Source: a virus
Reading direction: 5' to 3' (one strand)
IMG/VR virus record: IMGVR_UViG_3300031708_000010
Coordinates: 1-45,328 of that record
Length of the DNA stretch: 45,328 bases
This document shows, piece after piece, positions 1 through 45,328 of this stretch. The notes beneath the pieces are model-generated. The model was not told where the DNA came from. It was given only the letters and a program-made list of their open reading frames with translations, and did not search any database. Numbering within the stretch: position 1 is the first letter of the stretch; every line of letters starts with the position of its first letter. The translations under genes and the position numbers were made by a program.

Positions 1-2
1 AG

Positions 3-59
3 GTCGCCCGCGGCAAGTCTGCACCGACGGTGGGCGGTCGCAAGATGACTGACTACTGA
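3..59 (+). CDS. C-terminal end of a gene entering from the left edge
   Basis: The frame is open from the window edge and ends with TGA at 57-59. It encodes 18 residues, basic and glycine-rich, ending GRKMTDY. Nothing in so short a tail identifies the protein. No start codon is visible because the rest lies outside the window. The call rests only on the open frame and the plausible composition. Confidence 0.3.
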   Translation, partial: VARGKSAPTVGGRKMTDY

Positions 60-186
60 TCGCGTGCCGCTCGTGCCGCTCCATTTGTTATCGACGTATC
101 GCGCGCGCGTGCGCGTGTTCTAGTCGTGGTTCTGATCGTGCTGCTGCTCGGCGGCGGATTCTACGGCCGCGGCCGGTGGTACTGAC

Positions 187-414
187 ATGGCATCGCGAGC
201 TGAGAGGCGTAACGCGGCCTTGCGCGGCAAGGTCAAAGGCGTCTGGCGCGGCGTGGATGCGCAATATCAGGGATATGAGCCCCGCCCCGGCAAGTCGTAC
301 AAACCGAACGGCGACCGCGAATGCGCGCGCCGCCGCCGTCAGATGAACATAACCAATTACGACCCGCCTTTGGGCCGAGTGCTGGACTTCCGACCAGCAC
401 TCGGCTCAATTTAA
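187..414 (+). CDS. Small basic protein of unknown function
   Basis: A 75-residue protein, rich in arginine and lysine through its first 55 residues (for example the run RRRRQ). It has no membrane segment or cysteine motif. The start ATG at 187 has no strong ribosome site. The last codons run through a strong hairpin at 372-407, so the gene ends inside its own terminator, as is common for the last gene of a unit. It lies ahead of the exported-protein block. It does not resemble a small terminase in any feature I can see. Function unknown. Confidence 0.45.
   Translation: MASRAERRNAALRGKVKGVWRGVDAQYQGYEPRPGKSYKPNGDRECARRRRQMNITNYDPPLGRVLDFRPALGSI
372..407 (+). terminator. Strong hairpin closing the first transcription unit
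   Basis: A 14-bp stem (372-385 with 394-407, one G-U pair) closes an 8-nt loop and is followed by the AT-rich stretch AATTTAA, not a clean T-run. It overlaps the 3' end of the preceding small gene. The stem is GC-rich and perfect apart from the wobble pair, so a transcription terminator or 3'-end stabiliser is the simplest reading. From 415 to 523 there is only a leader with two CTTAAG sites, then AAGGAG before the next gene. Confidence 0.6.
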
Positions 415-523
415 CACGGCTTAAGTCAACCAGATCAAATACTTAAGCGCGAAATGGCGACGGCGAGCGCCCCTGATCTCGCCACCCACGCCGCACAACG
501 GCAACCCCCACAAGGAGTCTAAC

Positions 524-1831
524 ATGAAGTTTGCACGTCTCGCGGGCGCGCTGCTTGTTGCCTTCACCGCAGCGGCGCTCATCATCAATGCCCCCGGCCT
601 CCTCCGGGCAGCTGGCGATTATCCTGGCCTGCCGCAGGTCGGCATTCCCCAATACCAGTTCCCGACCGGTACGGAGGTCGTCCCAGCCGATACCGGCCTG
701 GCAGGGGGCGTTTTCCCCCAGACCGTGACAATGCCGCCTAGCGTGATCGCCGGCACCACCTGGGGCTCGCCGCGCAATTTCCTCGGCAACGGTGCGCTCA
801 ACATCACCAACACCCAAGGCACCGCGACGGTGACCTGCGCCACCACCTCGGCGGCAACCACCGCAGCTCTGTCGGCAGACCGTTGGATGTGCGATGCGAA
901 CGTGGGCTCCGGCGCCGGGAACACGGCGATCGTGACCACCGCGCCAGCCCCGCCGGCTGGCTTTACGAACGTCATGAAGGTCAATAGGGCCTCGGGGTCG
1001 CTGACGCAGCCCATTTGCGTGTGGAGCGCGGTGCCGACCGTCCAGGCGGCCCAGCTCGCCGGCCAGACCGTAACGTTGTCAGCCTATGTGGCGGCCCTCG
1101 CCACCCTGACTGCCGACAACGGCAACGTGGCCAATCTGGTCATCATCGCCGGCAGCGGCACAGATCAGGGCCTCAACGCGTCGTGGACGGCCTCCCCGGC
1201 CATCACGCCCGCGTGGACGAGCATCGCCACGGTGGTTAACACCCCGATCCTGCTCACGACCACATTCGCGCGGTTCTCGACCACGACCGCGATCCCGGCG
1301 ACCGTCGGCGCCTCGCTGCCCGTAACGGAGGTCGGCGTCGGCCTATGCTTCACCCCGACCGCGAATACCGTGGGCGTCACGGCGGCCACCGACGGATTCG
1401 CCTGGACGGGAGCGCAGCTCGAAAAGGCCCCTGCGGCCTCGCTGTTCGAGTTCCGCGCGAAGGCGCAGGAGAACCTTGAGGCCCAATACTACATTTATGC
1501 GCTCAAGGAAGGTGCCGCGACGACCACGCGGGCTATGTGCATGGCCTCGACCACCACCTTGGCCATCTGCGGCCTGAAATTTCCGGTGGCCATGTACAAG
1601 GTGCCGACCATGAGCTACGCGACCGGCTTCGCCACCGCGACGACCACCGCCGGCTCGACGCTCGGCGCATGCACCACGTTGCGGACCTCGACGCTAGTCA
1701 CCGGCAACGCCCCCAGCAACGAGGGTGTGCTCGTCGATTGCGTCGCCGGCACCGTGCCAGCGGCGGGCTCGGCCGACTATCTGGCTGACAACGCAGGCAC
1801 CGGCATCATCTGGGCATGGACCGGCCTCTGA
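524..1831 (+). CDS. Exported tail-associated, carbohydrate-binding-like protein
   Basis: A 435-residue protein. The start ATG at 524 is set by AAGGAG six bases upstream. Residues 1-30 form a Sec signal peptide (basic MKFAR, then a long hydrophobic core ending near LLRAA). The body is rich in Thr, Ala and Gly and predicted all-beta. A segment around residues 85-310 reads like a jelly-roll module of phage receptor-binding proteins: a paired-cysteine beta-sandwich, then a WTGAQLEKAP-type strand that often ends such modules, with FEFR and AQYY after it. The C-terminal 110 residues look like a second beta domain. It probably binds or decorates a surface; no catalytic motif is seen. A signal peptide is unusual on a virion protein. 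Confidence 0.6.
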   Translation: MKFARLAGALLVAFTAAALIINAPGLLRAAGDYPGLPQVGIPQYQFPTGTEVVPADTGLAGGVFPQTVTMPPSVIAGTTWGSPRNFLGNGALNITNTQGTATVTCATTSAATTAALSADRWMCDANVGSGAGNTAIVTTAPAPPAGFTNVMKVNRASGSLTQPICVWSAVPTVQAAQLAGQTVTLSAYVAALATLTADNGNVANLVIIAGSGTDQGLNASWTASPAITPAWTSIATVVNTPILLTTTFARFSTTTAIPATVGASLPVTEVGVGLCFTPTANTVGVTAATDGFAWTGAQLEKAPAASLFEFRAKAQENLEAQYYIYALKEGAATTTRAMCMASTTTLAICGLKFPVAMYKVPTMSYATGFATATTTAGSTLGACTTLRTSTLVTGNAPSNEGVLVDCVAGTVPAAGSADYLADNAGTGIIWAWTGL

Positions 1832-1885
1832 TCGCTTGGTCCCAGGCGCGTTCCCCGTGCCTTCCCAGCGCGCGCCAGGGATCAC

Positions 1886-1917
1886 GAGGGGCGGCCCGCC
1901 GGAATCGGCCGCCCCTC
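1886..1917 (+). terminator. Intergenic GC-rich hairpin
   Basis: An 11-bp perfect stem (1886-1896 with 1907-1917) and a 10-nt loop sit between two plus-strand genes. No T-run follows; a 15-nt tandem repeat begins at its 3' foot. It may be an attenuator or an RNA-end stabiliser rather than a full intrinsic terminator. Confidence 0.45.
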
Positions 1918-1945
1918 CCATGACTTGACCTCCCATGACTTGACC
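1916..1945. repeat. Two tandem copies of a 15-nt unit
   Basis: The unit TCCCATGACTTGACC occurs twice head to tail (1916-1930 and 1931-1945) between a hairpin and the next ribosome site. Each copy contains ATG then TGA in a near-useless frame. It could be a slippage duplication or a protein-binding repeat; the sequence does not decide. Confidence 0.85.
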
Positions 1946-1967
1946 ACGTAATCGGAGTCTCCCGACC

Positions 1968-2291
1968 ATGCCTAGCGTAAATGGATCGAATGTCTCCTCG
2001 CAGCTCCCGCTCAGGGAGCCCGTCGGCGCAACGACCATGTCGCCGGCCGCTGCCGGCGCGCCGGCGACCAACATCGCGGTGCCTGCCCCGGCCACGCTAA
2101 AGATCAATGGCATCTCCACGCCGGTGCTGAATCTGCGGTATCTCCAGCTAATCGACGTCGTTAACATCATCAACGCGATGGGGACGGGAACCGTCGCCTC
2201 GATCGATTACTACGGCCACCTGCATCTCACAAGCCCGAACGGCGTCGTGGTCGGAGGCGACACCGCGACGCGTGCGGTCTTCGGTATATGA
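1968..2291 (+). CDS. Unknown small protein upstream of SGNH hydrolase
   Basis: A 107-residue protein with an Ala/Pro-rich first half and a second half with a NIINAMGTGTV segment and likely beta strands (SIDYYGHLHL). It has no signal peptide and no cysteine. The start ATG at 1968 has a weak GGAG-like site. Its TGA at 2289-2291 directly abuts the ATG of the SGNH gene at 2292, so the two are probably translationally coupled. I do not recognise the family. Confidence 0.55.
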   Translation: MPSVNGSNVSSQLPLREPVGATTMSPAAAGAPATNIAVPAPATLKINGISTPVLNLRYLQLIDVVNIINAMGTGTVASIDYYGHLHLTSPNGVVVGGDTATRAVFGI

Positions 2292-3758
2292 ATGTCGAGT
2301 GGGGGGCCAAGTGGGGGGCCAAGTGGGGGGCCAAGTGTGGGGCCAAGTGTGGGGCCGAGTGTGGGGCCGAGTAGGAGATCGCTAGTCCTCGCCGCTCCGG
2401 CGCTCTTGCTTCCATCGCGATTGCGTGGCGCTGGCCTCTCCAGCTCGATCTCGCCTCAGCTGGGCGGTGGCATCGGAAACGCGTTCGATGGGGGCATCTC
2501 AAGCGTCTCTGCTTCTTTCGTCAACTCGTCGCTGAACATCGTCGCGGTCGGCGACAGCATCACGTCAGGCATCGCAGTTTCTCCGTATCCTTGGCCGCAG
2601 ATGATCGGCGACGGGTTGGCCGTGACGGCCTCGAACGAGGCGACGGCATCCATCGGTTGGGCCTGGAATACGAGTGGGGCCAAGACGACCCCGAACTTGA
2701 TCAGCCTAGCTGCAACCCAGGTCGATCCGCTTCTCAACGCCCCCAATTCGCCATGGTTGATCCTGTTCGCGGGGACGAACGACATCACCTACGGCGACAC
2801 GGCCGCACAGGCATATGCCTCGTTCCAGACTTATATTGCTGCGCGCCTTGCGGCGGGATGGCCGGCGGCACGCATCATCGTCTGCACTATGCTACCCCGC
2901 GGTTCCGCGGTAGAGGCCGCGCGCACTCCATACAACGCCTCGCTGGTCTCCGGCGCATCGACATACGGCTACAAGCTGGCGCGTCTCGATCTCGATCCCA
3001 ATATCGGTCAGGCGAACCAGAACACCAACCCCGAGTTTTACGAGCAGACATTCGCGATCCACCCGAACATCGCCGGGATGACCATCGTTGCCAGCGACAT
3101 CGCTGCCATTTTTGCCCCGGGGCGCTCTCTTACCGCTTGGAGCAGCTACGATAACAGTACGGGCGGGAATCTGTTTACCATATCTAATCAAAATTTAAGC
3201 GCTCGTGTTGTTGCAGACGGCGTAGGTTTTTGGGCAACCATACGTGCGTCGACGGCCCGCTTTGCCGGCAAGCTCTACATCGAGTTCAGGTGCACGGCAT
3301 CCGGAAGTGACCCCAACTACGCATTTGGTCTTGCCGGTTACGCGTATTATAATACGTCTTCAAATTATCTAGGCGGCGGTAGTATGACCGGAACTTACGA
3401 TAGCAGCTGCGGCGGCTACTTCGATATGGTTAATAATTTAAACGCATCAGGCGGCTTTACGTCGGGAGCCGGTACGATGCCGGTGGCTAACCCTGCATTG
3501 AACGACGTAATCGGGATTTTGACGGACTTTACGGCGGGGAAGGTATGGCTCGCCAGGAATAACCTGAACATCGGAACAGGGGCCGCACCAAACCCGACTA
3601 CCGATCCAGCGCAGATCACCTTTACCCCGGCCACGGTTGGCGCGTTGTTTCCAGGAATGACTGCCTCCACCCCCAATGCCGATGGCACGTGGGTGTTGCA
3701 GGCCACCGCGGCAAGCCAAACCTATTCACCCGCCTCCGGCTTTTCGGCCTGGGGATAG
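2292..3758 (+). CDS. Tat-exported SGNH/GDSL hydrolase with SPRY-like C-terminal domain
   Basis: A 488-residue protein. After the SGGP/SVGP repeats (residues 3-26) comes a Tat-like signal, SRRSLVLAAPALLL, with the arginine pair at 28-29. An SGNH esterase domain spans about 80-270. It has GDS with nucleophile Ser89, the GTND block with Asn163, and a final-block His256 in HPNIAG; the usual aspartate at H minus 3 is not evident (FAIHP). Residues about 280-488 look like a SPRY/concanavalin-type sandwich (the strand run IGILTDFTAGKVWLARN is typical). SGNH enzymes of phages usually remove acetyl groups from surface polysaccharide; that substrate is an inference. The enzyme domain is a clear paralogue of the N-terminal half of the protein at 36717-38924. 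Confidence 0.8.
   Translation: MSSGGPSGGPSGGPSVGPSVGPSVGPSRRSLVLAAPALLLPSRLRGAGLSSSISPQLGGGIGNAFDGGISSVSASFVNSSLNIVAVGDSITSGIAVSPYPWPQMIGDGLAVTASNEATASIGWAWNTSGAKTTPNLISLAATQVDPLLNAPNSPWLILFAGTNDITYGDTAAQAYASFQTYIAARLAAGWPAARIIVCTMLPRGSAVEAARTPYNASLVSGASTYGYKLARLDLDPNIGQANQNTNPEFYEQTFAIHPNIAGMTIVASDIAAIFAPGRSLTAWSSYDNSTGGNLFTISNQNLSARVVADGVGFWATIRASTARFAGKLYIEFRCTASGSDPNYAFGLAGYAYYNTSSNYLGGGSMTGTYDSSCGGYFDMVNNLNASGGFTSGAGTMPVANPALNDVIGILTDFTAGKVWLARNNLNIGTGAAPNPTTDPAQITFTPATVGALFPGMTASTPNADGTWVLQATAASQTYSPASGFSAWG
2298..2369 (+). repeat. Six in-frame copies of a 12-nt repeat
   Basis: Three copies of AGTGGGGGGCCA are followed by three AGTGTGGGGCC(A/G) variants. They encode SGGP three times then SVGP three times at the extreme N-terminus of the SGNH hydrolase, just before its twin-arginine motif. 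Copy number of such a G-rich tract should vary by slippage, changing the length of the leader without breaking the frame. Confidence 0.95.
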
Positions 3759-3767
3759 GAGACTGTA

Positions 3768-4277
3768 ATGCTTAGAAGAATCGCGGACGCGCTGTACGCG
3801 GCGATGACCCCGATCGGCATCAAGATGATGTTGAGCGTGGTGCTTATGTGCGCCCTTCTTTGGGCCGCCCGCGGCCAGACTCCTGTAACTGGCGCGCCCG
3901 TCCAGGGCGTCGCGCAGTATCGCCAAACGGTCAACGGGGCGGCGAATATTACGACTGGCCTTACCTATCAGCTGTTACTACCCGCGCTTGCCGGAACCAC
4001 GACGGTCCGGCAATCGATTACGGTGCAGAACAATCAGGCCTCGGGGACGGACGTCTGCTATCTCATTTTCGGAAGCAACGTCACGATCGTAGCCGGCACC
4101 ACGACAACGTCGTCGACCAGCATCGTAACCGGAAACAGCGCTCTTACCGCAGCCAAGGCCTCGATCGTGCTCACCCCAGGGCTGGCCTGGACGCGGTATT
4201 TTCCGCTGGTACCGTCCGACGCCATCTATGTGACATGCGCCACTACCGGCGACTCGGTATATGTCGACACCCAATAG
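3768..4277 (+). CDS. Exported small beta-rich protein
   Basis: A 169-residue protein whose first 37 residues contain a hydrophobic segment (MMLSVVLMCALLWAA) followed by a small-residue site. This suggests a late-positioned Sec signal peptide or an N-terminal anchor; the methionine at residue 26 or 27 could be a closer start. The rest is Thr/Ser-rich with paired cysteines (DVCYLIF and YVTCATT). This is the pattern of a small beta-sandwich cap domain that also appears at 18484-19020. GGAG stands upstream of the ATG at 3768. The end overlaps the next gene start by 17 nt. Function unknown, probably tail- or surface-related. Confidence 0.5.
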   Translation: MLRRIADALYAAMTPIGIKMMLSVVLMCALLWAARGQTPVTGAPVQGVAQYRQTVNGAANITTGLTYQLLLPALAGTTTVRQSITVQNNQASGTDVCYLIFGSNVTIVAGTTTTSSTSIVTGNSALTAAKASIVLTPGLAWTRYFPLVPSDAIYVTCATTGDSVYVDTQ

Positions 4278-6132
4278 GAGAACGCTACTACTCGCAACCA
4301 CGGCGGCGCTCTTGCTTCCATCGCGACTGCGTGGCGATGGCCTTTCCGGCTCGATCACACCTCAATCTGGCGGCGGCATCGGAAATCTGTTCGATGGGGG
4401 AATTTCCTCCAAGTCGTCCAGCGGGCCACCCGTGCCTCCCCCCGCACAGGCTTACGGCCTCACTACCAGCTTGTTCGCCGATGACTTTACAACGACGTCC
4501 ACAATCGATATGGCGAACACAGGGGCGCCTGGGTTCAACTGGTACTTGAAGCAGGCGTGGCCGCATATCGTAGATACAGGTGCTTTCCCGTGGAGTTACT
4601 GGCAGTCTGCTGCGGCCACGTCACCGGGTGTGATCTCACAGAGCGGTTCCGTTGTCACGTTGGCGAGTGATAACGTCGGGAACGATGTTGTCCTCAGTAC
4701 GGCCTGCTCTAACGGGACCGGGTATGTAGGGAGTGTATTCGGGGCGCAGAGCCTGTACTACGAGTTCTCTATGGCGTTTGACCCGACACTATCAAACGAT
4801 AGCGGGACGCCACCACAAAGCGTGCGCGACCCGATAGGGTGGACAGTAGGCATTAACTTTGCCACGGGACTCGCAACTACATATACAGAGCTGGATATCT
4901 GCGAGTGCGGGAGTACTGTTGCCGACGTCATACACCCGTATTTTGCCTTGCATGATTGGACCACTACGGCATCTACGGCGTCATCGACTGTAAACCCAAA
5001 CTACAACTCTTTCTCAGGGTCTCCAACCTATACCAATCAGAATGTATTCGGTGCACTTGTATTGCTGCCCGCCGACAATGGCGGGGTAGGAGTAGTTAAG
5101 TTTTTTTTGAACAATGTCTATCTGCCGGCGCAGGATGTACAATTCGCCGCGACCGGACAGTTTAGCGCACTGCAGACGCAAAAAGCTTTCATGATCATAA
5201 GCGCTGGCCTTTCATGGCCGGTTCACTACGACTTCTTTCGGATATGGGGCGGCACTGTCAGGTTGCCCGCGCCGACCGTTTCCGGGCTCTCCCCGACCTC
5301 TGGCGTCTTGGCCGGCGGAACGGCCGTGACGATCAGCGGAAATGCGTTCACGGGGGCGACGGCGGTACACTTCGGGGCTGCATCCGCTTCGTTCTCGGTA
5401 ACCAGCGACAACACGATCGCGGTGGCGTCTACTCCAGCTGGTACTGGCATCGTGGACGTTACGGTGACGACGCCGCAAGGAACGAGTGTCACCAGCGCCG
5501 CCGACCAGTTCACCTATCAGATAGCCACGACGACATTCGACCCGGCGAACTTGGGAACAAATGTCTCGCTGTCCAACGGAAATGTGACCGCAACCATCAG
5601 CACGAATACGGCAAGCTATGTTGGTGCGCGGTCCGTAGTCAGCCACTCGACGGGCAAGTACTACGCCGAGGTTGCCTTTACGGACAGTGGCGTGAACCTG
5701 CCAGGAAACTATAACGTTGGAGTGCAGAACAGTTCCGAGAGCATGTCCGGTTACCTGGGGTTCACCGTCGACTCCAATAGCGGCGGGGTGTTCGGGGATA
5801 GCGGAATCTTCTACGTCAACTCAGTCGCCCAAGGAACCGGTGCCGGTACGTGGGGAGCTGCTCCGGTCATCAGCGTGGCATTCGATGCCGGCGCAGAGCT
5901 GTTCTGGTTCTCGCTGAACGGCGGACTCTGGAATAACAGCGCGACGGCAAACCCCGATACCGGAGTTGGCGGGTTCTCAGTCTCAGGTGTCGGCGGTCCA
6001 TACTTCTTTGCCGCGCGTCTAAATGGTTCCAGTGCGGGCTCGACTGCACTTACCGCAACAGTCAACTTCGGGGCAAGCACCTACACGTACAAAGCGGGGT
6101 TCGGAAACGTGACGACGTTCGGGAACTGGTAG
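4261..6132 (+). CDS. Tat-exported GH16-like / IPT / SPRY-like depolymerase candidate
   Basis: A 623-residue protein. Residues 1-25 resemble a Tat signal (NRRTLLLATTAALLLP). Residues 20-50 nearly repeat the same stretch of the SGNH protein at 2292 (LLLPSRLRG..L, then GGGIGN.FDGGISS). Residues 70-330 look like a concanavalin-fold glycosidase with E210-L-D212-I-C-E215, matching the ExDxxE catalytic signature of glycoside hydrolase family 16; a HDW follows, as in that family. Residues 335-425 form an IPT/TIG immunoglobulin-like domain (SPTSGVLAGGTAVTISG). Residues 430-623 look like a SPRY-type sandwich. Role inferred: breakdown of a surface or extracellular beta-glucan-type polymer. The GH16 call is from the motif and strand pattern only. 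Confidence 0.65.
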   Translation: MSTPNRRTLLLATTAALLLPSRLRGDGLSGSITPQSGGGIGNLFDGGISSKSSSGPPVPPPAQAYGLTTSLFADDFTTTSTIDMANTGAPGFNWYLKQAWPHIVDTGAFPWSYWQSAAATSPGVISQSGSVVTLASDNVGNDVVLSTACSNGTGYVGSVFGAQSLYYEFSMAFDPTLSNDSGTPPQSVRDPIGWTVGINFATGLATTYTELDICECGSTVADVIHPYFALHDWTTTASTASSTVNPNYNSFSGSPTYTNQNVFGALVLLPADNGGVGVVKFFLNNVYLPAQDVQFAATGQFSALQTQKAFMIISAGLSWPVHYDFFRIWGGTVRLPAPTVSGLSPTSGVLAGGTAVTISGNAFTGATAVHFGAASASFSVTSDNTIAVASTPAGTGIVDVTVTTPQGTSVTSAADQFTYQIATTTFDPANLGTNVSLSNGNVTATISTNTASYVGARSVVSHSTGKYYAEVAFTDSGVNLPGNYNVGVQNSSESMSGYLGFTVDSNSGGVFGDSGIFYVNSVAQGTGAGTWGAAPVISVAFDAGAELFWFSLNGGLWNNSATANPDTGVGGFSVSGVGGPYFFAARLNGSSAGSTALTATVNFGASTYTYKAGFGNVTTFGNW

Positions 6133-6138
6133 GGCCGT

Positions 6139-7476
6139 GTGCTAGATGCGCGAGCGCAATTTCCAGCCAAGCTAGCTTTCCTCTTCCGCCCCGCGCCGTA
6201 CAAAATAGCATATGGCGGCCGCGGCGCGGCCAAGAGCTGGGGCTTCGCGCGCGCGTTGCTCCTGTTGGGAATGCGCAAGAAGCTGCGCATCCTTTGCGCC
6301 CGTGAAATTCAGAACTCGCTCGCGGACTCGGTGCACCGTCTGCTCGTCGACCAGATTTCGCTGCTCGGAATCGAGGATGCCTACGAGATCAACGAGTCGT
6401 CGATCACCGGCCACATCGGCACCGAGTTGCTGTTCAAGGGCCTGCAGGGGAACCGGAACAACGTCCGTTCGGTCAAGAGCACGGAGGGCCTGGACATCAT
6501 ATGGATCGAGGAAGGCGACGCGATTACCAAGCACTCATGGGATGTCGTCATCCCCACGCTGCGCAAGCCCGATGCCGAACTGTGGGTGACATTCAATCCG
6601 GTTCTGGCGAGCGATGAGACCTACCGGCGCATGGTGCTCAATCCGCCGCCCGGCGCGATCGTGGTCGAGATCAGCTGGCGTGATAATCCTTGGTTCAGCG
6701 AGCGCCAGGAGGCCGACAGGCTGCATATGCAAGCGACGGACCCCGACGGCTATCTGAACGTATGGGAAGGCAAGTGCCGCGCCGCGATGGAGGGCGCCAT
6801 CTTCGCCAAGGAGCTGCGTGATGCGACATTGGCCGGGCGCATTTGCAAGGTTCCCTACGACCCGCGGACGCAGGTACATACGTTCTGGGATTTAGGCTGG
6901 CACGATCTCACCGCGATCTGGATGGTGCAAAAGGTCGGCTTTGAATACCACCTGATAGACTACATCGAAGGCCCGCAGATGGACGCGCCCGAGTGGATCA
7001 AGGAGCTTGACAAGCGCGGGTATACCTACGGCTGGCACCATCTGCCCCATGACGGGGCGCAGGCGCTCCAGTCCGCCAAGGGCATCTCGATCGCCAGGCA
7101 AATCCGCGATCTCAAGCGGCGCGTCAAGGTCATGCCGAACCTGAAGCACGTGGTGCAGATCAGCTACGCGCGTCAACTGTTTCCGCTCTGCTATTTCGAC
7201 GAGGCCAAGACGGAGCAAGGACTGGAGCGGTTGCGGCGTTATCGGTACGACGTGAACGCGGACACCAAGGAGCGCGATCGCACTCCGAAGCATGACGTCA
7301 ATTCGCACGGCGCCTCGGCGTTCTGCGGGTTTGCGGTCAGCGTGAAACACCTCGACCGCAAGCCCAAGCCGGACGAGATGGCCGAGGCAGAAGCGCTGCG
7401 CAGGGAAGAACTCGCGCACGCCGATTTCGGGCCGTTCGTGCCGGCCGATGGCTTGGGACAGGGATGGATGCGATGA
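6139..7476 (+). CDS. terL: Terminase large subunit (packaging ATPase-nuclease)
   Basis: A 445-residue protein of usual TerL length, starting at GTG 6139. The ATPase domain carries an adapted Walker A, GGRGAAKS (residues 26-33), and a Walker B, IIWIEE (about 120-125). TFNP at about 151 is the coupling motif. The nuclease domain begins near FWDLGWHD (Asp251), the first catalytic aspartate. The C-terminal motif that normally reads SHGADAFR is SHGASAF here, so the usual last aspartate appears replaced by serine. TerL cuts concatemeric DNA and pumps it into the prohead through the portal encoded next door. No small-subunit gene is recognisable just upstream, where it would be expected. Confidence 0.93.
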   Translation: MLDARAQFPAKLAFLFRPAPYKIAYGGRGAAKSWGFARALLLLGMRKKLRILCAREIQNSLADSVHRLLVDQISLLGIEDAYEINESSITGHIGTELLFKGLQGNRNNVRSVKSTEGLDIIWIEEGDAITKHSWDVVIPTLRKPDAELWVTFNPVLASDETYRRMVLNPPPGAIVVEISWRDNPWFSERQEADRLHMQATDPDGYLNVWEGKCRAAMEGAIFAKELRDATLAGRICKVPYDPRTQVHTFWDLGWHDLTAIWMVQKVGFEYHLIDYIEGPQMDAPEWIKELDKRGYTYGWHHLPHDGAQALQSAKGISIARQIRDLKRRVKVMPNLKHVVQISYARQLFPLCYFDEAKTEQGLERLRRYRYDVNADTKERDRTPKHDVNSHGASAFCGFAVSVKHLDRKPKPDEMAEAEALRREELAHADFGPFVPADGLGQGWMR

Positions 7477-7504
7477 TCGTCAGGCGCGAGTGAGGTCGAA
7501 TTGA

Positions 7505-9961
7505 ATGCCGAACCGTGCGCGCTCGCCGCTCTCCGGTGCACGCAATACATCACGACGCGCCCTCATCGGCGGAGCCGGCGCGGCCGGCATGGGGCTGCGC
7601 AATTACGGTGGAACGATCCACCACCGCGAAGCCGACCGGCTCGACCCGACGCGCCGGCCGTCGCACGGGCCGGACGGCAATGCCCCGAAACGCCAGCCCA
7701 CCGAGATGGAGGCGGTCTACAAGGAGGCCGAGGAGCGATTTCATCTGTGCGAGGAATGGGAGAAGGACTCCCGGCGTTTGTTCCTGGAAGACTTGAAATT
7801 TGCCGACGCCGACCCCGACAATGGGTTCCAGTGGCCCAACCACATGCGCCGCAACCGCGACATCGACCAGCGGCCGGCGCTCACGATCAACAAGACGCGG
7901 CAACACAACCTGCAGATCATCAACGATGCCAAGCAGAACAAGCCGCAGATCAACGTCAAGCCGACGGGCGAAGGCGCGTCGTTTCGGTCCGCGCAGACTT
8001 ATCAGTCTATCGTGCGGGACATCGAGCGGCAATCGAATGCGTCCGTAGCCTACGACATCGCGACGGAATTCCAAGTCAAGGCCGGCATCGGCTACCTGCG
8101 CGTCGCCACCGATTACGTCAACGAGCGAACCTTCGATCAGGAAATATACATTCGCGCGGTCACCGACCCGCTTTCGATCTACCTCGATCGCGACATCTGC
8201 GAGCGCGACGGGTCGGACGCGCGTTATGGCTTCATGTTCGAGGACTGGCCGACCGACCGGTTCAACTCGAATTACCCGCAGTACAAGGACATCGCGGCAA
8301 CGAGCACGGTGGGGTCCGGAGACAACTGGCTCTCGCGCGATCACGTGCGGATGTGCGATTACTGGCGTCGCTCCGAGAAAAAAGACAAGCTGGTAGCTCT
8401 AGAGCGGTCGGTGTCTACGCCCGACGGACAATCGGTCATCTACGAGCGTCTGAGCGTCATCAAGAGGCTGTTCAAGGACGACAACGATACGGTCGATCAG
8501 CTTCTAAACCTGCCTGGCACGCGCACGCGACCGATCGTGACGCAGGACGTCGAGTGGTTCCGCATCGTCGGCAAGACGGTGGTGGATCGGAAGGACTGGA
8601 AAGGAAAGTACATCCCGATCGTCCGCGTGATCGGCGAAGAGACGAAGATAGACGGCAAGCTTGACCGCAAGGGCCACACGCGAAATCTCAAAGACGCGCA
8701 GCGCATCTACAACTACTGGTCTTCGGCCGCGGTCGAGCACATCGCGCTGCAGAGCAAGACGCCATGGATCGTGCCGGTGCAGGCGATCGAGGGGTACGAG
8801 TCTTACTGGCAGACAGCCAATCGCATCAACCATTCGTACCTGCCCTACAACGCGATCGACGACGACGGCAATCCGATCGACGCGCCGCAGCGGATGAAGC
8901 CGCCGGAATTCTCCGATGCCTACCTCAAGGGCATGGAGATTTCGGGCAACGAATTGATGTATGCGTCCGGCCAGTACCAGGCGCAGATGGGGCAGAACGA
9001 AAACGCCAAGTCAGGGAAGGCGATTTCGGAGAGACAGCGCCAGGGCGACAACGCCACGTATCATTTCATCGACAACCAAGGCGTCGCCATCCGGGCGGTC
9101 GGCCGCATCATCGTCGACCTCATCCCCAAGGTGTACGACACCAAGCGGGTCAAGCTGATCCTCGCGCGCGACAATCGCCAGCACGAGGTTACAATCGATC
9201 CGCAGCACCCCGAGGCGCACTCGATCCAGAGCGATCTGCGCACCGATGAGGCAATCAAGTCGATCTTCAACCCATGCGTCGGACGTTACTCCGTCGAGGC
9301 CGACATGGGGCCGAGCTATGCGACCCAGCGCCAGGAAGCGTTCGAAGCCTTCACCCAGATCATTTCCGCGAACAAGGAACTCACGAACGTCCTCGGCGAC
9401 CTGTATTTCGCGAACGCGGACTTCCCGCATGCCGAAGAGGCGGCCGAGCGGCTACGGCGCATGATCCCGGCGAATATCCTGGGGGAGGGCCCGACGGCGG
9501 CCGAGCAGCAGCTCACGCAGCAGAACGCGCAGCTGATGGGCGTCGCCAAGGACTTGTCCCAGAAGATCGCCGAGGAGAAGCTGCGCACCCGCACCCGCGA
9601 GGAAAAGCGCGACGTCGAGGGTTACAACGCCATCACCAAGCGCATCGATACGCTCGCCAAGATGATGGTCAACCCCAAGGACGCGGCCCAGATGTGGCAC
9701 GAGGTCATGTTGCAGGAACGGTCCGCGCAGCTCGACCAGCTCTATCAGGGCTCGAACGACCAGCCGCCGACGGCCGGCGAGAACGGCTCGCCAGCCGCGC
9801 CAGGAGGCCAAGGACAGGCCGCCGGCGGCCGCGCAATCCAGGGCGATATCATGCACCCCGCGCAGCTGGGCGCGCGGCAGGCGCCAGACGGGCAGCATTA
9901 CCTGCCGGACGCGCGGCCGGGCCGAGAGGGGAAATACATGCGGGTGGACATGCATGCCTGA
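7505..9961 (+). CDS. P22-type portal protein
   Basis: An 818-residue protein, somewhat longer than P22 gp1 (725). Start ATG 7505 follows GAGG at a suitable distance. The N-terminal 30 residues are basic and low-complexity. The core (about 60-650) has the portal pattern of the P22 family: a stretch of acidic/aromatic helices (EEWEKDSRRLFLEDLKFA), RPALTINKTRQHNLQIIND, DPLSIYLDRD, and the late GKAISERQRQGD segment. The C-terminal 150 residues are a Gln/Glu-rich coiled coil then a Gly/Pro tail, as expected for the barrel and disordered end. Twelve copies form the DNA gate and the head-tail connector. It follows terL by 28 nt. Confidence 0.92.
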   Translation: MPNRARSPLSGARNTSRRALIGGAGAAGMGLRNYGGTIHHREADRLDPTRRPSHGPDGNAPKRQPTEMEAVYKEAEERFHLCEEWEKDSRRLFLEDLKFADADPDNGFQWPNHMRRNRDIDQRPALTINKTRQHNLQIINDAKQNKPQINVKPTGEGASFRSAQTYQSIVRDIERQSNASVAYDIATEFQVKAGIGYLRVATDYVNERTFDQEIYIRAVTDPLSIYLDRDICERDGSDARYGFMFEDWPTDRFNSNYPQYKDIAATSTVGSGDNWLSRDHVRMCDYWRRSEKKDKLVALERSVSTPDGQSVIYERLSVIKRLFKDDNDTVDQLLNLPGTRTRPIVTQDVEWFRIVGKTVVDRKDWKGKYIPIVRVIGEETKIDGKLDRKGHTRNLKDAQRIYNYWSSAAVEHIALQSKTPWIVPVQAIEGYESYWQTANRINHSYLPYNAIDDDGNPIDAPQRMKPPEFSDAYLKGMEISGNELMYASGQYQAQMGQNENAKSGKAISERQRQGDNATYHFIDNQGVAIRAVGRIIVDLIPKVYDTKRVKLILARDNRQHEVTIDPQHPEAHSIQSDLRTDEAIKSIFNPCVGRYSVEADMGPSYATQRQEAFEAFTQIISANKELTNVLGDLYFANADFPHAEEAAERLRRMIPANILGEGPTAAEQQLTQQNAQLMGVAKDLSQKIAEEKLRTRTREEKRDVEGYNAITKRIDTLAKMMVNPKDAAQMWHEVMLQERSAQLDQLYQGSNDQPPTAGENGSPAAPGGQGQAAGGRAIQGDIMHPAQLGARQAPDGQHYLPDARPGREGKYMRVDMHA

Positions 9962-10021
9962 TGAACTGACTGCCTAAACCAGGGGAAGTTTTTGCAGGTT
10001 CTTTGCGGCGGGGTGAAGCCA

Positions 10022-10837
10022 ATGCCAAGTTACGACCTGACCCCCGTCGAGCATGACCCGTGGGCCGACGCGCAGACGCACGCCGCCGAGCCGCCAAACC
10101 CGGCCGCGCCGGCCGTCGACTTCGGTAAGGCGGTCGCCAAGCATTACTGGGACAAGGCCGTGAGCGCCCTTACGGCGCCCAGGGATGCGCTTACGGGCGC
10201 GATGCAGGTGACGGACCCAGATACGGGAATGCCCACGCCGGAGGCCATGCAGCGTGCCCATGCGGTAGCTAATCTCGTGATGACGGGAGGGATGCCGATG
10301 GCCGAGCGCGGGGCGGCTGGAATGGCCGGCGGGAAATTGACCCCAGTCGATCACAACCCATTCGAGGCCTCCGGAAGAATAGACTTCCAATCGTCTGGCG
10401 CTCAGCGAGGCGAAGCTGCCGGGGCCAAGCGGCCCGTCCTGACGGACGAGGAGCTGGCGGCCGCGAGAGCCAGGTCGGACGCGTATCAGGCGCGTCTGCG
10501 GGAACGGCTCGCGGCAAAGGCGAAAGAACCTGCGGCTCCGGCCGCGACCTCGCCGGGCGGCGAGCGTATCGGGTTCAAGTCGCTTGAAACAAAGAAAGGC
10601 GAGCCGGAGAAAGTCATTGGCGCAGCCGTCGTCGGCAAGGACGGGCAGATTTTCACGGCCTCCAATCACCTGCTTGCGCGCGATAAGGCGGCCGCTGCCT
10701 ACGGCGTCGACCGCGATGACGTGTGGGGCCATCTGGATGAGGACGTGCCGGGCGGATTCATGACCAGCAAGGGCCGCGTGGTGGATCGTAACGAAGCGGG
10801 CCGGCTGAGCGGCCAGCAAGGGCCGATGGTGAAATGA
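10022..10837 (+). CDS. Unknown head-region protein with small C-terminal domain
   Basis: A 271-residue protein from the ATG at 10022, preferred over the TTG ten codons upstream because GGGGTGAAG precedes it. A short motif, LTPV(E/D)H(D/N)P, occurs at residues 5-12 and again near 105-112, both times before a proline/alanine linker. A compact C-terminal domain (about 195-271) contains GFMTSKGRVVDRNEAGRLSG, a pattern I associate with small unannotated domains in many phage proteins. The middle is a charged helix (EELAAARARSDAYQARLRERL). It lies between portal and scaffold, a place often used by internal or protease/regulatory head proteins. No catalytic motif seen. Confidence 0.6.
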   Translation: MPSYDLTPVEHDPWADAQTHAAEPPNPAAPAVDFGKAVAKHYWDKAVSALTAPRDALTGAMQVTDPDTGMPTPEAMQRAHAVANLVMTGGMPMAERGAAGMAGGKLTPVDHNPFEASGRIDFQSSGAQRGEAAGAKRPVLTDEELAAARARSDAYQARLRERLAAKAKEPAAPAATSPGGERIGFKSLETKKGEPEKVIGAAVVGKDGQIFTASNHLLARDKAAAAYGVDRDDVWGHLDEDVPGGFMTSKGRVVDRNEAGRLSGQQGPMVK

Positions 10838-10905
10838 ACGCTCTTGCCGAGCAATGAAGACGAAGACAGGGAGCGGCGCGCTAAACGTCGCCGACGTCGC
10901 ATCAA

Positions 10906-11322
10906 ATGTCGCTACAGCAGAAGGACGTCGTCGCCGCCAGGGAAGTGGCTCGCATCGCCGCCCGAACGCTCCGGCCCCTCCGGACCGAGCGCACCATCCG
11001 CTCGCTCGCCAAAGAAATAGCCGATCAGGTTTGGGAAACCCCGTGGCTGCTGGTCGAGAAAGATTTGCTGACCGTCGAGGAGCAAACGACTTTCAACGGC
11101 GTCACGATGCACTTGGCCAAGAAAGACTGGCCCGATGGCTGGCGGATGACATACCGCGTGCTCTGGCCGGATTCACAAGTTCACCGCATCATCATGTGGC
11201 CTCGCTTCTACAAGGCGGCCCGCACGCAGCTGATCGCGATGCTCGACGCCAAGTCCGGCACCTCGGAGCTGATGAAAGAACGTATCCACATGGCGATCGT
11301 CGAAGACTTCGAGAAGAGGTGA
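10906..11322 (+). CDS. Unknown protein
   Basis: A 138-residue, mostly helical protein with a basic first third (AREVARIAARTLRPLRTERT) and tryptophan-rich middle (DWPDGWRMTYRVLW). It has no cysteines and no membrane segment. Start ATG 10906 has no strong ribosome site within ten bases. It ends three bases before the next gene, so the small genes between portal and scaffold read as one unit. I do not recognise the family. Confidence 0.55.
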   Translation: MSLQQKDVVAAREVARIAARTLRPLRTERTIRSLAKEIADQVWETPWLLVEKDLLTVEEQTTFNGVTMHLAKKDWPDGWRMTYRVLWPDSQVHRIIMWPRFYKAARTQLIAMLDAKSGTSELMKERIHMAIVEDFEKR

Positions 11323-11325
11323 TCA

Positions 11326-11694
11326 ATGGGCAAGCTCGATAAGGCGACCGGCGGCATCAAGAGCCCCGAGTCCGCGCAACGCTCGCCGACGCAAACCGCG
11401 GAAGAGCGCCGCTATCGGGCAGAGGAAAACCTGCGCACCTGCTCGGCCTATCACAAGCTGGCGGCCGATCCCAACGCGCTGCGCGACGTTCAGAAGCTCG
11501 CCACCGAGCAGATGATGACGCTGGCTAGGGTCGCCGATCACGCGGCGGGAGCGACCACGCGATCGAGCGGCTCCTCGCCCGACAAGCGGACGAACACGAA
11601 TCCACCCAAGGCCGCCAGCAAGGGCGGGTCATCCGAGGGCGGAGCGCGCAGCATGGGTCGCGCCTCGAAAACATCGAGCAAGGGGCAACCATGA
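11326..11694 (+). CDS. Unknown small head-region protein
   Basis: A 122-residue protein with a helical centre (ERRYRAEENLRTCSAYHKLAA then LRDVQKLATEQMMTLARVADH) flanked by low-complexity, Ser/Gly/Lys-rich ends. AGAGG precedes the ATG at 11326. Its stop overlaps the next ATG as ATGA (11691-11694), a sign of translational coupling. No known motif. Confidence 0.55.
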   Translation: MGKLDKATGGIKSPESAQRSPTQTAEERRYRAEENLRTCSAYHKLAADPNALRDVQKLATEQMMTLARVADHAAGATTRSSGSSPDKRTNTNPPKAASKGGSSEGGARSMGRASKTSSKGQP

Positions 11695-12164
11695 TCGTAG
11701 GACAGAACGCGGTAAAACTTCCGCTCACGGAATTCTCCGAAGCCTTCCGGGCGCAATTGTCGGCGCGCGCAGTCAAAGTCTGGCCATGTCGCATGCAGGT
11801 CACGACGCTCACCGACAAGCCCACCTATAGACAATTGCACGTTGACATCGGCGCGGACCCGAAAGTCAATGCCGTCTGGTTGGCCGATGCCGTCGCCGAT
11901 ATCGCCAACGGCAAGTGCATATCGTTTGCACTGCTTACGCTCCCGCTGCAGCGCCCGCTGCAGTCCACGCGAGGAAGCGTCATCGCCAATCGCATCGATG
12001 AAAATGAAATATCGATCAGAATGCTCGCCGTTTTCGGTACTGGAGATATCTTTATGCGCGCAGACGTTCTGTTCGCAACGAGGGGCGACCATGAAGAGGA
12101 ACGCGAAGAACCTTCCCATGACCAAGAAAGACTGGGTCGATGTCTTGCGGAAGGTACAGCGTGA
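11691..12164 (+). CDS. Unknown protein
   Basis: A 157-residue protein starting in an ATGA overlap with the previous gene. The first 120 residues look like a compact alpha/beta domain (QLHVDIGADPKVNAVWLADAV, ISFALLTLPL). The last 25 residues (HEEEREEPSHDQERLG) coincide with the start of another, better-looking frame at 12091, so the natural C-terminus might differ. Its place between portal and scaffold is the only functional hint. Confidence 0.5.
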   Translation: MIVGQNAVKLPLTEFSEAFRAQLSARAVKVWPCRMQVTTLTDKPTYRQLHVDIGADPKVNAVWLADAVADIANGKCISFALLTLPLQRPLQSTRGSVIANRIDENEISIRMLAVFGTGDIFMRADVLFATRGDHEEEREEPSHDQERLGRCLAEGTA

Positions 12165-12246
12165 AATAGCGCAAAAAGACATAGCGCAGCATCTGAAACG
12201 AAAGAAGTGCCACCAACTCTTGAAGAGGCTCGGAACCGATGCGTAA
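12091..12246 (+). CDS. Short lysine-rich protein overlapping both neighbours
   Basis: A 51-residue frame from ATG 12091, preceded by GAGGGG. It begins MKRNAKNLPMTKKDW and continues with amphipathic helices rich in Lys, Arg and Gln. It overlaps the previous gene by 74 nt and the scaffold gene by 8 nt. The overlap is long, so either this is a separate small gene or the upstream gene shifts into this frame. The residue pattern in this frame is more protein-like than the competing one. Function unknown. Confidence 0.4.
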   Translation: MKRNAKNLPMTKKDWVDVLRKVQREIAQKDIAQHLKRKKCHQLLKRLGTDA

Positions 12247-13138
12247 CTATTTCCTGTCTCACGTGTTCGACAAGGACAACGAAGGCGCTCCCGGCGATGA
12301 TGCCGTGGACCAGTCGGCGGGCGGTCAGCAACTGGGCAAGGCGCCCGCCGACAATCCCCCTGCAGGCGATGCCGCGGCCAAGGAAAAGCCACCGAAAGAG
12401 CGCTCCCGCGACGACGTCGTCAACGACCGCTTTGCGGAGCTGACGCGCAAGAACACGGAAGCCGCGGCCTTGGCCGCCAGGGAGCGCACCCGCGCCGAAA
12501 ATGCAGAGCGCGAACTGCAGGCGGCTCACGAGCTCCTCGCTCGCGCGCCGAAAGCCGGCGATCTTCCCACTCCCAATGCCGATGACGCGCCGCCGCCCCA
12601 GCCCGCTCGGCGCCCGCCGCCCTTCCGCCCGGTGATCGAGGAGCGATCGATCAATGATATCCTCAATTCCGAAGAGGGCCGCGCCGCCATCGCCAAGCAG
12701 GCCGCGGCCGAGCGCGCAGCGGCGGATATTTCGGCCCGCGGCGATGAAATCTATGAAAGGGCCGTCGCCGAATTCGGCCAGTCCAAGGTTACCAAGGCGC
12801 TATCCAATTTCAAGATTTTCGACGGCATCAAGCCCGAACTCGCCGAGGCCGTGTTCGAGCTGGGCGACGATGCGGCGGCAGTCCTGATGGAGATCGCCTC
12901 GAAGCCGGCGGTCATCGAGAAGCTCTACGCCGCCACGCCCGCCCGCATGGGCGCCATGGTCGCGGCGCTCGCCACCACGGTCAAGAAGCCGGCGATCTCG
13001 AAGGTCGGCGAGCCGCCCGGCGAAATGGGCGGTCGTGGTAATGCAGGGTCAGCCGACCTGACCAGCAAGGACACCACAATGGCGGACTGGGTGCGCACGC
13101 GCGAGGAAGACCTCAAGCGCCGGGGCGTGCGGATTTAA
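12239..13138 (+). CDS. Head scaffold protein
   Basis: A 299-residue protein just before the coat gene. It is strongly charged and helix-forming: an acidic/proline N-terminal third, a coiled-coil stretch (TEAAALAARERTRAENAEREL), a Pro-rich linker near residue 120, and a compact helical C-terminal half (SNFKIFDGIKPELAEAVFELG). This size, position and composition are standard for scaffold proteins of the P22 type, which guide coat assembly and then leave the prohead. No protease motif is seen. Family assignment is by context and composition, not by a diagnostic motif. Confidence 0.75.
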   Translation: MRNYFLSHVFDKDNEGAPGDDAVDQSAGGQQLGKAPADNPPAGDAAAKEKPPKERSRDDVVNDRFAELTRKNTEAAALAARERTRAENAERELQAAHELLARAPKAGDLPTPNADDAPPPQPARRPPPFRPVIEERSINDILNSEEGRAAIAKQAAAERAAADISARGDEIYERAVAEFGQSKVTKALSNFKIFDGIKPELAEAVFELGDDAAAVLMEIASKPAVIEKLYAATPARMGAMVAALATTVKKPAISKVGEPPGEMGGRGNAGSADLTSKDTTMADWVRTREEDLKRRGVRI

Positions 13139-13373
13139 ATTTACATACCCGCACTGCGGCCGGGCAAAGCCGCTGCGCCCCTCTTTGGCGGGGTCAAATG
13201 CCAATGCGCTCGCCTCGGACCGAGTCGAAACCCCGAGAAAACCCCGTTCAGATGCGCCGCGGTTACCGCGGTCCCTAATTCTTCTGACGGCCACCCGTTC
13301 ACCGCATGACGCGATGAGCGCCGAACCATTGCGCGCTGCGGAGGCACGCGCACGGCCATAAAGGAAAACTTCC
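13139..13373 (+). other. Leader region of the coat gene
   Basis: A 235-nt non-coding stretch between scaffold and coat genes. It holds a self-complementary element at about 13258-13272 (CCGCGG, three bases, CCGCGG) and other GC-rich inverted segments. It ends in AAGGAAA (13361-13367), the ribosome site of the coat gene. It may carry a promoter or a structured leader for high coat expression; no convincing -35/-10 pair is visible. Confidence 0.4.
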
Positions 13374-13475
13374 GTGGCGAATCAACTCCTAACCATCAAC
13401 ATGATCACGCGCGAAGCTGTCAGACTCTGGAAAAACAGTAATGCGTTTATCCAGAACGTCGATATGCAATACGAT
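13374..13475 (+). CDS. Major coat protein, exon 1 (residues 1-34)
   Basis: GTG at 13374, seven bases after AAGGAAA, opens a frame encoding VANQLLTINMITREAVRLW and ending MQYD at the splice point 13475. Without splicing it would stop after one more codon (CGG TAA). This is the usual N-terminus of P22-type coat proteins of this group, and the later part of the protein resumes in frame at 14242. The joined product (exon 1 plus exon 2) is 405 residues, close to the 400-430 expected. The exon ends in T, as required for the conserved U-G pair of a group I 5' splice site. Confidence 0.85.
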
Positions 13476-14241
13476 CGGTAACGACCAGTCGTAGTAAAAC
13501 CGCCTTAATTGCTGGAAACCCCTTAGAGCCTTCGACACCACAACGTAGCCGGCAACGGCAAGCGTGACGGTCTGAAAAGTCGGTGGATTGGGCAATCAGC
13601 AGCCGAAGTCCTCTTGATCGGAGGTCGAGGTTCAGAGACTATCCCGGAAGGGAGTAGGCACCAAGCGGTGCCGAAAGAGGCGGCTTCAGATGATCACGAA
13701 AGACCTCAATCGTCGCTTTTGGTCCAAGGTAAACAAAGTCACGTCCACATTTTACAATGGCACTTGCTGCCACGAGTGGACAGCATCGGTCGACACCGCT
13801 GGATACGGTCAAATCAGGAATGGAAAGCTGGCGCTCGCGCATCGGTTGGTGTGGGAGATGTTGGTCGGTCCAATTCCAGATGGCGAGCAAGTTCTCCACC
13901 GATGCGACAATCGGAGATGCGTCAATCAAGATCATCTCTTCCTTGGAACCAATGACGACAACATTGCAGACAAAGTTGCCAAAGGGCGAGCCTCTCGTTT
14001 GAAAGGCGCCACCAATGGCAATTCCAAGCTGACCGACACGCAAGTTTTGGAAATTCGTACTGCCATCGGCTCGCAACGGGCCATCGCCAGACAGTACGGC
14101 GTGAATCAACGGTTGGTGTGGGCCATCAAGCACAAGGTCATGTGGTCTCATATCTGAATGATGATATAGCCCGCTCCCCGCACGAAAGGCGGGGCTGCCG
14201 AAAGGCGGACGGCAATTAGCGATTGTCGTCGAACATAAAGG
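13476..14241 (+). ncRNA. Group I self-splicing intron in the coat gene
   Basis: The intron is 766 nt and shows the core elements in order. P1: exon end UACGAU (13470-13475) pairs fully with the guide GUCGUA (13488-13493), with U-G at the splice site. P element AATTGCTGGAA is at 13507-13517 and Q element AATCAGCAGCC at 13594-13604; their TGCTG and CAGCA parts form P4. R element GTTCAGAGACTA is at 13630-13641. The S element GATATAGCCC (14163-14172) follows the HNH gene. P7 (R with S) has one A-C mismatch next to the guanosine site. The intron ends in G (14241). Exon joining restores YD-DSFAQTG in frame. An HNH gene sits between R and S, in the P8 region. Confidence 0.9.
13690..14157 (+). CDS. 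Intron-encoded HNH homing endonuclease
   Basis: A 155-residue protein lying wholly inside the intron. The HNH core spans about 25-100: CHEW, then AHRLVWEMLVGP, then HRCDNRRCVNQDHLFLGT and N at DDN, with Cys pairs that usually bind structural zinc. The C-terminal 45 residues (NSKLTDTQVLEIRTAIGSQ then AIARQYGVNQ) form the helix-turn-helix module that gives DNA specificity in such enzymes. Known role of the family: cutting intronless alleles of the same gene so that repair copies the intron. The expected target is therefore the exon junction in an intronless coat gene, an inference. GAGG lies ahead of the ATG. Confidence 0.9.
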   Translation: MITKDLNRRFWSKVNKVTSTFYNGTCCHEWTASVDTAGYGQIRNGKLALAHRLVWEMLVGPIPDGEQVLHRCDNRRCVNQDHLFLGTNDDNIADKVAKGRASRLKGATNGNSKLTDTQVLEIRTAIGSQRAIARQYGVNQRLVWAIKHKVMWSHI

Positions 14242-15357
14242 GACTCTTTCGCCCAAACGGGCGCGAAGATCGGCACCGCACTACGTATCCGCCTGCCGAA
14301 CGACTTCACGCCCCGCACCGGTGCTGCGGCGAGCATACAAGACACATCCGAACAGTCGACCACGATGGTATTGGCGACCCAGCAGGGCGTCGACCTGTCG
14401 TTTTCGTCTGTCGACCGCACCATGAGTTTGGACGACTTTGCCAAGCGCATTCTCGCGCCGGCCATCAACATCATTGCCGGCGCCGTCGCGAACACGGTCA
14501 TGGTCGGTTCCGAGGGCGGCGTCTGCAATTACGTCGCGAACGTGGACGCTGGCAATAATGTCCTGAGTCCGACCGCGCAGACGTATCTCAATGCCAACGC
14601 GAACCTGAACCGCAACTCGGCGCCGCTCGGCAACCGCAAGGTCGTCAACACGCCGGACACCGAGGCCAAGATCGTCGGCGCTCTCGCCGGCCTCTTCAAC
14701 CCGCAGCCGGAGCTGTCGCGCCAGTACCGCACCGGCACGATGCAGCAGGCGCTGGGCTTCGACTGGTTCATGGACCAGACCGCGATTGCTCACACGGTGG
14801 GATCGTACAATGGCGCTGCTACCGTCAGCGGCGCAGGCCAGACGGGCACCTCCGTCGTCACCGGCGCAATCGTCGGAACGATAAACCAGGGAGACTTCAT
14901 CACCTTCGCCGGCGTCTTCCAGGTCAACCGCATCACAAAGGCGAGCACTGGCGTACTGCGCCAGTTCACCGTGACGGCCCCAGTCGCCTCGGGCGGAACC
15001 TCGATCCCGATCTATCCCGCGATCATCCCGTCGGTCGGCGGGCTCGCACAGCAGTACCAGACCGTCACCGTCAGTCCGGCGAACGCGGCCGCGATGCTGT
15101 TCGTCGTGAATGCAAACGCGACGTACCGCAAGAACCTCGCGTACGCGCCCGAGGCCATCACGATGGCCACGGCCGACCTCGAACTGCCCGGCGGCGTGCA
15201 CGAAGCCCACCGCGAGGCCTTTGATGGCATCGCGATCCGCATGGTGACCGCGTACAACATCACGACCGATCAGTTTATCACCCGGCTTGATGTGTTGTAC
15301 GGATTTTTGTACGTGAGGCCCGAGTGGGTGACTTGTGTGGCGGACTCCATTCCCTGA
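14242..15357 (+). CDS. Major coat protein, exon 2 (P22 coat-type)
   Basis: Encodes residues 35-405, opening DSFAQTGAKIGTALRIRLPN and continuing TTMVLATQQGVDLSFSSVDRTM. The first in-frame methionine is at 14365, but 41 well-formed exon codons precede it, so 14365 is not the true start. The protein shows the P22-coat pattern: an N-arm, a spine helix (DDFAKRILAPAINIIAGAVAN), an inserted beta domain (about 205-330, GDFITFAGVFQVNR) and a C-terminal strand set. About 415 copies make the T=7 shell in P22; the copy number here is inferred. It is followed by its own 84-nt spacer and a coiled-coil protein gene. Confidence 0.92.
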   Translation, partial: DSFAQTGAKIGTALRIRLPNDFTPRTGAAASIQDTSEQSTTMVLATQQGVDLSFSSVDRTMSLDDFAKRILAPAINIIAGAVANTVMVGSEGGVCNYVANVDAGNNVLSPTAQTYLNANANLNRNSAPLGNRKVVNTPDTEAKIVGALAGLFNPQPELSRQYRTGTMQQALGFDWFMDQTAIAHTVGSYNGAATVSGAGQTGTSVVTGAIVGTINQGDFITFAGVFQVNRITKASTGVLRQFTVTAPVASGGTSIPIYPAIIPSVGGLAQQYQTVTVSPANAAAMLFVVNANATYRKNLAYAPEAITMATADLELPGGVHEAHREAFDGIAIRMVTAYNITTDQFITRLDVLYGFLYVRPEWVTCVADSIP

Positions 15358-15441
15358 TAAGTCAACCACTTAATCGCCAAGTCTAACGGGGTTGGCGGAT
15401 TGAAACACCGCCACCTCGAAAATCACAAGGAGTAATGCACC

Positions 15442-16407
15442 ATGCCCATGGAAGACAACAAGCAGGCCACCCCGGAAGAGATGAAGGCGCGCGAGGTCAA
15501 GGCCAAGGAGAACCTCGATAGGCAGGCGCGCGAGGCGCGCGAGGCGCGCGATCGCGAGGCCGCTGCTGCGAAGAGCGCGACCGACAAGCAGAATGCGGAA
15601 AACGACAAGCGGAATAGCGAAACCGACAAGCAGAATGCAGACAAGCAGGCGGCCCTTGTCGCGGCCTCGCAACGCGCCCGCGACCAGGCCACCAAGCCGG
15701 CAGCGGTTCATGTGAACGAACTGATGGGCGACCCGGCCCCCAAGAAGACCGACCCGGCCCCCAAGACCGAGGCGCGCCGCTATGACGACGCCCCCCCGGA
15801 ACAGAACTGGGAACTCCCCGACGGCACCACGCGCCAGGTGCTCAAGGATGGTTCGACCGTATATTTGCTGCCGGACGGGACGCAGCGGCACGAGCATGCG
15901 GGCCAGCCATCGCGATACTTCCTGCCTTCGAACGTTGCCGCGCTCGACGCAAAGTCGGTCGATGACATCGCGGAGAAGGTCCGCGGTCATGTCGACCTGA
16001 ATTACAGCCAGAAGGTCCACCCCGACCAGCAGCACATGCAGGCCGTCGCGAAGCAGGTCACCGAGAAGCTTGGGATGGAGCCGAACGCGCTCAACGTTAA
16101 CCATGTTGCCGGGCTCATCAACGAGCACGTCGCTCGGCCGAGCGCGGAATATCCGAAGATGTTCTACGACCACGCCGCGCACCGCGAGATCACGGTCGCC
16201 AACCGCAAGGAAGAGGACGACCTCGGCCCCGGTCTACTGCCCTACCACTGGAGTGCGCCGAAGCCGGAAGAGGCAGATATGCCTGCGGCGAAGCCGCCAG
16301 AAGGTGGAAAGAAGTGGCCGACGACCGAGGAAGGGTGGCGAGACGTCAATCGACCCCACCCAGCGCCCGTCCCCAACCGAGTAGAACCGTCCCCAGGCGA
16401 CGCGTAA
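15442..16407 (+). CDS. Coiled-coil protein downstream of the coat gene
   Basis: A 321-residue protein with AAGGAG before ATG 15442. Residues 10-95 are a long charged coiled coil built from short DNA repeats (a GGCGCGCGA unit near 15527-15550 gives AREAREARD, and DKQNAE recurs). The middle (110-150) is a Pro/Asp linker ending in a small beta motif (LPDGTTRQVLKDGSTVYLLPDGTQ). The C-terminal half is helical with HPDQQHMQAVAKQVTEKLG. Its place after the coat gene suggests a minor head or maturation protein; no family is recognised. The 3' end overlaps a minus-strand gene by 62 nt. Confidence 0.6.
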   Translation: MPMEDNKQATPEEMKAREVKAKENLDRQAREAREARDREAAAAKSATDKQNAENDKRNSETDKQNADKQAALVAASQRARDQATKPAAVHVNELMGDPAPKKTDPAPKTEARRYDDAPPEQNWELPDGTTRQVLKDGSTVYLLPDGTQRHEHAGQPSRYFLPSNVAALDAKSVDDIAEKVRGHVDLNYSQKVHPDQQHMQAVAKQVTEKLGMEPNALNVNHVAGLINEHVARPSAEYPKMFYDHAAHREITVANRKEEDDLGPGLLPYHWSAPKPEEADMPAAKPPEGGKKWPTTEEGWRDVNRPHPAPVPNRVEPSPGDA

Positions 16408-16573
16408 AGGCGAGCCATCGGCGTCGCCACCAAGGCCGTGGCTTTGGTGGCGGCGGCGGATCAATCTTCCGTTGCGCATTGAGCAATGCAGCCACCGCCT
16501 TCTCGTAATAGATACGGCGATCAATCCCAAACGCCTTGTCGTAACGGCGATCTAATTCTTCCTTGTCCATCAT
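16346..16573 (-). CDS. Third gene of a minus-strand mini-operon
   Basis: A 75-residue protein starting MMDKEELDRRYDKAFGIDRR, with an acidic N-terminal helix, then PPPPPKPRPWWRRRW and a short hydrophobic/basic tail. The ATG overlaps the stop of the upstream minus-strand gene (ATGA), which supports real translation. The poly-proline then tryptophan/arginine pattern could associate with membrane. No known function; it runs against the late operon. Confidence 0.5.
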   Translation of the reverse strand: MMDKEELDRRYDKAFGIDRRIYYEKAVAALLNAQRKIDPPPPPKPRPWWRRRWLAFTRRLGTVLLGWGRALGGVD

Positions 16574-16809
16574 CTCACCTCGACTTCGACGAAGTAGATA
16601 CCCCTGAACTCTCCGAGCGTGACCCGAAGTTCGGCGGCTGAATAATTTGCCAATACGCTATCGGCATTATCTATCCAGCCCCCCGATGCCAGCTTCGCAT
16701 TGTCCAGGGTTAGGTGTGGCAATCTGATCAGTCGTCGCCATGGCCATGTGAGTCGTCGCGGTGGCCGCGGCGGCTCCGGTTCCGGCCCCCAGTTAAACCA
16801 CCGGCGCAT
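16570..16809 (-). CDS. Second gene of a minus-strand mini-operon
   Basis: A 79-residue protein from ATG 16809, chosen over the upstream ATG at 16860 because GGGGGAGG stands four bases before it. It begins MRRWFNWGPEPEPPRPPRR, again Trp/Pro/Arg-rich, and ends with a beta-like segment (LRVTLGEFRGIYFVEVEVR). It overlaps the preceding minus gene by 17 nt and the next by 4 nt, the spacing of a coupled operon. Function unknown. Confidence 0.5.
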   Translation of the reverse strand: MRRWFNWGPEPEPPRPPRRLTWPWRRLIRLPHLTLDNAKLASGGWIDNADSVLANYSAAELRVTLGEFRGIYFVEVEVR

Positions 16810-16984
16810 CGCACCTCCCCCGAGGCGTGAAATCCTTCTTATCAGGATCGCACCGTTCATAAATTGCGCCGCAGCCGTATCTGAGAGCGCCCCACAGCGT
16901 TCGATCGCACCACGCGCATACGTGCCTCCGCAGCCACGTTTGGCTGCGTCCCGATAACGCCACCGCTTCCTTCCCAGTCATCAT
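16793..16984 (-). CDS. First gene of a minus-strand mini-operon, cysteine-rich
   Basis: A 63-residue protein with start MMTGKEAVALSGRSQTWL, resembling a small helix-turn-helix, followed by CAWC, then YGCG and ERCD: four cysteines that could bind zinc. GAAAGGGG lies seven bases before the first ATG. It is transcribed away from 17015 and shares its upstream region with that gene. A small DNA- or RNA-binding regulator or an anti-host factor is possible; neither is shown by the sequence. Confidence 0.5.
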   Translation of the reverse strand: MMTGKEAVALSGRSQTWLRRHVCAWCDRTLWGALRYGCGAIYERCDPDKKDFTPRGRCDAPVV

Positions 16985-16990
16985 CGCAAA

Positions 16991-17007
16991 CCCCTTTCAA
17001 AGGAGGG
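16991..17007. promoter_or_regulatory. Back-to-back ribosome-binding sites
   Basis: The minus-strand site (GAAAGGGG, read from 16998 to 16991) and the plus-strand site (AAAGGAGGG, 16999-17007) touch. Their shared core CCTTTCAAAGG (16993-17003) is an odd palindrome. Thus 30 nt separate the two divergent start codons (16984 and 17015) and both need the same few bases. Antisense pairing between the two 5' ends is unavoidable if both are transcribed. Confidence 0.75.
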
Positions 17008-17014
17008 CACAACC

Positions 17015-17614
17015 ATGTCCGAACATGACGACAAGATCGCTCACCTGCAAGCCGTTGCCGACATGCTCAACATCAGCATCGAGGCGCTGCTCGCTACCCA
17101 GGCCCACGCGCTCAATCGGATCGAGTCCGAGGCCGAGGAGGCAGAGAACGTATTGCCGCCGCCGCCGATCGTATACCCAAACATGAAGTACAAGAAGTAC
17201 GTCTACCGCGAATATCCAAAACTTTTTTACCGCGGCTATATCCAGGACATCGAGCAGACCGAAACGCGCATCGTGCGCGACGAGAATGGCGGCATCTCAA
17301 ACAAGATCGTCGTGCGCGTGATCCCCGATCAGTTCGTCTGCGAGTACCGCGAGGTCAAAAATCGCGTCGAGGAGATGTCGCTCGACAACGACAACAGGAA
17401 GCTGGCGCTCGGCAAGCAGTGGCTCAACACCCATGCGGGCGCGCGCGATGCCGCGATCGAGGCCAAGAAGCATCAGAAGCCGATCACGGAGCGCGAGCCG
17501 ACTGCGGCCGAACTGAAGAGGGCCGAGGCGGAATACGCCTCCGCGCTGCTGAACGCTGCGGGGCCTAAAAGAGGAAGGCCGAGCAACGCAGCCAAGGCGG
17601 CCAAGGCGGCATAA
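17015..17614 (+). CDS. Unknown head/neck-region protein
   Basis: A 199-residue protein with an excellent site (AAAGGAGGG) before ATG 17015. The N-terminal 45 residues look like a helix-turn-helix or helical hairpin (LQAVADMLNISIEALLATQ). The centre is Tyr/Pro-rich with a likely beta hairpin (KKYVYREYPKLFYRGYIQD, then NKIVVRVIPDQFV). The tail is a charged helix ending in KRGRPSNAAKAAKAA, a basic DNA-contacting type of end. It directly precedes the gp4-like gene. No family recognised. Confidence 0.6.
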   Translation: MSEHDDKIAHLQAVADMLNISIEALLATQAHALNRIESEAEEAENVLPPPPIVYPNMKYKKYVYREYPKLFYRGYIQDIEQTETRIVRDENGGISNKIVVRVIPDQFVCEYREVKNRVEEMSLDNDNRKLALGKQWLNTHAGARDAAIEAKKHQKPITEREPTAAELKRAEAEYASALLNAAGPKRGRPSNAAKAAKAA

Positions 17615-18409
17615 GTGCCCCTCACTCAAGGCACCTTCGGCACGTTCGCGAGCGCGAGGGACATCTGCACCGAGGCCCTGACCGTTTCCGGCATCGTCGG
17701 AGACGGCCAGACCGCATCTGGCAACATGGTAAACGCCACTTTCGGCCGGCTCAACCGCATGCTGTCGCAATGGCAGCTGCAGCGCTGGTTGATCTGGCAC
17801 TTGGTCGAAAACAAGGTGATCGGGAATGGAATTCTCGGAGGCGACCAGAACCCATTTCTGATCGGGCCGGGCGGAATGGTGCTGGCGCCGAACGGAACGC
17901 CGCTTCCCTTGTATCCCCGCCCCGACCGCATCGAATTCGCCTTCCTGCGGCAGACGATCCCGACCCAGCCGAACAACATCGATTATCCGCTCGAACAGAT
18001 GTTTTCCTATGAGGACTGGGCGAACATCGCGCTCAAGACGCTCGGCTCGTTCCCGAGCTATTTTTTCTACGATCCCGCGACACCGCTCGGAAAACTCTAC
18101 GTCTGGCCGGTAATGTTCCCGACCGGGCTCTACGAGACCCACATCATCACCAAGGAAGTGCTGGGCGGATTCGCTTCGCTCGCCACCGCGGTGCTGCTGC
18201 CCGGCGCCTACGAGCCGGCGATGTCGTGGAACCTCGCGCGGATCACCCGCATCGCGTTCCGCCGGCCGCCAGACCCTGAGCTAAACAAAGAAGCAAAGAA
18301 GGCGCTCAACATCATCCGCATGCCCAACGCGCAGGTGCCGCGGCTGGTGATGCCACCAGACCTTGTTCGGCCCGGAATTTTCAACATTTTCAGTGACCAA
18401 ATACGCTGA
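17615..18409 (+). CDS. P22 gp4-like head completion / tail accessory protein
   Basis: A 264-residue protein starting at GTG 17615, which begins as the previous stop ends. The N-terminal half has the pattern of this family: DICTEALTVSGIVGDGQTAS, then a long helix with LNRMLSQWQLQRWLIW, and YPLEQMFSYEDWANIALK. The second half holds PGAYEPAMSWNLARITRIAF. In P22, gp4 binds the portal ring and begins to close the filled head. Its place before the gp10-like gene agrees with that role. The GTG start and the family call are both well supported. Confidence 0.82.
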   Translation: MPLTQGTFGTFASARDICTEALTVSGIVGDGQTASGNMVNATFGRLNRMLSQWQLQRWLIWHLVENKVIGNGILGGDQNPFLIGPGGMVLAPNGTPLPLYPRPDRIEFAFLRQTIPTQPNNIDYPLEQMFSYEDWANIALKTLGSFPSYFFYDPATPLGKLYVWPVMFPTGLYETHIITKEVLGGFASLATAVLLPGAYEPAMSWNLARITRIAFRRPPDPELNKEAKKALNIIRMPNAQVPRLVMPPDLVRPGIFNIFSDQIR

Positions 18410-18483
18410 GACGCAGCGACTTCCAGCATGTTGACAATACAATATCAAGTTTGATACGCCGCCCGCTATCGCAAGAAAGGAAA

Positions 18484-19020
18484 ATGACCATGTTTGCTCC
18501 CGCCCGTCTACGCTCCATCGCCATAGCCGTCGCCCTCGTCCTGGCGGGTATCGGCATCTCTCTCGCGCCTGCTCTCGTCATCCGCTTCGCCCATGCGACG
18601 CTCAGCCTGCCTGGCGTCAACGGTCCGTTCCTAGGCGATCAGAATACAAACCTCTATTCGGTCGCCAACGCCATCAACAACAACAACCAGCTCGCGTTCA
18701 CCCCGGCGATCTCTGCTTCACAGACCGTTGGGCAGGCGAACTGCACCCAGCTGACGACCCCGCTCAATGATGTGACCATCTCGGCATCAACCGGCTATGT
18801 GTGCCTGCCGACGGCGACTGCTGGACGTGTAGTCTGGATTTATAATCCGACCGGACAGACCGTAGATATCTACAGTTCGGCGACGTCATTTGTCTCCGGC
18901 ACTGCTGACACGATCAACGGCCAGCCCGGCACGACGGCCTACGCCAAGATGACCACCGGCCTTAGCGTGACCTGTTTCGCGGCGGCCAACGGCGCATGGG
19001 CCTGCATCAGCGGCTCGTAA
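18484..19020 (+). CDS. Exported small beta protein between gp4- and gp10-like genes
   Basis: A 178-residue protein from ATG 18484 (AAGAAAGG ahead). Residues 1-40 form a Sec signal peptide (RLRSIAIAVALVLAGIGIS then AHA-T). Residues 40-70 contain GVNGPFLGDQNTNLYSVANAINNNN, an anchor-like stretch. The rest is a small Thr/Ser-rich beta domain with paired cysteines (TGYVCLPTATAGRVVWIYN, then VTCFAAANGAWACISG) of the sort seen in phage tail caps. A signal peptide in the middle of head-completion genes is unexpected. An inverted repeat TATCAA-GT-TTGATA lies upstream near 18443-18456. Confidence 0.55.
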   Translation: MTMFAPARLRSIAIAVALVLAGIGISLAPALVIRFAHATLSLPGVNGPFLGDQNTNLYSVANAINNNNQLAFTPAISASQTVGQANCTQLTTPLNDVTISASTGYVCLPTATAGRVVWIYNPTGQTVDIYSSATSFVSGTADTINGQPGTTAYAKMTTGLSVTCFAAANGAWACISGS

Positions 19021-19021
19021 A

Positions 19022-20578
19022 ATGGCTCGCACTTCGCTGCTCGGTGGCGCCTACAGCAGCGCAAGCTTGATCGCGGCGGCGCAGAAATCCGTCAATCTGT
19101 ATCCCGAGGCCGTCCCGGAGAAAACGAGAGAGGGAGTCCAGGCGGTCAACCGCATGCGGGCCGGCCGCCGCATCCTCTCCACCTGCCCGAACCCAGGTCG
19201 CGGCCGCTGCCTCTACCGCGCCACCACGCCGAGCAATCCGGCGCTGACGAACATCTGCGACCTCTACGCCGTGGTAGACACTGGCGTATGGTGGATCGAC
19301 CAAAATTACACATGGAAGCTGCTCGGCAACCTCCAGGCCCCGGGCTCGACGCCATGCTACATGGTCGACAATGGCCAGGAGCTGATGCTGGTCGACGGCT
19401 CGCCCACCGGCTATTCGATCAACCTGACCACCCGCGTGTTCACCATCATCGGCGATCCCAATTTCCTCGGCGCCGACATGGTGGACGTAATGGACACGTT
19501 CATCGTGTTCAACATCATCAACACCGGGAACTGGGGCGCAACGCTTTCCAACCAGATTTCATTCAACGCGCTTGACTTCGGCTCGATCACCGCGTTCCCA
19601 GGCATCATTCGTAGCCTCGCCATCGTCGAGCGCGAGGTGTGGCTCTTCACCGACCTGGCCGGCGAGGTCTGGTACAACGCCGGGCTGCAGGGATTTACCT
19701 TCCAGGAGGCGCCAAGCGTAGTCATCCATCACGGCACCTGCGCGAAATACTCCATCGCAAAAAACGATTCCCAGGTCTATTGGCTGTCGCAGTCGCCGCA
19801 GGGCGCCCGCATGCTCATGACGAACAACGGCCGCGCCGCAAAGCGTATCTCTAATTTCGCGATCGAGGACGAATGGAAAAAGTACGCCTATGTCGGCGAT
19901 GCGATCGGCGGCTGCTACCAGATCGACGGCCACAATTTCTATGCGATCCACTTCCCCACGATGGATAAAACGTGGGTCTACGACGAGGCGCTAGGAGACC
20001 CTGGCGTGGCATGGCATGAAGAGAATTACCTGGACGTCAACGGCGTCCTGCGCCGCATGCGAGACTGCTTCTACTCGTTTGCCTATGACACGAGCGTTTC
20101 GCTGGACTTCTCGAACGGCTCGCTCTACGCGATCGACATCCAGACCTACGTGGACCAGATTTCGACGACGCAATCCCAGCCCATCCCGTGGTTGCGCCGC
20201 CTGCCGCATATGGTTGGCGACAAGTTCCAGCGCACCGTCTGGGACTGGTTGATTGCCGATATCGAGGTGGGCAACGACCCCGGGACGATCTCCGGGGCAT
20301 CCGGCTCCGGCTTTTCTTCCGGCTTTTCTTCCGGATTCGGCGGATCAGGCAGCGTCGCCATCAATCCTCTGGTCTCGTTGCGCATGAGCGACGACCGCGG
20401 CAGGAGCTGGGGAAATTACATGACGCAGACCATGGGGCTGGTCGGGCAATACGACACCGCCGTAACATGGTGGAATCTCGGTCAGTCCCGCGATAAGGTG
20501 TTCGAGCTGAGCGGCGCATCTAACCAAAGGTTTTCGCTGCTCGGCGTGTTCACCGATGCGGTAGAGGGAGAGACCTGA
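19022..20578 (+). CDS. P22 gp10-like packaged-DNA stabilisation protein
   Basis: A 518-residue protein, similar in size to P22 gp10 (472). It begins ARTSLLGGAYSSASLIAAAQ and SVNLYPEAVPEK, the typical opening of this family. Repeated beta-propeller-like strands follow (LYAVVDTGVWWIDQNYTWKLL, ELMLVDGSPTGYSINLTTRVF, EVWLFTDLAGEVWYNAG). Near residue 430 a 15-nt DNA repeat gives GSGFSSGFSSGFGGSG, probably a flexible loop. The C-terminal segment LRMSDDRGRSWGNYMTQTMG is characteristic. It joins gp4 and the tail needle/spikes in the P22 model. Start ATG 19022 comes one base after the previous stop. Confidence 0.88.
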   Translation: MARTSLLGGAYSSASLIAAAQKSVNLYPEAVPEKTREGVQAVNRMRAGRRILSTCPNPGRGRCLYRATTPSNPALTNICDLYAVVDTGVWWIDQNYTWKLLGNLQAPGSTPCYMVDNGQELMLVDGSPTGYSINLTTRVFTIIGDPNFLGADMVDVMDTFIVFNIINTGNWGATLSNQISFNALDFGSITAFPGIIRSLAIVEREVWLFTDLAGEVWYNAGLQGFTFQEAPSVVIHHGTCAKYSIAKNDSQVYWLSQSPQGARMLMTNNGRAAKRISNFAIEDEWKKYAYVGDAIGGCYQIDGHNFYAIHFPTMDKTWVYDEALGDPGVAWHEENYLDVNGVLRRMRDCFYSFAYDTSVSLDFSNGSLYAIDIQTYVDQISTTQSQPIPWLRRLPHMVGDKFQRTVWDWLIADIEVGNDPGTISGASGSGFSSGFSSGFGGSGSVAINPLVSLRMSDDRGRSWGNYMTQTMGLVGQYDTAVTWWNLGQSRDKVFELSGASNQRFSLLGVFTDAVEGET

Positions 20579-20848
20579 ATGGCGTTCATCATGATTTACG
20601 ATCCGCTCTTCGACGAGAGTTTTCAGAGCGAGATCGCGATCGGAACCGCGCGAAAGGCTATTGCCTCCGGCGTCGTCAATGTGTCGGAAACGCCATTCGA
20701 CGGGCTTCCGATAGCATCCAGGTTCCGGAGCGACAGGCATCCAGGGTGGGCAGACGCCGTCGATGGAGGATCATCCGATGAAAGTACAAACCGCCGAGCA
20801 GCTGCGCCAGGAAATGGAAAAAATCATCGACGCGGTCACCGCTCCTGA
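20579..20848 (+). CDS. Unknown small protein after the gp10-like gene
   Basis: An 89-residue frame starting right after the gp10-like stop. Residues 1-60 look genuine (MAFIMIYDPLFDESFQSE, then IATGTARK-like basic/helical pattern and NVSETPFDGLP). The last 24 residues overlap the start of the next frame and are low in order, so the natural end may be near 20775 through a frameshift. Function unknown. Confidence 0.45.
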   Translation: MAFIMIYDPLFDESFQSEIAIGTARKAIASGVVNVSETPFDGLPIASRFRSDRHPGWADAVDGGSSDESTNRRAAAPGNGKNHRRGHRS

Positions 20849-21083
20849 CTCCTTACCGGGTAAGATCATGCACGCAAAGAGAATCAACCACAGGCAGACG
20901 CCGTCGAATGGGAGGCCTGATGCATCCGATCCAAAAGATCATAATCGCGATGACGATATGTCAGGTCATCCAGATGATCTATACGCTTCGGCGAGTGCAT
21001 GCGGCTCACCGCGGCCTGCGGTATTTGGTCGAGATGCTGCCTCTCGTACTAGCGGTGACCGCCCTCGTGGTGCTGGTGCTTAG
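20778..21083 (+). CDS. Short helical protein, end uncertain
   Basis: Starts at ATG 20778 with GGAGG nine bases ahead; residues 1-35 (MKVQTAEQLRQEMEKIIDAV and on) form a clear helix. Beyond about 20910 the frame runs through the gene for a membrane protein in another frame and the residues become disorderly, so the real product may be shorter or shift frame. The ribosome region here is duplicated at 20893-20907. Function unknown. Confidence 0.35.
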   Translation: MKVQTAEQLRQEMEKIIDAVTAPDSLPGKIMHAKRINHRQTPSNGRPDASDPKDHNRDDDMSGHPDDLYASASACGSPRPAVFGRDAASRTSGDRPRGAGA

Positions 21084-21117
21084 ACTGTTCGACCTCTTGC
21101 CTTATATCGGTGTCTGA
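20920..21117 (+). CDS. Small two-helix membrane protein
   Basis: A 65-residue protein from ATG 20920 with GGGAGG five bases ahead. Two hydrophobic segments (IIIAMTICQVIQMIYTL and LPLVLAVTALVVLVLRLF) are separated by a basic loop (RRVHAAHRGLR), so both ends probably face the same side. The size fits a holin- or toxin-like membrane protein, but the lysis genes are far downstream. The TGA at 21115-21117 ends one base before the ATG of the spike gene. Confidence 0.55.
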   Translation: MHPIQKIIIAMTICQVIQMIYTLRRVHAAHRGLRYLVEMLPLVLAVTALVVLVLRLFDLLPYIGV

Positions 21118-21118
21118 T

Positions 21119-22798
21119 ATGCGCGTCATAAGACTCGCGTTAATCGCATTGTTAGCGCTGACGGCGGCCGTCGCGCATGCCCAAACCGGCAGCCCCAAGA
21201 CTACGCCACAACTCAATATCGAGATCAATTCGAGTTGCCCCAACAATACGATCGGACTATGCACACCATTCATTTACCGCCAAAACCTGCTCGACATGAT
21301 CGCGTCCGGCACCCCTGCCTTTGGAGTCTCGCTGGACTCGTTTGGGGCCAATCATGACGGAGTGACCGACGACACCACCGCGCTGATAGCAGCAGAAACA
21401 TTCCTGGGAACCGGTGGCGGGTATGGATTCGGCGGCGGTATTATTCAGCTCACTTGCGCCTACAGTTATTTATTTGCGACCAATCATCAGATACCGCCAG
21501 GAATCATCATTCGTCACTGCACTCCAGAGGCGTTGGTGTTCGGAGACGCCGCCAGTGGAGCACCTTTCGCCAGCAACGGGCACATCAATCTTAGTGCAAC
21601 GTGGACGCTTACTAATGTCAGCGGCGTAATCGATGCGGTGATACTCAATCCTGCTTGCACATTCCCCGCGACCAGCCTTGCCTGCTATAGCGGAACGGCG
21701 CTGCAGCTGCTCGCTATCGGCGGGGGAGGAGTAGTTGCCGATGATATCGTCAATGCGCTCATTGTCGGCTATAAAACATGCTTCGACGGAACCGCTGGCG
21801 GAAACAGGTTAAACCTGACTATTCACTGCGATTCAAATGGGGTTCTTTCAACCGACACCGGCGTTATCCTAGGTAGGAGCGACGACCGAGGCACATTTAC
21901 GATCGATACGTTTCCATATGGCACTACGGAACTAGCAAGTCCCATTTTGACTCGCACCGGAACTGGCATTCATTTGCTCAATGCAGACACTGCCGGTATG
22001 GTGTTTCCAAGGCTTTTAGATCTTGGGCATCAGACCGGGGTGATCCTGGAGGGGTCCGGCGGGATCGAGGTAGGTCAGATATGGACCGACACGAATTCAG
22101 GCTATGGACTTATCATCAACGGCTTGGCTGGAGGAGCCAACTTTCACACGATATTCTCTTACACAGGTGGAGGAGTATCGGTCCAAAGCGCTGCAGGAAC
22201 CGGAATCCACATAGATTACATGTTCTGCAGTGGGGTAATTTCCGGACCAAATGAAACTTGCCTCAACGTTACCACCGGACATGTCGGCATCGACGAATTC
22301 GATATTGCCTATGCCACAGGGTATGGACTCGTGGTCACCACCACGACGGCGTTCGTCGATATAGGGACCATGAACTGGAAGATGGTGAATGGGGGCTCGC
22401 CGCCTTACATAGCATACGGTTTGGTGGGGGCGACATGCAATCAGATCACAATCAGAGAGCGCCACACCGATCTCGGTGGCAGCGCTTCTCTGTTCGGCTC
22501 GAACGTATGTGTGTATCCGACCATCGCCAGCGCCACAACGCTGGCGATTCCGGCGGATATAGACCTGTTGCAGGTCACCGGCACCATCACGATCAATCTC
22601 ATCGGCGGGGTGTGGGGCAATCGTCAGCTAATGCTTGAATTTGCAGGCATTGCGACGGTGAACGACAAATCTACGGCAAGCGGGAATATTTCGCTTGCCG
22701 GATCGACCAATTTTACGTCCAGTGCGGGCGCCATCCTGGTTCTTAATTACGATCAAACGGCAAATTTGTGGCGCCAGGTGTCAAGCTCTAAACCATGA
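21119..22798 (+). CDS. Signal-peptide-bearing beta-helix tailspike-like protein
   Basis: A 559-residue protein from ATG 21119. Residues 1-21 are a Sec signal peptide cut after AHA. Residues 25-65 carry the segment NIEINSSCPNNTIGLCTPF then RQNLLDMIAS, a tail-attachment pattern shared with the next gene. Residues 70-90 read FGANHDGVTDDTTALIAAE, the classic entry to a pectate-lyase-type right-handed beta-helix. Repetitive strand turns run to about residue 460, with a C-terminal cap of small beta strands. Such proteins bind or cut surface polysaccharide. Catalytic residues cannot be assigned from the sequence. Confidence 0.72.
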   Translation: MRVIRLALIALLALTAAVAHAQTGSPKTTPQLNIEINSSCPNNTIGLCTPFIYRQNLLDMIASGTPAFGVSLDSFGANHDGVTDDTTALIAAETFLGTGGGYGFGGGIIQLTCAYSYLFATNHQIPPGIIIRHCTPEALVFGDAASGAPFASNGHINLSATWTLTNVSGVIDAVILNPACTFPATSLACYSGTALQLLAIGGGGVVADDIVNALIVGYKTCFDGTAGGNRLNLTIHCDSNGVLSTDTGVILGRSDDRGTFTIDTFPYGTTELASPILTRTGTGIHLLNADTAGMVFPRLLDLGHQTGVILEGSGGIEVGQIWTDTNSGYGLIINGLAGGANFHTIFSYTGGGVSVQSAAGTGIHIDYMFCSGVISGPNETCLNVTTGHVGIDEFDIAYATGYGLVVTTTTAFVDIGTMNWKMVNGGSPPYIAYGLVGATCNQITIRERHTDLGGSASLFGSNVCVYPTIASATTLAIPADIDLLQVTGTITINLIGGVWGNRQLMLEFAGIATVNDKSTASGNISLAGSTNFTSSAGAILVLNYDQTANLWRQVSSSKP

Positions 22799-22810
22799 CG
22801 AGCGAGGTCC

Positions 22811-24547
22811 ATGATGCGTCTAATCCGGCTCGTGCTATCGGTCCTGCTGATCCTCATTACCGCCGCTCATGCGCAGACGGGAAGCGCGCAGACTCCGTCA
22901 TATTTGAATACCGAGGTAAACGCTCTTTTTCCAAATAATACGCTTGGCTTGATCAGCCCTTTCGATCTCCGGCAGGTGACTCTCGATACGATCGCCAGCT
23001 CGTGCAATCAGTCCGTTGTTACTTGCGTGACCGCAACCGTTCTGCAGCGCAATTGCTACATAGGCAATGGGGTGTCAAATCCATTGTCTTCCGTCAGCTC
23101 GTGCAACGGCTACAACACGACCGGTTGGACGCTCGCACAGTGGCAAGCGCTGCTTCCTGCGGCTGCGGCACTGACCGATCAAGTGGATTGGGCAGCCATC
23201 CAGTCCATCATAAATGCCGCGTCCGGCCCGATCTCCATCAGCCTACCGCCAAGCACGGCGATGCTCAACAAGCCCTTATCCGTATGTAATCAAAGCGTGT
23301 CGTTCTTCGGAAGCGGAAGCCGCTCGAATAATACAACTGGAGCCGCCGGAACGACACTTTTAAATTTCATCAACAATACCGACGGAGTCGATCACTGCAC
23401 CAGTTCCACCACGGTGCTGATGATGCAGGACATCTCGCTTAACTCCACTACACTGACCGGAACCATCTGGGGAATAAACGATCAATCTGCTAACTACACA
23501 TACTTACGTAACGTGTTCATCAACGGGTTTAACTATGGTATTAATTTTAATAACCCGGGTGGAACGCGACTTCTAAGCGTATTTATGGCCAACGGACAGG
23601 CTGGTGGTGTGGACACGGGAAGTACGGCAGTTCTCTATACGGGAAAGGGATTTGTCAACCACATCCAAGACACTCTGGCCCAGGGATTTGCAATTAGCTT
23701 TAACTTCGACTCGACACCGATTGTGGAGGGCCTGGAGGACATTCAAGTTTTGAACTCGGCCTGCGGCGGCACATGGAAATGCATAATCATCGGGAGCACT
23801 CTCACCACGTACGGCCCATTCAACTACAGCTTCATCAACATGAGCGTCGACGCCGCCGGTAGTTTCCTGTTTGCGGGTGAATGCAACGACATCGTCGTGA
23901 TTGGCGGCAATTGGCTTGGTGACGCGGCCGTCGGGAGCTGGACTGGCGGCTCGAACATGATCGACCTCGGCACCGCAACTACGGGCTGCCACAGCGTGCG
24001 ATTGCGTGACATGTGGATATCTCCAGGCGCCGTTACATGGAATAGCGCCATTACAGCCGAAGCTGTCGTCACCGACGTGATAATGGACGGGCTCCACATC
24101 GAAACGAACGCGGCAACCATCTCAGGGTCATGGATTCAAGTTGCGAACGGGGCAACTCAAGTGCTAGAGCACAATACACAGTGGACAAACTTTTTTGCTG
24201 CCGCTGCGCCGCCGAGCAACGCTATCGGCAATTTCAGCGCGTCACCGACCAACAAGCTGCAGAGCACGACTCTTGGGCTTCCTACATTGTCGTCTTGCGG
24301 GACAAGTCCGTCGCTTAGTTCAGGTTCCAACGGAGAGCAGGGCACGGTAACTATGGGGACCGCTTCCCCGACCGGATGCACGCTGACATTCCCGGCGCCA
24401 AATCGGGCGGTGGCGCCATCATGTATCGTGGTGAGCCGCACGCCGGGAACGCCCGTGACGCCAACGACGGTTTCGATCTCGCAAATCGTATGGACCAACT
24501 CCGGAACCAGCAGTCTTGTCGTCGACTACAAATGCACACCAAATTAG
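22811..24547 (+). CDS. Second signal-peptide-bearing beta-helix protein
   Basis: A 578-residue protein. Its signal peptide (MMRLIRLVLSVLLILITAAHA-Q) and following segment (LNTEVNALFPNNTLGL, SPFDLRQVTLDTIAS) are homologous to the previous gene. The body has beta-helix turns rich in Asn, Gly and Thr (VFINGFNYGINFNNPGG, NDIVVIGGNWLG). The last 80 residues form a distinct two-cysteine beta domain (SCGTSPSLSSGSNGEQGTV, ending LVVDYKC). It could be a paralogue retargeted to another glycan. No catalytic residues assigned. Confidence 0.68.
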   Translation: MMRLIRLVLSVLLILITAAHAQTGSAQTPSYLNTEVNALFPNNTLGLISPFDLRQVTLDTIASSCNQSVVTCVTATVLQRNCYIGNGVSNPLSSVSSCNGYNTTGWTLAQWQALLPAAAALTDQVDWAAIQSIINAASGPISISLPPSTAMLNKPLSVCNQSVSFFGSGSRSNNTTGAAGTTLLNFINNTDGVDHCTSSTTVLMMQDISLNSTTLTGTIWGINDQSANYTYLRNVFINGFNYGINFNNPGGTRLLSVFMANGQAGGVDTGSTAVLYTGKGFVNHIQDTLAQGFAISFNFDSTPIVEGLEDIQVLNSACGGTWKCIIIGSTLTTYGPFNYSFINMSVDAAGSFLFAGECNDIVVIGGNWLGDAAVGSWTGGSNMIDLGTATTGCHSVRLRDMWISPGAVTWNSAITAEAVVTDVIMDGLHIETNAATISGSWIQVANGATQVLEHNTQWTNFFAAAAPPSNAIGNFSASPTNKLQSTTLGLPTLSSCGTSPSLSSGSNGEQGTVTMGTASPTGCTLTFPAPNRAVAPSCIVVSRTPGTPVTPTTVSISQIVWTNSGTSSLVVDYKCTPN

Positions 24548-24560
24548 CAGGAGATTTACG

Positions 24561-24773
24561 ATGTGGATAATCGTCTCGCTCGTCACGGCCGCTGTGTTCG
24601 GGGCACACCCTCACGAGTTCTCCAGCAACAGGCATTTCGATACCGAGCAGGCCTGTAAGGACTACATGCAGCGCGACTCCGAGGAACTTATACTTGAAAT
24701 ATACAATACGTACGGAGAGCAAGGGGAACTCTTACTAGAGTCCCATTGCGAGATCGACGGGGAACCGGCTTGA
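24561..24773 (+). CDS. Small exported protein
   Basis: A 70-residue protein from ATG 24561 (AGGAG upstream). A short hydrophobic start (MWIIVSLVTAAVFGAHP) suggests a signal peptide or N-terminal anchor. The mature part is acidic with two cysteines (QACKDYM and SHCEIDG) likely to form a disulfide outside the cytoplasm. Possibly a periplasmic factor; function unknown. Confidence 0.5.
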   Translation: MWIIVSLVTAAVFGAHPHEFSSNRHFDTEQACKDYMQRDSEELILEIYNTYGEQGELLLESHCEIDGEPA

Positions 24774-24789
24774 ACATTGCGCGGACGCC

Positions 24790-25233
24790 ATGAAGCTAGC
24801 TACCTTCGGCCATCCGTTTCCGTTCGACCATGAGCAGCTGTTCATACAGGGCAAGATGTCGCCCACCGGCTCGCGGTTCTTCCGGTCTCTTTATGACCGC
24901 ACCGGCGGCGGCAGCGGCATCATCCCAAGCGTCAAGGCAGGCCTCATCGCGGCCGGCAACTCCCAGGTAACCGCGCTGCCGCTGAGCGACGATTGGAACC
25001 ACATCGGCACCACGGCCGCCGGCACCGGTGTGCAGATTCCAGCCCTAGAGATAGGGCAGGAAGTCTATGTGGCGAACGACGGCGCCAACGCACTCAGCAT
25101 CTATCCGCCGGGCGGATGGGTGATTGACGCCTACCCTATCAATGGGGCATATGCCCTGCCGACGACGAAGATGCAGAAATTTCGCGTGATCGGGCGACAA
25201 ATGCTGCGATCTCTGCAGCTCGGTCCGCCATAG
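24790..25233 (+). CDS. Unknown tail-region protein
   Basis: A 147-residue protein with a helical opening (ATFGHPFPFDHEQLFIQGK) and a beta-rich end that reads like a small sandwich (IPALEIGQEVYVANDGANAL, SIYPPGGWVIDAYPINGAY). There is no signal peptide. It precedes the gp14-like gene by nine bases. The beta module is similar in style to phage stabilisation or adaptor proteins, but I cannot assign a family. Confidence 0.55.
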   Translation: MKLATFGHPFPFDHEQLFIQGKMSPTGSRFFRSLYDRTGGGSGIIPSVKAGLIAAGNSQVTALPLSDDWNHIGTTAAGTGVQIPALEIGQEVYVANDGANALSIYPPGGWVIDAYPINGAYALPTTKMQKFRVIGRQMLRSLQLGPP

Positions 25234-25242
25234 AGGTCCGCC

Positions 25243-25740
25243 ATGGGACTCCTCGAATCCGAGATCACCGGCATAGAGCGGACCTTCGATATCGCCGCGG
25301 TCAATGTGGTGAGCAATCACCCGTCGATTTTTCCGGCGATCTGCGGGGGGCGCAAAGGCCCGGTCGATTGGTCGGACCACGTCAGCGATAGGCGCAACGT
25401 GTTCCTCGCCGGCGAATTCGGGCTGGCAATCTTCGACCCCGTTCAGGACGGCGCGTACGAAATGCACATTCGCGTTCTCCCTCCAGGCCGCGGCAAATGG
25501 TCGATCGGATTTGCCATAGCGTCGGTCGCGTGGATGTTCCAACGTCCATGGGTCACGATGCTGGTCTGCCGTGTACCGCGAGGCAATTACGCCTGCCGCG
25601 CCCTGTTGCGCCGCTGCGGGTGCGCGCAGTTCGAAACGACGATCGCCGAGGGCTGGCTCGATGAAATCGGGCGACCCATCGAGGCCGACGTCTACTCGCT
25701 CACCCGAGAGCGCTGGATAAGGATTAATTGCGATGCCTGA
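25243..25740 (+). CDS. P22 gp14-like, acetyltransferase-fold protein
   Basis: A 165-residue protein with AGAGG before ATG 25243. The order of strands and helices (FLAGEFGLAIFDPVQDGAYEMH, then the turn LPPGRGKW followed by a helix IGFAIASVAWMF and VTMLVCRVPRGNY with ACRALLRRCGC) matches a GNAT acetyltransferase fold, as in the P22 gp14 type that precedes the ejection genes. The acetyl-CoA loop (PGRGKW) is partly kept. In P22 this gene sits just before gp7, as here. Enzymatic activity is not shown. The end overlaps the next start. Confidence 0.65.
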   Translation: MGLLESEITGIERTFDIAAVNVVSNHPSIFPAICGGRKGPVDWSDHVSDRRNVFLAGEFGLAIFDPVQDGAYEMHIRVLPPGRGKWSIGFAIASVAWMFQRPWVTMLVCRVPRGNYACRALLRRCGCAQFETTIAEGWLDEIGRPIEADVYSLTRERWIRINCDA

Positions 25741-26413
25741 CATGGGACTCGGAGCGGCGATGCTCGGATCGTCGGCGCTCGGCGCCGGGGGAAGCATTCT
25801 GGGCGGCTTGTTTGGTCAACAGGGTTCCAAAAATGCCATCGCGGCAGAACAGGGAATGTTCAATCAAGCCGCCAGCTACGCGGCGCCGTTCATCGGCGCG
25901 GGCAAGTCAGCGATCAACCCGCTGATGAAACTCATCACCCCGGGCGCCGATCAGACGAGCACCCTGGAGCAGACCCCCGGCTACCAGTTCGCGCTCTCGC
26001 AGGGCGAAAAGGGCGTCACCAACCAGGCGACCATGGGCGGCCTCGGCGGCAATGTGCTGCGCGCCGGCGCCGGGTTTGCGAGCGGGCTCGCGAGCAATAC
26101 TTGGCAAAGCGTCGTCCAGGCGCTGCAGAATACCGCAAACATGGGCGCCGGGGCCGCCAGCTCGCTCGCCGGCAATGCCACGCAGATGGGCGGCACGATC
26201 GGCCAGACGGCTATGGGCGGGACCAACCTGGGCGTCGGCGGCCTTCTCGGCGCGGCCGGATCGCTCAGCGGTGGCCTGCAGAACGCGGGAATGCTCAACT
26301 TCTTGTCGCAATATCTCAAGCAGCCGCAGCCGAACAATCCGAGCGGCGGGAGCGCTCAATACGCCGGCCAAGGGCAGTACGATGATGCCGGCAACCAGAT
26401 TTCCAACTACTGA
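25733..26413 (+). CDS. DNA ejection protein, P22 gp7-like position
   Basis: A 226-residue protein with AAGGA before ATG 25733, overlapping the previous gene by 8 nt. It is glycine/alanine-rich and amphipathic (GLGAAMLGSSALGAGGSILG, then NQAASYAAPFIGAGKSAINP). This is the typical opening of phage proteins injected with DNA that line or form the periplasmic channel. No cysteine. The C-terminal 30 residues are polar and Gln/Asn-rich. In P22, gp7 is the first of the three ejected proteins. Confidence 0.7.
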   Translation: MPDMGLGAAMLGSSALGAGGSILGGLFGQQGSKNAIAAEQGMFNQAASYAAPFIGAGKSAINPLMKLITPGADQTSTLEQTPGYQFALSQGEKGVTNQATMGGLGGNVLRAGAGFASGLASNTWQSVVQALQNTANMGAGAASSLAGNATQMGGTIGQTAMGGTNLGVGGLLGAAGSLSGGLQNAGMLNFLSQYLKQPQPNNPSGGSAQYAGQGQYDDAGNQISNY

Positions 26414-26433
26414 CTCAGCCAGGAAGGTGCACC

Positions 26434-26772
26434 ATGAAGCGACGCAATTTCACACTCGGAGCGACGGCAGCCGGTTTCACGGCCATGCTCGGATTTTTCC
26501 CGCGGCTGTTCGCCAATCCGTGGAGAAAGCCGGAAATCAGCTTTTGGGGCTTTTTTTCAGAGGCTGGCCGACAATGGCTGTACGAACAACCCGACGACAC
26601 GAGAATGGAGATTTATCGCATCTTTGCGAAGGCAACCTACGAAGAGGTCCGCCGCGAGAACAGCAATCTTCGCATCCAGGCGTCTGACGGCACGATCCAT
26701 TCGATGCCGGAAATGCGTCCGTTCGAGGAGGTGTGGCCAGAAGAGTCTGCCTCGACGGGTGTCACCGTTTAA
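26434..26772 (+). CDS. Tat-exported small protein
   Basis: A 112-residue protein with AGGAAGG before ATG 26434. It begins with a textbook twin-arginine signal (MKRRNFTLGATAAGFTAMLG) and a site near FANP. The mature part is short, Trp- and Glu-rich, with WLYEQPDDTRMEIYRIF. It lies between gp7- and gp20-like genes, so it is an addition to the usual ejection module. Tat export implies that it folds with a cofactor or partner before crossing the membrane. Function unknown. Confidence 0.6.
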   Translation: MKRRNFTLGATAAGFTAMLGFFPRLFANPWRKPEISFWGFFSEAGRQWLYEQPDDTRMEIYRIFAKATYEEVRRENSNLRIQASDGTIHSMPEMRPFEEVWPEESASTGVTV

Positions 26773-26779
26773 CGGGCTT

Positions 26780-26799
26780 TCACCGGTGATCACCGGTGA
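26780..26799. promoter_or_regulatory. Perfect 20-bp palindrome between two late genes
   Basis: The arm TCACCGGTGA, centred on the TGATCA at 26787-26792, is repeated as its own reverse complement, giving a perfect palindrome with no spacer. The same bases also read as CACCGGTGAT repeated twice in tandem (26781-26790, 26791-26800). It stands 8 nt after one stop codon and 25 nt before the next ATG. It could be a dimer-binding operator or a cruciform/stem. No adjoining promoter is clear. Confidence 0.7.
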
Positions 26800-26824
26800 T
26801 TCCGAGGGCTAAGGATAACATATC

Positions 26825-28300
26825 ATGGCCGAACCCAATTTCAACATCGGCCCCAAGCCACTCGACATCGGCTCGCTCATCGATATGGCGCGCGGCGCGC
26901 AGCGCTTGCAGGGCGAGAGCGCGCTCGGCGATATCTATTCGGGCGCACAGGGACCCGACGGCTCATTCGATCCTGGCAAGATTGCAACGCCGGACAATCT
27001 GCGGCGAGCCGGCGTGATGGCGCCACAGCTGGCGCAGAGCGGCCAGGCGCTGGCGCAAGGTCAGAACGTCATCGACGGCCAGAAAATGGAGAACGCGCGC
27101 AGCTTCATGAAGCTGGCAGACAGCAAGCTGTATCCGCTGCTGAGCGAGCCGGATGAGACTCTGCATGGAAAAATCATGGACTCCATCCATGACCTCATCG
27201 GACATGAGAACTCGGTCCTAAAGGGAGGCATGTTCACTCCTGAGATGGGCCTGGGATTGCTCCAGAAGTTTTATGGGCCGGACGGCAAGCCGCTCCCGCA
27301 GCGGCAGCAGCGCGCAGTACTCGGGCAGATGCACTCCGGCGTGATCGACGCACTCAAGAACAGCGAGATCGTGGCGAATGGGGTTTACCCAGCGACCAAC
27401 CCCGATGGATCGCCAAATGAAAACGCGGGTCGCACCTGGAGCGTGACCGGTTCCGGAGCCATTGTGCAAAACGCTGTGGACACGTCACATAGCGATTACC
27501 CGAGCGGCTTCTACAAAGATCAGAGGGCGCCGGGCCGTTCCCCTCCACCTGGCCGTTCCCCTCCCGCGGCCGCGGGACCGCAAGCTGGACGTATACCTGC
27601 CGGCGCGAGGCCCATGGAGGCTCCGCTCGGCACCCAGGAATCCACGGGGGCGATGATGGCCGGAAACGCCCGCGAAGCCAATTACACCCAGGAAATCACG
27701 CCCTGGAACGAGGCCCTGAAGGACGTTCAGAAGCTCAAGTCCAAGGGCTTCGAATTCGGCCCAGGCGCCAAAGGACGACAGGAATTCCAGTCCTTCATTC
27801 AATCGCTTACGCCTGAGACCGCAGCTAAGTATGGGGTCGACAAAGAAAAGCTGCGCCTCTTTGCCGATGCCGCGAAATATCTGACTCAGGCGACCAATGA
27901 GCGCGCCGCACGTGGTCTTCATGGCAGCGATATGCAGCTCGGCTCGATAATCAGCGGCACCCCGAATGTCGACCTCAACGAAATGTCGATCGAGGACACG
28001 GTAAAGATGGCGATCGGTCTTCGGCGATACCAAAATGCGCAGCATCAGATGGCAAGGAAGGCCGGCCCGACGGGATATGCGAACGCGGCGTCGGATTTCT
28101 CGACGCAGCACGATCCGGCGCCCTTCATGATCGACCTCATGCCGGACGACGAGCGCGAAAGGCTGATCAGGCAAGTCTCGAAGGGAGATCGCGGCGGCCA
28201 GCTCAGCGAAGAGCATAAGCGCTTCAACAGATCGCTGCGGGCGGCATACGACAGCAAGGTAATGTATCGCGATCAGGCACCGAGGGCGGCAGGCCAATGA
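26825..28300 (+). CDS. Internal/ejection protein, P22 gp20-like position
   Basis: A 491-residue protein from ATG 26825 (AAGGATAA ahead). It is mainly helical: an N-terminal GPKPLDIGSLIDMARGAQRL, helices with QALAQGQNVIDGQKMENARS, and a central Pro/Arg linker built on a DNA repeat giving PGRSPPPGRSPP near residue 240. The second half has further long helices. The size and position match P22 gp20, the second ejected protein. No enzymatic motif seen. It ends in an ATGA overlap with the next gene. Confidence 0.65.
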   Translation: MAEPNFNIGPKPLDIGSLIDMARGAQRLQGESALGDIYSGAQGPDGSFDPGKIATPDNLRRAGVMAPQLAQSGQALAQGQNVIDGQKMENARSFMKLADSKLYPLLSEPDETLHGKIMDSIHDLIGHENSVLKGGMFTPEMGLGLLQKFYGPDGKPLPQRQQRAVLGQMHSGVIDALKNSEIVANGVYPATNPDGSPNENAGRTWSVTGSGAIVQNAVDTSHSDYPSGFYKDQRAPGRSPPPGRSPPAAAGPQAGRIPAGARPMEAPLGTQESTGAMMAGNAREANYTQEITPWNEALKDVQKLKSKGFEFGPGAKGRQEFQSFIQSLTPETAAKYGVDKEKLRLFADAAKYLTQATNERAARGLHGSDMQLGSIISGTPNVDLNEMSIEDTVKMAIGLRRYQNAQHQMARKAGPTGYANAASDFSTQHDPAPFMIDLMPDDERERLIRQVSKGDRGGQLSEEHKRFNRSLRAAYDSKVMYRDQAPRAAGQ

Positions 28301-30582
28301 CCCCCGCCGACCGCGAGATGCTGATTCGGACCGTGATTGGCGAATCCGAGGACGAGCCGGCCGACACGCAGGCCGCGGTCGCGCATAGCATCATCAACCA
28401 GGTCGGATCGGGCGATCTTTCCAGCACTGTCATGGCGCGCGGCAAAAAGCCATGGATGGGGCGAGCGAAGGAACTCAACGCAATCGACACCGAGTCGGAC
28501 CGTTACAAGCGCGTGGCCGGGGTCGTAGATAGCGTCCTCGGCGGCCAAACGCCGGACCCGACCGGTGGGGCCACCCGTTACGTCGACGAGCGGGACCGGA
28601 ACCGGGAAAAAAACCGGCCCGCGGGGGAAGGCCGGCGCATCGGCGATCACACGTTCTACGGCGGCGGGAAGGATGAGGCTCGCCTACCGGCCGGCCCCAT
28701 GTCCTACGCGGACGAAGAGCCAGATTTAGCATCGGAGTGGCTGCCGAAGTCGAAGGGCAACGCCAAGGCGCGCGCCGCCGCAGCGGCCCCCGCCGAGGAT
28801 GACCTGCTTAGCGAGTGGTTGCCGAAGCGTAAGGCCCCGGCGATCGTCCCCGGTCAGCCCGCCCAAGCCGCGGCAGCCCCTGCGGCCTCACCCGCGGCGC
28901 CGACGCCCGGACTGCCGCAGGCAGTGATCGATCTTGTGAAGGCTTCCCAGGGTCATGGCGAGCGCGGGGATAGCTGGGGCGACACGGCAGGCCAGCTAGC
29001 CGCCGGCGGCGTGCACGGCCTCGGCACCATGGGCGACACGCTGGCGCAAGGCATCACCGCCGCCGGCGACAAGGGCGCCGGGTTGCTTTCGAGGCTCGGT
29101 GTCATTTCGCCGGAATCAGCGCAGAAGGTATCCGGGTGGCGCGGGAGAGTGAACAAAGACATCGATACCGACCGGGCGGCATGGGAAGCGGCGAAGGGAG
29201 ATCGCCTCGCGCCGGATATAGGAGAGGTCGTCGGCCAGGTCGCCGGGACGGCACCCTTATTGGCGGCCGGCGGAGGTCTGCTGGGGGCCGCTACGCGCGG
29301 GGCGCCTCTGGCGGAAAGCCTAGCTGGCAGGCCCCTGGTGGCGGCCACCCTGCGCGGGGCAGGACAGGGCGCCGGGGCGACGGCCTTGACCTCTGCATCA
29401 TCGGATCAGCCGCTCGCCCAGCAGCTGGGCGAGGGCGCCATAGCCGGGGGCGCATTCGGGGTCGGGGGGAAGTTGCTTGGGAAGGTTTTTGGTGGGGGCG
29501 GAATCTCCCGGGAGACTGCCGACTTGGCCGACAAGGCCGTCAACAAATACGGCATCCCGTTGCGCCCCGATCAGGTGTCGGAAAATCGCACGGTGCGCCT
29601 TGCCGGCGGCCTCATGCAGCGCGCGCCTTTTACCGGAGTTGGAGGCCATGCAGCAGAGCAGCAGGGCGCATGGCAACGCGCCATCTCCCGCGAGATGGGA
29701 GAGGATTCCGATAAATTGACGCGGGGTCTCATCAAGCAGGCCAAAAAACGTATCGGGCCAGACTTCGACGACGTCGCCAAACGAACCGGCGCAATGCCCC
29801 TCGATCGGCAATTTCTGACTGATGTAGGTGCCGCCGTGCGAGATGCCCGCATTTCGCTTGGAGACGACGCCGCGCCGATCGAGGATCAGGTTCAGCGCAT
29901 CGCGGGCCGCATCAGGGGCGGCGCGTTGGATAACGATGCCTATCAATCCCTGACACGCAAGGGCACGCCATTCGATCGGGCGCTCCAGTCGAAAGACCCA
30001 AACACGCGATTTTACGCCGGCAAACTGGAGAGCGCGCTCGACGACCTGATGGCGAGATCGGCCCCTTCCGACGTGGTCGATAAATTCAAGAAGGCGCGAT
30101 ATCAGTGGGCAATCATGAAGGCGGTAGAACCGCTTGCAAAAAAGGGAACGGTCGGGAATATCAGCCCAAAGTTGTTGCTGAAACAGGCAACCGGAGGAAA
30201 CCTCGAAGAGCTGGGCGAGATCGGGAAGCAGTTTATTGCCGAGCCATCCACCTCGAACACAGCTGAGAATGCCGCCTTGTTGTGGTCTGCGGCAAAGATC
30301 GGGGGCGGCCTCGCAGGCGTCGGCGGGGCGCTCGGCGCCGCCGCGCACTTCGATCCGGATAATTTCCAATCGGACGCATTGAAGCTCGGCGCTGGACTAC
30401 TCGCCGCGAGAACGGGCGGCGCGGCCCTTACCGGAAAGTTTCCCCTCACCGGAAGGATCGTGCCCCGGATGATCCGAAAGGCGCAGCAGCCCCCCGCCGC
30501 CCGGCTCCGGCCGGGGTTCGGCGCCGCCGGTGCGATCGAAAACAGGCGGACGGGATGGCTTGCGCGGGCCACTACTCCATGA
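28297..30582 (+). CDS. Ejection protein with SleB-like cell-wall hydrolase domain, gp16-like
   Basis: A 761-residue protein. Residues 5-130 resemble the SleB/Hydrolase_2 fold: LIRTVIGESEDEPADTQAAV, with Glu16 in the expected catalytic place, AVAHSIINQV, and a late GDHTFYGG. These hydrolases cut peptidoglycan glycan strands. Residues 140-210 repeat an acidic motif, LASEWLPKSK and LLSEWLPKRK, as if docking sites. Residues 215-400 are Gly/Ala-rich amphipathic helices (AAGGVHGLGTMGDTLAQGI), typical of membrane-inserting ejection proteins, and the rest is helical with a hydrophobic end. The combination suggests local wall opening during DNA entry. P22 gp16 itself lacks such an N-terminal domain. 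Confidence 0.72.
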   Translation: MTPADREMLIRTVIGESEDEPADTQAAVAHSIINQVGSGDLSSTVMARGKKPWMGRAKELNAIDTESDRYKRVAGVVDSVLGGQTPDPTGGATRYVDERDRNREKNRPAGEGRRIGDHTFYGGGKDEARLPAGPMSYADEEPDLASEWLPKSKGNAKARAAAAAPAEDDLLSEWLPKRKAPAIVPGQPAQAAAAPAASPAAPTPGLPQAVIDLVKASQGHGERGDSWGDTAGQLAAGGVHGLGTMGDTLAQGITAAGDKGAGLLSRLGVISPESAQKVSGWRGRVNKDIDTDRAAWEAAKGDRLAPDIGEVVGQVAGTAPLLAAGGGLLGAATRGAPLAESLAGRPLVAATLRGAGQGAGATALTSASSDQPLAQQLGEGAIAGGAFGVGGKLLGKVFGGGGISRETADLADKAVNKYGIPLRPDQVSENRTVRLAGGLMQRAPFTGVGGHAAEQQGAWQRAISREMGEDSDKLTRGLIKQAKKRIGPDFDDVAKRTGAMPLDRQFLTDVGAAVRDARISLGDDAAPIEDQVQRIAGRIRGGALDNDAYQSLTRKGTPFDRALQSKDPNTRFYAGKLESALDDLMARSAPSDVVDKFKKARYQWAIMKAVEPLAKKGTVGNISPKLLLKQATGGNLEELGEIGKQFIAEPSTSNTAENAALLWSAAKIGGGLAGVGGALGAAAHFDPDNFQSDALKLGAGLLAARTGGAALTGKFPLTGRIVPRMIRKAQQPPAARLRPGFGAAGAIENRRTGWLARATTP

Positions 30583-30733
30583 GGGCGTGGACGAAGAAGG
30601 CCCCGAAAGTCCATATCCACGCCTCACCAAGTTGATCAAGTGTGCCGGTGCCATGCATGTAACTCGTCAGATGGGCGATTCCGTCCACCTGGACGAAACA
30701 GATGATGGCGATGATCAGCAGAAAATTGCGCAT
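30572..30733 (-). CDS. Tiny membrane protein on the minus strand
   Basis: A 53-residue protein from ATG 30733 (GGGGGG seven bases ahead), beginning MRNFLLIIAIICFVQVDGIA, one clear membrane segment. A second weak hydrophobic stretch (AWIWTFGAFFVHAL) lies near the C-terminus. It overlaps the 3' end of the ejection gene on the other strand by 11 nt. It could be a signal-anchored toxin, exclusion protein or holin-like factor. The upstream minus gene ends as this one begins. Confidence 0.5.
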   Translation of the reverse strand: MRNFLLIIAIICFVQVDGIAHLTSYMHGTGTLDQLGEAWIWTFGAFFVHALME

Positions 30734-30734
30734 T

Positions 30735-31001
30735 TCATTCCCCCCAGCCGATCTTAAAAAGATGTTCCAGATGCTCATTCACCAACCGCTCCGCCTTCGG
30801 GCTCAAGTCCTCGGACGGCATCTCACGTAGCAGCACCGGGTCATTGCACTCGTACCATTTCACCTCATCCGTCAGGACATCGTACAGGCGGACAGCGGCT
30901 ACGGTCGCTGGTTTGGCATCAGAGCGAACCTCCTCGCAGGTCAGTTTTATGCAGTGACAAACCAAACCGTGGATTCGGTCAGTCAGCTTTGTGAAAAACA
31001 T
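30735..31001 (-). CDS. Small unknown protein on the minus strand
   Basis: An 88-residue protein from ATG 31001, chosen over the longer ATG at 31070 because GGAGG stands four bases before it. It starts MFFTKLTDRIHGLVCHCIK and ends with acidic helices (LSPKAERLVNEHLEHLFKIG). Cysteines C15 and C17 plus two later Cys may bind metal. The end lies next to the ATG of the tiny membrane protein, so the pair forms an operon. Function unknown. Confidence 0.5.
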   Translation of the reverse strand: MFFTKLTDRIHGLVCHCIKLTCEEVRSDAKPATVAAVRLYDVLTDEVKWYECNDPVLLREMPSEDLSPKAERLVNEHLEHLFKIGWGE

Positions 31002-31013
31002 GGAGCCTCCATG
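30999..31013. promoter_or_regulatory. 15-nt palindrome holding two start codons and two ribosome sites
   Basis: CATGGAGCCTCCATG is its own reverse complement around one central base. On each strand it supplies a GGAG-type site and the ATG it serves: minus-strand start 31001, plus-strand start 31011. The two reading frames diverge from the same bases with only nine nucleotides between the start codons. Confidence 0.85.
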
Positions 31014-32723
31014 AAGCGCATCGGCGTTCTTGTATTCTTTATTCTTAGCGCATTGGCAGCGCCGTTGCAAGCCGCGACGACGCAGTTGCCCAACGGCATG
31101 TCATGTTTTTCTGCGACGACCGGCATCAACGGCATGGTCGGCGTGCTCGGCGCGATCACGGGCGGCTCTGGGTACGTCACCGGAACTTACCCAAATGTCC
31201 CCCTGATCTACGTGACCAGCGGAACGGGTACGCTGGCGACCGCAACCATTACCGTGTCTGGCGGCGTCATCACCGGGGTGATCGTCGTTAATCCGGGGAA
31301 AAATTACGTCGTCGGCGATGTGCTGACCGCTGCGAGTGCAAACCTGGGGGGAGCCGGTTCCGGCTTCTCGATCCCCGTCAACTCGATCTCGATAAATTCG
31401 AGCCTTGCCGGCGGCTCGGTCAACATGTGGGTCCCGCTGACGACGACCCCTAAGAACACTTGGCAGGACGCCGGCCAGGTGACATTGAACAGCAACCCGA
31501 TCATCCTCGACGCGAATGGCTGCGCGGTCATCTACGGCACAGGCGAATATCGCCAGCAGCTGCTCGATAGCCTCGGAAACCTGGTCTGGGATCGGGTCAC
31601 ATGGGACACCTCGGCTTACAACTCTGTTTTTTGGGCCGGCACGGCCGGCGGCTCCGCGAATGTCATAACCGTTACCGATGCCGGCTTTAACGGCACCGAT
31701 GGCAGCGTGATCAATTTCACCGCATTGACCACAAATACCGGAGCCACGACCCTCAACCCATCCGGCTTTGGCGCCATCCCGATTTTGAAGAACACGACGG
31801 GCGGCTCGGTCGCCCTGAGCGGTTCCGAGATCATCGCCGGAAACGTAATCAGCGCGCTCTACAAGGCCGCCACTAACGCCTTCTATCTGCTCAACACCGC
31901 GATCCAATCCGTCTCGGGCGCACAGGCGCCCCTCTGCGGCGCATCAGGCCTCAAGATCATAAACGGGACATCGCCGGGAGCGACTATAAATGTCACCGCG
32001 AACACGATGGTAATGGTGTCTGCGTCCGGACTGATTCAAACTCGCGGCTCGTTTACGCAGGTGTTGAATATCGCAAGCGGAAACACCCTTCCATCGGTCG
32101 CGGGCGGAATGGACGGTGAAGCGCCAGGCACGAGCGCTTGGATCGATATTTTTGCGATCGACAACGGGGCGGCACCATCGGTGCTAGGATCGCTCGCGGT
32201 CGGCAACGGGCTCGCGCCGGTCCTCCCGTCAGGCTATCCGTACAAATGCTACATGGGCGCGATGTACGTCAATAGCTCCGGTGTGCTGTTAGGCTCGATC
32301 CAGCTCGGCAACCGCGCGCAGTACGTGATTGGCGGCTCCGGGCTCGCCACGAGCAATATCGCTCTTTTAATGGCGAGCGGGAACTCTAGCGGCTACTCGA
32401 TCACCAGCCCAACCGGAACCGCCGTTCCCGTGGGTTCCTTCGTTCCCCCCACGGCCACCCAAATCACTTTGAATGCTACCGGAAACTGGAAGGGCGGCGG
32501 CAGCGGTATATTGGTCGCGCCAAATGCCTCATGGTTCGGAACGGCCAATGATGGCCCAAATGGAACGCTCGGGGCAGTATGGCCATGCTGGATGACAGCC
32601 GTTTCAGATGTTAGCATGCAGTGCACCATGCTCCTGGAAAGCACTAGCATTTATTGGTCTGGCGGCGGCACCGGTTCTGCTATAACAGCATTCGGCTGGG
32701 TCGACGCCGTCAACGCAAACTGA
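31011..32723 (+). CDS. Exported tail-fibre-like protein
   Basis: A 570-residue protein. ATG 31011 is preferred over the earlier in-frame starts because GGAG is placed just before it and a signal peptide follows (MKRIGVLVFFILSALAAPLQA-A). Residues 40-150 have a repetitive Gly/Thr strand pattern (GAITGGSGYVTGTYPNVPLI, VVNPGKNYVVGDVLTAAS) found in phage fibre stems. Residues 150-330 carry a fibre-like domain with GCAVIYGTGEYRQQLLDSLG, then AGTAGGSANVITVTD. The C-terminal half is beta-rich with YKCYMGAMYVNSSGVLLGSI. It probably binds a receptor; no enzyme motif. Confidence 0.68.
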   Translation: MKRIGVLVFFILSALAAPLQAATTQLPNGMSCFSATTGINGMVGVLGAITGGSGYVTGTYPNVPLIYVTSGTGTLATATITVSGGVITGVIVVNPGKNYVVGDVLTAASANLGGAGSGFSIPVNSISINSSLAGGSVNMWVPLTTTPKNTWQDAGQVTLNSNPIILDANGCAVIYGTGEYRQQLLDSLGNLVWDRVTWDTSAYNSVFWAGTAGGSANVITVTDAGFNGTDGSVINFTALTTNTGATTLNPSGFGAIPILKNTTGGSVALSGSEIIAGNVISALYKAATNAFYLLNTAIQSVSGAQAPLCGASGLKIINGTSPGATINVTANTMVMVSASGLIQTRGSFTQVLNIASGNTLPSVAGGMDGEAPGTSAWIDIFAIDNGAAPSVLGSLAVGNGLAPVLPSGYPYKCYMGAMYVNSSGVLLGSIQLGNRAQYVIGGSGLATSNIALLMASGNSSGYSITSPTGTAVPVGSFVPPTATQITLNATGNWKGGGSGILVAPNASWFGTANDGPNGTLGAVWPCWMTAVSDVSMQCTMLLESTSIYWSGGGTGSAITAFGWVDAVNAN

Positions 32724-32733
32724 GGGGATTCTC

Positions 32734-33090
32734 ATGAGGGCACTTCTGATATTCGCCGCGCTCGCCGCATCGATCGGAGGCGCGTGCGCCCAAGAGCAAC
32801 AGACCAAAGGTTTTTTCACGATCGAGCATTTGCCTGGAGGGGTCGCCCCACCGGAAGTCAGAAATGCATGGATCGGACTCACGTTGCCATTTACCGAGAT
32901 CAGTCTATGCCAAAACGAGGTCGATGGCACTCCATTCTATCCTCCGATGATGAGCTATATCGTTCCGCGACAAGAGGCCCTCGATGCACTGGAGCGGACC
33001 TCGTCCCAGGCTGCACAATGGTGGATATCTAACGAATATCCAGGCGAGGCCGGCAATTTTTGTTTCTCAACCGAACCTTTGGTTGGGTAG
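32734..33090 (+). CDS. Small exported protein
   Basis: A 118-residue protein with GAGGGG before ATG 32734. The first 19 residues are a clean Sec signal (MRALLIFAALAASIGGACA-Q). The mature part has two cysteines (SLCQNEVDG and NFCFSTE), mixed polar residues and a Trp pair (QWWISNEYPG). Periplasmic or surface location is inferred. Function unknown; it precedes the lysis genes. Confidence 0.55.
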   Translation: MRALLIFAALAASIGGACAQEQQTKGFFTIEHLPGGVAPPEVRNAWIGLTLPFTEISLCQNEVDGTPFYPPMMSYIVPRQEALDALERTSSQAAQWWISNEYPGEAGNFCFSTEPLVG

Positions 33091-33153
33091 CCGTCACAAT
33101 ATCGGCGTATAAAAACCGCGGCCGGCGGGAACCTGGCCAGAGGAGAATCCGAA

Positions 33154-33516
33154 GTGATCTTACCCCCCTCGCTGATTCCTAACCCCGCCCAAATAATGAG
33201 CGCGGTACGCTGGGTTGTCACATCCGGCGGCACGCTGATGGCTGCAAATGGCGCGTCAAGCAGCAAAATAGAGACCATTTCAGGCATCATCTTGGCCATT
33301 GCGCCGTTTGCGGTGAGCATGTTTGTCCACACCGACGCGAACGCGGTCAAGGTCGCATCCGCCGTGCCGGGCATCGGCGCGCCAATCAGGATCGCGCCCG
33401 ACGCGCCCGCCGCCCTCCAGGCGCTCGCCAATGATGACAACGTGCCGAACGTCCAGCCGCTGGTGGAGCCGCCATCGCACCCTTCGCCCTACGCCACCAC
33501 CCGCACAAGGAACTGA
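33154..33516 (+). CDS. Holin candidate
   Basis: A 120-residue protein starting at GTG 33154 (GGAG eight bases ahead). The pattern VRWVVTSGGTLMAANG, KIETISGIILAIAPFAVSMFV is that of the short holin family typified by Pam3 gp28: one amphipathic and one strongly hydrophobic helix. A proline-rich cytoplasmic tail follows (PLVEPPSHPSP). The endolysin gene lies 470 nt downstream, which fits. A holin forms membrane holes to release the endolysin. No independent test is visible in the sequence. Confidence 0.65.
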   Translation: MILPPSLIPNPAQIMSAVRWVVTSGGTLMAANGASSSKIETISGIILAIAPFAVSMFVHTDANAVKVASAVPGIGAPIRIAPDAPAALQALANDDNVPNVQPLVEPPSHPSPYATTRTRN

Positions 33517-33521
33517 TCCCC

Positions 33522-33770
33522 ATGGAAGGCCAGGCAATCCTAGCGCTCATGGCCGTGCTATGCCTCGGCATGGTGACGGGAAGCCTCATCACCGCCGGCA
33601 TCTCGGCGCTGGTCATCAAGCACGCGGCGCCGATGCCGCCACCACCCACGACTGGAGTCACCGATGCGATGGCCGCGTTGGATGCAAAGTTCAAGGCCGC
33701 CCTCCCCCAGCTCGAGCTGCAGCTCGAACAGCTCGCAGCTCTTGTCAAGTCTGCAACTTCCGCAAAGTGA
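33522..33770 (+). CDS. Single-pass membrane protein, spanin-like or accessory lysis protein
   Basis: An 82-residue protein. Residues 5-33 form one membrane helix (ILALMAVLCLGMVTGSLITA then ALVIKHAAP), followed by a Pro-rich hinge and a helical tail (MAALDAKFKAALPQLELQLE). The DNA encoding the tail has the run CAGCTCGAGCTGCAGCTCGA. An N-terminal anchor plus periplasmic coiled coil fits an inner-membrane spanin or an anti-holin, but no outer-membrane partner with a lipobox is visible. Confidence 0.5.
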   Translation: MEGQAILALMAVLCLGMVTGSLITAGISALVIKHAAPMPPPPTTGVTDAMAALDAKFKAALPQLELQLEQLAALVKSATSAK

Positions 33771-33780
33771 GGTAAGTTAC

Positions 33781-33987
33781 ATGCTACCTAACATCGCAGC
33801 ATTCATCGCGCTCGTCGAAAAACTCGTGGAGACCGCAGCAGAGGCGACTAGCCTTCTGAGCGTGGCCGTCCCGCCCAGTCAGATTTCGCCTCTTGTCACC
33901 AGCGTGGAAAAGGTGGTCGCCGACCTTGAGGCTGCGGTAGCGACCCACAAGGCCGCGGCAGCCCCTGCCGTCGCCGCCCAGGCGTAA
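33781..33987 (+). CDS. Small helical protein in the lysis region
   Basis: A 68-residue protein from ATG 33781, with GAGGTAA ahead. It is an Ala/Val-rich helix (AAFIALVEKLVETAAEATSL then VEKVVADLEAAVATHKAAA), with no certain membrane segment. It resembles the N-terminal half of the 35716 protein in composition. The endolysin starts at GTG 33989, one base after its stop. Function unknown. Confidence 0.5.
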   Translation: MLPNIAAFIALVEKLVETAAEATSLLSVAVPPSQISPLVTSVEKVVADLEAAVATHKAAAAPAVAAQA

Positions 33988-33988
33988 C

Positions 33989-35170
33989 GTGCCGATCGTC
34001 GAGCGCGGCAAAGCCTCTTGGTTCGGGGGGCCGGACGACCACGGTGTGAAAATCGACGAGGGCCTCGCCCTGGTCGATCGCACCGACTTCGGCAAAGGGC
34101 TGTTCAAGGGGTTGTTTTTACCGACCCAGCCGGATGGCACGACGGGCCTTGCCCGCGCGCTCGCGACCGATACGGCTCATTTTATCGCCTGCCGCTGGAA
34201 TTACGAGCAGACCCCGAAGGCGTTCCTGCAGCGCTCGCGCGTGGTCGTCGCGGCGAATAACGGCAGGACATTCGCCGATGTGCGGCCGATGGACTGGGGG
34301 CCCAACGAGGACACCCATCGCGTCGCCGATCTATCGCGGAAGCTGATGGCAGACCTCGGCATCACCACCGACGACGAGGTCGAGGTCACGATTCCGCTGC
34401 CGGGCGAGCTGGTGACCGCTCCACCGAGTCCGACGTCTCCGGCGGTCCCAGGCCCGATCCCCACACCGATCCCAGGCACCGATCCTGCGCCGTCACTCGC
34501 GCAGGCGATCAATGATCTATTCCGGATCGTCCCCGGAGACACATTGACCGACGCCCTGAATCGTATGTTCGGCGGGCATCGCATTCCGCCACCGAGGCCA
34601 CCGGCGCCGCCGGGAATTATCGTTCCGCCGCAGCCCGGAATCATCGTTCCCGGTCAAAAATCATCGGTTATTCTTGTCGACCAAAACTGGCCATTGCAGA
34701 GCGAGGTGCCATCGATCGACGGCGATCCGGACAGTCCGCGATGGAGTGCCGAGCATCTCGTCAACGTGCCATGTCCATGGGCACTTGACATGGACGGAAC
34801 GAAATTGGATAGCATCCAAATCAACCGCCTGTGTGCACCTAGCCTGACGCGCGTCCTCAAGTATATCTGGGAAGAGTGCGGCCAGGACGAGGGAAAGATC
34901 AATGCCCTGCATTACAACCGCTATTCGGGATCGTACGCCAATCGCCCCATCCGCGGCGGCTCTGAAAAAAGCATGCATGCTTTTGGCAGGGCTATAGATT
35001 TTGCCGCCGATGAGAACCAGCAGCATTCGCAAAAGCATCTGTTTACAGACAGCAGCCTGATCATCGTTGCCTTCAAAGCTGAGGGGTGGGAATGTGGGCT
35101 CGATTGGAGCGCAGCATCGATCGATCCCATGCACGTTCAGGCGGCCCACGTGCGACGAAGGGCGGCGTAA
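33989..35170 (+). CDS. Endolysin: RlpA-like barrel fused to M15 peptidase
   Basis: A 393-residue protein starting at GTG. Residues 5-135 look like an RlpA-type double-psi barrel (GKASWFGGPDDHGVKIDEGLA, then VRPMDWGPNEDTHRVADLSR and DEVEVTIP), a fold that binds or cuts glycan strands. A proline-rich linker with IIVPPQPGIIVPGQ follows. Residues 235-393 are an M15 D,D-carboxypeptidase domain: SMHAFGRAID with His330 and Asp337, and DPMHVQ with Asp379 and His382, the zinc and acid-base residues. There is no signal peptide, so release would need the nearby holin. It probably cuts the peptide cross-bridge. Confidence 0.82.
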   Translation: MPIVERGKASWFGGPDDHGVKIDEGLALVDRTDFGKGLFKGLFLPTQPDGTTGLARALATDTAHFIACRWNYEQTPKAFLQRSRVVVAANNGRTFADVRPMDWGPNEDTHRVADLSRKLMADLGITTDDEVEVTIPLPGELVTAPPSPTSPAVPGPIPTPIPGTDPAPSLAQAINDLFRIVPGDTLTDALNRMFGGHRIPPPRPPAPPGIIVPPQPGIIVPGQKSSVILVDQNWPLQSEVPSIDGDPDSPRWSAEHLVNVPCPWALDMDGTKLDSIQINRLCAPSLTRVLKYIWEECGQDEGKINALHYNRYSGSYANRPIRGGSEKSMHAFGRAIDFAADENQQHSQKHLFTDSSLIIVAFKAEGWECGLDWSAASIDPMHVQAAHVRRRAA

Positions 35171-35173
35171 TCG

Positions 35174-35338
35174 ATGACAGCGTGCAAACATTGTGGCAAA
35201 CAGATCGAGAGACGGCAATCAGCTGCCGAGTTTTGCTGCAGCCAATGCAAAACACGATGGAACAACAACATAAAATCAGCAAAAAAGCTTAGACGCAGGC
35301 AGGTTTATCTAGGCAAGAGGAGAGGACTACCGCAATGA
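35174..35338 (+). CDS. Zinc-ribbon mini-protein
   Basis: A 54-residue frame beginning three bases after the endolysin stop. It has C-x2-C (CKHC, residues 4-7) and, about 15 residues later, FCCSQC, a second cysteine pair typical of tiny treble-clef/zinc-ribbon proteins. A strongly basic tail (KSAKKLRRRQVYLGKRRG) suits nucleic-acid binding. The TGA overlaps the ATG of the next gene (35335-35338). It may regulate or help fold; function unknown. Confidence 0.65.
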   Translation: MTACKHCGKQIERRQSAAEFCCSQCKTRWNNNIKSAKKLRRRQVYLGKRRGLPQ

Positions 35339-35703
35339 GAAAGTACATGCTCGCATCGATCTTGATTGCTGCGGCGGTAATTCCTGCCCTAGCGCAATCT
35401 CCGCCATCCAACAGTGTGACGCTCAATTGGACGAATCCGTCGGCCTATGCGAGCGGTCAAGCTCTAACGATCGGTCAAGTCAGCGTATTTTACGACACCA
35501 CCGAAACCTCACAATCCGGACCGGCTACTACGTTAACCACACCTCCGTTGCTGCCGGGGCCTCACACGTTCGCCGTATCTGCTTGCGACAATCTAGTTCC
35601 GCAGACTTGCGGCGCGATGTCAAACGCCGCAACGGTCACCATTCCGGCGGTTCCGTTGGTCGTCCCGGCGATCTCCAACCTCACTGCCACGGTCAACCCG
35701 TAA
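35335..35703 (+). CDS. Exported FN3-like single-domain protein
   Basis: A 122-residue protein. The signal peptide (MRKYMLASILIAAAVIPALA-Q) is followed by a fibronectin type III-like domain: SVTLNWTNPSAYASGQ, QVSVFYDTTE, then HTFAVSACDNL and SNAATVTIP. Two cysteines (SACDNL and TCGAMS) may pair outside the cell. AAGAGGAGAGG stands upstream. FN3 domains in phages usually aid surface contact; here the exported form alone is present. Confidence 0.65.
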   Translation: MRKYMLASILIAAAVIPALAQSPPSNSVTLNWTNPSAYASGQALTIGQVSVFYDTTETSQSGPATTLTTPPLLPGPHTFAVSACDNLVPQTCGAMSNAATVTIPAVPLVVPAISNLTATVNP

Positions 35704-35715
35704 AAGGATAGCAAA

Positions 35716-36210
35716 ATGAACGGTTTCATCGACGCTCTTGGTGGCGTGTTCCGCAACGTCGAGGTCGGAGGCCAGTGGCTCAACATGGTCACACACCCGA
35801 CCCTCGGTCCGGCCATCCTCGCCGTTACGAGTTCGGTTGCGACGATCAGGGAAAACCCGACCGCAGCACCGGCCGTAATCACCGCATTGGTGAAGGAAGA
35901 AGGCGTGTCCAGCATCCCTGGCGTGGTTGCGGCGTTGGAAGCAATCCTTGCAGCGGCCACCGCTGTTCCGTTCAACGTGGATACGTTCAACTCGGCTATT
36001 GCATCGCTTGAGTCCGCACTTACTGCCGCAGCCGGTACCATCGCGCCCCCACCTATCCAAAGCGCGCCATTTCCTGGTGTGATACCCGTCGGCGTGGTCG
36101 TCCCTCACCCGTTCGTCGACTGGGGCGACAAGCTCAGAGGCCATTCCGGAAGGCTCGAACAAAAACGTCGTCTTCTGGCAGATGCAAAACGGCGCGGGCA
36201 TCTACGCTAA
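35716..36210 (+). CDS. Ala/Val-rich protein with a chimeric C-terminus
   Basis: A 164-residue frame from ATG 35716 (AAGGAT ahead). Residues 1-140 form helical segments (VGGQWLNMVTHPTLGPAILA, then helices rich in Ala and Ser) and a Pro/Val stretch. From 36142 on the frame reads the wrong frame of a copied tailspike fragment, giving the basic end SGRLEQKRRLLADAKRRG. The original C-terminus is therefore probably lost. Function unknown. Confidence 0.5.
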   Translation: MNGFIDALGGVFRNVEVGGQWLNMVTHPTLGPAILAVTSSVATIRENPTAAPAVITALVKEEGVSSIPGVVAALEAILAAATAVPFNVDTFNSAIASLESALTAAAGTIAPPPIQSAPFPGVIPVGVVVPHPFVDWGDKLRGHSGRLEQKRRLLADAKRRGHLR

Positions 36211-36313
36211 CAACATCGCCGTTGCCGGGTGGGCGGCCGTTCATTCGTCCGGTTCGGTAGTGGCCGCCAATTTTAACGTCGCCGCCGTCGGCGACAGGAG
36301 GACAGAGAAATGA
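36143..36313 (+). pseudogene. Remnant of a beta-helix tailspike gene
   Basis: Bases 36142-36230 match 38492-38580 with four mismatches in 89. In the copy's original frame it reads IPEGSNKNVVFWQMQNGAGI and continues AAVHSSGSVVAANFNVAAVG before TGA at 36311-36313, which overlaps the ATG of the next gene as ATGA. So it has a true 3' end but no start. It looks like the surviving tail of a deleted spike gene, now fused out of frame to 35716. Confidence 0.8.
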
Positions 36314-36717
36314 CGAGCTATTCTACACCGGCACAGGACGCAGCCTTTCTCGCGGCGTTTCAGGCCTACATTCCGACCCTACAGGCGGACCCTAACTTTG
36401 CGGCATTTGTGGCAGCACAGCAGGCATATGTCACGGCCGTCATCACACCGCCGCCGATTACGAGTCTGACGGACGATGTCGGCGCCGTCTGGACGTTCGG
36501 AAGCCCAACAAACGGAGCTGCTCCAACCCTACGGAATGGGGCCGCTTTCCCCGATGCACAATATGTCGGGATCGGGAGTCAGATGGTTCTTTCTGGTGGA
36601 GTGGTCTACCTTAACGCCGGTCAATGGTATTCCTCCGGTGGAGGGTCTCAGTGGGTTGCGACGGCTACGCCAACGGTCGAGCCATCCCCGGTCACTGCGA
36701 CTCTGGTGGTCCCATAA
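36310..36717 (+). CDS. Unknown small tail-region protein
   Basis: A 135-residue protein with AGGAGG ten bases before ATG 36310. The N-terminal 45 residues are a helix (AQDAAFLAAFQAYIPTLQAD then AFVAAQQAY). The remaining part is a beta-rich module (VGAVWTFGSPTNGAAPTLRN, VVYLNAGQWYSSGGG). It precedes the SGNH/beta-helix gene and shares its stop/start (TAATG). A small structural or adaptor protein is possible. Confidence 0.55.
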   Translation: MTSYSTPAQDAAFLAAFQAYIPTLQADPNFAAFVAAQQAYVTAVITPPPITSLTDDVGAVWTFGSPTNGAAPTLRNGAAFPDAQYVGIGSQMVLSGGVVYLNAGQWYSSGGGSQWVATATPTVEPSPVTATLVVP

Positions 36718-38924
36718 TGACCGTCGCGCTTGATTGGATGGCGGGGGGCACTGTCCTTGCCCTCACAGCGGGCGCGAGCCCGCCGCCGCCGCCGGCCTAC
36801 AATGTGGTTGCCGTCGGAGACAGCATCACATCCGGGGTGATGGCGACGCTGCCCTATCCAAACGATCTTGCCACCGTGTTCGGCGCTACGGCCAATCTAG
36901 GCGTCCCGTTGATTGGCTGGGCGTGGAATCCGAGTGGGGTGCGGAGTGCTCCCAGCCTGATATCGACGGCTGCGGCAGACGTATATCCGCTGATCGCCGG
37001 CCCGAATTATCCTTGGCTCATCGGCTTTGCAGGCACGAACGATGGGGAGTACGGCGACACGGCCGCTGTCGCATGGGCATCGGCGCAGACCTGGATCGAA
37101 GGCGTTCTGGCGACCGGCTTTCCGGCCAACCGGCTAATCATCCCGACGATGCTCCCGCGGACCAATCTGGAGCCGTTCCGCACCGCGTACAATGCCCTTC
37201 TGGTCGCCGGTGCGGCAACGTACGGCTACCAGTGCGCGCGGCTGGACCTCGATCCGAACATCGGGCAGGCCGGCGACAACCTGAATCCGACTTACTATGA
37301 ACAGACATATTCGGTGCATCCGACAAATGCCGGACATCAGATCATCGCCAACATTATTGGCGCTCTCATGGCAAACGTGCTGCCCGCGCTTCCCCCGCCG
37401 GTGGTCGGTACCTATTTCGTGAGATCGGACGGCGCCGACACTAACGACGGCTACACCAAGCCGTGGCTGACTGTCAGTGCCGCCGAGGGCGCTCCTCTTG
37501 GCTCCAAGGTGTACTTCTGGGGAGGCGAGACTTTCCAGTGTCCCTCCGGGTACGGCGTCTATGTCGGTCCCGGGACGACATGGGACAGCTTTGGGACGGG
37601 GCAAGCGACTATCCTGTCCAACAATAACGGCATCGGCGGCTGTATGGTCGTGGATGGTGGAACAGTGGGCGCCGGGATCAAGGTATGGGGCGATGGCGGC
37701 AACACATGGAATGGTGTCGACATGGTCAGCACAACGGGCCTCGCACCTGCATTCCACGGACGAGTTGGAGGCTTCTACAATCTTGGCTCAACAAACGACT
37801 TCGGCCGAGATGTCAACGTAGCTTGTGCGAACGCAAACCTGACCGGGGCCATTATCGGAGGGGAAACCCCTGCAGACCTCGATCAGAATGGCATCACATT
37901 CAACGGAGCAAGCGGTAAGGTCAGCGGCTTCACTATCCAGAACATCGGCGGCGATCCGCGTAATCCGACGCAGACCGGATTCGGTTGGCATACCAATCTA
38001 AGCTGGAATGGACCGAACGGTACCGCGGTCCCGTTCACTTATACCAACGGCGTGCCGAACAACGCTTCACTGGAAATCTGCAACTTCACTATTCACGATT
38101 GCGGTTGGAACATGACCAGTTCCGGCGGCGGCGGACCGTCTGGTGGCGAGGTCGGGGCCGGTGGCGGCGTGTACATCCATGATTTCGTGATCTACAACAT
38201 CAGACCGAACCCGGCGACGTTCCAGGGCGGCTCCGATTTCACACCGCTCGACGTGGGCGACGACGGCGCACAATACACGCTCGCGGAGCGCGGCCTCGTC
38301 TATAACTGCTATGGCGGGATCGAGGATTACGCCAACGGTGGGCCGGGACAATGGGGGCCATCGATCGTGCGCTATATCCTGTCTGTCAACTGCGGCCAGG
38401 GCCAGCCCGGCGCAGCCATTGTGCAGGGTAATGGTAACTCCGGCGTGCATCAGTGGTACAACAACACGTTTATTCAGACCGAAGACGCAAACATTCCGGA
38501 AGGCTCGAACAAAAACGTCGTCTTCTGGCAGATGCAAAACGGCGCCGGCATCTACGCGAACAACATCTCCGTTACCGGGTATCCCTGGTACGCGCTGCTG
38601 GCCGATCAGCTGCCCGGCGCCGGTTTCGTCGCCACAAACAATGGCTGGTACGGTGCAGGTGCAGGATTCAGCGTGGCGGGGCAGGTGTCGCAAACCATTC
38701 CTGCTTTCGTCGCGGCGAACGCGCGCACTGACAACCCACTATTCATGGGCTCCGCTGGATCGCTTGTCCAGACCGACTACGTGCTGCAGGCCGGATCGCC
38801 GTATCGCGGGGCCGGAATCAATGTTGCGGCTGTCTACGGGCTTGACATCGGATCAACCGACTTGTTCGGTCACCCCGTCAACCCAGCGGTCGCGCCCCAC
38901 ATAGGAGCGCACGCCTTTGGTTGA
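36717..38924 (+). CDS. SGNH esterase fused to beta-helix depolymerase
   Basis: A 735-residue protein. ATG 36717 overlaps the previous stop (TAATG), so the longer in-frame opening from 36624 is not used. Residues 28-218 form an SGNH domain with Ser36 (VAVGDSITSG), Asn108 (GTND) and His201 (HPTNAG), paralogous along its length to the enzyme at 2292 (shared RLDLDPNIGQA, YEQT..HP). Residues 225-735 are a pectate-lyase-type beta-helix (FVRSDGADTNDGYTKPW, then NITF-like turns and DFTPLD). No signal peptide is clear. It would de-acetylate and bind or cut the same polysaccharide. Confidence 0.78.
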   Translation: MTVALDWMAGGTVLALTAGASPPPPPAYNVVAVGDSITSGVMATLPYPNDLATVFGATANLGVPLIGWAWNPSGVRSAPSLISTAAADVYPLIAGPNYPWLIGFAGTNDGEYGDTAAVAWASAQTWIEGVLATGFPANRLIIPTMLPRTNLEPFRTAYNALLVAGAATYGYQCARLDLDPNIGQAGDNLNPTYYEQTYSVHPTNAGHQIIANIIGALMANVLPALPPPVVGTYFVRSDGADTNDGYTKPWLTVSAAEGAPLGSKVYFWGGETFQCPSGYGVYVGPGTTWDSFGTGQATILSNNNGIGGCMVVDGGTVGAGIKVWGDGGNTWNGVDMVSTTGLAPAFHGRVGGFYNLGSTNDFGRDVNVACANANLTGAIIGGETPADLDQNGITFNGASGKVSGFTIQNIGGDPRNPTQTGFGWHTNLSWNGPNGTAVPFTYTNGVPNNASLEICNFTIHDCGWNMTSSGGGGPSGGEVGAGGGVYIHDFVIYNIRPNPATFQGGSDFTPLDVGDDGAQYTLAERGLVYNCYGGIEDYANGGPGQWGPSIVRYILSVNCGQGQPGAAIVQGNGNSGVHQWYNNTFIQTEDANIPEGSNKNVVFWQMQNGAGIYANNISVTGYPWYALLADQLPGAGFVATNNGWYGAGAGFSVAGQVSQTIPAFVAANARTDNPLFMGSAGSLVQTDYVLQAGSPYRGAGINVAAVYGLDIGSTDLFGHPVNPAVAPHIGAHAFG

Positions 38925-38942
38925 TCAACACGAGAGGACAAA

Positions 38943-40343
38943 ATGGTAGCACCTGCGAGAAATCAAAAAATACATTCGTATCTGAAGGGTTTGGGCATTC
39001 GCCCGCGCGTAGCGCCGACCCCGTGGACCGTCCCTGGGCTATGCGCACGATACAAGTTGCCGACCGGCCTCCCCGGCGGTGGCGTGATCGGCATCATCGA
39101 ACTCGGCGGGGGCTGGGATGCGTCAGACATGGCGGCATTTTTCGATCTGATCGGACAGCCCGTGCCTAACATCTCCGATGTGTCGGTTGACGGCACGACT
39201 AACTTGGGTGCGGTGGCCGGCGGCGATGCCAGCGTGGAGGTCGCGCTCGACATCGAGGTGGCCGCTGCCGTCTATTACTACATGACCGGGCAGCCGGCCA
39301 CGATAAAGGTGTTTTGGGTGCAAGACATGGCGACCGGGCTACGGGCAGCTGCGGCCGCCGGGTGTTCCGTTTTCTCCATGTCGTGGGGCGCCGACGAAGC
39401 GGCATGGAATGCCGGCACAGGCGCAGGCTCGTGCGCCGACATGCAGGCGGCCGCTCTTGCCGGATTACAGGCCGGAATGATCTCGTTCGCGGCGAGCGGA
39501 GATCAGGGGGCCGACGACGGGACGAGGAAGACGTCCGTTGACTGCCCGGCGTCGTGTCCGGCTGTAATCGGCTGCGGTGGCACCACGCTTACGGCCACGA
39601 CGGAGGTCGTCTGGGACGACAACTCGACTAACGACGCGACCGGAGGCGGCTATAGCAGCGTGTTCCAGCCGCAGTCATGGCAAGTAGGAATTCCGCCCGC
39701 GCCGACTGGCCTCGGACGCATGGTGCCGGATGTGGCAAGTTGCGCCGACCCGAACACTGGGATCAACATCTATTGCCAGGGATCGGCAATGGTCGTCGGC
39801 GGCACAAGCGCGGCGGCTCCGCTATGGGCCGGCCTGGCAGCCGCATGCGGCGTCAAGCTTGGCAAGAATTATCAGCCCGTATCGAACTTCTACCTCACTC
39901 CGGCCGCATTCACCGACATCGTGTCCGGCACCAACGGGGCATACAATGCCGGCCGCGGGCCAGACCCGTGTACGGGCATGGGGTCACCACTCGGCGCAAC
40001 CGTCGCGACCATGTTCGGGACGTCCGGCACCGGTCAGCCACCGCCGCCGCCTCCCCCGCCGCCTGGACCCAGCCACGCCGCGCTCGACACTGCCCTTACG
40101 GCGCTTGGAAAGTCGATCGCCATGATCCAAAATCAGAACATACGCGGCACGGTGGAGGCTGATTTCAGGGCGCTGAGCACCGATATCGCGGCCTACGAAA
40201 CTGCGGTCGCCGCTGCTCTCGCCAGCTCGTCGCAGGTCGGCCGTAATAATCCACCGCGCCCTGAGCCGCCCCGGCCGCCGGTAAAGCCTGCGCCAGCACC
40301 ACAACGCGGAAATGCCCCTCCAGGTCGCGGCGGGCGCAAATAA
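38943..40343 (+). CDS. Sedolisin (S53) serine-carboxyl peptidase without pro-domain
   Basis: A 466-residue protein; GAGAGG precedes ATG 38943. It shows the sedolisin signature throughout: Glu99 and Asp103 in VEVALD, Asp187 in SGDQG (oxyanion hole), and Ser289 in GGTSAAAP. The C-terminal calcium loop is present with Asp325 (FTDI) and GRGPDPCTGMGSPLG. Sedolisins cut proteins in acid and usually have an N-terminal activation domain of about 180 residues; here only some 30 residues precede the catalytic fold. A Pro-rich linker (nine prolines) and a helical, proline-ended C-terminal 100 residues follow. No signal peptide. A phage virion-associated or released protease is inferred. Confidence 0.85.
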   Translation: MVAPARNQKIHSYLKGLGIRPRVAPTPWTVPGLCARYKLPTGLPGGGVIGIIELGGGWDASDMAAFFDLIGQPVPNISDVSVDGTTNLGAVAGGDASVEVALDIEVAAAVYYYMTGQPATIKVFWVQDMATGLRAAAAAGCSVFSMSWGADEAAWNAGTGAGSCADMQAAALAGLQAGMISFAASGDQGADDGTRKTSVDCPASCPAVIGCGGTTLTATTEVVWDDNSTNDATGGGYSSVFQPQSWQVGIPPAPTGLGRMVPDVASCADPNTGINIYCQGSAMVVGGTSAAAPLWAGLAAACGVKLGKNYQPVSNFYLTPAAFTDIVSGTNGAYNAGRGPDPCTGMGSPLGATVATMFGTSGTGQPPPPPPPPPGPSHAALDTALTALGKSIAMIQNQNIRGTVEADFRALSTDIAAYETAVAAALASSSQVGRNNPPRPEPPRPPVKPAPAPQRGNAPPGRGGRK

Positions 40344-40400
40344 GCGCGTGTACCACCGAGCCCCCCAGGGGCTCGGAATTCATCAGCAGGAAGGTCGCGA

Positions 40401-41147
40401 ATGGCCGGTGAAAATGGGGCTGACGTGGATGAGGTATACGGGCATCCTCCAAAGCCTAAGCCTGATGAGGCATTTCCGACACCGTCATCTAGTGGCCATA
40501 AGTACTATCCAGTTGACCCATTCAGCGGGCAGGCATTCGACCCCAGCAAAAACGTCCTAGATGCTCTGTTTGCCGCGGTAACCCGCATAAATGACCTCAC
40601 CAACGCTCACTTGCAACGCCAAGACGACCTTCGATGGGCGCTTGACAAGCGGGTCACAGAGCTAAACGAGCAGCGCAACTCGTTCGACATTCGTCTGAGC
40701 AGCCAGCGCGAGACCTACGACAATCGAATTGAGAATCTCAAGAGCCAGCATCAAATCCAGATGCATGCATCAGAGTCTGATTTCGGCAAGCAGATTGCGC
40801 AGATTCTGGCACAGCAGACTGAAAAAAACTCCAACCTGCTAGCTACGGCTCTCGCCGCAGTCACCGAGAGACTGGCAGTCGTCGAGAAAAACCAGTACGT
40901 CACCGGAGGTCAGACAGCGGTGCGTGACCCGGTGGTGACACAGGCGATCGAGCAGCTCAACCGCAGCATCGAGGCCATCAACAATAGCCTCACTACCCTG
41001 AGCCGCTCCACCAGCACGACGCGAGATGTGGACAGCGGGTCGCGAGCCGGTCAAGTTCAACAAGGCGACGCGACAAACAGGCTGGTCATCATCATGATTG
41101 GAATCGGTGCGATTATCGCACCTACGGTATTGCATTTTTTAAAATAG
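40401..41147 (+). CDS. Coiled-coil protein with C-terminal membrane anchor
   Basis: A 248-residue protein with AGGAAGG before ATG 40401. A polar N-terminal 50 residues leads into a long coiled coil (about 55-200: LRWALDKRVTELNEQRNSFD, then RETYDNRIENLKSQHQ). The last 20 residues are a membrane helix (LVIIMIGIGAIIAPTVLHFL). A tail anchor with a cytoplasmic rod fits a lysis-timing, virion-retention or phage-exclusion protein. I do not recognise a family. It is the last late gene before the terminator. Confidence 0.6.
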   Translation: MAGENGADVDEVYGHPPKPKPDEAFPTPSSSGHKYYPVDPFSGQAFDPSKNVLDALFAAVTRINDLTNAHLQRQDDLRWALDKRVTELNEQRNSFDIRLSSQRETYDNRIENLKSQHQIQMHASESDFGKQIAQILAQQTEKNSNLLATALAAVTERLAVVEKNQYVTGGQTAVRDPVVTQAIEQLNRSIEAINNSLTTLSRSTSTTRDVDSGSRAGQVQQGDATNRLVIIMIGIGAIIAPTVLHFLK

Positions 41148-41200
41148 AGTGTTAGAAGGTTAGAAGATCACCTCTGGTGATGTTCTCCTCCCGGTAACTC

Positions 41201-41235
41201 GGCCCGGCCGGCATCAAGCCTCCCGGGCCATTTTT
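41201..41235 (+). terminator. Rho-independent terminator of the late operon
   Basis: GGCCCGG (41201-41207) pairs with CCGGGCC (41223-41229), with an inner GGC/GCC pair around ATCAA, then ATTTTTG. A smaller hairpin, ATCACC-TCT-GGTGAT, lies just upstream (41167-41181). The minus-strand methyltransferase gene ends inside the hairpin (stop at 41214), so it is the shared end of two converging operons. Confidence 0.8.
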
Positions 41236-42137
41236 GTTTCATGCTTATCAGGCTCGTTGAGCGGCAGTTCCGCCGCATCCGCCGCATCCGCGCGCGGAGC
41301 GCGCGGTCTTTCGATGAACATGTCAGGCGCAGCCAAAGCGGCGCTAATCCGTTGGCGGGCTATATCAAAGTAGGCAGGCTCGATTTCGATGCCAGTAAAC
41401 CGCCTGCCAGTCTTGACTGCGGCAACGCCAGTCGTCCCGCTTCCCATAAATGGATCGACTACCATTTCGCCAGGGTCCGTATAGGAGGCGATCAGATCGC
41501 GAGGGAGGGCTATCGGAAAGACGGCTGGATGCCCCGGTCCAATCCCGCCACCGGTCTTGGACCGCTCCCGCATCACGCGGATCACGCTATCGCCCATACG
41601 GAATTCTTGAGTTTTCAAATCGGTATGCGACCATCGGCCTGGCGTCCCATCAACTTTGCGCAGCCCCGACGATCCGCCTCGCGATCGGCCGGCATGCGTA
41701 CACGGGACGATTTTGTTTGGCTTCCTGCTGGCCCGGTTGAAGTGGAAGACAAATTCATGAGCTGGCGCGAGACGCCCCACCCAATCGCCTGGAAGCCCAG
41801 GCCCTTGGTCCCAGACGTACCAGCCGAAGAAACGCCACCCAGCTGCGCGCATATCGGCAATGAACGGCTCCCAATAGGGGACAACCTCTCCGTCGCGATG
41901 GATAAGCCCGAGATTGACCAAAACTTGGGTATCGCCGCGGTCTTGAATCCCTGCCAGCGCGCCAGAAACGAGCGAGCGCCAGTCGCCAATCTTCTGGCCA
42001 TAGTCGCGTTTCTGCCCATAGGGCGGGCTGGTCATCACCATGGCGGCGCGCGCTGGGAGACTAGACATAATCTCCCGTGCATCCCCCATATGTATGGTGA
42101 CTCCTTCCGCCAAAGTTTCCGTTACCATTTCCCGCAT
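41214..42137 (-). CDS. DNA methyltransferase, beta class (N4-cytosine or N6-adenine)
   Basis: A 307-residue protein from ATG 42137 (AAGAAGGG ahead). Catalytic motif IV is TSPPYG (about residues 36-41), and the cofactor motif I is DPFMGSGTTGVAA (about 228-240); IV before I places it in the beta group. The central DNA-recognition region (100-200) is Trp- and His-rich. TSPPY is common in N4-cytosine enzymes, but the base cannot be settled here. Likely role: protecting phage DNA from host restriction. No cognate restriction enzyme gene is seen. Confidence 0.85.
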   Translation of the reverse strand: MREMVTETLAEGVTIHMGDAREIMSSLPARAAMVMTSPPYGQKRDYGQKIGDWRSLVSGALAGIQDRGDTQVLVNLGLIHRDGEVVPYWEPFIADMRAAGWRFFGWYVWDQGPGLPGDWVGRLAPAHEFVFHFNRASRKPNKIVPCTHAGRSRGGSSGLRKVDGTPGRWSHTDLKTQEFRMGDSVIRVMRERSKTGGGIGPGHPAVFPIALPRDLIASYTDPGEMVVDPFMGSGTTGVAAVKTGRRFTGIEIEPAYFDIARQRISAALAAPDMFIERPRAPRADAADAAELPLNEPDKHETKMAREA

Positions 42138-42152
42138 CGGCGGACCCTTCTT

Positions 42153-42718
42153 TCACGAGAACCTCGCCTTGAACCCAGGCCTAAGCCATTTTAGTTCGGT
42201 GATTCCGGGCGCGTCTTTGTCCCAGACGAACCAAGCGTATGCCGTTGTGCCGCTACCTTTTGGATCGACACCCTTGGGGTAGAAGGTAAGGCGTTCGCTG
42301 AATACCCAAACACGGGACGGGGTGTTCTCGCAAAGATCGTGTTCGCCCGGTTCGCCCCCTCAAGGAAAGCCAAACGCAGAAGCAGCGCAAGCTTCTTACG
42401 GGCGTGCTTCACTCCCTTTGCAACAAATCCCTCGGCGCAGTTGTAAGGCGGATTTGTCACGATGTTGTCGGCAACTACCGGTGTATGAAGAAAATCAACG
42501 CCGTCTCCTAAAGCAGCGTAGCCGAGCTGGTAGAGATCGGAGCTAAAGACCGAGCATCCTGTCTCTTTGAGGACCTCGGACATAGCCCCGTCGCCGCACG
42601 CGCATTCCCAAATTTCACCTTCGAACCGTTCGCTCACGATGAGGGCGAATGTCGCCCACCGTGGCGTCGGGTAGAAATCGGGACCGTCGAGATCAGCTGT
42701 TCTCCTCATTGTTACCAT
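42153..42718 (-). CDS. Second DNA methyltransferase-like protein, apparent frameshift
   Basis: From ATG 42718 (another at 42709) the protein reads DGPDFYPTPRWATFALI, WECACGDGAMSEVL (cofactor site) and VTNPPYN (catalytic site, NPPY type of adenine methylases). At 42332-42334 (AAA on the plus strand, TTT in the gene) the frame is lost. One extra T would join it to RVWVFSERLTFYPKGV then AYAWFVWDKDAPGITEL and a stop at 42153, just before the next gene's ribosome site. The uncorrected frame instead ends at 42191. The cause may be a deletion, slippage or a sequencing error. Confidence 0.72.
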
Positions 42719-42974
42719 CCTGTTTTTTCTTAGCATAGCCGACAACCCAGAGGCCTGGCCCGGTGATCCTGGCGATGAAGTGATAAGGGCGATTGGCCTG
42801 CAGCGAGATTTTTAGACAGCGATCATTTTCGAGCGAGATGATTGTCTGCGTCTGATAGGCATGCGAGGCGTCGCCGTCGTGGTGCCAGCCGGCGCTCGTG
42901 CGAACTAAAGGCGCCGCGGCAAGCGCATTAAGCGCGGAAAGTTGGGTGGGGGTTGGACTCCTTTTTAGCATCAC
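42693..42974 (-). CDS. Unknown small protein
   Basis: A 93-residue protein beginning MMLKRSPTPTQLSALNALAA, with the helical opening of a small winged-helix-like or helical domain. The second part is beta-rich (HAYQTQTIISLENDRCLKIS, then PYHFIARITGPGLWVVGYAKK). It overlaps both neighbours (the methyltransferase start and the end of the coiled-coil gene), as in a compact early operon. Function unknown. Confidence 0.5.
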   Translation of the reverse strand: MMLKRSPTPTQLSALNALAAAPLVRTSAGWHHDGDASHAYQTQTIISLENDRCLKISLQANRPYHFIARITGPGLWVVGYAKKKQDGNNEENS

Positions 42975-43365
42975 TCATGGCCTCTTTAAGTTCGGCTTTC
43001 AATTTCTGCACGTCCTGCCAGTTAACTTGGGCTGCGTCCAGCTCGGTGCGGAGGTGATCGATTACTTCGGCATCAATCGCCTGACGAGCCTCAGCGCGCT
43101 CCACTTTTGTTCGCAGTTTATCAAGTTCAGCCTCGATGCGATCCTTTTCGTCGCGCAGAGCGTCGGATATGTCTACGGCACCGCGACGCAATCCTCTAGT
43201 TATTGAATGAGATTCTCGTTCTTGTGAGAGTTCGTCGCGCAGACTCGATATGACTTTCTGGTCGTCACGCCATCGTCCCTCCCAATATCGATTGGCTCCG
43301 GTGCCGCGCAACAATTCATTCAGTCTGGCGATCTCTGCGTCTTTTGACTCTGTTTCGTCAACCAT
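42928..43365 (-). CDS. Coiled-coil protein of the recombination operon
   Basis: A 145-residue protein from ATG 43365; GGAGG stands eight bases ahead, and the GTG at 43368 is the less likely start. Nearly the whole length is charged heptad sequence (AEIARLNELLRG, RDEKDRIEAELDKLRTKVER). It follows the RecT gene with TGA-GTG-ATG spacing. It could be a recombination accessory or a structural spacer; no family recognised. Confidence 0.5.
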   Translation of the reverse strand: MVDETESKDAEIARLNELLRGTGANRYWEGRWRDDQKVISSLRDELSQERESHSITRGLRRGAVDISDALRDEKDRIEAELDKLRTKVERAEARQAIDAEVIDHLRTELDAAQVNWQDVQKLKAELKEAMSDAKKESNPHPTFRA

Positions 43366-43368
43366 CAC

Positions 43369-44310
43369 TCAACCTCCCTGGTCCGCCTTGTCCGCAATCG
43401 GCTTGAGCCGATCCTTTGTAACCTCAAGTTTTTGCTTGAGCATCTTCGGAATTTTCTCCCACGCGCTGCGCAGCGATTCCTGTCCGTTCGCCGCGGCCTC
43501 TTCGAGACCATCGCGCAGGCGCATGATCTCATCATCATCGCCAATCAGCTGCGAAGACGTCGGCGTCTCTTTGTTTTGAGGTGGAAACACCTCTCCTGCC
43601 TCGCCGTCGATGATGACGACCTTGTCAGGGCTGATCCACGCGTGCTTGCCCTGTTCCTCGTGGGCCTCGTCCATGCGCGCCCCCAACGTCATCACGTTTA
43701 GTGGAAGCGACCGGGAAAGCCGACGCTTCCCAGATTTTTCGCACATCGCGGGGAACCCTATTGCAGGATCGTTCCACGGTGAATCAGATCGTTGTGCGCC
43801 GGGAGACCTGGCCTTGATGGCGATAAGATCGTCGATGCCGAGCACGTTGACAATGGCAGGACGTCCGATTGCCGTGCCGACGGCCCAACTAGCGATTATG
43901 CGCCCACGATTTCCTAGCACAGGTTTATGCCTGACGAAGGCACTCGATCCGAGTTCGTAGTCGAATTCATCACCATCACGCACCACAGAGCCTGTGATGG
44001 TGATCCCGCTGCGCGCCGCCATAGTTACATAGCCCTTATAGCCTATGACGAGTTGGGCTTTGTTTTTGAAGGGCAGAACATAGGCCTGCCCTGTTATGCC
44101 GTCGACCTCAAGACCAAGACAGGCCGCGCTCATAGCCGCATTGAACAGGCTTTGCCTATCGCATTCAAGCAGCTTTGGCAACCGCTCCACCGATATCTTG
44201 AGGGTGCGCATCAGGCGAGCGACCGGCATCGTATTCCCGAGCACCTCTGCGAAGCGCGGGGCGAGCGGGGCGAGCTGGCGTTCGAAGACGACCAGTGAAT
44301 TATCCTGCAT
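43369..44310 (-). CDS. recT: RecT-family single-strand annealing protein
   Basis: A 313-residue protein of usual RecT length (269-330). The core has the family pattern: LLECDRQSLFNAAMSAACLG LEVDG, then AYVLPFKNKAQLVIGYKGYV and EFDYELG. A later helix-rich region (AMCEKSGKRRLSRSLPLN) contains basic residues suited to DNA binding. The acidic/helical C-terminus (DEIMRLRDGLEEAAANG) is commonly variable. RecT anneals complementary strands during phage recombination and works with an exonuclease, encoded just upstream. It overlaps that gene by 11 nt. Confidence 0.88.
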   Translation of the reverse strand: MQDNSLVVFERQLAPLAPRFAEVLGNTMPVARLMRTLKISVERLPKLLECDRQSLFNAAMSAACLGLEVDGITGQAYVLPFKNKAQLVIGYKGYVTMAARSGITITGSVVRDGDEFDYELGSSAFVRHKPVLGNRGRIIASWAVGTAIGRPAIVNVLGIDDLIAIKARSPGAQRSDSPWNDPAIGFPAMCEKSGKRRLSRSLPLNVMTLGARMDEAHEEQGKHAWISPDKVVIIDGEAGEVFPPQNKETPTSSQLIGDDDEIMRLRDGLEEAAANGQESLRSAWEKIPKMLKQKLEVTKDRLKPIADKADQGG

Positions 44311-45208
44311 CTAGCATCTCCGTAACTGGCGCGACCGGCGGCGGGGAAGGGTGGTCCGGCACATACACAGAAATTCGCTTTGATTTCTCATTGCCGCCAA
44401 TTTTGACCTTGACGCCCTGCGGCAGAAGCACCGTCTCGTAATTGCGAGCGAGGGCCAAGAGCTGAGCACGTATAGGCTCGGCCCCCTTCTTGCCTTCCGA
44501 TTCCCGCGCTTTGTGGTGCTGGTACATCGAGACCATGTCACTCGTTTTGATGTGCTCGTAATCCTGGCTGAGATCAAGCGTGGTGCCGCGATCAGTCGGG
44601 AAAAGAGCAGTTAGAAAAGGAATCTCGATGGGCGCGCCGAACGGGTCTGGCTCTTCTTTGGCCGCCACCGAGGCGAAGAATTTATCCGCATCCGATTGAA
44701 GTTTTAGCCACAATTCCTCGATCGGCCGCCTTTCGAAATAAAACTGTTCGGCGCCGACCCAAGCGCAGATCACGCCCCACTCGAAGCTCCCGGCCTCGTT
44801 GCCTACAAACATCTGGGTTTGCAGCTGAATCTCGTGATGGCGCGGCACAGTCTTGCCGCCATCCCAGTCGCGCATCCAGACACCGTAATCAAAGCAACAC
44901 TTCGTTTCCAGCGCGCCAGGCCCGCGGTCCGGGCAGATGATCGTGGCGTCTCGTGTGGCACCTAGGAGGCCGCGCCGAAAATAGACGTCTGGGTTCGGGA
45001 TCACCTCTAGGCGCAGTTCCTCGGCGGCCTGCGCCAGGATGAGCGGCTGCATTTTCAGCCCCCATGTCATGCGCGGATTCGGCGCCTCATCGATCGGCAT
45101 GTCGCGAGCGAAGTGGTTCCACAATAGCCATCGTGTAAAATACGGGCTAGCGTTCCACAGCGCCGGTGCCTGTGTCGCGCTTATCGTGGCCTTGGTCACG
45201 TCAGGCAT
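44300..45208 (-). CDS. YqaJ-family exonuclease (RecE/lambda exo-like role)
   Basis: A 302-residue protein from ATG 45208 with GAGAGG ahead; the longer frame from 45319 is rejected because another gene covers it. It carries the YqaJ/lambda-exonuclease pattern: SATQAPALWNASPYFTRWLL, GLLGATRDATIICPD (Asp), ALETKC (Glu-x-Lys), and HHEIQLQTQMFV (Gln). These are the metal and DNA-binding residues of the two-metal nuclease. The next gene is RecT, so the two form the usual exonuclease-annealase pair. The C-terminal 70 residues are extra. Confidence 0.85.
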   Translation of the reverse strand: MPDVTKATISATQAPALWNASPYFTRWLLWNHFARDMPIDEAPNPRMTWGLKMQPLILAQAAEELRLEVIPNPDVYFRRGLLGATRDATIICPDRGPGALETKCCFDYGVWMRDWDGGKTVPRHHEIQLQTQMFVGNEAGSFEWGVICAWVGAEQFYFERRPIEELWLKLQSDADKFFASVAAKEEPDPFGAPIEIPFLTALFPTDRGTTLDLSQDYEHIKTSDMVSMYQHHKARESEGKKGAEPIRAQLLALARNYETVLLPQGVKVKIGGNEKSKRISVYVPDHPSPPPVAPVTEMLDAG

Positions 45209-45328
45209 TTTCGTTCCTCTCCATTTCATCGAGAAGGGTGATCGTGGACGAGGCCCATTCACGCATATAGCCAATGCACCAGGTCTCCGGAAATTCAATT
45301 CCCGGCGGCGGCTTGGCATCGCGAATCA
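45201..45328 (-). CDS. C-terminal part of an upstream early gene
   Basis: A frame open from the right edge ends with TGA at 45203-45201, overlapping the exonuclease start by 8 nt. The 41 visible residues (RDAKPPPGIEFPETWC then YMREWASSTITLLDEME) end in an acidic helix. Not identifiable; it shows that the early operon extends beyond the window. Confidence 0.55.
   Translation of the reverse strand, partial: IRDAKPPPGIEFPETWCIGYMREWASSTITLLDEMERNENA

Follow-up and report, generated by a model that had tools for sequence, protein, structure and literature searches.

The window, by which we mean the whole virus record of 45,328 bases analyzed here, carries a P22-type coat gene in two exons. Between them lies a group I intron, which in turn encloses a gene for an HNH endonuclease. 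The features of the locus are all on the plus strand:

13374..13475 (+), coat exon 1, P22-type, 34 codons, GTG 13374 to GAT 13475
13470..13475 (+), P1 5' strand, UACGAU, the last six bases of exon 1, ending in the splice-site U
13476..14241 (+), group I intron, 766 nt, inserted after codon 34 (YD/DSFA), CDS nt 102
13488..13493 (+), P1 3' strand, internal guide sequence GUCGUA, with G facing the splice-site U
13500..13504 (+), P3 5' strand, CCGCC, from the core alignment
13510..13515 (+), P4 5' strand, from the core alignment and covariation
13596..13601 (+), P4 3' strand, from the core alignment and covariation
13635..13641 (+), P7 5' strand, GAGACTA, R element, with G13637 of the guanosine site
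13642..13672 (+), P7.1 and P7.2 hairpins, from the minimum-energy fold
13679..13683 (+), P3 3' strand, GGCGG, overlapping the AGAGG that precedes the HNH gene
13685..13691 (+), P8 5' strand, TTCAGAT, overlapping the HNH start codon by its first two bases
13690..14157 (+), HNH endonuclease gene, 155 aa, intact domain, inside the P8 loop
14152..14158 (+), P8 3' strand, ATCTGAA, enclosing the stop codon of the HNH gene
14167..14172 (+), P7 3' strand, TAGCCC, S element, with C14170 mismatched with A13638
14242..15357 (+), coat exon 2, 371 codons from GAC 14242, plus the stop codon at 15355-15357
14365..14367 (+), first ATG in exon 2, in frame, judged not to be the coat start

Exon 1 has a ribosome site (AAGGA) about 8 nt before its GTG start and ends with the residues DMQYD; without splicing, it reads one extra codon and then a stop (YDR*). 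Exon 2 opens without a start codon, and its first residues are DSFAQTGAKIG. The predicted junction 13475/14242 is GCAATACGAT/GACTCTTTCGCC. When the exons are joined, the product has 405 aa, of which residues 1-399 match positions 1-419 of the 423 in the PF11651 P22_CoatProtein profile (E 6.4e-33) and residues 1-398 match the major head protein phrog_283 (E 3.8e-58). A full-length coat match is obtained only with the joined product, which counts in favor of splicing. In addition, residues 246-399 match by sequence the putative coat protein 8skg in PDB. The exon coordinates of the original prediction, 34 codons at 13374-13475 and 371 from 14242, are exact. The neighboring genes for the terminase large subunit, portal, and head closure protein Hc3 fit a P22-type head module. 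We found neither a second coat gene nor tRNA genes in the window. Among isolates, Pseudomonas phage PAE2 alone has a coat relative that exceeds 55% identity.

The coat gene is preceded by a 235-nt gap (13139-13373) without a clear gene, possibly a leader or a late regulatory region. It is followed by a 321-aa frame (15442-16407) with no match in PHROGs and only a sub-threshold Tcp10_C match in Pfam. A RecT-like annealing protein (phrog_148) is encoded at 43369-44310 on the minus strand.

Structure of the intron and the mismatch in P7

The covariance model RF00028 matches positions 13438-14194 with 50.8 bits (E 4e-10), a margin of 0.8 bits over the gathering score of 50. The full P1 with a U-G pair at the 5' splice site and the terminal G were predicted earlier, and both are present as UACGAU/GUCGUA and G14241. 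The minimum-energy fold recovers P1, P3, P4, P5, and P7.2 (z -2.2), and the P7.1 and P7.2 hairpins make the intron subgroup IA-like. Inspection by eye of the guide sequence against exon 2 revealed no clear P10 pairing; P10 is often weak or absent in group I introns.

To the structural evidence we can add covariation. The core alignment contains 18 introns: that of the window, 15 more from coat genes, and two from isolated phages. The intron of L082 was left out, as whole-intron MAFFT alignment misplaced it, together with parts of P8. We counted 28 pairs in six helices (P3, P4, P5, P6, P6a, and P7). Standard pairing is observed in 97.2% of cases, compared with 73.7% after shuffling; none of 500 shuffles reached the observed level, which argues that the structure is real and not due to chance. 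Sliding the helix partners abolishes the signal, and 23 of the 28 pairs show changes on both sides. The group I assignment of the original prediction is thus upheld by the RF00028 match, P1, the terminal G, covariation, and the precise empty sites in close relatives described below.

The only counted pairs that the window intron does not retain are A13638-C14170 in P7 and one pair in P6a. The prediction had listed all four core elements. P, Q, and R indeed have the standard form, and S is present, reading GATATAGCC, but its P7 mismatch had gone unremarked. The mismatched pair adjoins the guanosine-site pair G13637-C14171, which is present. Among the 18 aligned introns, A-C occurs at this position in the window alone, while the other 17 are paired there; the same position is also paired in the introns of phages LP14, nepoznato, and bajarodcaudo virus 2. 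The mismatch is the main reason for asking whether the window intron splices well. A real group I intron with a ribozyme weakened in P7 would splice slowly or with a helper protein, and thereby limit the level of coat protein. The unique mismatch speaks for this explanation, as do the Rfam score near the threshold and the second-lowest score among coat introns with the family model. However, A-C pairs can be tolerated in some helices. The neighboring P7 pair is G-C in the window, as opposed to A-U or U-A in the other 17 introns, so that the helix is still maintained, and the intron is carried by two near-identical contigs. On balance, we consider a weakened ribozyme rather unlikely.

The HNH gene, empty sites, and the probable need for splicing to make the coat protein

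The predicted HNH gene within the intron is confirmed by an intact frame and a match to PF13392 HNH_3 (E 2.1e-15); the protein also matches phrog_1872 (E 2.5e-28), phrog_826, and phrog_59. Both its start and stop codons lie within the P8 strands. With the ribosome site in P3 and the start codon in P8, folding of the ribozyme should hide the initiation site. HNH synthesis and splicing are therefore probably mutually exclusive.

The protein encoded in the P8 loop is most likely a homing endonuclease, which would copy the intron into those coat alleles of co-infecting relatives that lack it. Alternatively, a free-standing type of HNH gene could have landed in the P8 loop; it would then not be the homing enzyme of the intron, and intronless coat genes would remain uncut. 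Outside coat introns, the window HNH is matched best by HNH genes of phages, ES18 gp47 among them, none of which is annotated as intronic, and eight contigs with HNH relatives lack a match to RF00028, as this alternative would suggest. A counterexample is provided by L483, whose coat protein is only 37% identical to that of the window. Its coat gene contains a 737-nt group I intron (reverse strand, about 4770-5510) after CDS nt 97, 5 nt from the window site, and this intron holds at the same P8 position an HNH gene whose product is 45% identical to the window HNH. Such an arrangement in a distant coat gene is expected if the enzyme targets the YDDSFA region, and it supports a mobile intron directed at coat genes. 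We therefore regard a free-standing origin of the HNH gene as improbable.

The closest relatives of the coat gene provide empty sites. The coat proteins of L003 and L004, 88% and 87% identical to that of the window, are uninterrupted at exactly the same codon, and exon 1 is in the same register as in these genes. Codon 34 is GAC in both intronless genes and GAT in the window, where it supplies the U required by the 5' splice site. The same intron with its flanks is found in a separate contig, L002, with one change across 12,521-15,500; hence, the window arrangement is not an assembly artefact. A strict DNA pattern derived from the window intron matched only this near-identical contig.

Comparison with L003 also shows selection on both sides of the intron. 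In exon 1, we observed 17 synonymous and two non-synonymous codon differences, and in codons 35-75, 20 synonymous and two non-synonymous ones, although these counts compare whole lineages and the constraint may partly predate the intron. The constraint on codons 35-75 matches that on exon 1. Both flanks are thus maintained as protein-coding sequence, and this speaks against a coat start at ATG 14365. We rejected this start given the constraint and the lack of any ribosome site seen ahead of it; exon 2 has no earlier in-frame start. The prediction was right that a start here would remove 75 residues, even though the start itself is unlikely.

Based on the anatomy, homology, covariation, and empty sites, a group I intron of the phage IA type very probably splits the sole coat gene of a P22-type podovirus after codon 34, splicing would yield the 405-residue coat protein, and the HNH protein most likely serves homing. 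In the proposed mechanism, the transcript would fold into the ribozyme and exogenous guanosine would attack after U13475. Exon 1 would then attack after G14241, and the joined message would encode the coat protein of 405 residues. Since there is no second coat gene, no start before 14365, and constraint on codons 35-75, the original proposal that the coat protein depends on splicing is well supported by inference. The shell would then form only if the intron removes itself from the message. RNA self-splicing would be required for the most abundant protein of the virion, and splicing efficiency would be tied directly to virion yield.

Two other explanations are far weaker. It is very improbable that splicing is unneeded and a 330-residue coat protein starts at the in-frame ATG 14365, with exon 1 as a remnant, as the 75 residues lost would be ones conserved in relatives and exon 1 retains its start, ribosome site, and frame. 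It is equally hard to credit that a coat pseudogene carries a defunct or decaying insert, or that the arrangement is a chimera of assembly: the P7 mismatch could be read this way, but the HNH and coat frames are intact, the L002 contig has the same arrangement, and the window has no other coat gene.

Introns in other P22-type coat genes

Our survey of P22-like coat loci covered about 322 distinct genes. At 364 loci, representing 313 distinct DNAs, the coat gene is uninterrupted. Nine distinct genes contain a total of 20 introns, at the following sites:

Window and L002, one intron, after CDS nt 102
L007 (IMGVR_UViG_3300006104_000065) 2575-5172, with L008 and L258, five introns, CDS nt 97, 1111, 1132, 1149, 1176
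L259 (IMGVR_UViG_3300050821_014534) 1572-4110, five introns, CDS nt 73, 1104, 1122, 1162, 1190
L106:3395-5128, two introns, CDS nt 26, 90
L113, one intron, CDS nt 73
L339:2110-4140, three introns, CDS nt 26, 73, 90
L336, one intron, CDS nt 90
L483, one intron, CDS nt 97
L082 (GenBank MW202674.1) 2501-4016, one intron, after FHVD

Every mapped coat intron is preceded by U and ends in G. P1, the U-G pair, and the terminal G are present in the window intron and 14 other coat introns, and the pairing of the guide sequence spans 4-8 bases in the 15 tabulated. An intron of L007 was considered as a candidate for the window site and rejected, as it follows CDS nt 97 and not nt 102. The sites at CDS nt 26, 73, and 90 are shared among L339, L106, L336, and L113, and the exon between nt 73 and 90 in L339 has 17 nt.

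The most fragmented genes are those of L007 and L259. The exons have 97, 1014, 21, 17, 27, and 36 nt in the former and 73, 1031, 18, 40, 28, and 22 nt in the latter, the internal 3' exons measuring 17-40 nt; each spliced coat protein has 403 residues. RF00028 detects all five introns in both genes, and neither gene contains an endonuclease gene. Contigs from three metagenome datasets carry the L007 gene, one of these contigs being partial. All L259 sites differ from the L007 sites, giving ten sites in all.

Gene callers without intron models split or shorten such coat proteins. An example is GenBank MW202674.1 (L082), whose annotation divides the coat into two CDS and a hypothetical protein. 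Removal of a 265-nt group I-like insert, which Rfam does not detect at E 0.1, yields a single frame of 416 aa.

In the coat phages, family model R1 found introns only inside the coat gene over 2.58 Mb of mostly coat-centered DNA, a result to be read with the bias of that DNA toward the coat gene and the training of R1 on the coat introns themselves. RF00028 applied to whole contigs agrees, with coat-phage introns only in the coat gene.

Introns of the same gene tend to resemble each other, with 65.9% identity against 60.8% expected (permutation p 0.001). In the phylogenetic tree, four L007 introns form a group (0.96), intron 4 of L007 falls with the four C-terminal introns of L259 (0.91), and the nt 26 introns of two phages group together (0.99). 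The coat gene is a repeated target of related introns in related phages. The grouping would be compatible with homing at shared sites as well as with local spread inside one gene. We tentatively suggest, as one possible scenario that we do not favor outright, that introns without endonucleases multiply within the coat gene by reverse splicing or ectopic homing, while the HNH form, represented by the window and L483, moves between phages at YDDSFA. Such multiplication would yield up to five introns per coat gene and exons down to 17 nt. L007 and L259 make the spread of group I introns to new sites testable; their introns, at ten sites, are mostly mutual closest relatives.

Capsid-gene introns in other viruses

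Capsid-gene introns like that of the window are already known from several systems. In mycobacteriophage LittleE, splicing of the capsid intron was shown by RT-PCR and sequencing of the virion protein (PMC3706429). As in the window, a group I-type intron with an endonuclease gene lies in the major capsid gene (PMC3706429). However, the LittleE capsid is of the HK97 type and the endonuclease is LAGLIDADG-like and encoded on the opposite strand, whereas the window has a P22-type coat and an HNH gene on the same strand, in P8. Lactococcal phage Tuc2009, going by its description where it is cited in PMC3706429, resembles the window in having a group I intron in the capsid gene. In crAss-like Zeta and Delta phages, group I introns interrupt MCP genes, one of which is in five pieces (PMC7886860). 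These are large gut phages whose introns were found via endonucleases, whereas the five-intron P22-type genes have no endonuclease and exons down to 17 nt. The MCP gene of Faustovirus E12, a virus of amoebae, combines five group I introns with seven other introns and very short exons (PMC6247863), and in the five introns and short exons of a capsid gene it is similar to the five-intron P22-type coats. Our literature search for capsid-gene introns found none beyond LittleE, Tuc2009, the crAss-like phages, and Faustovirus, although its coverage of subscription journals was incomplete, making absence weak evidence. As far as the literature searched shows, P22-type coat genes with five introns and exons of 17 nt are an undescribed variant.

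Several group I introns per gene, up to three, also occur in Twort and Bastillevirinae (PMC11878797), but mainly in DNA polymerase and terminase genes; the five per gene in L007 and L259 exceed the number reported there. The jumbo phage PhiPA3 shares with the window phage an intron-encoded endonuclease, which in PhiPA3 is a model for interference between co-infecting phages (PMC11620839).

To place the coat introns among uncultivated phages, a pattern search of IMG/VR for this intron class, biased by the pattern itself, returned at least 120 stretches. Among the matches listed, 102 upstream gene fragments form 89 clusters at 70% identity. The commonest hosts among them are major head proteins: phrog_1328 (14), phrog_267 (nine), phrog_1357 (three), and phrog_544 (three). 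By Pfam, again among the matches listed, 14 are SU10_MCP and 13 belong to other capsid families. This suggests that major capsid genes are a leading host of introns of this class in uncultivated phages, beside the genes of replication and nucleotide metabolism that are usually named. Multiple introns are again observed: the SU10_MCP genes at L424:148-1763 and L470:1647-3028 have four and three, respectively, and five RF00028 matches lie in or beside an HK97-type Phage_capsid gene at L421:2985-7712. In L412 (PQ006093.1), the CDS annotated for the major capsid overlaps at its end with a group I intron (1448-1741) and is probably truncated.
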